A stretch of DNA of 64,000 nucleotides from Thioalkalivibrio sp. XN279 (GTDB taxonomy: Bacteria; Pseudomonadota; Gammaproteobacteria; Steroidobacterales; XN24). The notes below the pieces were generated by a model that saw only the letters and a program-made list of their open reading frames with translations, was not told the origin of the DNA and did no database searches. The stretch's first letter is position 1; each line of letters opens with the position of its first letter. Of the stretch, positions 1 through 64,000 are shown piece by piece. Made by a program: the position numbers and the translations under genes. The stretch lies in the NCBI RefSeq assembly GCF_011089885.1, contig NZ_JAANBD010000006.1:1-64000 (forward strand). Reading direction: 5' to 3'.

Positions 1-137
1 CCCCGGATGCCCCGGCCGGCCAGTCGACCGCGCCCGTCGATGGCGCGCCGCGCAAGCGGCGCCGGCGGCGGCGCAAGAGCAAGGGTCCGGGCGCGGGCGC
101 AGGCCCGGCCACCGACCCGTCCGGCACCGCGGAGTAA
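1..137 (+). CDS. C-terminal end of a protein with a basic tail (partial)
   Basis: The frame that stops with TAA at 135-137 is open from the window edge. It encodes a low-complexity tail with a run of about eleven residues that are nearly all Arg/Lys, followed by a Gly/Ala/Pro-rich end. Such tails occur at the C-termini of RNA-binding proteins such as RhlB/RhlE DEAD-box helicases or RluB pseudouridine synthases. No catalytic part is visible, so the identity is a guess. It converges on yrfG with only 3 bases between the two stop codons. Confidence 0.5.
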   Translation, partial: PDAPAGQSTAPVDGAPRKRRRRRRKSKGPGAGAGPATDPSGTAE

Positions 138-140
138 GCT

Positions 141-836
141 TCAGGCCCCGGGCTTGCGCGGCAATGGCGGCAGCAGCTCGGTGATGCTGTGCACGCCATG
201 GAATTCGCCCGCCGCTGCCGGCGGGCGCGAGGAGTCCGGATGCAGTATGGCGATGACACGCGCCAGGCCGTAAGCGTGCGCAGAGCGCAGCACGGGCAGG
301 CTGTCGTCGACCAGCATGGTGCGTTCCGGATCGAAAGGCTCCCGCTCGCGTAACCGCGCCCAGAACGCGCGGTCTTCCTTCGGCAGGCCCAGGTCGTGGC
401 TGGAGTAGACCGCATCCAGGTAGTTGTCGAGGCGCGTGCGCCGCAGCTTGATGGCCAGCGTCTGCTGGTGGGCGTTGGTGACCAGCACCACGCGCTTCTG
501 CAGCTGCCGCACGGCCTGCAGGAACTCGGGCACGTCGGGCAGGAAGTCGATGTGGTCCTCCGCCTCCCGTTTCAGGGCCGTGATGTCCAGCCCCAGTTCC
601 CGGCTCCAGTGGTCGATGCAATACCATTCCAGCCGCCCGCGTGCGGCAGCGAAACGCGGCTCCAGCACCGCGACGGCCTCTGCATGAGGCAGGCCGTGCA
701 GGTCGGCGTAACGGGCCGGGATCAGCTCCTGCCAGAAGTAGTTGTCGAAGCGCAGGTCCAGCAGCGTGCCGTCCATGTCGAGCAGCACGGTGTCGTACAG
801 CGCCCAGTCGAAGGCGTGGCGGGAGACGAGGTCCAT
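141..836 (-). CDS. yrfG: GMP/IMP nucleotidase, HAD superfamily (YrfG-like)
   Basis: This 231-aa cytoplasmic HAD hydrolase is likely to dephosphorylate purine nucleoside monophosphates (GMP, IMP). The HAD motif DMDGTL lies at residues 20-25, with Asp20 as nucleophile and Asp22 as acid/base. Motif II is the VTNAHQ stretch and the late acidic motif is LVDDS. The length and the long helical cap after motif I fit YrfG. It is divergent from cysQ with 42 bases between the starts; yrfG and cysQ are also neighbours in other gammaproteobacteria. Assignment is by motif and overall resemblance; substrate specificity is inferred from the family. Confidence 0.85.
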   Translation of the reverse strand: MDLVSRHAFDWALYDTVLLDMDGTLLDLRFDNYFWQELIPARYADLHGLPHAEAVAVLEPRFAAARGRLEWYCIDHWSRELGLDITALKREAEDHIDFLPDVPEFLQAVRQLQKRVVLVTNAHQQTLAIKLRRTRLDNYLDAVYSSHDLGLPKEDRAFWARLREREPFDPERTMLVDDSLPVLRSAHAYGLARVIAILHPDSSRPPAAAGEFHGVHSITELLPPLPRKPGA

Positions 837-878
837 GGGCGGGTATCATATACGGCCCTGATTCATGGAGCCCGGCCC

Positions 879-1679
879 GTGACCGACGCCTACCCGGAAC
901 TGCTCGACGCCATCACCCGGATTGCCGAAGACGCCGGCCGGGCCATCCTCGAAGTCTACGACAGCGACTTCGCCGTCGAGTCCAAGGCGGACGATTCGCC
1001 CATCACGGCGGCCGACCGCCGCGCCCACGACGTCATCCGCGCCGGACTGGAGCGCCTGCCTGGCGAGCGCCCGATCCTGTCGGAGGAGGCGCGCACGGTG
1101 CCCTGGGAGGAGCGCCGCCACTGGAAGGAGTACTGGCTCGTAGACCCGCTCGACGGCACCAAGGAGTTCATCCAGCGTAACGGCCAGTTCACGGTGAACA
1201 TCGCGCTGGTGCGCGCCGGGCGCCCGGTCCTCGGCGTGGTGCACGTACCGGTGGCGGGCGTGACCTACGGCGGCGTCGTCGGCCGCGGCGCCTGGAAGAC
1301 GGCCGCCGGGGCTGAACGCCATGCGATCGCAGTGCGCCTGCCCGGCGAGGGTCCCGTGCGCGTGGTCGGCTCGCGCTCGCATCGCGGCCCGGACCTGGAC
1401 GGCTACCTGGAGCGACTCGGCGCCCACGAGATGGTGCCGATGGGCTCCTCGCTGAAGTTCTGCGTCGTGGCGGAGGGTGCAGCCGACGTCTATCCGCGCC
1501 TCGGCCCGACCTCGGAATGGGACACGGCGGCCGCGGAGGCGGTGCTGGTCGCCGCGGGCGGCCGGGTGGTGGCCAGCAACGGCCAGCCCATGGCCTACAA
1601 CAAGGGCCCGGACCTGCTCAATCCCTGGTTCATCGCCTCCGGCGGCGACCCGCGCGACTGGACTGAATACCTGCCGTGA
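879..1679 (+). CDS. cysQ: 3'(2'),5'-bisphosphate nucleotidase CysQ
   Basis: This 266-aa enzyme of the inositol monophosphatase fold hydrolyses 3'-phosphoadenosine 5'-phosphate to AMP, clearing the by-product of sulfate assimilation. The metal-binding motif DPLDGT is at residues 89-94, preceded by a Ser-Glu-Glu metal ligand near residue 70 and followed by the C-terminal SEWDTAAAE motif. The frame is open far upstream, but the start is set at GTG 879 because GGAG lies 8 bases before it and the family begins here. The next gene starts inside the cysQ stop (GTGA overlap), so the two are probably translationally coupled. Confidence 0.92.
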   Translation: MTDAYPELLDAITRIAEDAGRAILEVYDSDFAVESKADDSPITAADRRAHDVIRAGLERLPGERPILSEEARTVPWEERRHWKEYWLVDPLDGTKEFIQRNGQFTVNIALVRAGRPVLGVVHVPVAGVTYGGVVGRGAWKTAAGAERHAIAVRLPGEGPVRVVGSRSHRGPDLDGYLERLGAHEMVPMGSSLKFCVVAEGAADVYPRLGPTSEWDTAAAEAVLVAAGGRVVASNGQPMAYNKGPDLLNPWFIASGGDPRDWTEYLP

Positions 1680-1996
1680 GCAGCCTTTCCATGGCGCTGA
1701 TCGCCGGCATGCTGGCGGCGGCCGGCTGGGCCTGGTACACCAGCATGGCGGCCCGCGAGGCCGCCAACCGCGCTGCGCGCGAAGCCTGCGCGCGACTCCG
1801 ACTGGTCATGCTGGACGGCACCGTGGCGATCACGCGGGCCTGGCCGCGGCGCGACCGCAACGGCCGGCTGCGCCTGGAGCGGACCTACGGCTTCGAGTAC
1901 ACGGACGACGGCCACCGCCGGCTGCAGGGCTTCGTGGTGATGCTCGGGGCGGAAGTGCTATCGGTGGGGCTGGCAGCCGCGGGCGGGCTTGGCTAA
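1676..1996 (+). CDS. DUF3301 family single-pass membrane protein
   Basis: This 106-aa protein has one hydrophobic N-terminal segment (about residues 5-23), then a soluble domain with the DGTVAITRAWPRRDRNGRL pattern and a YGFEYTDDG stretch, which I recognise as the DUF3301 family of gammaproteobacteria. Function is unknown; it is probably anchored in the inner membrane with the domain on one side. Its GTG start overlaps the cysQ stop, and it is followed closely by a YdcH-like gene, so cysQ and these two small genes probably form one transcript. Confidence 0.75.
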   Translation: MSSLSMALIAGMLAAAGWAWYTSMAAREAANRAAREACARLRLVMLDGTVAITRAWPRRDRNGRLRLERTYGFEYTDDGHRRLQGFVVMLGAEVLSVGLAAAGGLG

Positions 1997-2024
1997 GCTT
2001 GGCGTCAGTCAGGCGACGGCCAAC

Positions 2025-2243
2025 ATGAACGACAACAAGGTCGATACTTACATCTTCGGCAACATGACTCGCCTCAAGGAGCTGCGCATCGCGCACCGCG
2101 ACCTCGACGACGTCATCACCCGCCTGTCGGAGGACCCGGCAGTAGACCAGCTGCAGCTCAAGCGCCTGAAGAAGCGCAAGCTGATGCTGAAGGACCTGAT
2201 TGCCCGGCTCGAGAGCGAGCTGATTCCGGACCTCAACGCCTAG
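2025..2243 (+). CDS. YdcH family (DUF465) small coiled-coil protein
   Basis: The 72-aa product begins MNDNKVDTYIF and contains a charged helical stretch with the RLKKRKLMLKDLIARLE pattern typical of DUF465/YdcH proteins. An in-frame TTG exists at 1989, but ATG 2025 fits the family length and has AGG about 11 bases upstream. Function is unknown; family members are small soluble helical proteins. It is the last gene of the cysQ group and converges on the RND gene. Confidence 0.75.
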   Translation: MNDNKVDTYIFGNMTRLKELRIAHRDLDDVITRLSEDPAVDQLQLKRLKKRKLMLKDLIARLESELIPDLNA

Positions 2244-2260
2244 GCGCCGGGCTCCGGCGC
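2244..2260. terminator. GC-rich hairpin between convergent genes
   Basis: GCGCCGG and CCGGCGC form a perfect 7-bp stem with a 3-base loop directly after the ydcH-like stop and before the RND stop. No T-tract follows on either side, so it is at best a weak bidirectional terminator. Confidence 0.35.
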
Positions 2261-2279
2261 TCCCGACCCGCCTGCTCCG

Positions 2280-4637
2280 TCAGGCCCTTTCTTCGGGCCG
2301 CTCGTGCTGGTACTTGGCCGGCAGCATCCAGGTGGCCAGCGCCGGCAGCAGCAGGATGGCGCCGAACATGTTCACCAGGAACATGAAGGTGAGCAGGATG
2401 CCCATGTCGGCCTGGAACTGCAGCGGTGAGAACACCCAGGTGAACACGCCGATGGCGAGGGTGATGCCGGTGAAGACGACGGCGTTGCCGGTCACGCGCA
2501 AGGTGTGCGCGTAAGCCTGCTGGATGCTCGCGCCCTGTTTCAGGAAGTACTGGAAGCGGCTGAAAATGTAGATGCCGTAGTCGACGCCGATACCCACGCC
2601 CAGCGCGGCCACCGGCAGGGTGTTCACCTTGAGGCCGATCTCCAGGTAAGCCATCAGTGCATAGGCGAGCAGGGAGACCAGCGCCAGCGGGATCACGATG
2701 CAGGCCACCGCGCGCAGCGAGCGGAAGCTGAGCCAGCACAGCAGAATCACCGCGCCGAAGACATAGATGAGGATGGGGAACTGCGCCGCCGCCACCTCTT
2801 CGTTCATGGCGGCCATCACGCCGACGTTGCCGGTGGCGAGGCGGAACTGCATGTTCTCGGGCGCGAACTCGTCGCGCCAGGCCTTCACCTCGTCGACGAC
2901 GCGCTCGATGGTGCCGGCCTTGTGGTCCTCGGTGTAAACCATCACCGGGATCACGCTGCAGTCGCTGTTCAGGAGGCCCGTGCTGGTCTCCACCCGGGCC
3001 AGCGCCTGCACCAGCACCTGCTCGTTGCGCGACAGGGCGCGCCACGCGGGATAACCCTCGTTCCAGCCGGCCGTCACGATCTTGGCGACCTGCGGCAGCG
3101 CAATCACCGTCTGCACGCCTTCCACGTTGCGCATGTGCCAGGCGAAGCGGTCGATCAGGTCCATGACCTGGTAATCGATGCAGCCGTTCTCACCCACCTC
3201 GACGATGACGTTGATGAGGTCGACGCCGATGGAGAAGCGCTTGGTGATGTCCTTGGTGTCGAGGTTGTAGCGCGAGTCCGGCCGCAGCTCGGGCACGCCG
3301 GCATGCAGGTCGCCGATCTTGACCTGGGAGCCTTTCCAGGCGCCGAAGACGAACAGGCCGGCTGCAATGACGATAATTACGGTCGCCGGGCCGCGCGTGG
3401 ACACCTTTGAAAGGCCATCCCACAACGGTCGCATCTGCTGCGCGCGCCGCAGCAGGCGCTCCTTGTAGCCCTGGTCGGGTTGCACGTAGCTGATCAGCAC
3501 CGGCAGCAACACCAGGTTGGTGAGGATGATGCAGGCCACGCCGAGCGAGGCCATGATCGCCATCTCCTGGATGATGCGGATCTCGATGAACAGGATGGTG
3601 ATGAAACCGATGGTGTCCGAGGCCAGTGCCACGCCGCCAGGCACCAACAGGCGCCGGAAAGTGGCGCGCGCGGCCTGCTCCGGGCCGGCCCCGTCGAAGA
3701 CCTCCGAGGCGTAGCCGGAGATCATCTGCACGCCATGGGACACACCGATGGCGAATACCAGGAATGGGACCAGGAGGCCCATCGGGTCGATGCCGAAACC
3801 GAGCAGGGGCAACATCCCGAGCTCCCAGATCACGGCGAAGATGCTGCACACCAGCGGCACGATGGTGAGCTTGATCGACTGGCTGTAGATGTAGACCAGC
3901 ACGGTCGTCACCAGCAGCGCCAGCGCGAAGAACAGCACGATGCGGTTGGCGCCTTCCTTGATGTCGCCGACCACCTTGGCAAAGCCGATGATCCGGACCT
4001 TGATGTTGTCGGTCTGGATCTTGGCCCGGACCTCTTCCTCGAGCTTCTTCGCGACGTCGAAATAGTCCAGGCGTTCCTGGGTGTCCGGGTTGATCTCCAG
4101 CAGCTGGGCGCTGATGATCGCGCCCGAGAAGTCGTTCGCCACCAGCCGGCCGACGATGCCTGCCTTGAGGATGTTCTCTTTCACCCGCTCGAGATCGGAC
4201 AGGGTGTACTGGAAATCCGCCGGGATGACGTCGCCCGCCTCGATGCCTTCCTCGGTCACCTCCAGGTAGCGCACGTTGGGAGTGAAAATCGACGTGACGC
4301 GCGCGCGGTCCACGCCCGGGATGAAGAACACCGCGTCGGTGGCCTGGCGCAAGGCTTCGAAGAACTCGGGGTTGAACATGTCCCCGCTCTCGTCCACCAG
4401 TGCGATGAGCACCCGGTCGGCGCCGCCGAAGTCCTCGTAGTGCTCGACGAAGGTCGACATGTACTCGTGCTGCAGCGGCAGCTGCTTGCTGAAGCCGGCA
4501 TCCACGCGCAGCCCGGTGACGGCGCTCCAGGCGAGCAGCGCCGTGATAATGGCGAAGATGGCGATGACCAGCGGCCGCCGGCTGAATACCAGCTTCTCCA
4601 GGGCATCGATGACGGGGGTCTTCTTCGGCGCTGACAT
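2280..4637 (-). CDS. RND/MMPL superfamily transporter permease
   Basis: This 785-aa inner-membrane protein is built as two RND halves. Each starts with one transmembrane helix, has a large periplasmic loop of 150-200 residues, and ends with a bundle of five helices. The first bundle is around residues 228-390, with an FAIGVSHG stretch in its fourth helix. It resembles the MMPL-type permeases that accompany DUF1302/DUF1329/YCF48 proteins, not tripartite drug pumps; no membrane-fusion protein is encoded nearby. It lies 3 bases after the YCF48 gene and is probably co-transcribed. The likely substrate is hydrophobic (lipid-like), but this is inference from genomic company. Confidence 0.85.
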   Translation of the reverse strand: MSAPKKTPVIDALEKLVFSRRPLVIAIFAIITALLAWSAVTGLRVDAGFSKQLPLQHEYMSTFVEHYEDFGGADRVLIALVDESGDMFNPEFFEALRQATDAVFFIPGVDRARVTSIFTPNVRYLEVTEEGIEAGDVIPADFQYTLSDLERVKENILKAGIVGRLVANDFSGAIISAQLLEINPDTQERLDYFDVAKKLEEEVRAKIQTDNIKVRIIGFAKVVGDIKEGANRIVLFFALALLVTTVLVYIYSQSIKLTIVPLVCSIFAVIWELGMLPLLGFGIDPMGLLVPFLVFAIGVSHGVQMISGYASEVFDGAGPEQAARATFRRLLVPGGVALASDTIGFITILFIEIRIIQEMAIMASLGVACIILTNLVLLPVLISYVQPDQGYKERLLRRAQQMRPLWDGLSKVSTRGPATVIIVIAAGLFVFGAWKGSQVKIGDLHAGVPELRPDSRYNLDTKDITKRFSIGVDLINVIVEVGENGCIDYQVMDLIDRFAWHMRNVEGVQTVIALPQVAKIVTAGWNEGYPAWRALSRNEQVLVQALARVETSTGLLNSDCSVIPVMVYTEDHKAGTIERVVDEVKAWRDEFAPENMQFRLATGNVGVMAAMNEEVAAAQFPILIYVFGAVILLCWLSFRSLRAVACIVIPLALVSLLAYALMAYLEIGLKVNTLPVAALGVGIGVDYGIYIFSRFQYFLKQGASIQQAYAHTLRVTGNAVVFTGITLAIGVFTWVFSPLQFQADMGILLTFMFLVNMFGAILLLPALATWMLPAKYQHERPEERA

Positions 4638-4640
4638 GCC

Positions 4641-5756
4641 CTACTCCAGTCCCACTGTTTCCGCCTCGATGCGCTCGACGCCCGGTTCACCGATGACGAT
4701 GAGCGCGCCGTCGTCGAGGGCCAGCGCCGACATCAGCGCCTTGCGATCGTCCCGCTGCTCCAGCCGGAAGCGGTCGCCTTCGCGACTGAACAGCATCACG
4801 CCGGCGGTGCCGACCACGAGAATGCCGCCATCGGGACGCTGCGCGCCGCCGAACAGGGAGGTGTCGACTGGCAGGCTCACGTCGCGCCAGGTCTCGCCCC
4901 CGTCCCAGCTGCGGAACATGTTGCCGCGCAGCCCGAACACCAGCAGCGAACCGTCCGCCAGGGGAAGGCCGCCGAAAAAAGAACCGTCGTAGGGCGGGTC
5001 CAGCACCTGCCAGGTGAAGCCCTGGTCGTCGGAGCGGAACACCGTGCCGGCCTCAGCCATCAGGTACAGGCGGCCGGCGTTGTCGTTGATGATGCGATTC
5101 ATGTGCAGGTCGGCCGCGATCTCGTCGTCCGCCCATTCATCGTCGGCCCACTCGTCCGCGTCGTCGCCTGCATCGCCTGCTGCGTCGTCCGCCGTATCAT
5201 CCGCCGTTTCGTCCGCCGCGCCATCCACGTCATCGGCTGCCACGGGCGTCGCTTCGACCAGCTCCAGCGTCTCCTCCTCCCAGCTCAACCCGCCGTCGGA
5301 GGACCGCAGGAAATAGCCGTAGGCCCCGACCGCGAAGCCGTTGTTCTCGTCGGCAAACCAGATGTCGAACAGGGGGAACTCGAGTTCCGGCGCGAAGTGC
5401 ACCCGGCACCAGGTCTCGCCACCGTTCTCCGTGCGCAGGATCACTGCATCGTGCCCGACAGCCCAGCCGAGGTTGCGGTCGTGGAACCACACCCCGGTCA
5501 GCACGGTACGGGTCGGGGTGCGGTTCTGCACCCAGCTGCGGCCTTCGTCTTCACTCACCAGCACGTGGCCGCGGTCGCCCACCACCACGACGTCCTTGCC
5601 GACCCGGGTGATGTCGAGCATCAGGGATTGCGGCGCGAGCGGCATGATCACCGACCACTCGCTCTCCGGCACCGGGTCGGCGCACTCAGCGCGTGCTGCG
5701 TCTGGCACAGCGGCGAGCGCCATGGCGATCAGGAGAAGATGCACCAGTCTGGACAA
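4641..5756 (-). CDS. YCF48-like beta-propeller protein, exported
   Basis: This 371-aa protein has an N-terminal signal peptide (about residues 1-23, ending AARA). Repeated blades with Asp-Glu-Gly-x-x-Trp and Asn-Gly-Gly-x-Thr-Trp turns follow, typical of YCF48/BNR-like propellers. Between blades, residues about 171-216 are almost purely Asp/Ala/Glu/Thr with a repeated WADDE unit, an unusual acidic insert that may bind cations. The called start is TTG 5756; an in-frame GTG at 5744 would still leave a signal peptide, so the start is uncertain. It sits between the DUF1329 gene and the RND permease and is probably a periplasmic accessory of the permease. Confidence 0.8.
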   Translation of the reverse strand: MSRLVHLLLIAMALAAVPDAARAECADPVPESEWSVIMPLAPQSLMLDITRVGKDVVVVGDRGHVLVSEDEGRSWVQNRTPTRTVLTGVWFHDRNLGWAVGHDAVILRTENGGETWCRVHFAPELEFPLFDIWFADENNGFAVGAYGYFLRSSDGGLSWEEETLELVEATPVAADDVDGAADETADDTADDAAGDAGDDADEWADDEWADDEIAADLHMNRIINDNAGRLYLMAEAGTVFRSDDQGFTWQVLDPPYDGSFFGGLPLADGSLLVFGLRGNMFRSWDGGETWRDVSLPVDTSLFGGAQRPDGGILVVGTAGVMLFSREGDRFRLEQRDDRKALMSALALDDGALIVIGEPGVERIEAETVGLE

Positions 5757-5804
5757 GGCGGGCGGCCCCCGGGGTTGTTCTGGTAGTTGTCGTCAGGTTG
5801 GGCG

Positions 5805-5835
5805 AAACAACCGGGGCGCCTTGACGGCGCCCCGG
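5805..5835 (-). terminator. Rho-independent terminator after the DUF1329 gene
   Basis: On the minus strand CCGGGGCGCC and GGCGCCCCGG form a perfect 10-bp stem (5811-5835) with a 5-base loop, followed by TTGTTT (5810-5805). It lies in the 89-base gap between DUF1329 and the YCF48 gene, so it could end most transcripts after the outer-membrane/periplasmic pair and lower expression of YCF48-RND. Confidence 0.6.
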
Positions 5836-5845
5836 CCGGTTTCTG

Positions 5846-7225
5846 CTAGCGCACGCCGGACCTGCGCAGCGTGGCCGGAGCAAAATCCTCCGGCGTGTAA
5901 TTGGCGCTGAAGTCGTAGGTCTGCGGCTCCTCGTTGTTGAGGCCGATGGCGAGGTAACGACCCGACTGCAGGTCCATGGTCAGCTCCAACGTGGTCCAGA
6001 AGCTGGGCACGTCGTAGTAGTTGATCGAATGCGCTTCCTGCACGCGCCAGATCTGGTCGCGGTTGTCGTAGCAGTCGACCACCTGGGCCTGCCAGGAGTC
6101 CTCGTCGATGTAGAAGGTGCGGCGCTTGTAGACGTGGCGCGTGCCTTCCTTGATGGTCGCGTCCACCACCCAGACGCGATGCAGCTCGTAGCGCGCGTGC
6201 TCCTGGTTGATGTGCAGCGGCTTGAGTACGTCGTCGTACTTCAGCTTGTTGCTGTGCAGCTTGTAGCTGTTGTACGGGACCAGGATTTCCTTGCGCCCGA
6301 CCAGCTCCCAGTTGTAGCGCTCGGGGCTGCCGTTGAAGATGTCGAGCTGGTCGGAAGTGGCAAGACCGTCCGCGGCGGTACGCGGGTTGTCATGCGCCAC
6401 GTTGGGCGCGCGACGCACGCGGCGCTGGCCGGGATTGTACAGCCAAGCCTTGCGGTTCTCCTTGGCCTGGTTCAGCGTCTCGTGCACCAGCAGCACCTCG
6501 CCGGCCAGGCGGGCCGGCGCGGTCACGGTCTGCTTGAAATACACGATGACGTTGTCGAGGTCTTCCTCGCGCGCACCCTCGAGGCTGTAGGCGCCGAGGT
6601 ATTCGTCGGTGAACATCACCATCGTGTAGTTGCCGTCGCGGGTCACCGGCGCCTGGCCGATGGTGCGACGCGCGCTGTCGGTGCGGTAACGCACGATGTG
6701 GTTCCAGATCGCCTCGAGGCCGTTCTGCGGGATCGGGAAGGGAACGCCCTCCGCGCCGCCGCTGAAGCCGTTGCCGCCCTCGATCAGGTGGGTCGAGCTG
6801 GCGATGCGCTTGGTGGCCTCGTAGATGCGCTCCGGCACCGCCGCGCTGCGGCGCGTGGGATACACGTCCATGAAGTATTCCGGATAAGTCCGGAACATGG
6901 CCTTGTGCCCCTCGGTGAGGATATCGGCGTACTGGTCCATGTTGGCCGCGGTGATGCGGTACAGCGGCTTGTCGTCGGCGAAGGGATCCGGATGGTGGCC
7001 GCCGGACACGAAGTCCGGGAAGCCCGCCTCGGCCGGGCTGCGCAACCCGCCGGTCCACTCGGGAATGGTACCCGCGTCGTTGCCGGCGCGGATGGCGCCG
7101 AGCGGCGTCAGCTCAGTACCGAGGCGCGCAACCTGGTCGGCGGAAAGACCCTGGCCGATCGCCGGGGCTGCCAGTCCGACCAGCGCCATCGCGGCGAGAG
7201 CCTGCTTAATTCTGATATGGGTCAT
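5846..7225 (-). CDS. DUF1329 family periplasmic protein
   Basis: This 459-aa protein has a clear signal peptide (residues 1-24, cleaved after AIG or nearby). It matches the DUF1329 family in length and in landmarks such as the early IPEWTGG motif and the PxxYxITAANMDQYAD-like segment. DUF1329 proteins are regarded as lipid-binding, LolB-like folds on the periplasmic side. AGGAGAG precedes the ATG. The gene follows DUF1302 by 20 bases, so the two are co-transcribed. The strict pairing with an outer-membrane barrel suggests transfer of a hydrophobic compound across the periplasm; the substrate is unknown. Confidence 0.88.
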   Translation of the reverse strand: MTHIRIKQALAAMALVGLAAPAIGQGLSADQVARLGTELTPLGAIRAGNDAGTIPEWTGGLRSPAEAGFPDFVSGGHHPDPFADDKPLYRITAANMDQYADILTEGHKAMFRTYPEYFMDVYPTRRSAAVPERIYEATKRIASSTHLIEGGNGFSGGAEGVPFPIPQNGLEAIWNHIVRYRTDSARRTIGQAPVTRDGNYTMVMFTDEYLGAYSLEGAREEDLDNVIVYFKQTVTAPARLAGEVLLVHETLNQAKENRKAWLYNPGQRRVRRAPNVAHDNPRTAADGLATSDQLDIFNGSPERYNWELVGRKEILVPYNSYKLHSNKLKYDDVLKPLHINQEHARYELHRVWVVDATIKEGTRHVYKRRTFYIDEDSWQAQVVDCYDNRDQIWRVQEAHSINYYDVPSFWTTLELTMDLQSGRYLAIGLNNEEPQTYDFSANYTPEDFAPATLRRSGVR

Positions 7226-7245
7226 GTGTGACTCTCCTGGAATTC

Positions 7246-9327
7246 CTAGAACGAGACCTTGCCCGTGAGCGAGATGAAGTCACGGTCATTGGCCTGGTTG
7301 AACCTGCCGGCGCCGCCGAACTCGGCGTAGTTGAGCTCCACTTCGTACTTGTTGCGGAGCGTGCCCTTCAGGCCCAGCGACATGGCGGTGCGACCCTCGA
7401 TGAAGTTGCCGCCCGGCCCCGGGGATACGCCGTTGACGTCGTGGCTGTAGCTGGCGATGGGCGACAGGGTCCACGGGCCGATGGCGTTGTTGTAGATCAG
7501 CGCGCCGCGGAAACGGTAGCCCCACGAGGTCTTGCTCGGGAAGGCGCTGCGCGGATCCACCTCGCCGAAGTGGCTGCTGGCCAGCATGGCGTTGCCCGAG
7601 ACCACGGTGCCCGGCCCTTCGAGGCGCAGGCCGACGCCGTTCGGGCCGCCGGTCGTGGTGCTCGGCAGGTCGGGCACGTGGTTCATGCCCAGCTCCATTA
7701 CGAAAGCTCCGGTATCCGCGCCAAGCAACGGGCCGGAGAGGTAGGTGAACGTGGTCTGCGCCTGCCATACGTCCAGCTCGACCGCCCCCTCGATAATCTG
7801 GTTCAGGCCGTACGGACCCAGCTGGTTGAAACACCCGAGGGCCCCGACCGCGCCGTTCGGGTTGTCCGGGCACAGGCTCGGGTTGGGCGACAGGCCGTCC
7901 AGCGGCGACAGCGCCGCGAACAGCAGCTCGACATCGTCTACCTGCAGCGGGGCGTCCGGCTTGTAGGACACCTCGCCCTGCCAGGCGATGCCGGTGTTGA
8001 ACAGGTAGCCGCTCCAGCTGAAGCCCCACAGATCGAGGTCCTCGGGATAGTTCACGAAGTAGCGCGAGGTCTGCGCCAGCTCGTCCGAAGCGAAGGAACT
8101 CGCCAGGCCAGAGAGGTTGCCGCCGCCGAGGAACACGTTGCCGGCCACGATGGCCCGGTCACGCACCTTGGCTTCGCTGATGTCGCCGCCGAGGCTGGCG
8201 GCAGTGAGCATCGCCTGCGCCGTTGCGGTGTTCACCGCGGCGTCGAATGACAGGCCGGAGGCCAGGCCGATGGCCGTGGCCTGCGCCGCCGTGGCGACCG
8301 CCGCCGAGTTGCCGAGGCCGGCCTGGGTGCCGGTGCGGCCGCTGATCACGGGCAGGCGGCTGTGGTAGCGAATGTAGTAAAAGCCGAACTCCATGCCGCC
8401 CATCAAGTCCTCAGCGAAGTAGCGGAACGCCAGGCCGTACTGCCCGCCGTCGTCCGGCCGCTCGGTGTCGTCGCGCGGCACGAAGTTGAAGTCCGGGTCG
8501 AAGGAGCCGCCCAGCGGCGTGAAATCCGTGCCCTGGTCACCCCAGGCGCCGAAACCCAGCATGACGTGGGTGCCGCCCTTGGTGGCAAAGTCATTGGTGG
8601 AGAAATAGCTGCCGGCCGGGTCCGGCTCGACCTTCTCCCAGTCGTACTGGTAGTACGCCTCGATGCTGGTGTTCAGGGTCGGCGAGAAACTCAGGGACGC
8701 CATGCCCTGGGGCACAAGCGCTTCCCTCAGCTCGGCGCCGGGCACGCGCAGCTGCGATACGTCGAAGGGGTTGGTGACGTTGATGCCGCCCTGGATGAAC
8801 GTACTTTCGCCCCAGTTGATCACCTGGTTGCCGATGCGGAACTCCGCCGGCATGCTGCCGAGGTCGAAGGGTACGAAGACGAAGTAATCGAGCATCTTCA
8901 CGTCCTGCTCGACCAGCTCCTCCGCCCTGTCCGAGAGCGGGGTGCGCAGCGTGTCGCCGACTTCCCAGTCGGTGAAGCCGGTGGCGCGTGCGAACAGGCC
9001 CCAGGAGTCGCGGTAACGCAGCTCGAGTTCGGTCGTGGCCTTGAGCACGTTCGAAACCAGGCCGTTGCTGTAGTTCAGGTTGCCGTCGTCGCCGTTGGCG
9101 CTGCGGCCGCAGCCGCCGTTGGCATTCGCGATCAGCCTGCAGTCCGGGCTTTCAACGCGCCACAAGGCGCCGAGGGACAGCGTGGTGTCCCAGCTGCCCG
9201 ACCAGTTCTCGGTTTGGATCGGCACCGCCGATGCCGGTGCTGCATAGCTCGCAGCAATTGCGGCCGCTATCGCGGTCGCCAGGATGCGTCCGTTGCCCGG
9301 ACGGGCCCTGGAGGGTTGCGTGCTCAT
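7246..9327 (-). CDS. DUF1302 family outer-membrane beta-barrel protein
   Basis: This 693-aa protein has a long signal peptide (about residues 1-34, ending APASA). Alternating hydrophobic/polar strands with many aromatics follow, and it ends in ...GKVSF with the terminal Phe typical of outer-membrane barrels. The early WSGSWDTTLSLGALWR strand, the NQVINWGES motif and the family length fit DUF1302. GGGAG precedes the ATG. It is the first gene of the four-gene cassette. A role as outer-membrane channel for a hydrophobic substrate is inferred from family company. Confidence 0.88.
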   Translation of the reverse strand: MSTQPSRARPGNGRILATAIAAAIAASYAAPASAVPIQTENWSGSWDTTLSLGALWRVESPDCRLIANANGGCGRSANGDDGNLNYSNGLVSNVLKATTELELRYRDSWGLFARATGFTDWEVGDTLRTPLSDRAEELVEQDVKMLDYFVFVPFDLGSMPAEFRIGNQVINWGESTFIQGGINVTNPFDVSQLRVPGAELREALVPQGMASLSFSPTLNTSIEAYYQYDWEKVEPDPAGSYFSTNDFATKGGTHVMLGFGAWGDQGTDFTPLGGSFDPDFNFVPRDDTERPDDGGQYGLAFRYFAEDLMGGMEFGFYYIRYHSRLPVISGRTGTQAGLGNSAAVATAAQATAIGLASGLSFDAAVNTATAQAMLTAASLGGDISEAKVRDRAIVAGNVFLGGGNLSGLASSFASDELAQTSRYFVNYPEDLDLWGFSWSGYLFNTGIAWQGEVSYKPDAPLQVDDVELLFAALSPLDGLSPNPSLCPDNPNGAVGALGCFNQLGPYGLNQIIEGAVELDVWQAQTTFTYLSGPLLGADTGAFVMELGMNHVPDLPSTTTGGPNGVGLRLEGPGTVVSGNAMLASSHFGEVDPRSAFPSKTSWGYRFRGALIYNNAIGPWTLSPIASYSHDVNGVSPGPGGNFIEGRTAMSLGLKGTLRNKYEVELNYAEFGGAGRFNQANDRDFISLTGKVSF

Positions 9328-9584
9328 TGAGGACTCCCCAGTTCTTGTGTGTGTTTTGCACGTTGCCCCGCAACCGGACTCCCCCGGCGCGTCCCGCTAC
9401 TCTTACAGAATTCGTCACTCGAAAACAACATCTTGGATCAATTACCGCGCGGAAAGCGCAATACAGGGAAACGCGTTGTTGCGCGCAAACCAAAGCCGGC
9501 CCGGACGGACGGCGCACACCAACGGGGCGCGCATTGCGCTGCAGCAAAAATTCCCGCACGGACAGCGTGAGAACAGCGCGAGGA
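9328..9584. other. Intergenic region upstream of the DUF1302 cassette
   Basis: This 257-base spacer lies between the DUF1302 start and the plsB stop, both on the minus strand. It is less GC-rich than its surroundings and must carry the promoter of the DUF1302 cassette. I see no small gene, and no inverted repeat strong enough to call a terminator for plsB. Confidence 0.5.
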
Positions 9585-12041
9585 CTAGAGGTTCATCGCC
9601 TGCAGGATATCGTTGCGCAGGCGGTCGCCGAGAAACTGGCGCGCGTCGTCCATGGCCTGCACCAGCGACTGGTCGAACACCAGCAAGCCGGTCTCGTCGG
9701 TGCGCAGCACGCCGTGCTTGCGCAGTCGCCCGATGAAGCCGCGGAACAGGCTCTTGTCGAAGAACTCCGGCGCGCTGAACTGGAACAGCATGGACATGCG
9801 CTGCGCCATGAGGTGGCACAAGTCCTCGAGCTGCCCTGGCCGCAGGGTGCCGGAACCGTGCTTGGCGAGCAGCGCCACGGTCATGTAGAAGCGCTCCAAG
9901 GTCTGCACGGAGCATTGCGCCAGGATCCACATCTGGATCGCCTCCGGGGTGTGCGGGGCCGGGCGGCGCAGGCAGGCCTGCTCCCCCTCGCTGTCGCGCC
10001 GCAGCAGGCCACGCCCCACCATCATGTCGATGACGCGATCGACCTCGACCTCGAGCTGCTCCGGGGTCCAGTGGAGGAACAGCTCGCCGCCCAGGTAGGG
10101 ATAGACCATGCGCGCCAGCCCGCGCACCCGCTCCACCGCCTGCACCGGCTTGTCGATGAAACAGCACGCGATGATCGAGGGGATGGCGAACAGGTGGGCC
10201 ACGTTGTTGCGGAAATACGTGGCCAGCAGCGCCTCCTTGGGCGCCAGCATGATGACGTCGCCGAGCCGGTGCGGGCGGCGCTCGAGCAGGCCGAGGCGCT
10301 CGCCGTAGGCGATCATCTCCGCGCCGCCCAGCTCGGTCACCGTGACGCCCTCGTCGTACGGCACCTGGCGCAGCATCTCCGCAAACAGCTCCAGCAAACG
10401 GACCAGCGGCTGCTCCACCATGCTCTGGCGCGGCGTGGCCAGCAGCACCATGGCCAGCAGGTTGACCGGGCTGACCGCAGCAGCGGCGTTGATCCGCCTG
10501 AGGATCTCCTCGCCCAGCTCCTCCACCACGGGACCGGTCCAGCCCGGGCGCTCGTCCTCTTCCACCGGCTCCGAGCGCCAGCCGGGGCGATGCCGCTCGA
10601 GCATCCCGTCGAGGAAGAAGGGTGCACCGAAGTTCACGTGCACGCGGCCGAACTCCCGGCGCAGGTGGCGCAGCGCCTTGAAAATCCCCAGCACGCTCTC
10701 CTTTTCTTTCGGCCGCCCCGACAGCTCGGAGATGTAGGAGCGGCCCTCGAACAGCCGCTCGTAGCCGAAGTACACGGGCACGAAGACCACCGGGCGCACC
10801 GGCTCGCGCAGGTAGGCGCGCACGGTCATGGCCAGCATCCCGGGCTTCGCCGGCAGCAGGCGCCCGGTGCGGCTGCGACCGCCCTCGATGAAGTACTCCA
10901 TCGCCACGCCCTTCGCCAGGTTGAGCGCGAAATAGCGCCGGAAGACCGCGGCGTAGAGCGGGTCGTCGCGGAAGCTGCGCCGCATGAAGAAAGCGCCGCC
11001 CGTGCGCAGGATCGGGCCGATCACCGGCAGGTTGAGGTTCACTCCGGCGGCGATGTGCGGCGGCACGAGGCCGTTCTGGTACACCACGTACGACAACAAC
11101 AGGTAGTCGATGTGGCTGCGGTGGCAGGGCACGTAGACGACCTCGTTGCCCTCGGAGACCGCTTTCAGGCGATCGACCCCGCCGACCTCGACGCCGTCGT
11201 AGAGGCGGTTCCACAACCACGTCAGCACCCGCTCGCCGATGCGCACCGTGGTGTAGCTGTAGTTGGCGGCGATCTCGTTGGCATAGCGTCGCGCCCGTGC
11301 CACCGCCTTGTGCAGCGGCTGCTTGTTCACCTCGCTGTAGCGGCGGATGGCGCGTCGCACCGAGTCGGAGGCGACGACCTGGTTCAGCAGGGTGCGCCGG
11401 TGCGACAGGTCGGGGCCGATGGTGGCGATGCGCAGGCGCCGGAAATGCACCCGCAGGACCCGCCCGAGCTTGCGCGCCACCAGCGCGGGGTTCGGTTCCT
11501 GGGTCACCAGCTGGGACATCAGCACCGGCTCGCTGAACTGGACCAGCACGTTGCGGCCGTGAAACACCATCATGAACAGCTTGCGCAGGCGGCCGACCAG
11601 CGCCCAGCCCTCGGAGAACAGGAGCTTGAACACCGAGCGTTCCTTGTCCGGGGAACGCCCCCAGAACACGGAGACGGGCACGACGACAACGTCGTCCACC
11701 TGCCCGGCCTGTACTGCGGCCGCGAGCCGCTCGAGCCGGCCCGGCCGGCCCTTGCGGCTGCGCCGCGGCTTGCGGCGCAGGTAGGCGACCGCGCGCCATT
11801 CCTTCAGGCCGCCCTGCGCCAGGCCGTCGCCGGGTCGCGGCAGGCCGTGGCGGATGCACTCCTGCTCCAGCACCGCCATGTCGGCCAGGCCGGGGTGCTC
11901 GAGCACGTAGCACAGGGGCTTGTCGGCAAGCGCCTTGAGCCGCTCCAGCTGGGCATCGAGCGTACGGGTGCGCACCCAGAGGAACAGCAGCTTCCTCGAG
12001 AGCCAGAGCGAGAGCCGCCAGAGTCCGTGCCATGGGTACAT
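9585..12041 (-). CDS. plsB: Glycerol-3-phosphate 1-O-acyltransferase PlsB
   Basis: This 818-aa protein is the membrane-associated acyltransferase that makes 1-acyl-glycerol-3-phosphate, the first step of phospholipid synthesis. All four acyltransferase blocks are visible: HRSHID (His307 and Asp312, the HX4D motif), GGAFFMRRSF (348-357), EGGRSRTG with KPGM (386-402), and VPVYFGYE (421-428). Length matches E. coli PlsB (about 807). The start ATG 12041 gives the usual short hydrophobic/basic N-terminus. It is monocistronic here and divergent from the trehalose operon. Confidence 0.95.
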   Translation of the reverse strand: MYPWHGLWRLSLWLSRKLLFLWVRTRTLDAQLERLKALADKPLCYVLEHPGLADMAVLEQECIRHGLPRPGDGLAQGGLKEWRAVAYLRRKPRRSRKGRPGRLERLAAAVQAGQVDDVVVVPVSVFWGRSPDKERSVFKLLFSEGWALVGRLRKLFMMVFHGRNVLVQFSEPVLMSQLVTQEPNPALVARKLGRVLRVHFRRLRIATIGPDLSHRRTLLNQVVASDSVRRAIRRYSEVNKQPLHKAVARARRYANEIAANYSYTTVRIGERVLTWLWNRLYDGVEVGGVDRLKAVSEGNEVVYVPCHRSHIDYLLLSYVVYQNGLVPPHIAAGVNLNLPVIGPILRTGGAFFMRRSFRDDPLYAAVFRRYFALNLAKGVAMEYFIEGGRSRTGRLLPAKPGMLAMTVRAYLREPVRPVVFVPVYFGYERLFEGRSYISELSGRPKEKESVLGIFKALRHLRREFGRVHVNFGAPFFLDGMLERHRPGWRSEPVEEDERPGWTGPVVEELGEEILRRINAAAAVSPVNLLAMVLLATPRQSMVEQPLVRLLELFAEMLRQVPYDEGVTVTELGGAEMIAYGERLGLLERRPHRLGDVIMLAPKEALLATYFRNNVAHLFAIPSIIACCFIDKPVQAVERVRGLARMVYPYLGGELFLHWTPEQLEVEVDRVIDMMVGRGLLRRDSEGEQACLRRPAPHTPEAIQMWILAQCSVQTLERFYMTVALLAKHGSGTLRPGQLEDLCHLMAQRMSMLFQFSAPEFFDKSLFRGFIGRLRKHGVLRTDETGLLVFDQSLVQAMDDARQFLGDRLRNDILQAMNL

Positions 12042-12103
12042 CAGGCTGGCGAGTTTAACTGCCGGACGCCCTTTGCGTCAGTGGCACGAGCGCCCTGCCG
12101 GGT

Positions 12104-12132
12104 TTGGTATTCCTGACCCAGCCATTTAGTCT
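12104..12132 (+). promoter_or_regulatory. Possible sigma-70-type promoter of the trehalose operon
   Basis: TTGGTA (12104-12109) and TAGTCT (12127-12132) are separated by 17 bases, just upstream of the otsB ATG at 12140. If used, the 5' untranslated leader would be very short or absent, which agrees with the lack of a clear Shine-Dalgarno sequence. This is pattern-based only. Confidence 0.25.
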
Positions 12133-12139
12133 TGTACCC

Positions 12140-12901
12140 ATGAGCAACACGACCGCCCTGCCGGACTGGGACACGGGCTGGGCGATGTTCCTGGACGTCG
12201 ACGGCACCCTGGTGGACATCGAGCACCACCCGGACCAGGTGCGTGCGGCCCCCGAGCTGAAACGGACGCTGGTGACGGCCACCCGCGCCCTCGACGGCGC
12301 CCTGGCCCTGGTCAGCGGCCGTTCCATCGCCAGCCTCGACCGCATTTTCGCCCCGCTCTGCCTCCCCGCCGCCGGGCTGCACGGACTCGAGCGCCGCGAC
12401 GCCGACGGGCGGGTGCATTACCCCGGCGGCTACGCCGAGCGCATCGCCGCGGCCCGCGCGGAACTGCTCGGCTTCGTCCAGTCGGAGGCGGGCCTGCTCC
12501 TGGAAGACAAGGGCGCGGCGCTGGCCCTGCATTACCGCAATGCGCCGCAGCTCGAGGGTGCCTGCCGGCGGCACATGGACGCCGCGCTGCGCGCCGCCGG
12601 CGCGGACTTCCACGTGCAGCAGGGCAAGATGGTGCTGGAGCTCAAGCCCTCGGGCCATGACAAGGGCACGGCCATCCTCGCCTTCATGGCGGAGCCGCCT
12701 TTCTCGGGCCGTGTCCCGGTTTTCATTGGCGACGACCTGACGGACGAGGACGGGTTCCGCGCCGTCAACGAGCTGGGTGGCTTATCGGTGCGCGTCGGCG
12801 CCCATCCCGACACCAGGGCCGGCATCGTGGCGGGCGATGTCGCCGAGATCCGCCGCTGGCTGTCCGCAAGCATGGAGAGAATCGATGTCTCAACGGCCTG
12901 A
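12140..12901 (+). CDS. otsB: Trehalose-6-phosphate phosphatase
   Basis: This 253-aa HAD phosphatase converts trehalose 6-phosphate to trehalose. The nucleophile motif LDVDGTL is at residues 18-24 (Asp19, Asp21). The SGR motif follows around residue 65, and GDDLTDEDGF near residue 200 supplies the metal-binding acids. ATG 12140 is chosen over an upstream in-frame codon at 12104 because family proteins begin just before motif I. It overlaps the GH15 gene by 17 bases, so otsB, the GH15 gene and otsA are one operon. Role: synthesis of trehalose as an osmotic or desiccation protectant. Confidence 0.92.
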   Translation: MSNTTALPDWDTGWAMFLDVDGTLVDIEHHPDQVRAAPELKRTLVTATRALDGALALVSGRSIASLDRIFAPLCLPAAGLHGLERRDADGRVHYPGGYAERIAAARAELLGFVQSEAGLLLEDKGAALALHYRNAPQLEGACRRHMDAALRAAGADFHVQQGKMVLELKPSGHDKGTAILAFMAEPPFSGRVPVFIGDDLTDEDGFRAVNELGGLSVRVGAHPDTRAGIVAGDVAEIRRWLSASMERIDVSTA

Positions 12902-14687
12902 AAGCTCCCTGGAGCTCGGCGTCATCGGGAACTGCCAGGTGAGCGCCCTGGTGGACGAACTCGGCCGCATGGTGTGGGCCTGCATGCCCCGCTTCGACAG
13001 CGATCCCGTGTTCTGCGCCCTGCTGATGGACGATCAGGACGCCGTGGAGCGCGGCGTGTTCGAGGTGCTGGTGGAAGACTTCGAACGGGCCGAGCAGGCC
13101 TACGTCGAGAACACGCCGATCCTGCAGACGTGGCTGTACGACCGCCACGGCGGCTGCGTCAAGGTGACGGATTTCGCGCCGCGCTACCAGCAGTTCGAGC
13201 GCACTTTCCACCCGTACATGTTCGTGCGCCACCTCGAGACCGTCACCGGCAATCCGCGCGTCACGGTACGGTTGCGACCGGCGGGACACTATGGCGCCGA
13301 AGACGCACGCCAGACCTTTGGCAGCAACCACATCCGCTACGTGCTACCGGACCTGACGCTGCGCCTCACCACGGATGCCTCCCTGACGCACGTGCGCGAG
13401 GAGCGTCCGTTCCGCCTCACCCGGCCGGTGAGCTTCATCCTCGGACCGGACGAGAGCCTGCTCGAGTCGGTGACGCGCAGCAGCCGCTTCCATTTCGAAC
13501 AGACGCGCGCCTACTGGCGCGAGTGGGTGCGCGGGCTCGCGGTGCCCTTCGAGTGGCAGGACGAGGTGATCCGCGCCGCGATCACCCTCAAGCTCTGCTC
13601 CTACGAGGACACCGGCGCGATCATCGCCGCGATGACCAGCTCCATCCCCGAAGCCGCCGGGACGGCGCGCAACTGGGACTATCGCTACTGCTGGCTGCGC
13701 GACAGCTTCTTCGTGGTCCACGCGCTGAACCGTCTCGGCGCCACCCGCACCATGGAGGCCTACCTGGGCTGGATTCTCAACGTCACCGCCAGCGGCGACG
13801 GCCGCGGGATGCAGCCGGTCTACGGCATCAGCGGCGAAGCGGACCTGTCCGAGTCCGTGGTCGAGCACCTGCCGGGCTATCGCGGCATGGGACCGGTGCG
13901 CGTCGGCAACCAGGCCTACGAGCAGGTACAGAACGACGTCTACGGCGCGGTCGTCTTGTCGTCGGCGCAGGCTTTCTTCGACCGCCGTCTCGACACCCCG
14001 GCCGGGCCGGAACAGCTGGAGCTGCTGGAAGAGGTCGGCCGCCGCGCCGTCGAACTGTTCGACAAGCCGGACGCCGGCATCTGGGAGTACCGCGGGCGAG
14101 CGCGCGTGCACACCTTCTCCAGCATGATGTGCTGGGCCGGTTGCGACCGCCTGGCCCGCATCTCCTCGCACCTCGGCGAGACCGCCAAGGCGGCGCAATG
14201 GCGCGCTGCCGCCGACCGTATCCACGCCGAGATCTGCGCGCGCGCCTGGGATGCGGAGCGCGGCTGCTTCACCGAGAGCTTCGACGGCAAGAGCCTCGAC
14301 GCGAGCATGCTGCTGATCGGCGATCTCGGCTTCCTGGAAGCCGACGACCCGCGCTTCCGCAGCACGGTGGAATGCATCGGGCGCGAGCTGCTGCGCGGCC
14401 AGCACATGTTTCGCTACGGCGAGGCCGACGACTTCGGCGAGCCCGAGACGGCCTTCAACATCTGCACCTTCTGGTACATCAACGCGCTGGCCCAGATCGA
14501 CCGCAAGGACGAGGCCAGGGAGTTGTTCGAGGAGATGCTCAGCCGGCGTACCCGGCTCGGCCTGCTCTCCGAGGACCTGGACGTCCGCACCGGGCAGCTG
14601 TGGGGCAACTTCCCCCAGACCTACAGCCTGGTGGGCATCATCCTGGGCGCGATCCGCCTCAGCAAGCCATGGGAGGACGCATTTTGA
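12885..14687 (+). CDS. Glycoside hydrolase family 15 protein (glucoamylase/trehalase type)
   Basis: This 600-aa soluble enzyme has an N-terminal beta-sandwich domain (about 1-230) and an (alpha/alpha)6 barrel beginning with the family signature NWDYRYCWLRD at 263-273. A C-terminal acidic residue, Glu521 in the PETAFN motif, is a candidate catalytic base. ATG 12885 has GGAGAGA just upstream. GH15 enzymes release glucose from alpha-linked glucans; several bacterial members act on trehalose. Placement between otsB and otsA, with overlaps on both sides, favours a role in trehalose turnover or in glucan supply, but the substrate cannot be read from sequence. Confidence 0.88.
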   Translation: MSQRPESSLELGVIGNCQVSALVDELGRMVWACMPRFDSDPVFCALLMDDQDAVERGVFEVLVEDFERAEQAYVENTPILQTWLYDRHGGCVKVTDFAPRYQQFERTFHPYMFVRHLETVTGNPRVTVRLRPAGHYGAEDARQTFGSNHIRYVLPDLTLRLTTDASLTHVREERPFRLTRPVSFILGPDESLLESVTRSSRFHFEQTRAYWREWVRGLAVPFEWQDEVIRAAITLKLCSYEDTGAIIAAMTSSIPEAAGTARNWDYRYCWLRDSFFVVHALNRLGATRTMEAYLGWILNVTASGDGRGMQPVYGISGEADLSESVVEHLPGYRGMGPVRVGNQAYEQVQNDVYGAVVLSSAQAFFDRRLDTPAGPEQLELLEEVGRRAVELFDKPDAGIWEYRGRARVHTFSSMMCWAGCDRLARISSHLGETAKAAQWRAAADRIHAEICARAWDAERGCFTESFDGKSLDASMLLIGDLGFLEADDPRFRSTVECIGRELLRGQHMFRYGEADDFGEPETAFNICTFWYINALAQIDRKDEARELFEEMLSRRTRLGLLSEDLDVRTGQLWGNFPQTYSLVGIILGAIRLSKPWEDAF

Positions 14688-16054
14688 GCCGCCTCATTGC
14701 CATCTCCAATCGCGTCGCCGCGCCCTCGGGCGGCAAGACCGCCGGCGGGCTCGCGGTCGGCATCCTCGCCGCCTTGCGCCAGAGCGGCGGCATCTGGTTC
14801 GGCTGGGGCGGCAAGACCTGCCACGGCGAACCGTCGGAGCCGAAGCTGGAAAAGCACGGCAACATCACTTTTGCCACGGTGGACATCGACAAGGCCGACT
14901 TCGACGGCTACTACAACGATTACTGCAACGGCACGCTGTGGCCGCTGTTCCACTACATGCTCGGCATCCTCAAGTACGACCGCGAGGCCCAGGAGGCTTA
15001 CCAGCGCGTCAACCAGCTGTTCGCGCGCAAGCTGCGCCCGCTGTTGCAGCCGGACGACCGCATCTGGGTGCACGACTACCATCTCATCCCGCTGGCGCAG
15101 GAGCTGCGCCGCGCCGGCGCAGAACAGCCGATCGGCTTCTTCCTGCACGTGCCCTTCCCCAGCTTCGACGTGCTGCGCACGTTGCCGCGCTACCGCGGCC
15201 TGCTCCGTGCCATGGCGCAGTTCGACGTGGTCGGCTTCCAGACCCGCCAGGACTGCGAGAACTTCCTCGGCGGGCTGCGCAGCGCGGGACTGGGCGGGGC
15301 GCCATGCGGCGACGGCCGCGTCGCCGCCCTCGATCGCCGCATCCTGGTGGATGCCTTCCCCATCGGCATCGACGTGGAGGAAGCGGCGGAACAGGGCGCC
15401 GCCTCGATGGAATCCGCCAGCGTGCAGCGGCTCGCGCGCGACCTGGGCGACCGCGAACTGGTGATCGGGGTGGACCGCCTCGACTACAGCAAAGGCCTGC
15501 CCGAACGCTTCCGTGCTTTCGAGACCCTGCTGGAGCGCCACCCGGGCAGTCGCCGCCAGCTGGTGTTCCTGCAGATCGCCTCGCCGACGCGCACGGGGGT
15601 GCGCGCCTACCAGGAAATCCGCCACGAGCTGGAGCGGTCGGCCGGACACATCAACGGCCGCTTTGCAGAGCCAGACTGGACCCCGATCCGCTATATCAAT
15701 CGCGGCCTGTCGCGGAAACTGCTCATGGGCTACTTCCGCGTCGCGCGCATCGGCCTGGTGACGCCCATGCGCGACGGCATGAACCTGGTCGCCAAGGAAT
15801 TCGTCGCGGCCCAGGATCCCGCCGACCCAGGGGTGCTGGTGCTGTCGCGCCTGGCCGGGGCCGCGGCCGAGCTGGGAGACGGCGCCCTGCTGGTCAACCC
15901 CTACGATCCCGTCGGGGTGGCCGACGCCATCCTGAAGGCCTCGGAAATGCCGCCGCAGGAGCGGCGCGAGAAGCACGCCATGATGATGCAGGTGCTGCGC
16001 AACAACGACATTCACGCCTGGCGCCGGCGCTTCATCGAGGCCCTGGGCGACTGA
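14684..16054 (+). CDS. otsA: Trehalose-6-phosphate synthase
   Basis: This 456-aa GT20 glycosyltransferase transfers glucose from UDP-glucose to glucose 6-phosphate. Landmarks are SNRVA near residue 8, GGLAVG and WFGWGG in the acceptor site, [22 protein letters not shown] (donor phosphate contacts) and [12 protein letters not shown] near the C-terminus. The start is TTG 14684, which overlaps the GH15 stop (TTGA) and has GGGAGGA six bases upstream. An apparent extension of the frame to 12974 only crosses the GH15 gene and is not coding. Confidence 0.94.
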
Positions 16055-16096
16055 GCCGAACCGGGGCCCAGCAGGCTTACTGCCTGGGTTGCACGC

Positions 16097-16762
16097 TCAA
16101 ACGCGGCCGCGCACCAGCATGTGCCGGTCGCTGACTGCCATGACCTCGAGCCGGCCGAGCCCGGCCAGTGCCAGCTGCTGCCGGACCTCGTCAGGCTCGA
16201 AGGCTGCCAGCAGCGAATTGTAGAAGTCCCGGCGCAACACCTCGGGCTCGTCCGCCGCGTACTGGTCCACCAGGGCCTGCGCGGTGGCCTCGTCCGCGGG
16301 CCGCATCAGGTCCATCACCAGCACCGGCGCGCCCGGACGCGCGCGCGCACGGACCGTGCGCCACAGCGTCTCCGGGTGGTGCAGGTGATGCAGCAGGCTG
16401 TTGGAGATCACGGCGTCGTAGCGCGCCCGCGGCAGGAGCGCGTCCGGCACCAGTCCCTGGATGAAGCTCACGCGGCCCGCAAGTTCCGGCTGCGTCGCCA
16501 GCGCCGCGCGGCCGAAAGCCAGCATGGCGCCGGACCCGTCCAGGCCGTGGATCTCGATTTCCGGGTGCGCTGCCGCGATGCGCAGCATGATGTCGCCAGG
16601 GCCGCAGCCCAGGTCGAGCACCGCCGCACCCTCCGCGAGCGGGCCGATGAACTCGTCGTAGAGCGCGGCGAAGTGACTGTTGGGCTCTGCGAAATCCGCC
16701 TCGGCATAGGCCTGCGCCTGCGCCTCGTCGTCCATGAGCTCGGGCTCGGGAATCCTCTGCAT
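16097..16762 (-). CDS. Class I SAM-dependent methyltransferase
   Basis: This 221-aa protein has motif I VLDLGCGPGD (SAM binding), the acidic residue ending strand 2 in IHGLDGS, and an ISNSLLHHLHHPETLW segment for motif IV. It resembles ubiquinone/menaquinone-biosynthesis-like small methyltransferases, but the acceptor is unknown. The ATG at 16762 overlaps the stop of the small lipoprotein gene by one base (TGATG), so the pair is translationally coupled. The longer frame to 17041 crosses the lipoprotein gene in another frame and is rejected. Confidence 0.85.
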   Translation of the reverse strand: MQRIPEPELMDDEAQAQAYAEADFAEPNSHFAALYDEFIGPLAEGAAVLDLGCGPGDIMLRIAAAHPEIEIHGLDGSGAMLAFGRAALATQPELAGRVSFIQGLVPDALLPRARYDAVISNSLLHHLHHPETLWRTVRARARPGAPVLVMDLMRPADEATAQALVDQYAADEPEVLRRDFYNSLLAAFEPDEVRQQLALAGLGRLEVMAVSDRHMLVRGRV

Positions 16763-16968
16763 CAGTTCCCGCCCCCGCTGTCGCGCTCGAGACGCGCGTC
16801 GATCTCGCGCTTGCGCTTCTCCGCCTGTTCCTCGACCGCGCGCGCCTTGTCCAGCGCCTGCACCTGGTCCTTGAACACGGTGTCCTCGACCGGCGGCGGC
16901 TCGGGTCGTTCCCCGCACCCGGCGACGAGCGCGAGGGCGCCCAGCATCACTAGGGAAAATGTTTTCAT
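16762..16968 (-). CDS. Small lipoprotein with charged coiled-coil tail
   Basis: This 68-aa protein has a lipoprotein signal: a short basic start, a hydrophobic core and the lipobox LVAGC, with Cys19 as the lipidated residue. A Pro-rich linker and a helix very rich in Lys, Arg, Glu and Gln follow, ending in Gly. The architecture is of a small outer- or inner-membrane lipoprotein reaching into the periplasm. Function is unknown. It is upstream of, and overlaps, a methyltransferase gene; the functional link is unclear. Confidence 0.75.
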   Translation of the reverse strand: MKTFSLVMLGALALVAGCGERPEPPPVEDTVFKDQVQALDKARAVEEQAEKRKREIDARLERDSGGGN

Positions 16969-17043
16969 TGGCTGCCTCGCAGCTGACGCAAAGACCTGGC
17001 GAGATGTTAGCGTAACAGCCCCGCAACGGAAGGGCTGGCAACC

Positions 17044-17847
17044 ATGAGCGAATTCGCCGGGAACGTCGTCGTCGTCACCGGAGCCTCCGAGGGCATCGGG
17101 CGTGCGCTGTGCGAGGCGCTGGCGCCCCAGGGCCCGAAGCTCGTGCTCTCGGCGCGCAACGAGGAGCGGCTCGAGGCACTGGCCGCGACCTGCCGCGCCG
17201 CCGGCGCCGAAGTGCTGGTGGTCCCGGGCGACCTGACGCATGAAGAAGCCTGCCGCAGCCTCGTCGCCGCCACCATCGCGCACTTCGGCCGTCTCGACAC
17301 GCTGGTCGCCAACGCCGGCCGGACGATGTGGGCGCGCGTCGACGAGATCGAGGACCTGGCCATCTTCCGCGAGGTCATGGAGCTGAACTACTTCTCCGTG
17401 GTGAATGTGACCATGGCCGCACTGCCGCACCTGAAAGCCTCGCGCGGCCGCATCGTGCCCGTGGCGAGCGTCGCCGGGCTCACCGGCGTGCCGTCGCGCA
17501 GCGGCTACTGCGCCAGCAAGCATGCGCTGATCGGGTTCTTCGATTCCCTGCGCATCGAACTGGGGGACAGCGGCGTCACCGTCACCACCATCTGCCCCGA
17601 CTTCGTCGTCACCGAGATTCATCGTCGTGCCCTGGACGGCAAGGGACGGCCGCTCGGCGTGACCCCGATGCAGGAGTCCAGGATCATGACCGCAGCCCAG
17701 TGCGCCGAGCTCATGATCCCCGCCATGGCGCAGCGCAAGCGCATGCTCATCACCTCGCGCCGGGGAAAGCTGGGGCGCTTCCTGAAGATCTTTGCGCCGG
17801 GACTGATCGACCGCATCGCGGCCAAGGCGATCGCCGACCGCAAGTAA
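17044..17847 (+). CDS. SDR family NAD(P)-dependent oxidoreductase
   Basis: This 267-aa classical short-chain dehydrogenase has TGASEGIG at residues 12-19 (cofactor binding), ANAGR at 89-93, a catalytic Ser near 142 and Tyr155-x-x-x-Lys159. The C-terminal 60 residues contain a basic, amphipathic end (RRGKLGRFLKIFAPGLIDRI), as in SDRs that act on lipid substrates at membranes. It is divergent from the lipoprotein gene; the substrate is not known. Confidence 0.88.
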   Translation: MSEFAGNVVVVTGASEGIGRALCEALAPQGPKLVLSARNEERLEALAATCRAAGAEVLVVPGDLTHEEACRSLVAATIAHFGRLDTLVANAGRTMWARVDEIEDLAIFREVMELNYFSVVNVTMAALPHLKASRGRIVPVASVAGLTGVPSRSGYCASKHALIGFFDSLRIELGDSGVTVTTICPDFVVTEIHRRALDGKGRPLGVTPMQESRIMTAAQCAELMIPAMAQRKRMLITSRRGKLGRFLKIFAPGLIDRIAAKAIADRK

Positions 17848-17898
17848 CCTGGCCGCCACCTCGCCCCCGACCGCACCGGGACCCTGCCGACCTCGGGA

Positions 17899-17987
17899 CC
17901 TGACCGCGGGGCCGGACCGTGCAAGGCGCCCTTCGTTCGGAAATCTTTATCTCACTCAGTGCGCCTTGCACGTCCCGACCCCGCTGC
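17899..17987 (-). repeat. Palindromic repeat unit, copy A (left terminal repeat)
   Basis: The hairpin arms are 17908-17929 and 17961-17982, pairing at 19 of 22 positions, around a 31-base loop. Read on the minus strand, the loop contains GAGATAAAGATTTC. The inner six stem bases are AGGCGC paired with GCGCCT. It is inverted relative to copies B and C. Confidence 0.75.
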
Positions 17988-18170
17988 GGCGTTGCAGGGC
18001 GCGGGGTCCTGGGGGGCACTGAGGCTCGGGGGTCGGCGCCGACGCTGCCGCGCGTGGCTCAGTCGGATGACGGCGACCTTCGTGGCCGAGGCCGCGCCGG
18101 ATCCGGCCGACGCCGGGAAGACCGGCAAGGCTGACATCCCGGCGGCGCGACGCGACCATCGCACCCGTGA

Positions 18171-18225
18171 CAGAGGCAGCACCGGGTCTTGCGGACGTGT
18201 CCGCAACGACCCCGAAGCGCCTCTG
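18171..18225. repeat. Nested hairpin in the core of the 447-bp element
   Basis: Three concentric stems lie in 55 bp: CAGAGGC with GCCTCTG outside, GGGTC with GACCC in the middle, and TTGCGGAC with GTCCGCAA around a 2-base turn. The internal bulges are short. It could fold as RNA or as a DNA cruciform. No T-tract follows. Confidence 0.55.
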
Positions 18226-18254
18226 CGCTATCGAACCCCGCTATCTGCGACCCG

Positions 18255-18345
18255 GCAGCGGGGTCGGGACGTGCAATGCTCACCGAGCGATATAAAGATT
18301 TCATTGAGCGAGGGGAGCATTGCACGGCGCGGCCCCGCGGTCAGG
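18255..18345 (+). repeat. Palindromic repeat unit, copy B (right terminal repeat)
   Basis: Arms 18260-18281 and 18315-18336 enclose a 33-base loop containing GATATAAAGATTTC (18289-18302). The inner stem bases are ATGCTC paired with GAGCAT. Compared with copies A and C the inner stem differs on both sides in a compensating way. Confidence 0.75.
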
Positions 18346-18351
18346 GCTCCG

Positions 18352-18858
18352 TCAGACGTCGTCGAGGAACCAGTCGAAGAATCGATTGATCTCGAAGATG
18401 TGGTCCGTGAGGCGGTGGTCGCCATCGATGAGATGCAGCCCGGCGCGCTGCTCGCGCGCGAAGCGAATGCTGTTGTCGACCGGGACCACGTCGTCGCGCC
18501 AGCCGTGGACGATGGTGATCCTGGCGGCGCGTGGTGTCGGGGTCAGCGCCTCGTAGCCCGGCATGTAGAACGCCGGCGCGATCAGGAACAGGCCGCGCAC
18601 CGCCGGGAGTTGCGCCGAGGCCGCGGCCGCCACGTGTCCGCCCATGCTGGAACCGACCAGCACCAGCGGTTTTTGCAGCGGCTGGCAATGCGCCACCAGC
18701 TTCGCCACCCGCGCCGCCGGGTCGTCCATGCCGCGGTAGTCGATGCTCTCGACCTCGAGGCCGCGGTCGCGCGCCAGGTCGGCCATGGCGGAAATCTTGC
18801 TGCCCCAGGGGCCGCTCTCCTTGCCGTGCGAGAAACAGACATAGGGTTGGCGGGACAT
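18352..18858 (-). CDS. RBBP9/YqiA-like small alpha/beta hydrolase
   Basis: This 168-aa single-domain hydrolase has the nucleophile elbow GSSMGG (Ser71), a candidate catalytic Asp122 in HGWRDD and His148 in DGDH. The start HGKESGPWGSK, with a His-Gly oxyanion-hole motif, is typical of short hydrolases close to YqiA/RBBP9. It is cytoplasmic with no signal peptide. Its stop lies 6 bases from the end of the 447-bp repeat element, so that element is its downstream region. The substrate is unknown; carboxyl-ester cleavage is the family expectation. Confidence 0.82.
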   Translation of the reverse strand: MSRQPYVCFSHGKESGPWGSKISAMADLARDRGLEVESIDYRGMDDPAARVAKLVAHCQPLQKPLVLVGSSMGGHVAAAASAQLPAVRGLFLIAPAFYMPGYEALTPTPRAARITIVHGWRDDVVPVDNSIRFAREQRAGLHLIDGDHRLTDHIFEINRFFDWFLDDV

Positions 18859-18911
18859 GCTGCCTCTTCTGGTTCGTTGTTATTGGCTGCAGGGAACGAA
18901 TCTTAACAGGG

Positions 18912-20312
18912 CTACGGGCGCGGACTGTCGCCGCGACGCAGGCGGGCGGCCAGGTCCTCGCGCGCCTGGGCCAGCACGGAATCGCGGTCGACGCTCTCGA
19001 GAATTTCCTGCACCACCGCCTTGGGCCCGCCCTGGCCCCAGGACTTGCCGCGGGCGAAATACTCCTCTGCGACCCGGCCGATCATGTAGGTCCCGTAGTA
19101 GGCCACCGCGCCCTGCGCGCCGGCGGTGAAGACCGTCGACAAGCCGCCGGTGGTGGCCTTGAGCGCGGCGGACACGACGTGCGCCAGCCAGACGGTGCCC
19201 ATCAGCAGGGTCATCTGGGTCGCAATCACCGTGACCAGCGAACCGGCCTCGGCGCGGCTCAGCGGCAGGCCGTAGAGGCGCGACAGGTGGAACACCAGCC
19301 CGGCGTCGAGCGCCGCGGCCGCCAGCAGGTCGGCTGCGGGCACCGGGTTGACCGCCACCGCCACGCCCTTGGCGATGCAGTACTGGCGCACCAGGCGTTC
19401 CGCAGCCGCGCGCCGCAACTCGACCACGCGCCGCCCGACTTTTTCACTCACCTGCCCCGCGAACAGGCCGGCGGTCAGCGCCGAGAGCGTCTCCCCTTCG
19501 CGCTCCATGATCTGCCACAGGCGCTCGCGCAGCTGCTCGACGTCCGGCGGCCGCACGACCTTCTCCTCGCGCTCGGCGCCGTCGGCGCCGCGCACGATGC
19601 GCGTCACCGGCGCCGGGTCCGCCGCGGCGGCGACGACCTGCTCGGCGGGCAACCGCCCCTGCGTGCGTTCCACCAGGCGCGCCACCAGCGCGCGGCGCTC
19701 CTCGGCGGTGTAACGATCCGCCTTGTTGAGCACCAGCACCACCGGCGTGCCCGGCGCCAGCGCCCGGTCCAGCGCCGCCTGCTCGGCCGAGTTCAGGTCG
19801 CCGTCCACCACGAACAGCACCAGGTCGGCGCGCGCCGCCACGTCGCGGGCCATGGTCTCGCGTTCCTCGCCGCCGACCTCGTTGATGCCGGGCGTGTCGA
19901 GCAGGCACACCTGCCCGGAGCGCGCCTCCTGCCAGTGCGCCTCGGCCGCCGCGCGGGTCTCGCCGTGCAACGCGCTGGTGGCGAAGCGTGCCTCGCCCAG
20001 CAGTGCGTTCAACAGCGACGACTTGCCGACGCTGACCTCGCCGAGCACGGCGATGTGGATCTCGCCCTGCTCCAGCTTCTGCAGCATGCGCTCCACCTCG
20101 GCGAACTCGGGCGCCAGCGCCTCGCGCATGCCGCTGGGCAACGCGGGATCGTCCAGCAGCCGGCGCAGGCTGTCCTGCGCCAGCGCCAGGTGGCGCTCGC
20201 CCGCCGGCGCCGCGGCGCGCGCACCCTCGTCCGGCCGCTCAGTCGCGGTTTTCGCGCCGCGCTTCCAGGGCCAGCCGCGCCAGCTGCCGGGCTTTCTTCC
20301 CGATGTCTTCAC
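18912..20312 (-). CDS. DUF697-type membrane-associated GTPase (second of tandem pair)
   Basis: The 466-aa product has a G domain with GEVSVGKSSLLNALLG (G1), DTPGINE (G3) and NKAD (G4). A C-terminal DUF697-like region with hydrophobic helices follows (VAVAVNPVPAADLL and later segments). The frame is open to 20429, but residues coded upstream of about 20312 lie in another frame of the preceding gene. GTG 20312 has GGGAGA eight bases upstream and is the best start, overlapping the previous gene by 74 bases. Family members include YcjF-like proteins; role is probably in envelope or membrane maintenance, inferred. Confidence 0.8.
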   Translation of the reverse strand: MKTSGRKPGSWRGWPWKRGAKTATERPDEGARAAAPAGERHLALAQDSLRRLLDDPALPSGMREALAPEFAEVERMLQKLEQGEIHIAVLGEVSVGKSSLLNALLGEARFATSALHGETRAAAEAHWQEARSGQVCLLDTPGINEVGGEERETMARDVAARADLVLFVVDGDLNSAEQAALDRALAPGTPVVLVLNKADRYTAEERRALVARLVERTQGRLPAEQVVAAAADPAPVTRIVRGADGAEREEKVVRPPDVEQLRERLWQIMEREGETLSALTAGLFAGQVSEKVGRRVVELRRAAAERLVRQYCIAKGVAVAVNPVPAADLLAAAALDAGLVFHLSRLYGLPLSRAEAGSLVTVIATQMTLLMGTVWLAHVVSAALKATTGGLSTVFTAGAQGAVAYYGTYMIGRVAEEYFARGKSWGQGGPKAVVQEILESVDRDSVLAQAREDLAARLRRGDSPRP

Positions 20313-21729
20313 CAAACTGGTCTCCCACCTCGCGTGCGGCCGCAGCCGGGCGGAGGTCTCCGGTGGTCTCGAGGCTGTGTGCCAGCCCCTTGCCCATAGC
20401 GTCGAAAATGATGCCGTAGGCGACGGCATGGACCAGCCCCCCGGCCACGGTGCCCGCCCCCGGGAAAGCCTTCAACACGTTGCCCGAGATCGCCAGCACC
20501 AGCGGCACGGCGCGGCCGACGTAGCCCTGCGCAATGTCGAGGAAACGCTGGATGTCGATCTCCCGCGCCGGGACGCCGTACAGCCGGCACAAGGCTTTCA
20601 CCAGCGAGGTGCCGAGGTAGCCCTGGATCAGCACGTCAGTGCCCGGGCTCACCGCCGCCAGCGCGCCGACCACGGCTTTCTTGGTGTAGTCCGACACCAC
20701 CTTCGCCGCCTGTTCACGCCGCCGCCGCGCTGCGGCGTCCTCGAGCCGGGCCGAGGCGAGGCGGAACACCGAGGCGTCACGCAGCGCGTCCAGCGCGCCC
20801 GGGTCGTCGTCCAGCCGGGCCTGCAATGCCTCGCGCAGCATCTCCACGCGCGGCGCGCGCGGACGCTCGATTTCGCTCTCGCGGCCGGTCTCGTCAGCCT
20901 GCAGCACGCGCTCGGCCCCGCCCGCCACCACGGGTACCACGGCGGGGGGCGGCTTCAGGGTGGACAGGCGCTCGGCGAGTCGCGCCACGATGCGCTGCAG
21001 GTCGCCCTCCGCGTACCAGTCGGCCTTGTTCACCGCGACCACCAGCGGCTTGCCGACGCGCGCCAGGGTCTCCACGTCGTCGTGCTGGCTGCGGCTCAGG
21101 TCGCCCTCGCAGACGTAGATCACCAGGTGCGCCCGCATCGCCTCCGCCAACGCCATCTCCCCGAGCATCTCGGCATCGCCGCTGCCGGGCACGTCCGCCA
21201 GGCTAACGACGTCGCCCGAGGGCAGGTGCCATTCGTAGTGCTGTACTGCGCGCGTGGTGCCGGCAGTCACGGCCGTCTGCGGCCGGGCTTCGGGCACCAG
21301 CGCCTGCACCAGGGAACTCTTCCCGGCGCTCGCATCGCCGAACATGGCGATGAACAGGCGACCGCCCTCGCGGCGCCGCGCCAGCTCCGCCAGCTCCTGC
21401 TCGATGGCGGCAACGTCGCCGCTGGCAGCCCGCTCCGCATCGAGCTGCGCCCGCAGGGACGCCTCGTCCGGCGGCCGCTCCGGGACCGCAGCGCGGGCTG
21501 GACGCCGGCGCACCGGCGCCAGCAGCCACCACAGCAGCCACGCTGCGAGCGCACCGCCGGTCGCCAGCACGGCGAGGAAGCCGTAGTAGATGGCCGCCGG
21601 ACCGTCCTGCAACCGCTGCAGGATGGACAGCACCGTGTCCGCGACCGCCAGCAGCGCGCCGGCGAACAGCACCAGCGCCACCAGCACCACCGCTGCGAGC
21701 AGCGTGCGGATGCGGCGATCCCCCCTCAT
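20239..21729 (-). CDS. DUF697-type GTPase with N-terminal membrane anchor
   Basis: This 496-aa protein begins with two transmembrane helices (about 8-32 and 46-70), then a G domain with GDASAGKSSLVQAL (G1), DVPGSGD (G3) and NKAD (G4). A DUF697-like C-terminal domain with hydrophobic, Gly-rich helices follows (VSPGTDVLIQGYLG, AFPGAGTVAGG). It and the downstream GTPase share this layout but have clearly different sequences, suggesting an old duplication and a heteromeric partner. Its ATG overlaps the symporter stop (ATGA), so symporter and both GTPases are co-transcribed. Confidence 0.82.
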   Translation of the reverse strand: MRGDRRIRTLLAAVVLVALVLFAGALLAVADTVLSILQRLQDGPAAIYYGFLAVLATGGALAAWLLWWLLAPVRRRPARAAVPERPPDEASLRAQLDAERAASGDVAAIEQELAELARRREGGRLFIAMFGDASAGKSSLVQALVPEARPQTAVTAGTTRAVQHYEWHLPSGDVVSLADVPGSGDAEMLGEMALAEAMRAHLVIYVCEGDLSRSQHDDVETLARVGKPLVVAVNKADWYAEGDLQRIVARLAERLSTLKPPPAVVPVVAGGAERVLQADETGRESEIERPRAPRVEMLREALQARLDDDPGALDALRDASVFRLASARLEDAAARRRREQAAKVVSDYTKKAVVGALAAVSPGTDVLIQGYLGTSLVKALCRLYGVPAREIDIQRFLDIAQGYVGRAVPLVLAISGNVLKAFPGAGTVAGGLVHAVAYGIIFDAMGKGLAHSLETTGDLRPAAAAREVGDQFGEDIGKKARQLARLALEARRENRD

Positions 21730-23126
21730 GAGCGCGCGCTCCGGCGCGCCGCCGCCAGGCAGATCGCGAGGCCGGCGCCGAAGGGCACCAGCCGCTCCAG
21801 CCAGTCGCCGGGCGTGTCAGGCAACCAGTAGAACAGGAGCGTGCCGGCAAAGCCGGTCGCCATGGCTGCGAAGACGGCGGCCGGCGGCACCGCCAGCCCT
21901 GCCAGCCGCACCAGCAGCGGCGGCCCGAACGCTGCGCCGAGCGCGGCCCAGGCGAACAGCACGCGGGCGAAAATGGTCTGGGGCAGCGCTAGCGCGATCA
22001 CCACCGCAAGCAGGCTGATGAGCGCCACCACCAGGCGCGACACCCACAGGCTGCCGCGTCCGCGTCGCGGCAGGTCATGGCTGGCGGACGAGGCGGCGAC
22101 CAGCAACTGGCTGTCGGCAGTAGACATGATTGCCGACAATACCGCGGCGATCATCACCGCGGCCACCACCGGCGGGAACAGCCGGTTGGCCGTTTCGAAC
22201 AGCACCTGCTCGTCGGCGACGGTCGGACCGTACAGCGCGCGCGCGGCGAAACCGAGGGTGATCATGCCGGCGTAGATGATCACGGCCCAGGTCAGCGCGA
22301 TGATGCGGCCGTCGCGCAGCGCGCGCGTGTCGCGCAGCGCCATGAAGCGATTCACCACGTGCGGCTGGCCCGGGTAACCCAGGCCGATGCCGAGGGTGCC
22401 GAGTGCAAACCCCACCGCGGCGATCCCGGCGACGGGTGGCCCGGCGCCGGCCGCGCGCAACTCGGCAAGGGACGCCCACACGGCGCCCGGGCCGCCGGCC
22501 GCAGCCACCGCGGCCACAGGCAGCACCAGCGCGGTGAAGGCCATCACCATTCCCTGCAGCGTGTCAGTCACGCTCACCGCCCAGAAGCCGCCGAGCAGGG
22601 TGTACACCAGCACCACCGCGGCACCGATCATCACCGCCGTGTGCATCTCCAGCGCGAAGGCGCTGGCAAAGGCATTCCCCGCCGCCTGGAACTGCGCCGC
22701 CACGTAGAAAGTGAAGGAGAACAGCACCACCCCGGAGGCCAGCAGCACGATGCGCCGCGGCCATCCGCTGTCCGCATCGGGTCCGGCAATGAATTCCGTC
22801 AAGGTGATCGCGCCCGAAGCGCGGCTCTGCCGCATCAGCCGCGGCGCGACCCACAGCCAGTTGATGAGAAAGCCGGAGAGCGTGGCCGGAAACAACCACA
22901 GCGCCGGCAGGCCCCACAAGTAAGCCATGCCGCTCACGGCCACCAGCGTCCATGCCGATGACGACGACGCGGAGGCGCTGATGGCCGCCACCCAGCCGCC
23001 GAGCCGGCGCCCGCCGAGGAAAAAATCGCTGGTGTCGTGGGTGCGGCGCGTAGCCCACAGGCCGATGCCGACGAGCACCAGCTTGTAGACGACCAGCGTG
23101 TAGAGAATGGCGTCCGCCCGCGACAT
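21726..23126 (-). CDS. Sodium:solute symporter (SSS family, PutP-like)
   Basis: This 466-aa inner-membrane protein has about 12-13 hydrophobic helices. It shows SSS landmarks: DFFLGGRRLGGW early, the SASASSSSAWT stretch in the second helix, GYPGQPHVVNRFMALR, and the helix with AIMSTADSQLLVAASSASHDL that supplies Na+ ligands. It is closest in pattern to Na+/proline symporters. GGGAG precedes ATG 23126. It is divergent from the 5-oxoprolinase gene with 58 bases between starts, so the substrate could be proline or the related 5-oxoproline; this is inference. Confidence 0.88.
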   Translation of the reverse strand: MSRADAILYTLVVYKLVLVGIGLWATRRTHDTSDFFLGGRRLGGWVAAISASASSSSAWTLVAVSGMAYLWGLPALWLFPATLSGFLINWLWVAPRLMRQSRASGAITLTEFIAGPDADSGWPRRIVLLASGVVLFSFTFYVAAQFQAAGNAFASAFALEMHTAVMIGAAVVLVYTLLGGFWAVSVTDTLQGMVMAFTALVLPVAAVAAAGGPGAVWASLAELRAAGAGPPVAGIAAVGFALGTLGIGLGYPGQPHVVNRFMALRDTRALRDGRIIALTWAVIIYAGMITLGFAARALYGPTVADEQVLFETANRLFPPVVAAVMIAAVLSAIMSTADSQLLVAASSASHDLPRRGRGSLWVSRLVVALISLLAVVIALALPQTIFARVLFAWAALGAAFGPPLLVRLAGLAVPPAAVFAAMATGFAGTLLFYWLPDTPGDWLERLVPFGAGLAICLAAARRSARS

Positions 23127-23184
23127 GGCGCTCCCCGCGACCCGCGCCGAGTGTAACAGGGGCCCCAGGCCCTACAATGGCCGC

Positions 23185-26772
<3,588 letters not shown>

Positions 26773-26816
26773 GCGAGGTCACGGACCCGGCTGGAGCGGC
26801 TTGATAGGCTTTTTTC

Positions 26817-27128
26817 ATGGATACGCGCCAGCCACCCGATCGCGACGACTGGGATCCTTACGCCGTCTGGCAGATCCTGCTGCACCGGCACCCGGTGAAG
26901 GTGGCCGATGTGTCGGTTTCGAGCGGCCACATCGAGCGCGGGCTGCTGGCCGAGTTCTGCGAGGTCATCGCCGATTACCCGGATTTCCTGCAGGACGCGC
27001 TGCTCCTGATCGCACATGCCAAGGGCGTGGAGGCGGCGACGGTGGCGCTGGACGAGGCCGTCCGCGCACAGCACGCGCAGCGCCTGGCGCGAAACGAGCG
27101 CCCGCGCAACCTCACCCGCCGCGGCTAG
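26817..27128 (+). CDS. Hypothetical 103-aa protein
   Basis: I do not recognise this protein. It is small, soluble and acidic in its first half (DRDDWDPYAVW), with predicted helices and a basic C-terminus (RLARNERPRNLTRRG). No signal peptide, metal motif or membrane segment is visible. It follows the 5-oxoprolinase gene by 44 bases on the same strand and its stop overlaps the stop of the convergent cyclotransferase-like gene. Codon pattern looks coding (GC-rich third positions), but its short length keeps confidence moderate. Confidence 0.5.
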   Translation: MDTRQPPDRDDWDPYAVWQILLHRHPVKVADVSVSSGHIERGLLAEFCEVIADYPDFLQDALLLIAHAKGVEAATVALDEAVRAQHAQRLARNERPRNLTRRG

Positions 27129-27655
27129 CCCGGGCCGCTCTCCGTACCGGCCGCGAGCAGGGTCCGGGCGACGCGGGACTGCGCGCTGTCCCGGTCCACT
27201 TTCACTGTCACTGACGCCAGCCAGCGCCGGTGCGCAGCCGGCAATTCCAGCATGGCTGCGCCGGCGCGGATGAGGTCGACGTACCAGTCCGGCGGATCCA
27301 GGCCCGCAGCCACGGCGCTGTCCTCGGCGCGCCAAGTCAAGGCCCTTCTCGGCGCGCCAGCGACCAGCACCTCGACCTCTTCCATCCGGTATCCGGCCCC
27401 CGCCGCGCCGAGCTGGTCGAGCGCCTCGCGCCGCACGGCATAGAGGACGCCCGGCAGGACGTCGCCCGGCGTGCCGCTGGGCTCTGCGTCAGACCGGGCC
27501 GCGCCGTCGCGCCCGCGCTTGCGGAACGCCAGGCGATGACCTGGCAGCGCCGCGGCGCCGACCAGCTCGGCGTCGGGGATGCGCCTTCTCAGCCAGCCCG
27601 GATGCACGTTCGCCCCGTAGGCGAAGTACAGGACCCGCTCGCCCGCTGCGCTCAT
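27125..27655 (-). CDS. Gamma-glutamylcyclotransferase-like protein, catalytic Glu apparently absent
   Basis: This 176-aa protein has the family signature YFAYGAN (residues 10-16), a GHRLAF strand and a GVLYAVRREALD segment. In gamma-glutamylcyclotransferases the last segment continues LDxxEG and the Glu is catalytic; here it reads LDQLGAAGAGY, so Gly83 takes that place. The protein may therefore bind a gamma-glutamyl or related ligand without the usual chemistry. Its start overlaps the stop of the tail-sheath-like gene (ATGA). The neighbouring 5-oxoprolinase would consume the product of an active cyclotransferase, so the setting is suggestive. Confidence 0.75.
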   Translation of the reverse strand: MSAAGERVLYFAYGANVHPGWLRRRIPDAELVGAAALPGHRLAFRKRGRDGAARSDAEPSGTPGDVLPGVLYAVRREALDQLGAAGAGYRMEEVEVLVAGAPRRALTWRAEDSAVAAGLDPPDWYVDLIRAGAAMLELPAAHRRWLASVTVKVDRDSAQSRVARTLLAAGTESGPG

Positions 27656-29232
27656 CCTGCCTGCCGGATGCCCCGCGGCAGCACGCCCGGGAGCGCCGTC
27701 GCGATGCCGCGCGGCTGGGTGATGGCCCAGCGCTCCGCAGACAGGTACGCCAGGCGCGCGCCGTCGAGGCCCTGGCTCACGCGGCAGATGATGAAGTCCC
27801 GCGGGCGGTGCGGCGCAAAACCCACGGTGAACTCCACGCGCGCCGGCCGCTGCGGCAGGGGAATCTCGTTGACGTCGATGAACCATGCCTCGGACGGATC
27901 TCCGGCGAGGCGGCCCGAAAAACGCAATGACTCGAGCCAGCCCGACAGCTGGTCCCGCAGCCGCTCGGCCAGGCCGTCGCCAGGCGGCTCGAACACGACC
28001 CAGCGCGTGCCGTGCAGCAGCGTGCGCTCGACCATCAGGCCGAGGCGACGCGCCGACAGGGAACGCCATGCCGGCACCGGGCAATCAGACGTCGCCAGGG
28101 TGCGATCGCCCGCGCACAGGAAACGGCCGCCCGGCGCGCGTTCCAGGATATTGAGCCCGGCCGACCGCAGGCGGTGCCGCAGCTCCGGCGGCAGCTCGTG
28201 GGTGGGCCGGAAGCCGCTCCCCAGCGCCGGCGCCTCTTCCGTCGGGTCACGCGTCAGCGCCCCTGCCACCGCGCCGAGCGCCGAGCGACTGGAATCACGC
28301 CCCTCCCCGGCCAGGCGGGGAAAGACCGCCAGCGCGTTCTCGCCGGCAATGTTCAGGCCGCGCAGCCAGTGCATCGCCTGGTCTGCGTCGTGCGTGCCGG
28401 CCGACGGTTCCAGCAGCAGCATGGCGCTGCGGCGACGGCAGTATCGCAGCGCAGCCACGAGCAGTGCGGGCCCGGCGATACGGCCGTCCGGCGCCGGCGG
28501 CAGGCAGAGGAAGTCGATCGGCCCGGCGCCGTCGAGTGCGAACAGGCCGGTGCTTCGTCCCGAGGACCCCACCAGGTCGTAGTCCGTCAGGGCGCTGCCG
28601 TCGCTGCCGTCGTCATCGGCTTCGACCCAGGCGACGGGGTATCCCGGCGCCGTGCTGACCGTGGCGTGCGGGCGGCTCGGTGGCAGCAGGCCGCGCACCC
28701 GCACCAGGCTCGATTCCATGAGGACGTCGCTGACGTAGCGCTCGGCTGCCGGTTGCAGCGAGAGCCGCTGGTAGATCTCCTGCTCCACCACGCGTTCGGA
28801 AGCCGGTGCGCGCAGGCGCTGGACCACGAGGTTGAAAGTGACGTCGTCGGACGGGCCGATCTGGTCGTAGTCGACCGAGGCCCTGAGGTACTCCGCGCGC
28901 CCCGGGCTCACCGCTTCCAGCACCAGCGTGCCCTCGCGGCCGGGCAGCCGGATGGTGCATGCCCGCGCGGCATTCGCGACGCGCACCACGATGGCACGGC
29001 GACCGCCGGCATGAAAGAAGTCGCGCACGCAGCGGTCCATGGGGTGGTCGGCGCCCGCGACGCTGAAGACGCGCTCATAGGATTCGATGTCTTCGACGGT
29101 GACAGCCTTGTCGAGGGGGCCGCGACGCGCGGCGCCGACGAAAGCGGTGGCACCGTAGGGAAAGACTTCGAGCCGAGTCTCGCGGCCCGGGAATTCCTCG
29201 ACGAGTATTCCCGGAGCGAGCGCATCAGCCAT
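27652..29232 (-). CDS. Phage tail sheath-like protein, orphan
   Basis: This 526-aa protein starts with the sheath pattern APGILVEEFPG and a TAFVGAARRGPLDKAV segment. Its C-terminal part fits phage tail sheath C-terminal domains: SLSARRLGLMVERTL, then GTRWVVFEP, then EAWFIDVNE, then VEFTVGFAPHRPRDFIICRVSQ. Sheath proteins polymerise around a tail tube and contract. No tube, baseplate, gpV/VgrG or ATPase gene lies nearby, so this is either a domesticated relic or part of a split system. GGAG precedes the ATG. It is coupled to the cyclotransferase-like gene downstream. Confidence 0.8.
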   Translation of the reverse strand: MADALAPGILVEEFPGRETRLEVFPYGATAFVGAARRGPLDKAVTVEDIESYERVFSVAGADHPMDRCVRDFFHAGGRRAIVVRVANAARACTIRLPGREGTLVLEAVSPGRAEYLRASVDYDQIGPSDDVTFNLVVQRLRAPASERVVEQEIYQRLSLQPAAERYVSDVLMESSLVRVRGLLPPSRPHATVSTAPGYPVAWVEADDDGSDGSALTDYDLVGSSGRSTGLFALDGAGPIDFLCLPPAPDGRIAGPALLVAALRYCRRRSAMLLLEPSAGTHDADQAMHWLRGLNIAGENALAVFPRLAGEGRDSSRSALGAVAGALTRDPTEEAPALGSGFRPTHELPPELRHRLRSAGLNILERAPGGRFLCAGDRTLATSDCPVPAWRSLSARRLGLMVERTLLHGTRWVVFEPPGDGLAERLRDQLSGWLESLRFSGRLAGDPSEAWFIDVNEIPLPQRPARVEFTVGFAPHRPRDFIICRVSQGLDGARLAYLSAERWAITQPRGIATALPGVLPRGIRQAG

Positions 29233-29289
29233 GCCGTACTCCAGCGCAGCGGCGCACGCGCGCCGTAGAAACGAAGGCTAACAGCGCAG

Positions 29290-30000
29290 TCATGCTGCCG
29301 CCAAGGCGAACAGCAGCACCAGCAGGCCGACCAGGGCCGTGAGGCGCGTGCGCATGTTGCGATACCAGCCCGGCAGGGTCTCCGCCACCGGCGGGCTCGC
29401 CTCCCACGCGCGCAGGCCGACGAAACCGGCCAGCAACAGCCACGCGCCGGCCGCCGGCGGCAGCAACAGTGCCGCCCAGGCGAGCAGCGCAGGAAGCACG
29501 CTGATAGCCATGCGCATCATGCGCAAGCGGCCGCCGCCGAGCGCGACACCCCAGTGCACGGCGCCGACGAAAGACAGGATGACCGCGCCATAGGCGAGGA
29601 ACTGCTGCGCGAAATACTCTTGCCGCACGGCATCGCTGAGCATGAAGCCGGCGAGGGCGGCCAGAAACGGGATCAGGCCCGCGTAGCCCAGCCATTGCCC
29701 CGCCTGCGGCACGCCGCCCGCGAGGCGCGCATGCGCCAGCAGCTCGCTGGGGCCGCCGATGAAGCGCCCGTCGAGGAAGACCTGGGGCAGGGTGTGATGG
29801 CCGGTCCATTCTTCCAGCACATGGAAGCGGTCGCGCGCGGCGCCGTCGGCCATGGACATGGTCACGACGCGGTACTCGATACCGAGTTCATCGAGGCGCC
29901 GCTCCAGCTCGCGCACATCGGTGAGGCGGGATGCGAACAGCACCACGGGCGCACTGCCCGCGTCCCGCCGTAGTGCATCCAGGTGATCCGTGCCGCTCAT
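29290..30000 (-). CDS. Glutaredoxin-like domain fused to DUF3429 membrane domain
   Basis: The 236-aa product has an N-terminal thioredoxin-fold domain (about 1-90). The cis-Pro motif TLPQVFLDGRFIGG is present, but the CxxC or CxxS active site is replaced by Ala-Ser-Arg-Leu-Thr, so no redox cysteine is visible. The C-terminal 140 residues form about four to five transmembrane helices with the GAVHWGVALGG motif of DUF3429. ATG 30000 is chosen; the frame upstream is non-coding in composition. The missing cysteines suggest a binding rather than a redox role. Confidence 0.75.
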   Translation of the reverse strand: MSGTDHLDALRRDAGSAPVVLFASRLTDVRELERRLDELGIEYRVVTMSMADGAARDRFHVLEEWTGHHTLPQVFLDGRFIGGPSELLAHARLAGGVPQAGQWLGYAGLIPFLAALAGFMLSDAVRQEYFAQQFLAYGAVILSFVGAVHWGVALGGGRLRMMRMAISVLPALLAWAALLLPPAAGAWLLLAGFVGLRAWEASPPVAETLPGWYRNMRTRLTALVGLLVLLFALAAA

Positions 30001-30100
30001 GTGGCTCCTGCTCCTGCGCGCGCCGCGCGAATCCTGCGATGATAATAGCCGAAGCGACTGTAACTTCATCCCCGGAAAGACATCGAGGGCGGCGCGGCAG

Positions 30101-30316
30101 ATGGAACAGCGAGGCAGCAAACCGGCGGGGCAGGGATTGCGTGATGCCTTGCGCTGGCTGTCGGCCGAGGGCCGGCATGATGCAGCGGCGGTGGAAGAAG
30201 CCTGCCGCCGTTTCGACCTGTCGCCCCTGGACGAGGAGTTCCTGCTCGCCGAGGCGCGACGCCTGCGCAGCAGCACGGCAGGCGACCGTGGCGGTCAGCC
30301 GGAAGGCCAGCCGTGA
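30101..30316 (+). CDS. Hypothetical 71-aa protein upstream of the desulfhydrase-like gene
   Basis: I do not recognise this small soluble protein. It is mostly helical (GLRDALRWLSAEGRHDAAAVEEACRRF pattern, shown here only as two short helices around residues 10-37) with a charged C-terminus. ATG 30101 is preferred over the in-frame codon at 29990. Its TGA overlaps the GTG start of the next gene (GTGA), which argues that it is translated. Confidence 0.5.
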   Translation: MEQRGSKPAGQGLRDALRWLSAEGRHDAAAVEEACRRFDLSPLDEEFLLAEARRLRSSTAGDRGGQPEGQP

Positions 30317-31404
30317 TCGAACTGTTCGCGCGCTACCCGCGCCTCGTCGACACCCTGCCATGGCGTGCGCTGGGGGACTGGCCGACGCCGGTGCAACAGG
30401 CCGATCCTGGCTTCCATGGCGAGGCCTGTGCCGGGCTGTGGCTCAAGCGTGACGACCGTTGCGCCGAGCCCTACGGCGGCAACAAGGTGCGCAAGCTCGA
30501 GTTCCTGCTCGGCGCCGCTCTCGAGCAGGGATGCCGTGGCGTGTTCACCTTCGGCGTCGCCGGCTCCAACCACGCGCTGGCGACTGCGGTGTATGCCGCG
30601 GCGCTGGGGCTCGAGGCGCGTCTGCTGCTGACACCGCAAAGCAACTCCTCGTTCGTCGGGCGCAACCTGCGCATGGGACGCTGGGCGGGCGCCAGGCACG
30701 TGCACTGCCCGACCGAGGCTGCGGCGCGCAACGCCGCACGCGCGCTCGAACTCCACGGGCCGCAGCCTGCGTTCTACCGCGTCCCCGGCGGCGGCTCGTC
30801 GCCGCTGGGCGCCGTCGGCTTCGTCAACGCGGGACTGGAACTCGCGGCACAGGTGCGCGCGGGCCTGTTACCGGCACCCGACGCTATCTATGTTGCTCTC
30901 GGCACCATGGGCACGGCGGCCGGCCTGGCGCTGGGACTCGCCGCAGCCGGGCTGAAGACGCGGCTGGTGCTGGTGCGCGTGGTGCGCCAGGACATCGCCA
31001 GCCCGGAGCGTTTCCGCGCCCTCTACCACGGCGCTGCACGGCTGCTGCATCGCGCCGACCCGCGCTTCCCGCTGCGGCCCCTGGAACGCGCGCGCATCGA
31101 GGTGCGCCACGATTTCATCGGCCCGGGCTACGCCCGTTTTACCGCGGCGGGCATGGCGGCACTCGGCGAGGCGCGCGCCGCCTTCGACATCGGGCTCGAA
31201 GGCACCTACACCGGCAAGGCCTTCGCCGCGCTGCTGGCGGACCTGCGCGCGGGCCGGCTGGCCGGACAGCACGCGCTGTTCTGGAACACCTACAACGGGC
31301 AACCCATGCCGGCCGCGGCACTGGCGCTCGACTACCGCACGCTGCCGACGCCCTTCCACCGCTACTTCGAGGCGCCCTACCAGCCGCTCGACCCGGAAGC
31401 CTGA
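30313..31404 (+). CDS. PLP-dependent D-cysteine desulfhydrase / ACC deaminase family enzyme
   Basis: This 363-aa fold-type II PLP enzyme has the lysine motif EPYGGNKVRKLE (candidate Schiff-base Lys58), a GVAGSNHALATA phosphate/substrate loop near residue 80 and a GTMGTAAGLALG Gly-rich loop. The family contains D-cysteine desulfhydrase (pyruvate, ammonia and H2S) and 1-aminocyclopropane-1-carboxylate deaminase; the sequence alone does not decide. The GTG start overlaps the upstream small gene. It converges on the flavoprotein gene with 3 bases between stops. Confidence 0.82.
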   Translation: MIELFARYPRLVDTLPWRALGDWPTPVQQADPGFHGEACAGLWLKRDDRCAEPYGGNKVRKLEFLLGAALEQGCRGVFTFGVAGSNHALATAVYAAALGLEARLLLTPQSNSSFVGRNLRMGRWAGARHVHCPTEAAARNAARALELHGPQPAFYRVPGGGSSPLGAVGFVNAGLELAAQVRAGLLPAPDAIYVALGTMGTAAGLALGLAAAGLKTRLVLVRVVRQDIASPERFRALYHGAARLLHRADPRFPLRPLERARIEVRHDFIGPGYARFTAAGMAALGEARAAFDIGLEGTYTGKAFAALLADLRAGRLAGQHALFWNTYNGQPMPAAALALDYRTLPTPFHRYFEAPYQPLDPEA

Positions 31405-31407
31405 GGC

Positions 31408-32505
31408 CTAAAGCGCGCCGAAACTGTCGACGCCGGCGAGCAACAAGTCCCAGCGCGCCTCGACCGCTTCGCGCGCGGCCACCGCCGGCAATCCGTGCAA
31501 CAGCGCGGCGCGGGCGAACACCCAGCCGACGGCATCGCTCGGCCCGAGGCTGAGGATGTAGCCGAGCTGCCTGTCGTCCCACGCCTCCGGGTCGCGGTCC
31601 TGTGCGATGCGGGCGATGGTCTCGGCGACGTGGCGGCCCTTGCGCACTGCCGTCTGCGCGGTGGCGGCATCGAAGGGGACGTCGCGCCAGCGGGCACAAT
31701 CACCCGCGGCGTAAATGCGCGGCAGCGGCCGCCCGCGGGACAGCACGCGCCCCGAGGCATCCGCGGGCAGGGGCCGTGCCGAGGGCCCGGTGCACAACAG
31801 CACGCCGCCCGCGGGCAGCGAGTCCTCGCCGTCCGGGCCGCTGACGCGCACCCGCCCGCGCCCGGCGCCCTCGTAACGCGTGTCCATCAGCACCTGCACG
31901 TCGAGCGCCTCCAGGCGTTTAAGCACGATGCGGCGCAAGCGGCCTGGCTCCTTGGACAGGATCGTGCCGGAGGCCTCGATGAGGCCCAGCGGCGCGCCCT
32001 CCGGGCGTGCGGCCGCGAGCTCGAACAGGCACTGCAGGCCGCTGGCGCCGGCACCGACCACCCAGGCCGTACCCTCCGCGGCGGCCAGCCGCTTGAAGGC
32101 GTTCACCCCCGCGCCCGTGGCCAGGCTCTCCAGCAACACGGGCGGTGTCTGGCTGCGCGAGGCACGCCCGCGCAGGCCGGGCAGGCCGGTGGCGAGCACC
32201 AGCGCGTCGAAGGCAAGCTCGCGATCACCCAGCGGCAGGCGACCCTCGCGCGACCAGCGCGCCAGGTGCTCGGGAGTCCAGTCGAGCTCGATGGCGTGAT
32301 GCTGGAAATCCCAGGTGCGCGCAATCGGGCCAAAGCTCGCCCGCAACTCGTACAGCGGCTTGCGCAGGGTCTCGTGCAGCAGGGTGCGACGCAGGTGCCA
32401 GCGCCCCGGGTCGACCAGGTGTCGCTCGGCATCCGGCAACACGCGCGCCAAGCGGGCGAGACACGACAGCCCCGCGTAACCGCCGCCGACCACGACGACC
32501 CTCAC
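31408..32505 (-). CDS. NADH dehydrogenase-like FAD-dependent oxidoreductase
   Basis: This 365-aa flavoprotein has an N-terminal FAD-binding motif VVVVGGGYAGLSCLARL and a second Rossmann motif AWVVGAGASGLQ for NAD(P)H. A C-terminal YAAGDCARW motif contacts FAD. The layout is that of type II NADH dehydrogenases and ferredoxin-reductase-like proteins, but the amphipathic membrane anchor of NDH-2 is not obvious. GTG 32505 overlaps the stop of the EamA transporter gene (GTGA). The open frame to 33783 lies over the transporter in another frame and is not real. Confidence 0.83.
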   Translation of the reverse strand: MRVVVVGGGYAGLSCLARLARVLPDAERHLVDPGRWHLRRTLLHETLRKPLYELRASFGPIARTWDFQHHAIELDWTPEHLARWSREGRLPLGDRELAFDALVLATGLPGLRGRASRSQTPPVLLESLATGAGVNAFKRLAAAEGTAWVVGAGASGLQCLFELAAARPEGAPLGLIEASGTILSKEPGRLRRIVLKRLEALDVQVLMDTRYEGAGRGRVRVSGPDGEDSLPAGGVLLCTGPSARPLPADASGRVLSRGRPLPRIYAAGDCARWRDVPFDAATAQTAVRKGRHVAETIARIAQDRDPEAWDDRQLGYILSLGPSDAVGWVFARAALLHGLPAVAAREAVEARWDLLLAGVDSFGAL

Positions 32506-33449
32506 GCCGGACTCCGGCGGCGCAGGGACTGCCAGCGCGCGATCACCACGCCCGCAAGGATCAGGCCGAGAGCTGCGAACGCCCGCGGCGGCAGCCTTTC
32601 GTGCAGCACCAGCGCGCCCAGCACGACGGCCCAGACCGGGATCAGGTAGTTGATCAAGGACAGGAAGGTCGGGCCGGCGCGGGCCACCAGGCTGAAATAC
32701 ACCACGGTGGCGAGGCCGGTGGAGAGCGCGCCCAGCGCGGCAAGTGCCAGGCCCGGCGCCAGGCCGACCTGCGCATGCAGCGCGCCGGCGGCGCCACTGC
32801 CCGCGATGCCGGCGAGCAGTCCCAGGCCGACCAGGATCCCGGCGATGGACAACACCGCCGCCGCGGTCACCACCGGGTTCAGCACCGGCCCGCGCCGCGC
32901 CACGATGGCCGCGACGCCGTAGCACACCGCGGCGCCGAGCACCGCCAGCTGGCTGAGCAGCGACGCCTCCCGACCCACCAGCGCAGCCACGGCTTCCGGG
33001 CCTGTGAGCACCACCACACCGACGAAGCCGAGCACGAAACCTGCCAGCCGCCGCGCGTTCAGGTGTTCCCCGGCGACGAAGAAATGCGCCAGCACCAGCA
33101 CCACCAGCGGCATGACCGCCATGAGGATGCCGGTCAGTCCGGAGGGGATGCTGGCCTGGCCCCAGGCGATGAGAAAGAACGGCAGCGCGTTGCCGACCAC
33201 CGCCATGACGGTGAAGAACACCCAGGTGCGCGCGCCCAGGGGCAGGCGCCGGCGCGTTGCCAGCAGCACCAGCAGCAACACGCCGGCGCCGATGAGGAGC
33301 CTGCCGGCGGTCACGGCGACGGGCGTAAAGGCGTCCAGGGAAACGCGCACCAGCATGAAAGAACTGCCCCACAGGGCGACCAGGGCCAGCAGCAGGCCCC
33401 ACTCGGCCGGTCCCTGGCGCAACAGCACAGGCGCGACCCCCGCGGTCAC
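32502..33449 (-). CDS. EamA/DMT family transporter
   Basis: This 315-aa inner-membrane protein has about ten transmembrane helices in two EamA repeats. The first repeat starts with WGLLLALVALWGSSFMLVR and the second carries a conserved LINYLIPVWAVVLGALVL segment near the C-terminus. Substrates of this superfamily are metabolites or amino acids and cannot be predicted. The GTG start at 33449 overlaps the rhomboid stop, so rhomboid, transporter and flavoprotein are one chain of overlapping genes. Confidence 0.85.
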   Translation of the reverse strand: MTAGVAPVLLRQGPAEWGLLLALVALWGSSFMLVRVSLDAFTPVAVTAGRLLIGAGVLLLVLLATRRRLPLGARTWVFFTVMAVVGNALPFFLIAWGQASIPSGLTGILMAVMPLVVLVLAHFFVAGEHLNARRLAGFVLGFVGVVVLTGPEAVAALVGREASLLSQLAVLGAAVCYGVAAIVARRGPVLNPVVTAAAVLSIAGILVGLGLLAGIAGSGAAGALHAQVGLAPGLALAALGALSTGLATVVYFSLVARAGPTFLSLINYLIPVWAVVLGALVLHERLPPRAFAALGLILAGVVIARWQSLRRRSPA

Positions 33450-34120
33450 CGTGCTCTCCCGAGAAGGAACACCGGCGCCAGCAGCAACCCGGCGACGAAA
33501 CCACCGAGGTGGGCGCGGAACGCCACGCCGCCCTCGCCCTCGGGCGCGACGAGCGACGACAGCAGCTGCACCAGGAACCACAGCCCGAGCACCCATACCG
33601 CCGGCAGCCTGATGACCTGCAGCACGAAGCCCAGCGGCACCAGCACCAGCACCCGGGCACGGGGAAACAGCAGCAGGTAGGCGCCCAGCACCCCGGAAAT
33701 GGCGCCGGAGGCGCCGACCATCGGCACCACGCTCTCGGGCGCCGGGATTGCCTGGGCGAACACCGCGGCCACGCCGCAGGCAAGATAGAACACGAGGAAG
33801 CGCGGGTGGCCCATGCGTTCCTCGATGTTGTCGCCGAAAATCCACAGGTACAGCATGTTGCCGATGAGGTGCAGCCAGCCGCCGTGCAGGAACATCGAGC
33901 TGACCACGGTCACCGCCGGCGGCACCAGGGCGATTTCCGGCGGCAGGTAGGCATGCCCGAACAGCACCGCGGGAATCACGCCGAGCCCGAAGATGACGCG
34001 GTTGAATCCCTCCGCGCCGAGCGAAAACTGGACCACGAAGGCCAGCACGCACACCGCCAGCACGGTCCAGGTGACGAAAGGGACTATGCGGACCGGGTTC
34101 TCGTCGCGCAGCGGGATCAT
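33446..34120 (-). CDS. Rhomboid family intramembrane serine protease
   Basis: This 224-aa protein has six hydrophobic segments. The catalytic dyad is visible as Ser138 in GASGAISG and His204 in AHLGG, with the helper HGGWLHLIGNM motif (Asn88) in the second core helix. It cleaves transmembrane helices of partner proteins in the inner membrane. It is the first gene of the rhomboid-EamA-flavoprotein run. A physiological substrate is not evident; the CFI-box protein nearby is a membrane-anchored candidate, which is speculation. Confidence 0.88.
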   Translation of the reverse strand: MIPLRDENPVRIVPFVTWTVLAVCVLAFVVQFSLGAEGFNRVIFGLGVIPAVLFGHAYLPPEIALVPPAVTVVSSMFLHGGWLHLIGNMLYLWIFGDNIEERMGHPRFLVFYLACGVAAVFAQAIPAPESVVPMVGASGAISGVLGAYLLLFPRARVLVLVPLGFVLQVIRLPAVWVLGLWFLVQLLSSLVAPEGEGGVAFRAHLGGFVAGLLLAPVFLLGRAR

Positions 34121-34157
34121 GCGAGACCTGCCTGGAAGATGGCGAAAGGCGCGGGAC

Positions 34158-35006
34158 TCAGGAGGCCCGCCGCGCGTAACGCCCTTCGCCCAGGCGCAGC
34201 GCCCGACCCTTCAGCTCGCGTGCAGTCCGCTTGATCAGTTTCTTCAGCGGGCCGCGCCAGCGGCCGGCGTCGCGTACCGTGCCGTGCAGCACCTCGAGGT
34301 CCTGCAGCTCGCCGAGCACATCCGCCAGCTTTTTCAGCGTCGCGCGCTCCATGCGTTCCAGCGGGCGGCCGCAGAGCTCGCGCTGGTAGAGCTCGCGCTT
34401 CACCGCCTTACGGAAATCGTGAAAGCGCTCGATTTTCGGTTTGCGGGCGGCACGCCGATAGGCGCGCGCAGTATCGGACCAGGTGGCGGCCAGCCCGGCG
34501 TCGAGGGCCGAGGCGTCCATGCGCCCGAACGCCAGCGTATCCAGCCCGGTGCGAACCTCGCGCAGGCTCTCCGCCACCTGCGTGGCGATCGCTCGCGGCA
34601 GGCCGCCCGAGCCGTCCCGCGTCTCGCGCTGGCATGCGATCCAGGCACTGAGCTCATCGAGTGCGTGCAACTCGGCGGTACCGGCGCGGGGCCGCAGGCG
34701 CGACACCGTCTCCTGCGCCGCGTCGGCGTCGCGCAGGTGGGACAACGCCCGTGCAGCCGCGCCGCAACGCTTCTCGGCGGCGCGTGTGGACAGTTCCTGC
34801 TCGCACAGGCGGAGCATGGCGCGCGTGCGCTTGAGATCCTTGCGCACCTCGTGCACCACCCAGGCCGGCGGCAGGGCCGCATCCTCCAGGCGCGCAATGG
34901 AGCGGTCGAGCAGGGCACTGATCGTCCCGCCGGCGTTTTCCGCCGCCACGAAGGCCGCTTCCTCGGGGACCTCAGCCCCGGCGCCAGTTTTGATTTCGCT
35001 GTCCAT
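34158..35006 (-). CDS. CHAD domain protein
   Basis: This 282-aa all-helical protein has the two His/Arg/Lys-rich motifs of CHAD domains: VHEVRKDLKRTRAML near residue 51 and FHDFRKAVKREL near residue 195. CHAD domains bind polyphosphate through these basic helices. GGGAG precedes ATG 35006. A polyphosphate glucokinase is encoded elsewhere in this window, but there is no direct link. It is divergent from the Calx-beta/CFI-box gene; a strong palindrome lies between the two. Confidence 0.88.
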   Translation of the reverse strand: MDSEIKTGAGAEVPEEAAFVAAENAGGTISALLDRSIARLEDAALPPAWVVHEVRKDLKRTRAMLRLCEQELSTRAAEKRCGAAARALSHLRDADAAQETVSRLRPRAGTAELHALDELSAWIACQRETRDGSGGLPRAIATQVAESLREVRTGLDTLAFGRMDASALDAGLAATWSDTARAYRRAARKPKIERFHDFRKAVKRELYQRELCGRPLERMERATLKKLADVLGELQDLEVLHGTVRDAGRWRGPLKKLIKRTARELKGRALRLGEGRYARRAS

Positions 35007-35053
35007 GTTGACTCCCGACGGGCGCCAACTCTAGCACGCAGGCCGCCTGCAGC

Positions 35054-35080
35054 GGGCCGTATTTGCGGTAAATACGGCCC
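35054..35080. promoter_or_regulatory. Perfect 11-bp-arm palindrome between divergent genes
   Basis: GGGCCGTATTT and AAATACGGCCC are perfect inverted repeats around the 5-base loop GCGGT, 47 bases before the CHAD start and about 45-60 bases before the Calx-beta gene start. The AT-containing arms in a GC-rich genome fit an operator for a dimeric regulator serving both genes; a leader hairpin is the alternative. Confidence 0.5.
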
Positions 35081-35125
35081 CGACGCATGATGGCGCGGTA
35101 GAGGGTCTGAGGAGGTTGCGTGCAC

Positions 35126-36595
35126 ATGTCCAAGAACCGCTTTTCCCGCCGTGCCGCGGGGTGGGCACTCTGGCTCCTTGCCAGCGCCTGGAGCCCGGCG
35201 AGCCTGGCCTCCGGCGTGCTGGAGTTTGCCACGCCGCGCCTCGACCTGGTGGAAGGCGCGAGCGGCGAAATCACGGTGCTGCGCAGCGGCGACGCCAGCG
35301 CTGAGGCCACCGCTGTGCTCAACGTCAGCCTCGGTGGCACCGCCACCCTGGGCAACGATTTCACCGTGGAGCTCCCGCTGGGCGTGGTGCGGGTGCCCGC
35401 CGGCGCGCTGTTCGCGCGCGTGCCGCTGGAAACGCTGCAGAACACCGCGGTGGACGGCACGCGCTACGCGACGCTGACCCTGGCCAATCCGGGCGGCGCG
35501 ACGCTGGGCCGGGAGACCGCCCTCCTGCTCCAGGTCGAGGACGATGAAACCGCAACAGCGGACCTGACCCTGCCCGGGCCGGCCGTGCGCCGGGTGACCG
35601 TCGGCAGCGAGCTGCCGATCGACGTGGCGCGGACAGGGCTCGACCAGGAGGTCGTCTCCGCCGTATTGCTGGCAGTCCCGGGGACGGCAGGGCTGGGCAT
35701 CGATTTCAGCGACCTGACCACCACGGTCGAGTTCGCCGCCGGCGAAGACACGCAGCAGGTGCTGTTGTCCACCATCGCTCGCGCCGAGCCCCTGTTCCCG
35801 CGCACCCTGAGCGTGGTGCTGGCCACGCCCGAGCCGGAGGGGGATGCCGCCTTCACCGGCCTCGGCCCGCTGGTGGTGATCGAGGAGCCCGTCGCCGATC
35901 GGGCCGGCGAATTTTCCATTTTCACCGACACGGCCGACGTGGAAGAAGCCGACGGCAGCGTCGTGTTCACCGTGGACCGGAACCGGGGCAGCACCGGCGC
36001 AGCCACCGTCAACTGGGTCACCGTGGACGGCAGTGGCAGCAATGCCGCCATCGCCGGCCGTGATTACGTCGCCGCGGCCGGCACGCTGGCCTTCGCCGAC
36101 GGCGAGACGCGCAAGACCCTGGCGGTGGAACTGGTCGCCGGCGAAGAGGACCGGGGACAGCGCAGCTTCCAGGTCGCGCTGGCGGCGCCCTCGGCGCTGG
36201 CGGGTGTCGACCCGGAGGGCCGCGCAGCCACCGTGACCATTGCCGCCGACGCCGGTGCAGGCGACGACTGCAAGGGCTTCTGCGAATGCTTCATCGCCAC
36301 CGCCGCCTGGGGCAGCTGGATGCATCCGCACGTCGGCACGCTGCGCGCCTTCCGCGACGACGTGCTCATGAAGAGTGCGCCGGGCCGGGGCTTTGTCGCC
36401 TTCTATTACCGGCACTCGCCGCCGGTGGCCGAGTTCATTTCGCGCCACGACGGCCTGCGGGCGCTGACTCGCACGCTCCTCACCCCGCTGGTGCTGGGTG
36501 TGACTTATCCGCTGGCGACGCTGCTCGGCCTCGGCCTGGCGTTGCTGGCCGCGTTGAATCTCCGTCGCCGTCGGGCACGAACGCAAGGGGCATGA
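35126..36595 (+). CDS. Calx-beta domain surface protein with CFI-box C-terminal membrane anchor
   Basis: The protein of about 489 aa has a signal peptide (ending SLAS) and then at least two Calx-beta-like repeats with GTAT(L)GNDF and [16 protein letters not shown] turns. After a Cys-rich [16 protein letters not shown] motif comes the [20 protein letters not shown] segment and a terminal hydrophobic helix with an Arg-rich tail. This end is the CFI-box-CTERM arrangement, probably a processing or sorting signal. AGGAGG lies ten bases before ATG 35126; GTG 35120 is an alternative. The stop overlaps the next ATG. Role: probably envelope- or surface-exposed, Ca2+-binding. Confidence 0.82.
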
Positions 36596-37428
36596 TGAAG
36601 AACGTACTGGTTACCGGCACCTCGACCGGCATCGGCCACAGCACCGCACTCGAGCTGGCCCGCCGCGGCTGGCGCGTGTTTGCGGGCGTGCGCAAGGAGG
36701 CCGACGGCGAAGCGCTCAAGCGCGAGGCCGAAGGCGAGGTGCACATTGTGCTGCTCGACGTCGCCGACGAGGCCTCGATCGACTCTGCCACTGCTTTGCT
36801 GGCGGAGCAGACCGGCGGCGAGCTGCACGGCCTGGTGAACAACGCCGGCGTCTACCTGGGCGGGCCGCTGGAACTGATGCGCCCGGACGAGATCCGCAAG
36901 ACCCTCGACGTCAACGTCACCGGCCTGTTGCTCCTCACCCGCGCCTGCCTGCCGCTGTTGCGCGCCGCGCCGGGCCGGATAGTGAATATCAGCTCGATCT
37001 CCGGCCTCATCGCCATGCCCGGCGTGAGCGTCTACGCCGCGTCCAAGCACGCGGTGGAGGCCGTCACCGATGCCTTGCGCGTGGAGTTGCAACCCTTCGG
37101 CATCAAGGTGATCGCGGTCGAGCCCGGCGGCGTGAAGACGCCGATCTGGGACAAGGGCGCCAAGCGCGACGCGGCGGCCCGCGAGGACCGCGGCACCGCG
37201 GAGACGCGTGAGCTGTACGCGCCCCTCGTGCGGCTGCTGGAAAAGCTGAACGCCAAGCCGGGCGGCTTGCCACCCGAGGCGCTGGCGGAGGTGGTGACCG
37301 AGGCGCTGGAGTCGGCCAAGCCGAAGAACCGCTACCTGGTGGGCAAGGATGCCAAGGCGCTCAAGCTCCTCACCCGGCTGCCGGACGGCCTGCGCGACAA
37401 GACCATCGCCGCCAAGATCTGGCGCTGA
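36592..37428 (+). CDS. SDR family oxidoreductase
   Basis: This 278-aa classical SDR has TGTSTGIG at residues 8-15, NNAG at 83-86 and the catalytic Tyr148-x-x-x-Lys152 in YAASK, followed by [11 protein letters not shown]. The ATG overlaps the stop of the Calx-beta gene (ATGA), and CAAGGGG lies just upstream. The pattern is close to retinol/steroid-dehydrogenase-like SDRs of broad specificity; the substrate is not predictable. It converges on sohB. Confidence 0.87.
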
Positions 37429-37462
37429 AACCAGGCGCTGAGCGTGGCCGGCGGCCTGGCCG

Positions 37463-38452
37463 TCAGGCACCCCGCCGCAGCAGCGCGGCGATCCCGCCCT
37501 CTTCCATCGCCGCCGCCAGCTTGTCCATGAAGCGCTTGTGCCCGTGCCACTCGACCTTCCAGGCGTCCGCGCGCTCGACCGCCTGCAGCAGCCAGTCGTC
37601 GCTGGTGCCCACCTCGTCCACCAGCCCGAGCTCCAGCGCGCGGCTGCCGTACCAGTATTCGCCGGTCGCCACGCGCTCCATGTCCAGCTGCGGCCGGTAG
37701 CGCACCACCATCTGCCGGAACAGGGTGTGCACTTCCTCCAGCTCCTCGCGCAGCTTGTCGCGGTCCTCGTCGGTCACCTCGCCGAACATGCTGACCGTGC
37801 GCTTGAAGCGGCCGGCCTTGACCTGTTCCACGGTGATGCCGTGCTCGTCCAGCAGGCGGCGGAAGTTCGGCACCTGGGCCAGCACGCCGATGGAGCCGAT
37901 GATGGCGAACGGGGCGGCGAGAATGCGGTCAGCCACGCAGGCCATGAGGTAGCCGCCGCTGGCCGCCACCTTGTCGACTGCCGCGGTCAGGGGGATGCCG
38001 CGCTCCCGGATGCGCACCAGCTGCGACGCTGCGAGCCCGTGCTCATGCACCAGGCCCCCGGCGTTCTCCAGCCGCAGCAACACTTCGTCGCCCTCCTCCG
38101 CAACCGCGAGCACCGCGTTCACCGCCTCGCGCAGTGAGGCCGTGGCGCTGGCGCGGATGTCGCCGCGGAAGTCCAGCACGAAAACGCGCGGGCGCCGCCG
38201 TTCCTTCTCCGCCTTTGCCTCGCGCTTGCGCTCCTTGGCGAGCTTCTTGCGCTCGGGCTTGGGCAACAGGGCGTGGCGCAGGCCGTCGGCCGCCTGGCGC
38301 AGCCGCCGGTTGAGGTTGGTGACCTTCATGCCCTCCGACTCGCGCGCGCGCCGCTTCAGGTTCACCAGCGCCGCGGCGACGAACAGGACGGCCGCCGCCA
38401 GCGTGACGGTCTTGGCGAAGAAAAGTGCGTATTCCAGCAGGGCCTCGCTCAC
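37463..38452 (-). CDS. sohB: SohB-type signal-peptide-peptidase-like protease (S49)
   Basis: This 329-aa protein has an N-terminal transmembrane helix (about 10-32), a charged linker very rich in Lys/Glu/Arg (65-88), and an S49 protease domain. The candidate nucleophile is Ser165 in AASGGYLMA and the partner Lys217 in AGRFKRT. Length and the SohB_N-like start fit SohB rather than SppA. The start is GTG 38452. It acts in the periplasm, anchored to the inner membrane, in degrading signal peptides or membrane-protein fragments. Confidence 0.9.
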   Translation of the reverse strand: MSEALLEYALFFAKTVTLAAAVLFVAAALVNLKRRARESEGMKVTNLNRRLRQAADGLRHALLPKPERKKLAKERKREAKAEKERRRPRVFVLDFRGDIRASATASLREAVNAVLAVAEEGDEVLLRLENAGGLVHEHGLAASQLVRIRERGIPLTAAVDKVAASGGYLMACVADRILAAPFAIIGSIGVLAQVPNFRRLLDEHGITVEQVKAGRFKRTVSMFGEVTDEDRDKLREELEEVHTLFRQMVVRYRPQLDMERVATGEYWYGSRALELGLVDEVGTSDDWLLQAVERADAWKVEWHGHKRFMDKLAAAMEEGGIAALLRRGA

Positions 38453-38528
38453 GGGGTGCTCTCTTCCGGCGACTTGAGTTGGGCGCTATGGTAGCGCAGC
38501 CCGAACAGCCACCGCCGAGGGCTTTTGC

Positions 38529-40895
38529 TCAGCGCGGCCCGAGGTGCGGCGCGCGATCGTCCTCGGGGGCAAGACGGGGGGCGCCCGCGGAGCCCGCCGC
38601 GCGCGCCATCTCCATGAGCACGGCCTCGGGATCGGGCATGCGGCCCGGGACTGCGAGCCAGGCGCGCTCGCGCTCGCGCACCGCTTCCTGATCGGCGAGG
38701 TAGGCTTGCACTGCAGGGGTGTCCGGGTCCGACAAGAAAAACAGGTCCACCTCGGTCCAGAACCAGTTGTCTACGGCGTAGCGGCCTCGATCGAGTAGCT
38801 GCAGCTGTGCGATGGCGTCGGCCGGTCGCCCGAGCACCCAGAACAGCACCGTGCGCCCCTGCGCGACCCACTCTGGGGGCAGGCGATCCGCCTGGCGTTC
38901 GAGTTCCGCCAGGATCTCCTCCGCCCGCACCATCGCCGCTGCATTCCCGACCCGTCGACGCAGGACAGGCAGGGCCTGGAGCTTCGCAAAAAACGCCTCC
39001 GAGTCCATCGGTTCATCCGGAACGGGCGGGTCGAGTGCCGCCGGGAACTCCGCCAGCACGCGCGCAATCACGCGCTCGTGTCGTCCCGCCGACGTCTCGT
39101 GCGTGACGAACATCGACTCGAAGATGTACTTGGATCCCCATCGCGCGGGCAGCTCCGCATCGAGGGCCGCTTCCGCCAGGGCGGCCGCCTCCGCCCGTTC
39201 GCCGCGCCGCCAGTGCCACATGGCGCGAAACATTCGTGTGGTGGTCGCGTCCGGCGCCATTCGTTCCCCTGCCCCGATCCAGGGCAGCGCGGCCTCGGTC
39301 ATGCCCAGCTCGAGTAACAGGCGAGCCACCTGCAACGGTCCCTCGTGATCGAGCGGGTCCAGCGGCAGCTTGTTCGCCTGCAGCACGATCGCCTCGCCGA
39401 TGCGGCCCTGCTCGGCGCGCAACAAGGCCAAGGCGGAAGGCGGCCGGGGGTTCTCGGGATCCAGCTCCATGGCGGCTTCGAAGCGGGCCCCTGCCTCCGC
39501 CAGTTGGCCCACGAAGCGATAGTGACTGCCGACCAGCAGGTGCGCCCGGGCCGACAGCGGATCGCGCTCCAGCGCGGCCAGCAGGATTGTCAGCGCCTCC
39601 TCGTGTCGCCCGCGGGTGCGCAGGAGCCCGGACAGCATCTCGCTCGCCTCCGGCTGGCCCGGCTCCAGCGCGAGCGCGCGCCGGTACGACCGCTCGGCCC
39701 GCTCCATGCGTGCCGCCCACGAGATCTCGTCCTCGTCATCCATGGCCAGCACGCCGTCCAGCGTCCAGGCCAGCGCCTGGTCCGGATCGAGTGCCAGCGC
39801 CCGGGCCACGCCCTCCCTGATCTGCTCGAGCGCATCCGGCCACGGGACGATGCCCCAGGCGGCACGCCGGCGCCAGGTCTCCGCCAGCGCCGCATGAGCC
39901 GCCGCGAACTCCGGGTCCAGTGCAAGGGCTTCGCGGAAGGCAGCGTCGGCCCGCTCGTACGCGGCGTACCCAGTGCTGCGCAGCGCCTGCTTGCCGCGCA
40001 AGTAGGCGGTGTAAGCCGCCAGATCGCCGGTCGGGGGCCGGGCCACTGCGGGCATGGCCTCGCCCAAGAGCTGCACGCGCAGTGCGAGCGCCACCTCGGC
40101 GGCGATGTCGTCCTGGATCGCGAAGATGTCCGTCAGCTGCCGGTCGTAGGTCTGGCTCCAGAGGTGGAAGCCGTCCGTGGGATTGATCAGCTGCGCAGTG
40201 ATCCGCACGCGGTCGCCGGCGCGCCGCACGCTTCCCTCGAGGAGATGGCCGACCTTCAGCTGCCGGGCGATCTCCGCCATGTCGCCCACCTGGCCCTTGA
40301 AGCGGAACGACGAGGTGCGCGCCGCCACCCGCAGGCCCTCCACCTGCGCGAGCGCGTTCAAGAGTTCTTCGGTCAGGCCGTCCGAGAAATACTCGTTCTC
40401 CGGATCGCCCGACATGTTGACGAAAGGCAGCACGGCGACCGAGCGCGGCTCAGCCTGTGCAGGGGTCACGCTCTCCGGTGCCGGCGTGGCTTCGCGGGGC
40501 GTGTCGCTGGATGCTGCAACGGGAGGCTGCGGCGCGCGGGGGATAACCCAGCGGTCCACCGCCAGTGCCACCAGCGCCAGGCCGAGCAGCACGACGATCG
40601 CAGCATCCAGGCGCCGCGGGACCTGCGGCATCGCCCGCGCCGCGTCTGCCCCGAATTCCGCGTTCGGTCGCTCGCGGCGCAAGCCTTCCGGAGTCAGCTC
40701 GAAGACCCAGGCGAAGATCAGCGCCAGGGGAAGACCGAGCAGCAGGAGGCCGAATACCAGCCGCAGCGACCAGTCGGGCACCCCAATGAGGCCGAAGAGC
40801 ACGTCCGCCACCTGCAGCAGGAGCCAGGCGGCCACGCAGTACAGCAGCCCGACCCGGATAACGTTGCGGCGCTTGAGTTCGGCGATGAGACCCAC
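38529..40895 (-). CDS. TolB-like/TPR membrane protein
   Basis: This 788-aa protein starts with the ELKRRNVIRVGLLY motif and two transmembrane helices (about 14-36 and 42-64), with a third near 97-115. A TolB-amino-terminal-like domain follows (SVAVLPFVNMSGDPENEYFSDGL, residues about 150-270), and the rest is TPR-type helical repeats. The same N-terminal module is often fused to adenylate cyclase or wHTH output domains; here only TPRs follow. A GTG start at 40895 has AGGGG upstream. Likely a signalling scaffold at the inner membrane; partner unknown. Confidence 0.82.
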   Translation of the reverse strand: MGLIAELKRRNVIRVGLLYCVAAWLLLQVADVLFGLIGVPDWSLRLVFGLLLLGLPLALIFAWVFELTPEGLRRERPNAEFGADAARAMPQVPRRLDAAIVVLLGLALVALAVDRWVIPRAPQPPVAASSDTPREATPAPESVTPAQAEPRSVAVLPFVNMSGDPENEYFSDGLTEELLNALAQVEGLRVAARTSSFRFKGQVGDMAEIARQLKVGHLLEGSVRRAGDRVRITAQLINPTDGFHLWSQTYDRQLTDIFAIQDDIAAEVALALRVQLLGEAMPAVARPPTGDLAAYTAYLRGKQALRSTGYAAYERADAAFREALALDPEFAAAHAALAETWRRRAAWGIVPWPDALEQIREGVARALALDPDQALAWTLDGVLAMDDEDEISWAARMERAERSYRRALALEPGQPEASEMLSGLLRTRGRHEEALTILLAALERDPLSARAHLLVGSHYRFVGQLAEAGARFEAAMELDPENPRPPSALALLRAEQGRIGEAIVLQANKLPLDPLDHEGPLQVARLLLELGMTEAALPWIGAGERMAPDATTTRMFRAMWHWRRGERAEAAALAEAALDAELPARWGSKYIFESMFVTHETSAGRHERVIARVLAEFPAALDPPVPDEPMDSEAFFAKLQALPVLRRRVGNAAAMVRAEEILAELERQADRLPPEWVAQGRTVLFWVLGRPADAIAQLQLLDRGRYAVDNWFWTEVDLFFLSDPDTPAVQAYLADQEAVRERERAWLAVPGRMPDPEAVLMEMARAAGSAGAPRLAPEDDRAPHLGPR

Positions 40896-40999
40896 GGCTG
40901 CCCCTCTATATTCCTACGCAAGGGTGGAGAAATGATCGCGCCCGCGCAATAGTTGCACAGCTTCGGCACCACCGTTTCCGACGCAGACGAGAACAATCC

Positions 41000-42022
41000 A
41001 TGGACATCGTGTTCAGCCCCGACCATCACCTGCAGCACGGCCGCGCCGAACTGACCGACGGCCGGCTGGTACCCGTGTACGAGCACCCGGGACGCCTCGA
41101 CGCCGTCCTCGCGACGCTGGCCCGGCGCGGCTTCGCGACGCCGCTGCCGCCACAGGACCGCGGGCTGGACCCCATCACCGCAGTGCATGACCCGGCCTAC
41201 GTCGCCTTCCTGCAATGCGCCTGGGATGAATGGGTGGCTGCGCACGGAGCGGGAGGGGACGCACTCCCGCTGAGCTGGCGCGCGCCGGGCATGCGCGAGG
41301 ACCGCGAGCCCGAGCGCATCGACGGGCGGCTCGGCTACTGGTCGTTTGACGCGGGTACGCCGATCACTTCGGGGACCTGGCGCGCCGCGTACTCAGCAGC
41401 GCAGGCCGCGGACACGGCCCGGGCGCGGGTCAGCGCCGGCAGTCGCGCCGCCTTCGCCCTGACGCGCCCGCCCGGCCACCACGCCGGCTCGCGCTTCTTC
41501 GGCGGCTACTGCTTCCTCAATGGCGCGGCGATCGCCGCACAGGGCTTCCGCGACGCCGGGATCGAGCGCGTGGCCGTGCTCGACGTGGACTACCACCACG
41601 GCAACGGCACGCAGCAGATCTTCGCCGGCCGGCCGGATGTGTTCACGGTCTCGCTGCATGCCGACCCGAGCTTTTGTTTCCCCTTCTTCCTCGGCCATGC
41701 GGACGAGACCGAGGGCGGCACGCATCTCAATATCCCGCTACCCAAGGGAACCGACTGGGCCGGTTATGCGCCGGCGCTGGAAACTGCGCTGGCGCGGATC
41801 GAGGCACAGGATCCGGGCGCGCTGGTGGTCTCGCTCGGCGTGGACACCTGGGACGGCGACCCGATCTCCAGCTTCAAGCTGCAGACCGGAGACTACCGCC
41901 GCATGGGCCAGCGCATCGGTGCGCTCGGCCTGCCGACGGTGATCGTCATGGAAGGCGGTTACGCGGTCGAATCGATCGGCGACAACGTGGCGGAGTTTCT
42001 CGAAGGTTTCGCCTCCGCCTGA
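41000..42022 (+). CDS. Acetylpolyamine amidohydrolase / class II histone deacetylase family
   Basis: This 340-aa Zn hydrolase has TRPPGHHA (His160/His161), DVDYHHGNGTQQIF (metal ligands Asp197 and His199) and GVDTWDGDP (third metal acid). The stretch GRLGYWSFDAGTPITSGTW upstream of the active site is characteristic of acetylpolyamine amidohydrolases, so removal of acetyl groups from polyamines or similar small substrates is more likely than from proteins. It is divergent from the TolB/TPR gene with 104 bases between starts. Confidence 0.87.
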   Translation: MDIVFSPDHHLQHGRAELTDGRLVPVYEHPGRLDAVLATLARRGFATPLPPQDRGLDPITAVHDPAYVAFLQCAWDEWVAAHGAGGDALPLSWRAPGMREDREPERIDGRLGYWSFDAGTPITSGTWRAAYSAAQAADTARARVSAGSRAAFALTRPPGHHAGSRFFGGYCFLNGAAIAAQGFRDAGIERVAVLDVDYHHGNGTQQIFAGRPDVFTVSLHADPSFCFPFFLGHADETEGGTHLNIPLPKGTDWAGYAPALETALARIEAQDPGALVVSLGVDTWDGDPISSFKLQTGDYRRMGQRIGALGLPTVIVMEGGYAVESIGDNVAEFLEGFASA

Positions 42023-42270
42023 TCCTGGTCGCGATGCGCCGCGCGCTCCGACAAGCACAGGATGCGGAGCGGCAGTGACTTACAACCCGTCGACACCGCG
42101 TGGCTCGGCGTCGGCCGCCAGGGCCTGGCGCGCGCCTCACTGCGCGCGATATTGCAACTGAGCTGCTGGATCCTGTTCATGGCATCTCTCCTCTGCTTTT
42201 CCCTTCCCTTACTTGGAGAGATGCGGCAGCTCGTCATCGCGTCGCATGGCCTCGCGGCCGGACCTGTTAT
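42023..42270. other. Non-coding gap after the amidohydrolase gene
   Basis: This 248-base spacer separates the amidohydrolase stop from the stop of the convergent radical SAM gene. A minus-strand frame with a GGAGAG-preceded ATG near 42180 runs back into the amidohydrolase gene but has no recognisable composition. I see no RNA gene or clear terminator. Confidence 0.4.
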
Positions 42271-43335
42271 TCAAAAAAGCTCGCCCTGGCCGTCCGGCGC
42301 GCGGAACAGGTCTTCACGCAGGCCAAAACCCTCGCCCTGGTTCAGCCCGTGGCGCCGCACCGCCACCTTGAAGCGCCGGGCGATCAGGTCGGCGAACACG
42401 CCCTCGCCGCGCAGCCGCACGCCGAACCGGCTGTCGTTGTCGCGCCCACCGCGCATCTGCTGTACCAAGCTCATGACGTGACTCGCCCGCTCAGGCAGGT
42501 GCTCGTCCAGCCACTCCCGGAACAGCGGCGCCACCTCGTGCGGCAGCCGCAACAGGGCGTAGCTTGCACGCGTGGCGCCGGCCGCCGCGGCCTGCGCCAG
42601 GATCTCCTCGAGGTGGATGTCGGTCACGGCGGGGATCACCGGCGAGACCAGCACCCCGACGGGCACGCCGGCCGCCGCCAGGGTCGCGATGGCGCGCAGC
42701 CTCCGCGCCGGCGCGGAGGCCCGCGGCTCGAGCTTTGCCGACAGCCGGTTGTCCAGGCTGGTGACCGACACCAGCACGGCCACCAGCCCGTCGCGCGCCA
42801 TGGCGGTAAGCAGGTCGAGGTCGCGCTCCACCATGGCGCTCTTGGTGATGATGGTGCAGGAATGGCGCGCCTCGGCCAGCACCTCGAGCAGCTCGCGCGT
42901 CACCCGGTAGCGCTTGTCGATCGGCTGGTAGGGATCCGTGTTGGCGCCGAGGTTGATCGGCGTCGGCCGGTAGCCGCGCTTCGACAGCGTGGCGCGCAGC
43001 AGCTCGGCGGCATTCGTCTTGGCGTAGAGCTTGGTCTCGAAATCCAGCCCGGGCGAGAGGTCGATGAAGGCGTGGCTGGGCCGCGCATAGCAGTACACGC
43101 ACCCGTGCTCGCAGCCGCGGTAGGGGTTGATGGAAGCGTCGAAGGGGATGTCGGGCGACTGGTTGCGCGAGACGATGCTGCGCGCCCGCTCCTCCGTCAC
43201 CGTCGTCGCCGGGCGCCCCGGCGCATCCTCGGGGTCCGGGAACCAGCCATCCTCGACCGCTTCGCGCGCCACCTGCTCGAACCGTCCCTGGGGATTCGAG
43301 ACTGCGCCGCGGCCTTTAAAGGCACCGCGACCCAT
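42271..43335 (-). CDS. PA0069-type radical SAM protein (SplB-like)
   Basis: This 354-aa protein has the 4Fe-4S/SAM motif CEHGCVYCYARPSH, preceded by NPYRGC, and the NLGANTDPYQPIDK and VSVTSLDNRLSAKLEPRA segments of the PA0069/spore-photolyase-like radical SAM group. ATG 43335 is preferred because AAGGGGAA lies just upstream and family proteins start close to the KGRGA motif; ATG 43359 would add 8 residues. Function is unproven: family members are called radical SAM repair-like or rRNA-related proteins only by homology. A 96-bp palindromic element lies between it and lipA. Confidence 0.85.
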   Translation of the reverse strand: MGRGAFKGRGAVSNPQGRFEQVAREAVEDGWFPDPEDAPGRPATTVTEERARSIVSRNQSPDIPFDASINPYRGCEHGCVYCYARPSHAFIDLSPGLDFETKLYAKTNAAELLRATLSKRGYRPTPINLGANTDPYQPIDKRYRVTRELLEVLAEARHSCTIITKSAMVERDLDLLTAMARDGLVAVLVSVTSLDNRLSAKLEPRASAPARRLRAIATLAAAGVPVGVLVSPVIPAVTDIHLEEILAQAAAAGATRASYALLRLPHEVAPLFREWLDEHLPERASHVMSLVQQMRGGRDNDSRFGVRLRGEGVFADLIARRFKVAVRRHGLNQGEGFGLREDLFRAPDGQGELF

Positions 43336-43383
43336 CGAGTTCCCCTTCGGCTCAGACATGGCGGGGTGTCTCGGGCCGCGCGA

Positions 43384-43479
43384 CGCAGAATGGGCGTTTT
43401 CGGGGCGCTCGCGCACAGGACGTGCGCGAGCGAGCGTACAGGGACGTATTCACAGCGTCCCCGAAAACGCTCATCTGCG
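43384..43479. repeat. 96-bp palindromic element with inner hairpins
   Basis: The outer arms GCGTTTTCGGGG (43394-43405) and CCCCGAAAACGC (43459-43470) match perfectly and extend imperfectly to CGCAGA/TCTGCG. Inside is a perfect 11-bp hairpin, CGCTCGCGCAC with GTGCGCGAGCG around AGGAC (43406-43432), and a 6-bp hairpin, GGGACG with CGTCCC (43441-43461). It lies 20 bases after the lipA stop and before the radical SAM start. It may act as a lipA terminator or be a dispersed intergenic element. Confidence 0.7.
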
Positions 43480-43499
43480 GCGCGTGGCCCCAGCCACCG

Positions 43500-44504
43500 T
43501 CACAACCCGACGTTGTTCTGCTCGAACACCCGGTCGGCGCGATAGCTGGAGCGGACCAGCGGGCCGGACACCACCTCGAGGAAGCCCATCTCCAGCCCAA
43601 TGCGGCGGTACTCGGCGAACTCCTCCGGCGTGACGAAGCGCTCCACCGGGAGGTGGTTGGCGGTCGGCCGCAGGTACTGGCCGAAGGTCACGATATCCAC
43701 GTTGCGCGCCTTGAGGTCCTCGAGCGTCTCGAGGATCTCGGCCTCGGTCTCCCCGAGGCCGAGCATCAGGCTGGTCTTGGTCAGCACTTCGGGCCGGTGG
43801 CGCTTGGCGTGCTCCAGCACGTCGAGGGTCTGCTCGTAGCCGGCGCGCGGGTCGCGCACCGGGTGGGTCAGCCGCCGCACCGTCTCGAGGTTCTGGGCGT
43901 AGACCTCGAGGCCGGAGTCCACCACCGTCTCGATCGCGGCCAGGTCGCCGCGGAAGTCCGGCGTCAGTGCCTCGACGGCCGTGTCCGGATTGAGCGCCTT
44001 GATCTCCCGCACGCAGGCGGCGTAGTGCGCCGCGCCGCCGTCGTCGAGGTCGTCGCGATCAACGCTGGTGATGACCACGTAACGCAGCCCCATCAGCTGC
44101 ACCGAGCGCGCCGAGTTGGCCGGCTCCTCGGCATCCAGCCAGCCGCGCGGGTTGCCGGTGTCCACCGCGCAGAACCGGCAGGCGCGGGTGCAGACCGAGC
44201 CCATGATCATCAGCGTCGCGGTGCCGTTGTTCCAGCACTCGCCGATGTTCGGGCACATCGATTCCTCGCACACCGTGGCGAGGCGGTGCTCGCGCACGTT
44301 CTGCTTCACCTTGGCGAAGCGCTCGCCGCTCGGCATCTTGGCCCGCAGCCACGGCGGCTTGCGCCCGTGCGGCGCGGCCTCGGCGCGCGGGTTCTGCTTC
44401 ACGCCGTTCTTGATCGCGGCAAAGCCCTGCTCGGTGCGGAACTTGGTCCCGCTGGGCACGCGGGCCGGCTGCACGATGGGGATGCCTTTGAAGTTGGTGT
44501 CCAT
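43500..44504 (-). CDS. lipA: Lipoyl synthase
   Basis: This 334-aa radical SAM enzyme inserts two sulfurs into octanoyl groups on lipoyl-dependent proteins. The auxiliary cluster motif [12 protein letters not shown] and the radical SAM motif CTRACRFC are both present, followed by [10 protein letters not shown] and the C-terminal RSSYRAD end typical of LipA. ATG 44504 gives family length; the open frame to 45434 lies over the iron transporter gene and is not coding. No lipB is adjacent in the window. It is divergent from the Fur-regulated iron transport operon. Confidence 0.95.
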
Positions 44505-44550
44505 GGCGCGCAATTCTCGCACGCGCCAGCCGGGACGGGGAGCCAGCTGC

Positions 44551-44579
44551 TTGTTAATGCGAACGATTCGCATTATTCT
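44551..44579 (+). promoter_or_regulatory. Promoter with overlapping Fur box upstream of iron transporter
   Basis: TAATGCGAA and TTCGCATTA form perfect 9-bp arms around CGA (44555-44575), matching the inverted-repeat form of Fur operators. It sits between TTGTTA (44551-44556) and TATTCT (44574-44579), which are 17 bases apart and read as -35 and -10 elements. Fur with iron would block this promoter. The lipA start is only 46 bases away on the other strand, so some effect on lipA is possible. Confidence 0.8.
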
Positions 44580-44615
44580 GTTGAGCCCTGTCACCCGAGA
44601 CTTGCAGGAGTCGTC

Positions 44616-45698
44616 ATGCCCCCCCGTTTCCAGAATCTCCTCGCCCCCGTCCTCGCGATCATGCTGGCGGCGCTGGCGCTGTACGGCTGCAGCCGGGAGA
44701 ACACCCCCGAGCCCCAGGCCCAGGCCGATGCCAGGCCCGACGGCGGCGTGATCAACATCTATTCCGCGCGCCATTACCAGAGCGACGACGACCTGTACCA
44801 GGCTTTCACCGATGCCACCGGTATCCGCGTACAGCGCATCGAAGGCAAGGACGACGCGCTGATCGAGCGCATCCTGCAGGAAGGCAGCGCCTCGCCCGCC
44901 GACATCCTGTTCACGGTGGACGCCGGCCGCCTGTGGCGCGCCGAGGAAGCCGGCGTGTTCCAGGCCGTCTCCTCGCCTGTTCTCGAGCAGCGCGTCCCGG
45001 CCCAGCTGCGGCATCCCGAGGGCAAGTGGTTCGGCTTCTCCACCCGCGCCCGGATCATCTTCTACGACAAGACCCGCGTCGAGCCGGGCGCCATCACCCG
45101 CTACGAGGACCTGGCCGACCCGCGCTGGCAGGGTGAGCTCTGCATCCGTTCCGGCGGCAACATCTACAACCTGTCGCTGATGGCCTCGCTGATCGAGGCG
45201 CACGGGCTGGAGGCTGCCGAGGCTTGGGCCCGCGGCGTGGTCGCCAACTTCGCGCGCGACCCGCAGGGCGGCGACACCGACCAGATCCGCGCCGTGGCCG
45301 CCGGCGAGTGCGGCATCGCGCTGGCCAACACCTACTACTTCGCCCGGCTGATGACCTCGGACGACCCGGCGGACCAGGCGGTGGTCGAAAAAGTGGGCTG
45401 GGTGTTCCCGAACCAGGAAGACCGCGGCACGCATGTCAACATCTCCGGCGCCGGCATCGTCGCCAACGCGCCGAACGCCGCCGGGGCGCTGAAGTTCCTC
45501 GAGTTCCTCGCCTCCCCCGAGGCGCAGACGCGCTTCGCGCAGGGCAACAACGAGTACCCGGTGGTGCCCGGCGCGGCGCTGGACAACCCCGCGCTGGAGA
45601 CGCTCGGCGAGTTCAAGGCCGACCCGATCGACGCCACGCTGTACGGCATCAACCAGGCCGAGGCGCAGCGCGCGCTCGACCGCGCCGGCTGGAAATAA
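44616..45698 (+). CDS. Fe(3+) ABC transporter substrate-binding lipoprotein (FbpA/FutA-like)
   Basis: This 360-aa protein has a lipoprotein signal with lipobox LYGC (Cys25) and an [17 protein letters not shown] start as in ferric-iron-binding proteins. The NTYYFARL motif holds the adjacent Tyr pair that binds Fe(3+). CAGGAG lies just before ATG 44616. The upstream Fur box supports induction by iron limitation. It is followed by the permease gene after 27 bases. The lipid anchor, unusual for the soluble FbpA of many proteobacteria, would tether it to a membrane. Confidence 0.9.
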
Positions 45699-45725
45699 GC
45701 GGCTTCGTGCGCGGATTCATGCGCG

Positions 45726-47411
45726 GTGAGCGGTAACCGACGGCTGTTGTCGCTGCCGCTCGCCGCGCTGCTCGTGGCGGGCCTCGTGGCCCTGCCCGTG
45801 CTGACGGTGGCGCTGCACGTGGTGCTGCCCGACGAGGGCGCCTGGCGCCACATCGTCGACGTGTTGCTGCCCGATTACCTGCGCAACACGCTGTTGCTGG
45901 TGACGGGCACCGCATTCGGCGTGATCGCGCTCGGGCTCACCACGGCGTGGCTGGTGTCGGTGTGCCGTTTCCCGGGCCGGCGCTTGTTCGAATGGGCGCT
46001 GGTGCTGCCGCTGGCCTTTCCAGCCTACGTCATCGCCTACACCTACACCGACCTGCTGCAGGTCTCGGGCCCGGTGCAAACCTGGATCCGCGATATCACC
46101 GGCTGGTCGGCGCGCGAATACTGGTTCCCGCCGATCCGCTCGCTCGGTGGCGCGGTGGCGATGCTGTCGCTGGTGCTCTATCCCTATGTCTACCTGCTCG
46201 GGCGCGCGGCCTTCGTGCAGCAGTCCAGCGGGGTACTGGAGGCGGCGCGCACGCTCGGCTGCGGGCCCTGGGGCGCATTCTTCAAGGTGGCCCTGCCGAT
46301 GGCGCGGCCGGCGCTGGTGGCGGGCCTGCTGCTGGCGCTGATGGAGACCCTGGCGGACTTCGGCACCGTGGCCTATTTCGGCGTGCCCGTGTTCACCACC
46401 GGCATCTACCGCGCCTGGTTCTCCCTCGGCGACCCCGTGTCCGCCGCCAAGCTCTCGGCGGTGCTGCTGGCTTTCGTCATGGCGCTGGTGGCGCTGGAGC
46501 GCTGGAACCGCGGCGCCATGCGCTTTCACCAGCTGGGCGCCCCCGCCGCCCAGCACAAGCCTTACCAGCTGCGCGGCTGGCGCGCGTCGCTCGCAGTATT
46601 CGCCTGCATGATCCCGTTGGGCTTCGGCTTCCTGCTGCCGGCGGCGCGGCTGGGCTGGCTGGCCTGGGTCGGCGGTGACGCGCAGTTCGGCACGCGTTAC
46701 CTCGGCCTGCTGTGGAACAGCGTCAGCCTGGCCGGGGTCAGCGCCGTGGTGGCGGTGGCGGCAGCGGTGATCGTGAGCTACGGCCTGCGCCTGCAACCCG
46801 GGCGCCTCATGCGCGGCGTGCACCGCATCGCCGGACTGGGCTACGCAATTCCCGGCTCAGTGATCGCGGTCGGCGTGCTCATTCCCCTGGCTGCCGCCGA
46901 CCACGGGCTGCGCGGGCTGCTGTCGTCGTGGTTCGGCATCGAGACCGGCCTGCTGCTCACCGGCGGCATCCTCGGGCTGCTGTTCGCCTACCTGGCGCGC
47001 TTCCTCGCCGTGTCGCTGCAGAGCGTCGACGCCGGCCTCGCACGCATCACGCCGGCCATGGACGACGCCGCGCGAGCGCTGGGCGACGGTCCCGGGCGCA
47101 CGTTGCGCCGCGTGCACCTGCCGATCCTGCGCGTGAACCTGCTCACCGCGGGACTGATCGTGTTCGTGGACGTGATGAAGGAGCTGCCGGCCACGCTGAT
47201 CCTGCGGCCCTTCGATTTCGACACGCTGGCGGTGCAGGCCTACAAGCTGGCCGCGGACGAACGACTCGCCGAGGCCTCGACCGCCTCGCTGGCCATCGTG
47301 GTCGCCGGGCTGATTCCCGTGATCCTGCTGGCACGCCAGGTCTCGAAACCCGTCAAGCGCCGTGAGCGCAGCGACACGCCGCGCCTGATGGAGGCCACGG
47401 CGCCCGCCTGA
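45726..47411 (+). CDS. Fe(3+) ABC transporter permease (FbpB-like, two fused domains)
   Basis: This 561-aa inner-membrane protein has two BPD-type permease halves, each with about six helices. EAA-like loops are present at EAARTLGCGPWGAFFKVALP and at DDAARALGDGPGRTLRRVHLP, the contact sites for the ATPase. The product fits iron permeases of the FbpB/SfuB type. The start is GTG 45726 with weak ribosome-binding sequence, so coupling to the upstream gene is likely. No ATP-binding subunit follows; the next gene is on the other strand. Confidence 0.9.
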   Translation: MSGNRRLLSLPLAALLVAGLVALPVLTVALHVVLPDEGAWRHIVDVLLPDYLRNTLLLVTGTAFGVIALGLTTAWLVSVCRFPGRRLFEWALVLPLAFPAYVIAYTYTDLLQVSGPVQTWIRDITGWSAREYWFPPIRSLGGAVAMLSLVLYPYVYLLGRAAFVQQSSGVLEAARTLGCGPWGAFFKVALPMARPALVAGLLLALMETLADFGTVAYFGVPVFTTGIYRAWFSLGDPVSAAKLSAVLLAFVMALVALERWNRGAMRFHQLGAPAAQHKPYQLRGWRASLAVFACMIPLGFGFLLPAARLGWLAWVGGDAQFGTRYLGLLWNSVSLAGVSAVVAVAAAVIVSYGLRLQPGRLMRGVHRIAGLGYAIPGSVIAVGVLIPLAAADHGLRGLLSSWFGIETGLLLTGGILGLLFAYLARFLAVSLQSVDAGLARITPAMDDAARALGDGPGRTLRRVHLPILRVNLLTAGLIVFVDVMKELPATLILRPFDFDTLAVQAYKLAADERLAEASTASLAIVVAGLIPVILLARQVSKPVKRRERSDTPRLMEATAPA

Positions 47412-47412
47412 A

Positions 47413-47440
47413 GCCGGGGCTGCCGCTGCGGCACGCCGGC
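47413..47440. terminator. Nested hairpin between convergent genes
   Basis: GCCGG/CCGGC enclose TGCCG/CGGCA with a 3-base loop in the 30 bases between the permease stop and the carbonic anhydrase stop. There is no T-tract, so this is a candidate bidirectional terminator by position. Confidence 0.4.
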
Positions 47441-47441
47441 G

Positions 47442-47936
47442 CTAGGCGTCGATCTCCCTCAGTCGCCCGGTTTCGACCTCGTAGACGAAGCCCCGGATAC
47501 TGTCCTTGTGCACCACGAAAGGGCTGGCTCTGACACGCCTGATCGACTGTCGCACGTCATCTTCGACGTCCGCGAAGGCCTCGAAAGCGAACGGCGGGCG
47601 CAGGCCGGTGTCTTTCTCCACCTCGGACTTCAGCGCTTCATCCTTGAAAGTCAGCATGCCGCAGTCGGTGTGGTGGATGAGCACGATTTCGCGGGTGCCG
47701 AGCAGGCGCTGCGAGATCGCCAGCGAGCGAATGACGTCATCCGTGACGACGCCGCCGGCGTTGCGAATGACGTGGGCATCGCCCTCCTCGAGCCCCAGCA
47801 GGCGGCCGGTCTCGATGCGTGCATCCATGCAGGCCACGACTGCGACCCGCTTGGCTGGCGGCATGGGCTTGTCGCCCTTGCTGAAGGTCTCAGCGTAGCG
47901 CTGGTTGGCTTCCAGGAATTCTTCCGTTGCGGACAT
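47442..47936 (-). CDS. Beta-class carbonic anhydrase
   Basis: This 164-aa enzyme interconverts CO2 and bicarbonate. Zn ligands are visible as Cys36 in ACMDAR, His89 and Cys92 in HHTDCGM, with the Asp38-Arg40 dyad. The short length fits the small, clade-C-like bacterial beta-carbonic anhydrases. GGAGAG precedes the ATG. It appears monocistronic and cytoplasmic. Confidence 0.9.
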   Translation of the reverse strand: MSATEEFLEANQRYAETFSKGDKPMPPAKRVAVVACMDARIETGRLLGLEEGDAHVIRNAGGVVTDDVIRSLAISQRLLGTREIVLIHHTDCGMLTFKDEALKSEVEKDTGLRPPFAFEAFADVEDDVRQSIRRVRASPFVVHKDSIRGFVYEVETGRLREIDA

Positions 47937-48056
47937 CGCACTCTCCGGGCTGTGTATTGAATACTCGGCCCGAAGCTACCCGGAGTTTGCGCTGGCGTGA
48001 AATACGCTTTTATTTGGGCGCCATTACCGCGAGTGATTTAGTCGACGCGCCGCCGC

Positions 48057-48743
48057 TCAGCGGCGCACCAGGATCGCCCACCAGCGCGCGACGTTGAGCA
48101 GGCTCATCAGGGAGGCGGCGACGTAAGTCATCGCCGCCGCCCGCAGGATGCGCGCCGCATGCGGCGCATCGCCCTCGAACAGCACGTTGTGCTTCTCCAG
48201 CAGCGGCAGGGCACGGCCGAAGCTGGCGTCGACCTCGGTAGGCAGGGTGACGAAGTGCACCAGGGTGGCGGAGGCCAGTGTCAGCAGGCCGCCCAGCAGC
48301 ATGACCATCCCCAGCGACGGCGCACGGGTGAGCATGCCGATGAACGGCGAGGCCATGAGGATGCCCGCGCCGACGCGTTCCATCGGCGACATGAGCCGCA
48401 CCAGCTGGTGGCGCAGCCGCAGCGGTCCGTAGCCGGTGTGATCCTGCACCGCGTGGCCGACCTCGTGCGCGGCGACAGTGATGGCCGTGAGCGAGCAGCC
48501 GCCGAAGTTGTCCGGGCTGAGGCGCACGACCTTCTCGACCGGATCGTAGTGGTCGCCCTGCTGCGTCTCCTCGACGCGCACGTGCTCGATGCCTTCGCGG
48601 CTGAGCAGGAAGCGCGCCAGCTCGGCGCCGGTGCCGCCGTAGCGATCCGCCGGGCTGGCGTACTTCTCCATCACGCGCTTCACCCACAGCGACGGGCCGA
48701 ACACCACGGCCGCCAGCACGGCGATGAGTATCAGCAGGTGCAT
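48057..48743 (-). CDS. Membrane Zn-dependent peptidase (YugP-like)
   Basis: This 228-aa protein has an N-terminal hydrophobic segment and the HEVGH zinc motif at residues 93-97, after a SLTAITVAA stretch. Two or three further transmembrane helices follow (about 125-165 and 205-225). This is the layout of the YugP/putative neutral zinc metallopeptidase family. The substrate is unknown; the active site probably faces the membrane surface. It is followed, on the same strand, by a 120-base spacer with no gene before carbonic anhydrase. Confidence 0.82.
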   Translation of the reverse strand: MHLLILIAVLAAVVFGPSLWVKRVMEKYASPADRYGGTGAELARFLLSREGIEHVRVEETQQGDHYDPVEKVVRLSPDNFGGCSLTAITVAAHEVGHAVQDHTGYGPLRLRHQLVRLMSPMERVGAGILMASPFIGMLTRAPSLGMVMLLGGLLTLASATLVHFVTLPTEVDASFGRALPLLEKHNVLFEGDAPHAARILRAAAMTYVAASLMSLLNVARWWAILVRR

Positions 48744-48765
48744 CTTGCCGGCCGCGCTCCCCTGA

Positions 48766-49818
48766 TCAGTCCTTCAGCGTCGCCATGTCGATGACGAAGC
48801 GGTAGCGCACGTCGCTGCGCTGCATGCGCTCGTAGGCCGCGTTGATGTTCTTGATGTCGAGCATCTCGATATCGCAGGTGATGCCGTGCTCACCGCAGAA
48901 ATCCAGCATCTCCTGCGTCTCCGGCAGCCCGCCGATGAGCGAGCCGGCGATGCGGCGGCGCCCCAGGACCACCGGGAAGGTGTGCAGCGCCGGCTCCACC
49001 GGCCCGAGCAATCCCACGATGATCAGGGTGCCGTCGCGCTTCAGCACGTTGACGTAGGGGTTGAGGTCGTGCGGCACCGGCACGGTGTCGAGGATGAAGT
49101 CGAAGCTCGCCGCAGCGGCTTCCATCTGTGCGGCGTCCGTGGACACGATGACGTGGTGCGCGCCCTGCTTCTTCGCCTCCTCGACCTTCGCCGCGGAACG
49201 CGTGAACACCGTCACCTCGGCGCCGAGCGCGCGCGCGAACTTGACGCCCATGTGGCCGAGCCCGCCCATGCCGACCACGCCGACGCGGTGCCCCTTGCCG
49301 ACGCCGAAGTGCTTCAGCGGCGACCAGGTGGTGATGCCCGCGCACAGCAGCGGGGCCGCCGCGGCGAGGTCGAGACTCTCCGGCATGCGCAGCACGAAGC
49401 GGTCGCTGACCACGATCTGCTCCGAGTAGCCGCCGTAGGTCGGCGTGCCGTCGTGGCGGTCGACGCCGTTGTAGGTGCCGACCCAGCCCTGCTCACAGTA
49501 CTGTTCCAGCCCGTGCTCGCAGGATCCGCATTCGCGGCAGGAATCCACCAGGCAGCCGACGCCGACCCGGTCGCCGGGCTTGAAGCCGGTGACCGCGTCG
49601 CCCACTGCTTTTACGGTGCCGACGATCTCGTGGCCGGGCACGATGGGATAAGTGGTGATGCCCCAGTCGTTGTAAGCCGTGTGCAGGTCGCTGTGGCACA
49701 CCCCGCAATATTCGATCTCGATCAGCACGTCGTCCGGCCGCGGCGCGCGACGCTCGATGGGAAACGGCGCCACCCCGGAATCCGGCGACTGGGCGGCGTA
49801 GGCTTTGACCTGGGGCAT
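48766..49818 (-). CDS. Zn-dependent NAD(P) alcohol dehydrogenase (YahK/CAD-like)
   Basis: This 350-aa medium-chain dehydrogenase has the catalytic Zn motif CGVCHSD and GHE. A structural Zn lobe has four cysteines (CRECGSCEHGLEQYC), and GMGGLGHMGVKFA forms the cofactor fold. The pattern is that of the broad-specificity aldehyde reductases related to YahK and cinnamyl alcohol dehydrogenases, usually NADPH-linked. CAGGAG lies 7 bases before ATG 49818. The upstream extension of the frame is non-coding. Confidence 0.88.
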   Translation of the reverse strand: MPQVKAYAAQSPDSGVAPFPIERRAPRPDDVLIEIEYCGVCHSDLHTAYNDWGITTYPIVPGHEIVGTVKAVGDAVTGFKPGDRVGVGCLVDSCRECGSCEHGLEQYCEQGWVGTYNGVDRHDGTPTYGGYSEQIVVSDRFVLRMPESLDLAAAAPLLCAGITTWSPLKHFGVGKGHRVGVVGMGGLGHMGVKFARALGAEVTVFTRSAAKVEEAKKQGAHHVIVSTDAAQMEAAAASFDFILDTVPVPHDLNPYVNVLKRDGTLIIVGLLGPVEPALHTFPVVLGRRRIAGSLIGGLPETQEMLDFCGEHGITCDIEMLDIKNINAAYERMQRSDVRYRFVIDMATLKD

Positions 49819-49959
49819 GGCGGGACTCCTGGAAGCGAATAGGCAAGGGTGCTGATTATGCCACCTCGCGCATGACGCTCCCCAGCGCCATCGTCGCCGG
49901 CAGCGGCGCGTGGTAGCCTCGGGCGATGGCAACGCCTGCTGCGCGGGGATAGACCAGCA

Positions 49960-51678
49960 TTGAGCGAACAACCACGGCCGCCTATTTCGCTGGCCATCGG
50001 GGTCACCGGCCACCGCGACCTGGTCGACGTGGAGCTGCCCGTGCTGCGGGCCCGCATCGCGGAACTGCTGGATTACATGGCCCGCGAGTTCCCGGGACTG
50101 CCGCTGCAAGGACTGTCCTCACTGGCCGAAGGCGCCGACCGGCTGTTCGCCGAAGTGGCCCTGGAGCGGGGCATCCCGCTGGTCGCGGTGCTGCCGATGC
50201 CGGTCGCGGAGTACGAGCAGGACTTCACCGCAGCGGCGTCGCGCGCCAAGTTCCACGAGCTGCTGGGGCAATCCGAGGTAATGGAACTGGCGGCCCCCAA
50301 GGGGCTGCCGCCCGCCGGCACGGAGACCGGTCGCCAGGGCCGCTATGCGGCCGCCGGCGTCTTTATCGCCAGCCACTGCCAGGTGCTGGTCGCCCTGTGG
50401 GACGGCAAGCCGCCCATCCATCGTGGCGGCACCGCGGACATCGTCAGCTACCGCATCACCGGTTACCTGCCGGGCTCCGACCCGGAAGGGATCGGGCCCG
50501 AGGACCTGCTGGCGGACAACGAGAACGACCTCGTCTACCACATTGCGTGCTCACGCGCCCAACCGGACGGCAGCCCGGTCGCCGGGCGGGTTCCGGGCGA
50601 AGTCGGCTGGTTGACCGACGATCCATATGAGCCGCGCACCAGCGACCTGCCGCTCCACTACCGCAACATCTTCAACCACATGCAGTCGTTCGCGGGCGAA
50701 TGCCTGCAGCATCGCACCGCCATCGCGCAGCATGGCCGCTCGCTGCTGGAGAACCGGCCTTTTCCGCCGGCGGTGGAGCACGTCGACCAGCTCTTTGCCA
50801 CCGCCGACTGGCTGGCGAACATTTACCAGAAGCGCGTCAGCCGCTCGCTGCGCACGCTCTACACGCTGGGTTTCTTCATGGGCCTCGCCTTCGTGCTGTA
50901 TTCGGACCTCTACCCGGCCCGCTGGGTGTTGTGGGCCTTCCTCGCGCTGTTTGCGACGGGTGTCTACCTGCACCGCCAGGCCGAGCGCGGGGCCTGGCAC
51001 CGGCGTTACCTCGACTATCGCGCCCTCGCCGAGGGCCTGCGCGTCCAGGTGTACTGGAGCATGGCCGGACTCTCGAGCCCCGGCGGCGGCCGCTTCGCCC
51101 ACGACGTCTTCCTGCAGAAGCAGGACGTGGAGCTGTCCTGGATCCGCCACGTCATGCGCAATGCCGCGATCACGAGCGACGCCGATCCCGCCGGCGTGCG
51201 GCCGCCCTCGCCCGACGGCGTCGAATTCGCCATCCGGGAATGGGTCGGCCGGCCCGACAGCGGTCAGATCGGCTACTACGCGAACCGCGCGCTGCAGCGC
51301 TCGCGCCGCAATGTGCTCACCGAGCGCGTGGGGCGCATCGCCCTGTGCACCGGTATCGGGGTGGCAGGCGTGCTCGCCGTCATCGCGGCGCGGCTGCCCG
51401 AGATCTGGCACGACATCCTGCTGTTCAGCGTCGGTGCGCTGACGCTCTCCGCCGCCGTGCGCGAGGCCTACGCCTTCCGCACCGCGGACAAGGAACTGGT
51501 CAAGCAATACCGCTTCATGCACCGCATTTTTTCCAACGCCCGGCGGCGGCTGGACACGGCCAGCAACGACGCCGAGCGGCGCGGCATCCTGCGCGCACTA
51601 GGCGACGCCGCGCTGGACGAGCACACCGAGTGGATCCTGATGCACCGCGAGCGGCCGCCGGAGCACGGCAAGCTCTGA
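49960..51678 (+). CDS. SLOG-domain protein with C-terminal transmembrane (SLATT-like) region
   Basis: This 572-aa protein has an N-terminal Rossmann-type SLOG domain: IGVTGHRDL (13-21), LSSLAEGADRLFAEVAL (52-68), VFIASHCQVLVALWDGK (134-150) and a GGT motif at 156-158. Two pairs of transmembrane helices follow, about 302-336 and 459-502. Between and after them are helical stretches such as YLDYRALAEGLRVQVYW and RRNVLTERVGR, recalling 2TM SLATT effectors. SLOG domains bind nucleotide-derived ligands; the membrane part could be an effector. TTG 49960 is the start, with GGGGA upstream. It precedes the TIR gene by 34 bases, probably as one operon. Confidence 0.75.
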   Translation: MSEQPRPPISLAIGVTGHRDLVDVELPVLRARIAELLDYMAREFPGLPLQGLSSLAEGADRLFAEVALERGIPLVAVLPMPVAEYEQDFTAAASRAKFHELLGQSEVMELAAPKGLPPAGTETGRQGRYAAAGVFIASHCQVLVALWDGKPPIHRGGTADIVSYRITGYLPGSDPEGIGPEDLLADNENDLVYHIACSRAQPDGSPVAGRVPGEVGWLTDDPYEPRTSDLPLHYRNIFNHMQSFAGECLQHRTAIAQHGRSLLENRPFPPAVEHVDQLFATADWLANIYQKRVSRSLRTLYTLGFFMGLAFVLYSDLYPARWVLWAFLALFATGVYLHRQAERGAWHRRYLDYRALAEGLRVQVYWSMAGLSSPGGGRFAHDVFLQKQDVELSWIRHVMRNAAITSDADPAGVRPPSPDGVEFAIREWVGRPDSGQIGYYANRALQRSRRNVLTERVGRIALCTGIGVAGVLAVIAARLPEIWHDILLFSVGALTLSAAVREAYAFRTADKELVKQYRFMHRIFSNARRRLDTASNDAERRGILRALGDAALDEHTEWILMHRERPPEHGKL

Positions 51679-51712
51679 GCGCCAGGACGCCGCAATACGG
51701 AGGCAACAGGCC

Positions 51713-53770
51713 ATGAGCGACGCCTACCGGGCATTTATCAGCTACAGCCACGAGGACGAGGCCTGGGCAGGCTGGCTGCAGCGCGGACTGGAGCGATACC
51801 GGGTACCCAGCCGCCTCAGGGCCGCCCGGCCGGAACTGCCGCGCCGCCTGTATCCCGTGTTCCGCGATCGCGAAGAGCTGGCCTCCAGCGGCGACCTCGG
51901 AGACTCCATCCGCACGGCGCTGGCGCGCGCCGAGGCACTGGTCGTGGTCTGCTCGCCCGCCGCCGCGGCGTCGCGGTGGGTGAACGAGGAGATCCGGCTG
52001 TTCCGCTCTCTCGCACCCGGCCGGCCGGTGCTGTGCCTGATGGTCGCCGGCGACCCCGACCCCGCCAGCGGCGATTGCGCCTTCCCGCCCGCGCTGCGCC
52101 GCGACGACGAGGGCGCCGTGCTGCCTGAGCCGCTCGCCGCCGATCCGCGCGAGCACGCCGACGGGCGCCGCGGGGCCTTGCTCAAGATCGCGGCGGGGCT
52201 GCTCGGCGTGGGCGTCGACGCCCTGCGGCAGCGCGACCAGCAACGCCGGGTGCGAGTCGCCTCGGGCGTGGCCGCGCTGGCCTCGGTCGTGGCGCTGCTC
52301 ACCATCGGCCTCGCGATCAATGCCCAGCTCGCGCGCGAGGAAGCCGAGCTGCGGCGCGGACAGGCCGAAGGCCTGATCAGCTTCATGCTCGGCGACCTGC
52401 GCGCGCGACTCGAGCCGCTCGGCCAGCTCGACATGCTGGACGCCGTCGGCGCACAGGCCATGCAGTACTTCGCCGAGCTCGGCGACAAGGGTAGCGAGGA
52501 AGAGGTGCTGGCGCGCGCCATGGCGCTGCGCCAGATCGGCGAAGTGCGCTTTCACCGCGGGCAGCTGCAGGAGGCGCTGGACGCCTTCAACGAGTCGCGG
52601 GACATCGCCGCGGCGCTGCACGAGCATTATCCGCAGCAGGACCGGTACCTCTTCGAACTGGGCCAGGCCGAATTCTGGGTCGGCTACGTGGGATGGGAGC
52701 AGAACCGGCTCGACGTGGCGGCGCAGGGCATGCAGACCTACATGACGCATACGCGCACGTTGCTCGAGCGCGACCCCGCCAATCCCGACTACCGGCTCGA
52801 GCTCGCCTACGCCCTGTCCAACCTGGGCGCGATCGCGCGCCAGCAACGCGAGTTCCCGCGCGCACTGCAGTATTTCCAGGACTCGGTCGGGGCGACGCGA
52901 GTGCTGTCCGACGCCGACCCGGACAACGCACGCCTGCTCACCATGCTCAGCGAGGGCTGGTCATGGATCGGTTCGACGCTGGAGGATCTCGCGCGCCTGC
53001 CCGAGGCCGAAGCGGCCTTCGAAAAATCCATGGGATTTGCCACGGCGGCGTATGCGTTGAGCGATAGCCCGCTGGACCGCGAGCAGGCCAGCGACATGGC
53101 CACCTTCCTGGCCGACACGCTGCTGTACCAGGGCAAGGTGGAGCCGGCGTTGCAGCGCTTCCGCGAGTCGCTGCCGATTCACGAGGAACTGGCTCGACAC
53201 GACCCGACCAACGCCCGCTGGGAGCTGGCGCTCTACCGCACGCGGCGCAAGCTCGCCGAAGTCGCCGTGGCCACGACAATGGCGGGACCCGACCGGGCCG
53301 AGTTGCAGGCCGTCATCAGCGGCCTGGACGGACTGGTCGAACTCGACACGTCGGCCGCCGGGCCACGGCGGCAGCTGGCGCTGGCCTTGCGCGTGCAGGC
53401 ACTGGTCGAACTGGCGGCGGACCGGCCCGAGCTCGCCCTGGCCCAGGCCCAACGCGCCCGGGACGTGCTGGCGGCAGGCGAGACCGACCTTGGAACCCAG
53501 GGTACGGATGCGGCGCTGGTCAGCGAAACCCTGGGGTCGGCGGCGGCAGCGGCAGGCGAGCTCGAGCGGGCGCACGCAGCCTGGCAGACCGCGCTCGATG
53601 CGCTGCCCGAGGCCGAGGTGAGGAACCTGATGCAGAAGGCGCTCTATGCACGGCTCACTACCCGGCTCGGGCGCGCGGCCGAGGCACAGGGCGTCGCCGC
53701 CGAACTGGCCGCCCTCGGCTGGGCCGATCCAAGGCATCCCCTGCCCGACCCGGGCAGCAACGAGCCCTGA
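51713..53770 (+). CDS. TIR domain-TM-TPR protein
   Basis: This 685-aa protein has an N-terminal TIR domain (about 1-140) with AFISYSHEDE (7-16), the FRDREELASSGDLG loop (50-63) and SRWVNEEIRLF (87-97), where Glu92 or Glu93 would be the NADase glutamate. One transmembrane helix is at 182-205. The FMLGDLRARLEPLGQLD juxtamembrane motif and TPR-like repeats fill 255-685. GGAGG precedes the ATG. TIR domains can cleave NAD+ or make cyclic ADP-ribose signals, or act as scaffolds. Pairing with an upstream SLOG-TM protein suggests a signalling or immune unit; this is inference. Confidence 0.85.
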   Translation: MSDAYRAFISYSHEDEAWAGWLQRGLERYRVPSRLRAARPELPRRLYPVFRDREELASSGDLGDSIRTALARAEALVVVCSPAAAASRWVNEEIRLFRSLAPGRPVLCLMVAGDPDPASGDCAFPPALRRDDEGAVLPEPLAADPREHADGRRGALLKIAAGLLGVGVDALRQRDQQRRVRVASGVAALASVVALLTIGLAINAQLAREEAELRRGQAEGLISFMLGDLRARLEPLGQLDMLDAVGAQAMQYFAELGDKGSEEEVLARAMALRQIGEVRFHRGQLQEALDAFNESRDIAAALHEHYPQQDRYLFELGQAEFWVGYVGWEQNRLDVAAQGMQTYMTHTRTLLERDPANPDYRLELAYALSNLGAIARQQREFPRALQYFQDSVGATRVLSDADPDNARLLTMLSEGWSWIGSTLEDLARLPEAEAAFEKSMGFATAAYALSDSPLDREQASDMATFLADTLLYQGKVEPALQRFRESLPIHEELARHDPTNARWELALYRTRRKLAEVAVATTMAGPDRAELQAVISGLDGLVELDTSAAGPRRQLALALRVQALVELAADRPELALAQAQRARDVLAAGETDLGTQGTDAALVSETLGSAAAAAGELERAHAAWQTALDALPEAEVRNLMQKALYARLTTRLGRAAEAQGVAAELAALGWADPRHPLPDPGSNEP

Positions 53771-53777
53771 GGCGGGT

Positions 53778-53800
53778 CAGGGCGCCGCTCAGGCGCCCTG
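53778..53800. terminator. Hairpin between convergent TIR and icd genes
   Basis: CAGGGCGCC and GGCGCCCTG are perfect 9-bp arms around a 5-base loop that contains the icd stop codon. No T-tract follows. By position it could end both transcripts. Confidence 0.5.
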
Positions 53801-55288
53801 CGCCCTGGAGAAGCCGGGCTCTCCGTCGAAGGTGTAGAGGTTCTCGGTCTTCACCACGTCCAGTCCGGCCGCGGCCAGTTGCAGCAGCAGCGCGGGCACA
53901 TCCCGCGCCGAGACCCCAGCAGCCTCGCCGGAGAAGCGGCAGCGCCAGTGGTCGGAGCGCAGCGTCTGCGGGCAGCCGCCCGGGTAGACCTTGACCCCGC
54001 GGTTGGTGATGAGCTCGAACTGCAGGCCGCCGGCCCGGACCGTCTCCAGGCGGCGCCCCAGTACCGCGGGATCCCGCCCCGCCTCGTCCCAATGGAGGAA
54101 CACGTCGAGGCCGACGAGTTCCTTGGTGGCCTGCCGGGCGGGCGCCATGACCTTGTCGACATGCAGCGCCGGCATGGCCTCGGCGGCGCGGGCGGCCGGC
54201 AAGTGGTGGGGCTGCAGTCCGAGCCGCTCGCTCACCGCGGCGGCAAAGGCCTGGGTGCCGACCCGGCGCTTGCTGATGCCGGGGCGGAAGATGTCGCTGG
54301 TGTGAATGCCGTCCTCGAGCGTGCGCAGCCAGGCGTTGTGGATCATCGTCGCCGGGGCATGGCGCCCGAGGTGATGCAGCATCATTACCGCGGCGAGCAG
54401 GAGCCCGGAGGGGTTGGCGATGTCCCGCCCCGCGATGTCGGGCGCCGAGCCGTGGACCGCCTCGAACATGGCGCAGTCGCGGCCGATGTTGGCCGAGCCC
54501 GCGAGGCCGATGGAGCCGGAGACCTCGGCGGCGACGTCGGAAAGAATGTCGCCATAGAGGTTGGGCGTCACCACGACGTCAAAGCCCCCGGGGCGCGAGG
54601 CCATGCGCGCAGTGCCGATGTCGATGATCATGTGCTCCGCGGCGATCTCCGGATAATCGCGCGCGGTCTCCTCGAACACCTGCTGGAACAGGCCGTCGGT
54701 CAGTTTCATGATGTTCGACTTGGTCATGCAGGTGACCTTGCGCCGGCCGTGGGCGCGCGCGTACTCGAAGGCATAGCGGCAGATGCGCTCGCAGCCCGGC
54801 CGCGTGATGAGCTTCAGGCACTGCACCACCTCACCGGTCTGGCGGTGCTCGATGCCGGCATAGGTGTCCTCCTCGTTCTCTCGGATCACGACCACGTCCA
54901 TGGCCGGATGCATGGAAGGCACGAAGGGGTGGTAAGCGATGCTCGGCCGCACGTTGGCATACAGGCCGAGCAGCTTGCGGAAGGACACGTTGACGCTCTT
55001 GTAGCCGCCGCCGGAGGGGGTCATCACCGGGCCCTTCAGGATCACGCCGTGCTCGGTGACCGCATCCAGGGCCTCAGGACCGAAGCCGGAGGCCGCGCCG
55101 GACTCGTAGGCCTTGAGCCCGACGGTGACTTGTTGGAAGCTGAGGGCCGGGTCCGCCTCGGCGAGCACGCCGAGCACGGCGGCGGTGATCTCGGGGCCGA
55201 TGCCGTCGCCGGCGGCGACCGCCACGGTGCGGGCAGGCAGGTTCTGCGGGATCGGGGCGTAGCTGAGCGGGGCGAGTACAGCAGACAT
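53789..55288 (-). CDS. icd: NADP-type isocitrate dehydrogenase (Thermus-like, long form)
   Basis: This 499-aa enzyme of the isocitrate/isopropylmalate dehydrogenase family has GDGIGPEI at the start and SVNVSFRKLLGLYANVRP (substrate binding). NEEDTYAGIEHRQT, TPNLYGDILSD and AVHGSAPDIAGRDIANP also match. It is longer than E. coli Icd (about 416) by a C-terminal extension of roughly 150 residues, as in the Thermus-type and related forms. GGAG lies 6 bases before ATG 55288; ATG 55300 would add four residues. It is divergent from a wHTH regulator that may control it. Confidence 0.88.
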   Translation of the reverse strand: MSAVLAPLSYAPIPQNLPARTVAVAAGDGIGPEITAAVLGVLAEADPALSFQQVTVGLKAYESGAASGFGPEALDAVTEHGVILKGPVMTPSGGGYKSVNVSFRKLLGLYANVRPSIAYHPFVPSMHPAMDVVVIRENEEDTYAGIEHRQTGEVVQCLKLITRPGCERICRYAFEYARAHGRRKVTCMTKSNIMKLTDGLFQQVFEETARDYPEIAAEHMIIDIGTARMASRPGGFDVVVTPNLYGDILSDVAAEVSGSIGLAGSANIGRDCAMFEAVHGSAPDIAGRDIANPSGLLLAAVMMLHHLGRHAPATMIHNAWLRTLEDGIHTSDIFRPGISKRRVGTQAFAAAVSERLGLQPHHLPAARAAEAMPALHVDKVMAPARQATKELVGLDVFLHWDEAGRDPAVLGRRLETVRAGGLQFELITNRGVKVYPGGCPQTLRSDHWRCRFSGEAAGVSARDVPALLLQLAAAGLDVVKTENLYTFDGEPGFSRAQGA

Positions 55289-55304
55289 GGGCAGCTCCAT
55301 ATAT

Positions 55305-55320
55305 ACGAAGTAGATTTCGT
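55305..55320. promoter_or_regulatory. Palindrome between icd and the wHTH regulator
   Basis: ACGAA and TTCGT face each other across GTAGAT within an AT-rich patch, 17 bases upstream of the icd ATG and reaching the regulator's GTG start at 55319. It is a candidate operator for the neighbouring regulator. Confidence 0.4.
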
Positions 55321-55666
55321 GAATAGTAAAACGCAAAATAACAGGGGAAGCAAGCCCCCCGCCGCAAGCGCTCCATCCGCAGAAGCCGCCGGCTGGACCT
55401 TCCTCAGCAATCACACGCACGTGCTGGTGTGCCTGGCCAGGAACCCCGACCAGGTGCTGCGCGAGGTCGCCCAGCAGGTCGGCATCACCGAGCGCGCCGT
55501 GCAGCGCATCGTCTCGGAGCTGGAAGCCGGGGGCGTGGTGCGGCGCGAGCGCCAGGGCCGGCGCAACCGCTACCACCTCAACCTCGACGCGCCGCTGCGC
55601 CATCCGCTGGAGCGCCACTGCACCGTGGGGGAACTGCTGCGCTCGGTCACGCCGCCCGAGGCATGA
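55319..55666 (+). CDS. MarR-like winged-helix transcriptional regulator
   Basis: The 115-aa product has a disordered N-terminus (about 1-24, rich in Ser/Ala/Pro), then a winged helix-turn-helix: [38 protein letters not shown] is here described by its core [12 protein letters not shown]-like recognition helix near residue 60 and a basic wing ([13 protein letters not shown]). No ligand domain follows, so it is a minimal single-domain regulator. The frame upstream of GTG 55319 lies over icd. Its ATG-less start without Shine-Dalgarno suggests leaderless or weak translation. It overlaps greB by 4 bases. Confidence 0.75.
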
Positions 55667-56169
55667 GTCGCTACCGCCCGCCGGCGCCGAAATCTTCGCC
55701 CTACATCACGCCCGAGGGCGCGGCCCGCCTGCGCGCCGAGCTCGACCGGCTGTGGCGCGAGGAACGCCCCGAGGTGGTGCGCGCGCTGGCGGACGCCGCC
55801 GCCGAGGGCGACCGCTCGGAGAATGCCGAGTACATCTACCGCAAGAAGCAGCTGGGCGGGATCGACCGGCGCATCCGTTTCCTGCGCAGGCGACTCTCAG
55901 TGCTTAAAGTCGTGGACCGCACCCCCGCCGGCACCGAGCAGGTGTTCTTCGGCGCCTGGGTCACGGTGGAGGACGAGACCGGTGCAGAGGCGCGCTTCCG
56001 CATCGTCGGCCCGGACGAGTTCGACCAGGCGCCCGAGTACATCAGCATGGATGCGCCCCTCGCCCGCGCGCTCCTCAAGCGCAGCCCCGGCGACGAGGTG
56101 ACGCTGGAGCTGGCGGCGGGGCGCAAGACCTGGTTGCTGCTCGAGGTCACTTACGAGGCGCCGGACTGA
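55663..56169 (+). CDS. greB: Transcription elongation factor GreB
   Basis: This 168-aa protein rescues backtracked RNA polymerase by stimulating transcript cleavage. The coiled-coil tip carries [16 protein letters not shown], whose Asp and Glu coordinate Mg2+ in the polymerase channel. Start [15 protein letters not shown] and C-terminal [16 protein letters not shown] follow the Gre pattern; length and the basic patch after the coiled coil favour GreB over GreA. Its ATG overlaps the regulator stop (ATGA). Confidence 0.92.
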
Positions 56170-56340
56170 CCCCCCAGGCGCCCAGCCGTCCGCCCGGCCA
56201 CTGCGTCGTTAGCAGGGTGCGCCAGGTGGCGCCCGCCGAGCGTCGCGGCCTGCCGAGCGTCACCCCCTCGGGCCTCGCACTCACCTGGCCATGCGGTCTC
56301 CGGGAGCGCTGGCCAGCGCCCGATATGTTGACTAGCCACC

Positions 56341-56414
56341 GGGTCGGGACGTGCACGGCTCACCGAGCGATATAAAGATTTCCTGAGCGAGGGGAGCCGT
56401 GCACGGCCCGACCC
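56341..56414 (+). repeat. Palindromic repeat unit, copy C
   Basis: Arms 56341-56361 and 56394-56414 pair at 20 of 21 positions around a 32-base loop containing GATATAAAGATTTC (56369-56382). The inner stem bases are CGGCTC with GAGCCG, different from copies A and B but still paired. It stands alone, about 38 kb from the other two. Confidence 0.8.
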
Positions 56415-56430
56415 CTCCGTAGGTTAAAAT

Positions 56431-56447
56431 CGAACGCTTGTTTAGCG
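56431..56447. promoter_or_regulatory. Possible PsrA-type operator upstream of the acyl-CoA dehydrogenase gene
   Basis: CGAAC-GCTT-GTTTAG resembles the GAAAC-N4-GTTTC pattern bound by PsrA and related TetR regulators of fatty-acid oxidation. It lies 21 bases before the start codon. Similarity is partial. Confidence 0.25.
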
Positions 56448-56467
56448 ACCGTTCCGGAGACCCCGCC

Positions 56468-57625
<1,158 letters not shown>

Positions 57626-57639
57626 GGCGGAGCACACTG

Positions 57640-59766
57640 ATGTTCACGCAAGCAATTGCTGTCGGCCTGGGGCTGGCGCTCGCGGGTTGCGCAACGGTCG
57701 GGACTGGCGAGGGCGTGCTGCAGCCCGGTTATCCGGAGACGCGGCGCATCGACCACGTCGACCAGTACTTCGGCGAAGACGTGGCCGACCCGTACCGCTG
57801 GATGGAGAATCTCGGCACGGCGGAGCTGGACGCCTGGATCGACGCCCAGAACGAGTTTTCCGCCGGGTTCGTGCAGCAGCTGCCGGACTACGACCGCATC
57901 CGCGCGCGCCTGGACGCGCTTTGGCGTACCGAGCGCCTCACCACACCACTTGTTCACGGCGGCAGGTTCTTCTTCGAGTACAACGACGGCACCGCCACGC
58001 TAAGCCGGCTCATGATGACCGACGGGCTGGCGGGGGAGTGGCGCGTGCTGCTCGACCCGGCCACGCTATCGGAGGACGGCACCACGATGCTGGCGCGCTG
58101 GAACGTCAGCCGCGACGCGCGGCACATCGCCTGGGCCGCCACCGTGGGCGGTTCCGACTGGACCAGCTGGCGCGTTCGCAACGTGGAGTCCGGCGAGGAC
58201 CTGCCCGAAGTGCTGGAGGGAACGAAGTCCACCTCCGCCGCCTGGCGCCGTGACAACACCGGTTTCTACTACGCCCGCTATCCGCAGAACGCAGCCGGCG
58301 AGTGGGACGACCGCCAGCAGGCCGAGGTGTGGTTCCACGCTCTGGGCACGCCGCAGGCGGAGGACGTGCACGTCTTCTCCGTGACGGACCATCCGACGCG
58401 CACGCCCTTTCCCCAGATGTCCTCGGACGGCCGTCACCTCGTGCTGTCCGTCTACGAGAACAACCGCAGCAACGGGATCTACCTGCTGCCCCTGGACGTG
58501 CCCGGCGCCGGCGTGATCCGGCTGGTCGACAGCTGGGATGGCGTGTCGTCTTACCTCGGCACGGTCGGCGGCACGGTTTATGTCCACACCAACATCGGCG
58601 CGCCGAAGGGCCGCGTGGTGGCGATCGATATTGCCGACCCGGAGCCCGCCGACTGGCGCGATGTCGTGCCCGAGTCCGAGCTGCCGATCGAGGACGCATC
58701 GGTCGTCGGCGAAACGATCGTGGTGCACTACCTCGAAGATGCGAAGAGCCGCGTCGACCTGTTCGCGCTCGACGGCGGCAGCCGCGAAACGCTGGCCCTG
58801 CCCGGGATCGGCAAGGTCTCGGGCTTCACCGGCTCGCCGGCCTCTAGCGAGACCTTCTTTGCCTTCGAGAGCTTCAGCAACCCCGGCACGGTGTTCCATT
58901 TCCGGCCGGACACCGGCGCGGTGACGAGCTTCCACCAGAAGTCGACTGCGCTCGACACCGACACGCTGGCGACGAAGCAGGTTTTCTTCGCCGGCAAGGA
59001 CGGCACCCGGGTGCCGATGTTCATCGTGCATCGCAAGGGCATTGAGCTCGACGGCGCCAACCCGACCATGCTGTACGGCTACGGCGGGTTCGGCGTCTCC
59101 ATGCTGCCCGGCTGGGACCTGCGCCTGCTGGGCTGGCTGGACCTGGGCGGCGTGCTGGCCATTGCCAACCTGCGCGGCGGCGGGGAGTACGGCGCCGACT
59201 GGCACGTGGCGGGCACGCGCGAGCGCAAGCAGAACGTGTTCGACGATTTCATCGCCGCGGCCGAGTGGCTGATCGCCGAAGGCTGGACCGCGCCAGAAAA
59301 GCTCGCCATTTATGGTCGCAGCAACGGCGGCCTGCTGGTAGGCGCGGTAGAGTTGCAGCGGCCGGAACTGTTCGCCGCGGCGGGGCCCGCGGTCGGCGTG
59401 CTCGACATGCTGCGCTATCACACCCCGAGCGCCAACGCGCGCGCCTGGCTGGGCGACTACGGCCTGGCGGAAATCGAGTCGGACTACCGGGCGCAGCGGG
59501 CGTACTCACCGGTGCACAACGTGCAGCCCGGCACCTGTTACCCCGCCACCATCATCCACACGGGGAAGTTCGACGATCGCGTGGTGCCATGGCACAGCTA
59601 CAAGTTCGCTGCCGCCATGCAGGCTGCCCAGGGCTGCGACAAGCCGGTCCTGCTGCGCACCGAGACGCGTGCCGGCCACGCCGCGGGCGGCGCCAAGCCG
59701 CGCCACATGCTGATCGACGAGTTCGCGGAGCTGTATGCCTTCTTCGCCTGGGCACTCGACATGTAA
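57640..59766 (+). CDS. Prolyl oligopeptidase family serine peptidase (S9A), lipoprotein
   Basis: This 708-aa protein has a lipobox LALAGC (Cys17), so it is probably a periplasmic lipoprotein. An N-terminal YPETRRIDHVDQYFGEDVADPYRWME segment is typical of S9A enzymes, followed by a seven-bladed propeller. The C-terminal hydrolase has Ser561 in YGRSNGG, an Asp in DDRVVPWHS (645/646) and His680 in RAGHAAG. It cleaves short Pro-containing peptides. It follows the acyl-CoA dehydrogenase gene by 14 bases but is probably functionally separate. Confidence 0.9.
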   Translation: MFTQAIAVGLGLALAGCATVGTGEGVLQPGYPETRRIDHVDQYFGEDVADPYRWMENLGTAELDAWIDAQNEFSAGFVQQLPDYDRIRARLDALWRTERLTTPLVHGGRFFFEYNDGTATLSRLMMTDGLAGEWRVLLDPATLSEDGTTMLARWNVSRDARHIAWAATVGGSDWTSWRVRNVESGEDLPEVLEGTKSTSAAWRRDNTGFYYARYPQNAAGEWDDRQQAEVWFHALGTPQAEDVHVFSVTDHPTRTPFPQMSSDGRHLVLSVYENNRSNGIYLLPLDVPGAGVIRLVDSWDGVSSYLGTVGGTVYVHTNIGAPKGRVVAIDIADPEPADWRDVVPESELPIEDASVVGETIVVHYLEDAKSRVDLFALDGGSRETLALPGIGKVSGFTGSPASSETFFAFESFSNPGTVFHFRPDTGAVTSFHQKSTALDTDTLATKQVFFAGKDGTRVPMFIVHRKGIELDGANPTMLYGYGGFGVSMLPGWDLRLLGWLDLGGVLAIANLRGGGEYGADWHVAGTRERKQNVFDDFIAAAEWLIAEGWTAPEKLAIYGRSNGGLLVGAVELQRPELFAAAGPAVGVLDMLRYHTPSANARAWLGDYGLAEIESDYRAQRAYSPVHNVQPGTCYPATIIHTGKFDDRVVPWHSYKFAAAMQAAQGCDKPVLLRTETRAGHAAGGAKPRHMLIDEFAELYAFFAWALDM

Positions 59767-59820
59767 CGGCACAGGGGCGGTCCCCGCATGGGCGCCCCTT
59801 CCAGCCCCTATAATGTCGGC

Positions 59821-61968
59821 ATGACTGCCGAGTCCGGGCTGCTCGTTCCGGGTAGAAACTGCTGGCGCAAGGAACACGCGCATCGCGTGGCGTTCCTGGT
59901 GGATGGTGCCGATTACTTCGCCGCGGTCCGCGCCGCGGCGGCTCGAGCCGAGCGCTCGATTTACATCCTCGCCTGGGACATCGACAGCCGCATGCGGCTG
60001 GTCCCGGAGGGCGCGGACGACGGCCTGCCGGAACCCCTCGGAGAGTTCCTCGACGCGCTGGCCCGGCGCCGGCGCTCGCTGCACATCCATATCCTCAACT
60101 GGGACTTCGCGATGCTGTATGCACCCGATCGCGAGGTCCTGCCCAGCTACAAGCTCGGCTGGCGCTCCCATCGCCGGGTGCATTTCGAGCTCGATGGCTG
60201 CCACCCCGTGGGCGCCTCGCACCACCAGAAGGTGGTGGTCGTGGACGACGCCGTCGCCTTCGTGGGCGGGCTGGACCTGACGCACTGCCGCTGGGACACG
60301 CCCGAGCATCGCGCGGACGATCCGTGCCGGCGCCATCCCTCGGGCGATCCCTGCCCGCCATTTCACGACGTGCAGATGGCGGTCGACGGCCAGGCGGCGG
60401 CGGCGCTGGGCGAACTGGCGCGAGAGCGCTGGCGCCGCGCCACGGGCAAGCAGCTCAAGCGGCCGCGGGTAAAGCGCGCACCGGACCGCTGGCCCGGCAC
60501 GCTGGTCCCGGATGTCGAGGACGTCGAGGTGGCCATCGCGCGCACCGAGCCGAGGTACGAGGACTGGGAGGAGGTGCAGGAAATCAAGCAACTGCACCTC
60601 GATGCCATCGCCGCCACGCGCAAGCAGCTGTACCTCGAGAACCAGTACTTCAGCGCCGCCTCGCTGGCGAACGCGATGGCGGAGCGCCTGGCCGAGCCGG
60701 AGGGGCCGGAAATCGCGCTGGTGACGCGCAGCGACGACAACAGCTGGCTGGAAGAATTCACCATCGGCGTGATGCGCGCGCGACTGCACCGCCAACTACG
60801 CGAAACGGCGCCCGAGGATCGCTACTGCACCTACTACCCGGATCTCGGACGACCTGGGGACGGCTACCTCAACGTCCATTCCAAGGTGCTGGTGATGGAC
60901 GACGACCTGCTCAGCATCGGCTCCGCCAACCTGAACAACCGTTCCATGGGCTTCGACACCGAGTGCAATCTCGCCATCGAGTCCGGCGGCGAAGAACGCA
61001 TCCGGCGCGCCATCCGCAGACTGCGCCAGCGCCTGCTCGCAGAGCATCTGGACACCTCTGCGGACGAGGTGGCGCGAACGGAGCAGGAAACCGGTTCGCT
61101 CCTGCGTAGCATCAGTGCGCTCAGCGGCGAGGGCCGGACCCTGGCACCCCTGGAGCCCGAGCTTTCAGAGAGCATGGACGCCGTCATCCCCGAAGGCCAC
61201 ATAATCGATCCCGAGACGCCGATCGAGCCGGCCAGGCTGGCCGCGCGGCTGCTGCCCTCGGAGACCCAGGCCTCCAAGATCGGGCGCGTGCTGCTCGCGG
61301 GCGGCCTGCTGGCCCTGTTCATCACCCTGGCGGCCGCCTGGCGCTGGACCGAGCTCGGGGAATGGCTGGCGCCGTCGAGGCTCGCCGGCCTCGTGGAGTC
61401 AATCAAGGCCATGCCCGCCGCGCCGCTGGTGGTGGTCGGCGCCTTCGTCCTCGGCACGCTGCTGGTGGTCCCGGTCACGCTGATGATCGCGGTCGTGGTG
61501 CTGGTGTTCGGACCGGTCGAGGGCGCGATTTACGCCGCCATCGGCTCTCTGCTCGGTGCGGGCGTGACCTATTGGATCGGTCAGCTCATCGGTCGCGCGA
61601 CCGTGCGGCGCATCGCCGGCTCGCGGCTGGACCGCCTCAGCCGCGCACTGGGCAAGCGTGGCGTGCTGGCGGTGACCACGGTGCGCGTGCTCCCGGTAGC
61701 GCCTTTCACCATCATCAACCTGGTCGCCGGCGCGACGCACATCAGCCTGCGCGACTACCTGCTCGGCACGGTCCTCGGCATGGGCCCGGGCATCATCGCC
61801 ATCGCGGTGTTCATCGACCGCATTCTCGCCACCCTGCGCAACCCCGAGCCGGGCACCCTCGGACTGCTCACCATAGTGGTGGTGCTCATCGTTGCGGGCA
61901 TGGCATGGCTGCGCCGCACCCTGCGCCGGCGGCACACCGGCAAGCGAGCCTCGGGATCGGCGAGCTGA
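59821..61968 (+). CDS. Phospholipase D-like protein fused to a VTT (DedA/SNARE-associated) membrane domain
   Basis: The 715-aa protein has two HKD motifs, His135-x-Lys137 with Asp142 and His353-x-Lys355 with Asp360, so the PLD domain spans roughly 20-430. After a linker come membrane helices: one near 490-510 and a VTT domain at about 535-690 (GVTYWIGQLIGR and LRVLPVAPFTIINLVAGATHI-like core). PLDs hydrolyse or transfer phosphatidyl groups, and VTT proteins include lipid scramblases. The fusion suggests lipid remodelling at the inner membrane. ATG 59821 follows the family start. Confidence 0.88.
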   Translation: MTAESGLLVPGRNCWRKEHAHRVAFLVDGADYFAAVRAAAARAERSIYILAWDIDSRMRLVPEGADDGLPEPLGEFLDALARRRRSLHIHILNWDFAMLYAPDREVLPSYKLGWRSHRRVHFELDGCHPVGASHHQKVVVVDDAVAFVGGLDLTHCRWDTPEHRADDPCRRHPSGDPCPPFHDVQMAVDGQAAAALGELARERWRRATGKQLKRPRVKRAPDRWPGTLVPDVEDVEVAIARTEPRYEDWEEVQEIKQLHLDAIAATRKQLYLENQYFSAASLANAMAERLAEPEGPEIALVTRSDDNSWLEEFTIGVMRARLHRQLRETAPEDRYCTYYPDLGRPGDGYLNVHSKVLVMDDDLLSIGSANLNNRSMGFDTECNLAIESGGEERIRRAIRRLRQRLLAEHLDTSADEVARTEQETGSLLRSISALSGEGRTLAPLEPELSESMDAVIPEGHIIDPETPIEPARLAARLLPSETQASKIGRVLLAGGLLALFITLAAAWRWTELGEWLAPSRLAGLVESIKAMPAAPLVVVGAFVLGTLLVVPVTLMIAVVVLVFGPVEGAIYAAIGSLLGAGVTYWIGQLIGRATVRRIAGSRLDRLSRALGKRGVLAVTTVRVLPVAPFTIINLVAGATHISLRDYLLGTVLGMGPGIIAIAVFIDRILATLRNPEPGTLGLLTIVVVLIVAGMAWLRRTLRRRHTGKRASGSAS

Positions 61969-61972
61969 GCAA

Positions 61973-62800
61973 CTACCGCAGTCCGAGGCGGGACAGGAAC
62001 TCGTCCAGCCCCGCCCGGTAGCGAGCCTCGTGGCGCAGAAAACCCGTGTTGTGATCGCCGCCGAACACCAGCATCTGGCTGCGCATGCCGGCCGCGGCAT
62101 GCAACGCCTCGGCATGACTGAAGGGGATGATCTCGTCATCGCGGCTGTGCGCGATGAGCACCGGTGCGCTCACCTCGCCAATGAGCCGCTCGACGGGATA
62201 CTCGATCCGAGCCAGCCGGCGCACAGGAAGGAACCAGTAGATTTCCGCAGCAAGATCCGGCACGGAGCGGAACGTCGACTCGACGATCAGCGCGCGCGGC
62301 GTTTGCTGCACCGCCAGCCAGGTGGCCACTGCGCCCCCGAGCGAACGTCCGAACAGGATGATCCTTTGCGGGTCGACCCCACGGTGATCGACAAGATGCT
62401 GCCAGGCGGCGTGCGCGTCCTGGTAAGTCCCTTGCTCGGACGGGCGGCCCGAGCTCAGGCCATAGCCGCGGTAATCGAAAATCAGCACCGACAAGCCGAG
62501 GGAATTAAAGATTCGCAGCGACTCCAGCCGGTGGGAGATGTTCCCGGCATTGCCATGGAAGAACAGCACCACGGCGCGCTCCCCGGATGCGGGCAGGAAC
62601 CAGCCGTGCAGGGTCTCGCCGTCACTGGTCGCGATCTCCACAGGCTCATACTCGAGCCCCACGGCAGCCGGCGTGGCCGCCATTTCACGAGACGGTATGG
62701 AGGGAAGAAAAAGCATGCTTCCCTGCCGCATCCATAGCATGGCGACGAGCAGAGCGTAGCCTGCGACCAGCAGCAACAAGACTGCGGCCAGCCCTTTCAT
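61973..62800 (-). CDS. Alpha/beta hydrolase (BEM46/YfhR-like), membrane-anchored
   Basis: This 275-aa protein has an N-terminal hydrophobic helix (about 3-24) and an alpha/beta hydrolase domain. The oxyanion motif FFHGNAGN is at 80-87, the nucleophile is Ser153 in GRSLGG, the acid is Asp222 in HSRDDEI, and His250 lies in GGDHN. It is anchored to the inner membrane, with activity on unknown esters or acyl groups. ATG 62800 is chosen; the frame to 63073 crosses ppgK. It lies 7 bases after the ppgK stop. Confidence 0.85.
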   Translation of the reverse strand: MKGLAAVLLLLVAGYALLVAMLWMRQGSMLFLPSIPSREMAATPAAVGLEYEPVEIATSDGETLHGWFLPASGERAVVLFFHGNAGNISHRLESLRIFNSLGLSVLIFDYRGYGLSSGRPSEQGTYQDAHAAWQHLVDHRGVDPQRIILFGRSLGGAVATWLAVQQTPRALIVESTFRSVPDLAAEIYWFLPVRRLARIEYPVERLIGEVSAPVLIAHSRDDEIIPFSHAEALHAAAGMRSQMLVFGGDHNTGFLRHEARYRAGLDEFLSRLGLR

Positions 62801-62807
62801 CCCGCGT

Positions 62808-63542
62808 TCAGCTCTCCGCGGCGGCCAGCGCGGCGCCCACGATCCCCGCGTCGTTGCCCAGCGCCGCCGGCACCACGCGGGTCTGGCACTTGAGCAGCGG
62901 GAGAAACTTGTCGGATTTGCGGCTGACGCCGCCACCGATAATGAACAGGTCCGGCCACACCAACTGTTCGAGCGCGACCAGCACCTGGGAGACGCGCGCA
63001 GCCCACTTGGTCCATGACAGGTGATCATTCTTGCGCGCCTGGGCCGAGGCGCGATGTTCCGCCTCATCGCCACGGATCTCCATGTGGCCGAACTCCGTGT
63101 TCGGCACCAGCCGGCCGTCGAGGAACACGGCGCTGCCGATGCCGGTGCCGAGCGTCAGCATGACCACCGTGCCCTGCACTTCGCGCCCGGCGCCGTAGCG
63201 CATCTCCGCCAGGCCGGCGGCGTCGGCGTCGTTGAGCACGGTGACCGGGGCCCCGAGGGCGACCGAGAACAGGCGCTGGATGTCGCAGCCGACCCACTCG
63301 GGATCGATGTTTGCCGCCGTGTACGCCACGCCGTGCTTGACTACCGCCGGCACGGCCACCCCGACGCGCGCGGCCGGCCCGAAGCGGCGTTGGACCTCGG
63401 CCACCGCGGCGGACACCGCCATCGGCGTGGCGGGCTGCGGCGTGAGCATCTTGTGCCGTTCCGTCACGAGGCTCCCGCTGGCCAGGTCCACGGGCGCGCC
63501 CTTGATGCCGGAGCCGCCCACATCGATGCCGAGAATGCTCAT
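62808..63542 (-). CDS. ppgK: Polyphosphate glucokinase
   Basis: This 244-aa ROK-family kinase phosphorylates glucose using polyphosphate or ATP. Landmarks are [11 protein letters not shown] near the start, [21 protein letters not shown] (phosphate loop) and the PpgK-specific segment [14 protein letters not shown] with SWTKWAARV. No transmembrane segment is present. GAGGA precedes ATG 63542. In combination with trehalose breakdown, it would return glucose to glucose 6-phosphate. Confidence 0.9.
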
Positions 63543-63552
63543 AGTGTCGTCC

Positions 63553-64000
63553 TCACCACATATTGCGCATGCGCGCCGCTACGTCGATCACTTCCGCCGG
63601 CCGCGCCGTCGCGCCGGTCCCGGGTTCCGCGCCGCCATGGAAGCGCGCCTCCATGGTCGCCATCATCGCCTCGTCGATGAACCGGCTGCGCGCACCATAC
63701 ACGTGCCGGTCGCCGTGCCGCGGCTGTTGCGGCACCCAGTACTTCAGCGGCGCGACCAGGTGCAGCGCCGACTTCGCGCGCGTCATGGCCACGTACAACA
63801 GCCGCCGCTCTTCCTCGATCAGCGCCGGCTTGCCGGTGGCGAACTCCGAGGGAAAGTTGCCGTCCGCGACGTTGAGAATGTACACCGAGTCCCACTCCTG
63901 GCCCTTGGCGGAGTGGATGGTCGACAGCACCAGGTAGTCCTCGTCCATGAGCGGCGGCCCGGCGAGGTCGCCGGTAGCCTGCGGCGGGTCGAGCGACAGC
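63553..64000 (-). CDS. UvrD/Rep-family helicase, C-terminal part (cut by window end)
   Basis: The frame is open to the window edge and codes at least 148 residues. It has the superfamily I motif V ([18 protein letters not shown]) and motif VI ([15 protein letters not shown]), then a short Pro/Ala-rich tail ending in RNMW. These fit PcrA/UvrD/Rep-like DNA helicases (3'-5'), but the N-terminal half is missing, so the subfamily cannot be fixed. Its stop lies 10 bases before the ppgK start, so the two may be co-transcribed. Confidence 0.85.

Follow-up and report, generated by a model that had tools for sequence, protein, structure and literature searches.

Paired inverted hairpins dispersed behind gene 3′ ends in a Thioalkalivibrio-related genus: a probable REPIN-like family of mobile repeats

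Introduction

REPINs are inverted doublets of REP repeats and are proposed to be moved by RAYTs (PMC3116915). REP repeats are described as lying mostly in convergent or unidirectional gaps near gene 3′ ends; in those of the GTAG/CGTC type the stems measure 5-13 bp and the loops 2-20, with a tag left unpaired, and the CGTC repeats are reported to be without a dedicated transposase (PMC3733652). The same source records GTAG repeats in Thioalkalivibrio K90mix and HL-EbGR7. Further families of intergenic stem-loops are ERIC, YPAL, EFA-1 and Pae-1, the last two being described as double hairpins (PMC2267715).

Here we analyze an element found in a stretch of 64,000 nucleotides (the window) and its relatives in three genomes: the source genome (G000), Thioalkalivibrio sp. 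XN8 (G001) and a third congener (G002). A literature search, mostly outside subscription journals, found no account of this hairpin family.

Results

The element in the window

A gap of 504 bp between two convergent genes (17848-18351) is filled by the element. The following features were located in the window:

17897-18345, no strand assigned: whole element, GACCTG...CAGG (complementarity of the ends, own-genome BLAST, folding, similarity edges)
17897-17990, plus strand: left hairpin with type A loop, outer foot GACCTGACCGCGGGGCCGG and inner stem 17919-17929/17961-17971 (covariance model, folding)
17930-17960, plus strand: left loop, with GAAATCTTTAT at 17940-17950 (motif search, folding)
17991-18247, no strand assigned: core between the hairpins, of which only some copies share parts (copy comparison)
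18248-18345, minus strand: right hairpin, inverted, loop motif on the minus strand, inner stem 18271-18281/18315-18325 (covariance model, folding)
18282-18314, minus strand: right loop, with GAAATCTTTAT at 18292-18302 on the minus strand (motif search, folding)
17868-17884, plus strand: possible scar, resembling a type C hairpin foot (G000:C28:324588; likeness judged by eye)
17044-17847, plus strand: convergent neighbour, short-chain dehydrogenase-like (named from its translation alone)
18352-18858, minus strand: convergent neighbour, alpha/beta-hydrolase-like (named from its translation alone)
56318-56435, minus strand: second family hairpin, between tandem genes (motif search, covariance model)

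A sequence-only reading of the window had proposed two inverted ends, each of them a hairpin, and this was confirmed. The arms 17899-17938 and 18306-18345 are inverted and 85% complementary, inner stems were found at both ends, and the loops measure 31 nt (left) and 33 nt (right). Folding went beyond that of shuffled sequences: the whole element as ssDNA gave z = -12.6, with none of 100 shuffles equally stable, and the two window hairpins folded on either strand gave z = -3.6 to -5.6, with none of 200. The limits that had been proposed are also good, as 11 of 20 similarity edges in ten copy pairs fall at a GACCTG/CAGGTC foot tip (for two left edges, that of an additional outer foot); nine lie elsewhere, and in four of the ten pairs an edge lies inside the element. 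It had rightly been seen that the ends are unusually long and that the core holds no transposase. The statement that this is the only gap over 300 bases was roughly right: a simple gene caller gives two more, 9226-9584 and 43273-44615, the latter covered by a missed ORF read as lipoyl synthase.

An example of a shared core is an 82% match to G000:C15:174403 over 233 bp, hairpin included. GAAATCTTTAT matches three times in the window against 0.02 expected, in both loops of the element and at 56372. For the second window hairpin, family hairpins are present in the orthologous gaps of both congeners. Rfam 15 gave nothing above gathering score in the element; a sub-threshold P10 match (21.4 vs 37 bits) lies outside it at 18491-18590. 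No terminator-like site with a T tract was found around the window copy within 17600-18600. A further long convergent gap, 42023-42270, has a weaker hairpin (z -3.0 for 42130-42272) that is not matched by the covariance model.

Copies and distribution

The proposal of a dispersed element had been made to depend on its recurrence, and the element is not unique: BLAST against its own genome gave at least 42 matches, with 40 of 120 candidates scored and many hairpins matching on both strands. GAAATCTTTAT occurs there 23 times exactly, and with at most one mismatch 36 times against 4 for the reversed pattern. In all, 65 places were listed (31 in the source genome, 23 in XN8 and 11 in G002), to which two contig-end copies in XN8 (C62:118888 and C6:52974) are additional. 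The search for places relied on similarity to type A hairpins and so under-counts the remaining loop types. For analysis of anatomy, 100 oriented hairpins minus six judged false left 94 around the 65 places (49, 31 and 14 in G000, G001 and G002), of which 93 were usable for folding and tag counts.

A covariance model was built from 35 hairpins; its E-values are rough. With stricter filters it gave 57, 36 and 15 matches in G000, G001 and G002, and with laxer filters 62 in G000, some matches in both cases being one hairpin on both strands. With the stricter filters, 56 further genomes from the family and order gave no match. Among 396 genomes of the order, the type B loop pattern, allowing one mismatch, was present in these three congeners and missing from the other 393. 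The exact type A loop, scanned across the genome-contig collection, gave seven loci: one is XN8 (model E 4.7e-14), and the other six, none better than model E 0.5, are taken as chance. Plasmids and phages searched by blastn with the element, and viral contigs searched with two exact loop patterns, gave no match. The family is so far known from one Thioalkalivibrio-related genus only.

Hairpin anatomy and strand asymmetry

Each hairpin is about 90 nt long with 22 consensus pairs, and loops range from 21 to 36 nt across the family. In the consensus the foot tips are conserved and the stem sequences are variable. Related loop types were distinguished as A (GAAATCTTTAT), B (GGAAnTCTTATGCC), C (GGTTAATGAGATGCC) and D (in G002), and the left and right ends of one element may carry different types. 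A partner was detected for 65 of the 94 hairpins and not for 29. Among the 33 pairs of neighbouring hairpins within 450 bp, 30 are arranged plus then minus, two are plus-plus, one is minus-minus and none is minus then plus.

Compensating stem bases, noticed between the two ends of the window element by the sequence-only reading, proved to be a property of the whole family: in 21 of 22 stem pairs both partners have changed. Paired cells make up 94.9% of the stems as compared with 69.4% in shuffles, and the covariation score is 0.653 vs 0.187, a value reached by none of 500 shuffles. Of 490 inner-stem cells, 472 are Watson-Crick, seven are A-C and two are G-T. G-U wobble is usual in selected RNA stems; with only two such cells it is nearly missing here.

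Four mismatches are fixed among the 35 hairpins: C.T in 24 (columns 31/91), C.T in 28 (45/77), T.C in 30 (48/74) and C.T in 31 (49/73). These pyrimidine mismatches are purine-purine on the opposite strand, and because of them the complementary strand folds better: it is the more stable one in 89 of 93 hairpins with DNA parameters and in 87 of 93 with RNA parameters.

Position relative to genes

At the 62 places with known neighbours the flanking genes are convergent in 43, tandem in 17 and divergent in 2; three more places lie at contig ends. The window's own junctions, as called, are 10 convergent, 30 tandem and 9 divergent. Tested against these, the three genomes together gave P of about 1e-16 for the convergent count and 4e-4 for two or fewer divergent places, with the reservation that orthologous places are not independent; G000 alone (22 convergent, 7 tandem and 1 divergent of 30) gave 7e-10 and 0.02.

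The codon-score gene caller missed genes, and ORFs were therefore listed at the 19 places whose called neighbour lay far away. Seven places were classed by hand, C23:140770 and G002 C36:431848 as divergent, C23:142034, C24:12918 and C29:226225 as convergent, and G002 C34:627140 and 628095 as tandem; all others keep the verdict of the caller. The bias remains clear after this correction, which changed 42 convergent, 20 tandem and no divergent places into the counts given above.

In the gaps that were inspected the element often starts at a stop codon or a few dozen bases from it. Whole plus-then-minus pairs occur between tandem genes too. In 75 of 94 hairpins the loop motif shares its strand with the nearest upstream gene, a figure that partly follows from the fixed plus-then-minus order in convergent gaps.

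Conserved places with changing content

Of the 31 places in the source genome, 24 are shared: G001, G002 or both contain an element in the orthologous gap. Three of the 24 (C23:142034, C23:161 and C28:324640) are matched by one flank only. Two of the remaining places are second hairpins adjoining shared gaps and five have no listed partner. The content of the places differs between species: the best copy from the same genome is closer than the orthologous one in 44 of 60 directed comparisons, and the orthologue is closer in 16, the 60 being 30 pairs taken in both directions, with a single hairpin often standing for the element. Identity between same-genome copies is only about 70-92% in their long matches, which indicates that the spread is not recent.

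The sequence-only reading had suggested looking for empty sites. Three short empty orthologous gaps were found in the congeners, and inspection by eye revealed no target-site duplication at any of them. The window place is occupied by another subfamily in G001 and is empty in G002, where 36 nt separate the stop codons. C29:279268 is empty in G001 (4 nt), and G002 has 4.2 kb of other DNA there without a model match. C15:261861 is empty in G002, with flank matches 42 bp apart, and G001 has 3.4 kb of other DNA, again with no model match. The empty places could be deletions. At C29:285549 G001 is occupied and the G002 stretch has no model match.

Partial outer feet outside the hairpins were counted in the 200 bp flanking each listed span, so that at single-hairpin entries one side falls within the element. 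They number 64 in the expected orientation and 21 reversed, about 21 being expected by chance. Tandem feet are present in G001:C3; elsewhere feet of a different hairpin type stand beside the current one. We read the outer feet as scars of overwritten copies, slippage being the alternative.

Candidate enzymes and SbcD

Two enzyme families, Y1 transposases and tyrosine recombinases, were searched genome-wide. A RAYT with matching ends, which the sequence-only reading had proposed to look for, was not obtained: no Y1 gene (PF01797) was detected in G000, the genome with most copies, and the two Y1_Tnp genes each of G001 and G002 have no significant family hairpin alongside, the best match (21.5 bits, E 0.027) being an unrelated-looking palindrome. 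Three PF00589 tyrosine recombinase hits in G000 include no IntI; two are taken, from scores and lengths, as putative XerC and XerD, and the third protein has no NCBIfam model above its cut-off. An integron integrase (TIGR02249, over cut-off) is present in G001 and G002 (L143:799-1755 and L142:1459-2415), and the integrase regions gave no significant covariance-model match.

SbcD is a component of SbcCD, the hairpin nuclease of E. coli (PMC4245961). With one profile (TIGR00619, E<=0.001), applied among relatives to the genus only, it was not detected in G000, G001 or G002; as a control, the profile detected it in 13 of 14 genomes (8 over cut-off). A lack of SbcD may let long hairpins persist.

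Genes between copies

In some places genes lie between copies. At G002:C17:148721-150840 ArsR-like, LMWPc (ArsC-like) and ACR3 genes stand between two elements, and the orthologous gap in G000 (C29:82079) has one element. G002:C34:625416-628095 is an array in which three elements alternate with two toxin-antitoxin pairs (HigB/HigA-like and CcdAB); G000 and G001 have one element there. In G000:C29 (L048:3057-5341) two hairpins enclose the antitoxin gene hicB and a gene for a 488-aa Fic protein; the gap in XN8, 261 bp long, has neither gene. Either the elements capture cargo or they merely share a tolerated place with it. Two candidates for an autonomous parent were rejected: at C29:279268-285804 the genes between the hairpins are ordinary ones, judging from their translations, and at C29:226225-228701 the hairpins flank the hicB and Fic genes.

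Discussion

In our opinion the element is probably a copy of a non-autonomous REPIN-like mobile repeat whose folded single strand is recognised and whose copies are overwritten in place again and again. The claim is that it works like a REPIN, not that it is one. Its two inverted, imperfect hairpin ends of about 90 nt would most likely be recognised as folded single strands, with one strand preferred, through the conserved loop and the fixed mismatches and not through stem sequence. Copies would survive mostly behind gene 3′ ends, and new ones would tend to overwrite older ones in place, leaving partial outer feet as scars. The mover could be a trans-acting recombinase that recognises hairpins; alternatively, the host's own replication and recombination could act on hairpins left uncut. 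Both fit. The data show dispersal, pairing, covariation, strand asymmetry, a location bias, an excess of outer feet, conserved places whose content changes, and places filled in one species but vacant in another; from recognition as ssDNA onwards, including movement in trans and overwriting as opposed to ordinary gene conversion, we infer. Against the REPIN-like mobile reading stand the genome-wide searches for Y1 and tyrosine-recombinase families, which yielded no mover, the lack of a visible duplication, a spread that is not recent, empty places that could be deletions, the comparisons won by the orthologue, the two divergent places and the similarity edges inside the element.

Old, vertically inherited elements homogenised without movement by ordinary gene conversion, through a RecA pathway acting via the conserved feet, are an unlikely explanation but one to be taken seriously. 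Sharing of 24 of 31 places with a congener and the likeness of same-genome copies agree with it, and unequal pairing could give tandem outer feet; by itself it gives no account of places that are filled in one species but vacant in another, although deletions could explain those. The convergent gaps behind stop codons, together with the loop motif lying mostly on the strand of the upstream gene, would suit two-way terminators or stem-loops protecting the RNA 3′ ends of the two converging genes. We regard this as quite unlikely, as the window copy has no T-tract site, whole pairs are present between tandem genes as well, G-U is nearly absent and the upstream gene usually reads the strand that folds less stably. 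Stem pairing might also be kept purely by copying of one palindrome arm from the other during replication, with no recognition involved, which would explain why one-sided changes are nearly absent. Such copying should erase the C.T mismatches and the loops, yet both are fixed across copies with different stems, which makes this very unlikely.

Two further explanations invoke known enzymes. Genuine REPINs moved by a RAYT since lost from G000 would account for doublets, mismatched strand-biased hairpins, a location at 3′ ends and the Y1_Tnp genes of the congeners; with no conserved tag, most copies in a genome without a detected Y1 gene and no significant family hairpin beside the Y1 genes, we hold this highly improbable. 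Sites resembling attC, used by the integron integrase of two congeners, would be in keeping with toxin-antitoxin and arsenic genes lying between copies as in cassette arrays. RYYYAAC and GTTRRRY boxes in opposite arms are found in none of 94 hairpins (one hairpin has a single box), and because these core boxes are missing the explanation is largely refuted; the genome richest in copies has no detected IntI and the integrase regions have no model match, so that it appears extremely unlikely.

If the REPIN-like mobile reading is right, the 94 hairpins would form a natural set in which structure is kept over sequence at the DNA level, and would offer a route to the protein that reads them. Places would persist between species as their content turns over, which to our knowledge REPIN models do not predict. 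Non-detection of SbcD would make it possible to test whether long-palindrome repeats go with the loss of hairpin cleavage. A tentative and rather doubtful extension is that self-targeting, non-autonomous double hairpins spread by replacing older members at fixed gene 3′ ends in a genus where SbcD was not detected. They would do so by means of a putative ssDNA-hairpin enzyme or of template switching during replication, and would also serve as cargo ports for toxin-antitoxin pairs and an arsenic cluster between direct copies.

Comparison with known systems

The sequence-only reading had offered a mobile element or a REP-type doublet. Dispersal and the doublet-like arrangement agree with it, and neither REP proper nor a classical MITE is supported. 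A MITE may be the less likely given that the stems are not conserved in sequence, although the foot tips are, and that no duplication is visible at the three empty places; the enzyme searches covered Y1 and tyrosine recombinase. Against REP proper, the A1 consensus ends have no unpaired GTAG or CGTC tag, CGTC being inside the stem, and the hairpins with their 22 consensus pairs in about 90 nt are outside the REP size range (unit 20-40 bp, stem 5-13 bp). Of 93 hairpins, 1-10 have GTAG within 50 nt, depending on side and strand, and 17-41 have CGTC. The GTAG/CGTC REP dimers, as described in PMC3733652, share with this family the convergent or unidirectional gaps by stop codons, heterodimers and, for CGTC, the lack of a dedicated transposase; they differ in their conserved tag and shorter stems. 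ERIC, YPAL, EFA-1 and Pae-1 are likewise dispersed, structured and intergenic, a likeness drawn from description only, and the ERIC and YPAL models (103-168 bp) are shorter than this element (PMC2267715).

As to mode of action, covariation at the DNA level, a conserved loop, a strand bias and mismatches that stay fixed recall the substrates described for TnpA-REP (PMC8266576) and attC (PMC2727003), and this likeness would favour recognition as ssDNA. TnpA-REP and IS200-IS605 are described as working on folded ssDNA of one particular strand, with mismatches and the loop both having a role (PMC8266576), whereas no Y1 enzyme was detected in G000. Integron attC sites keep structure over sequence, prefer one strand and have cargo nearby, in the account of PMC2727003; the present hairpins differ in having no AAC/GTT core boxes, in forming inverted pairs and in a source genome without detected IntI.

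REPINs differ from this family in that here the ends are hairpins of about 90 nt with 21-36-nt loops, cores are long, places are conserved between species, and a RAYT flanked by the same hairpins was found neither in G000 (no PF01797) nor at the congener Y1 genes. They share with it, as described in PMC3116915, the inverted doublet as a unit (here 30 of 33 neighbouring pairs), an extragenic location, compensatory changes, and singlets and tandem clusters beside the doublets.
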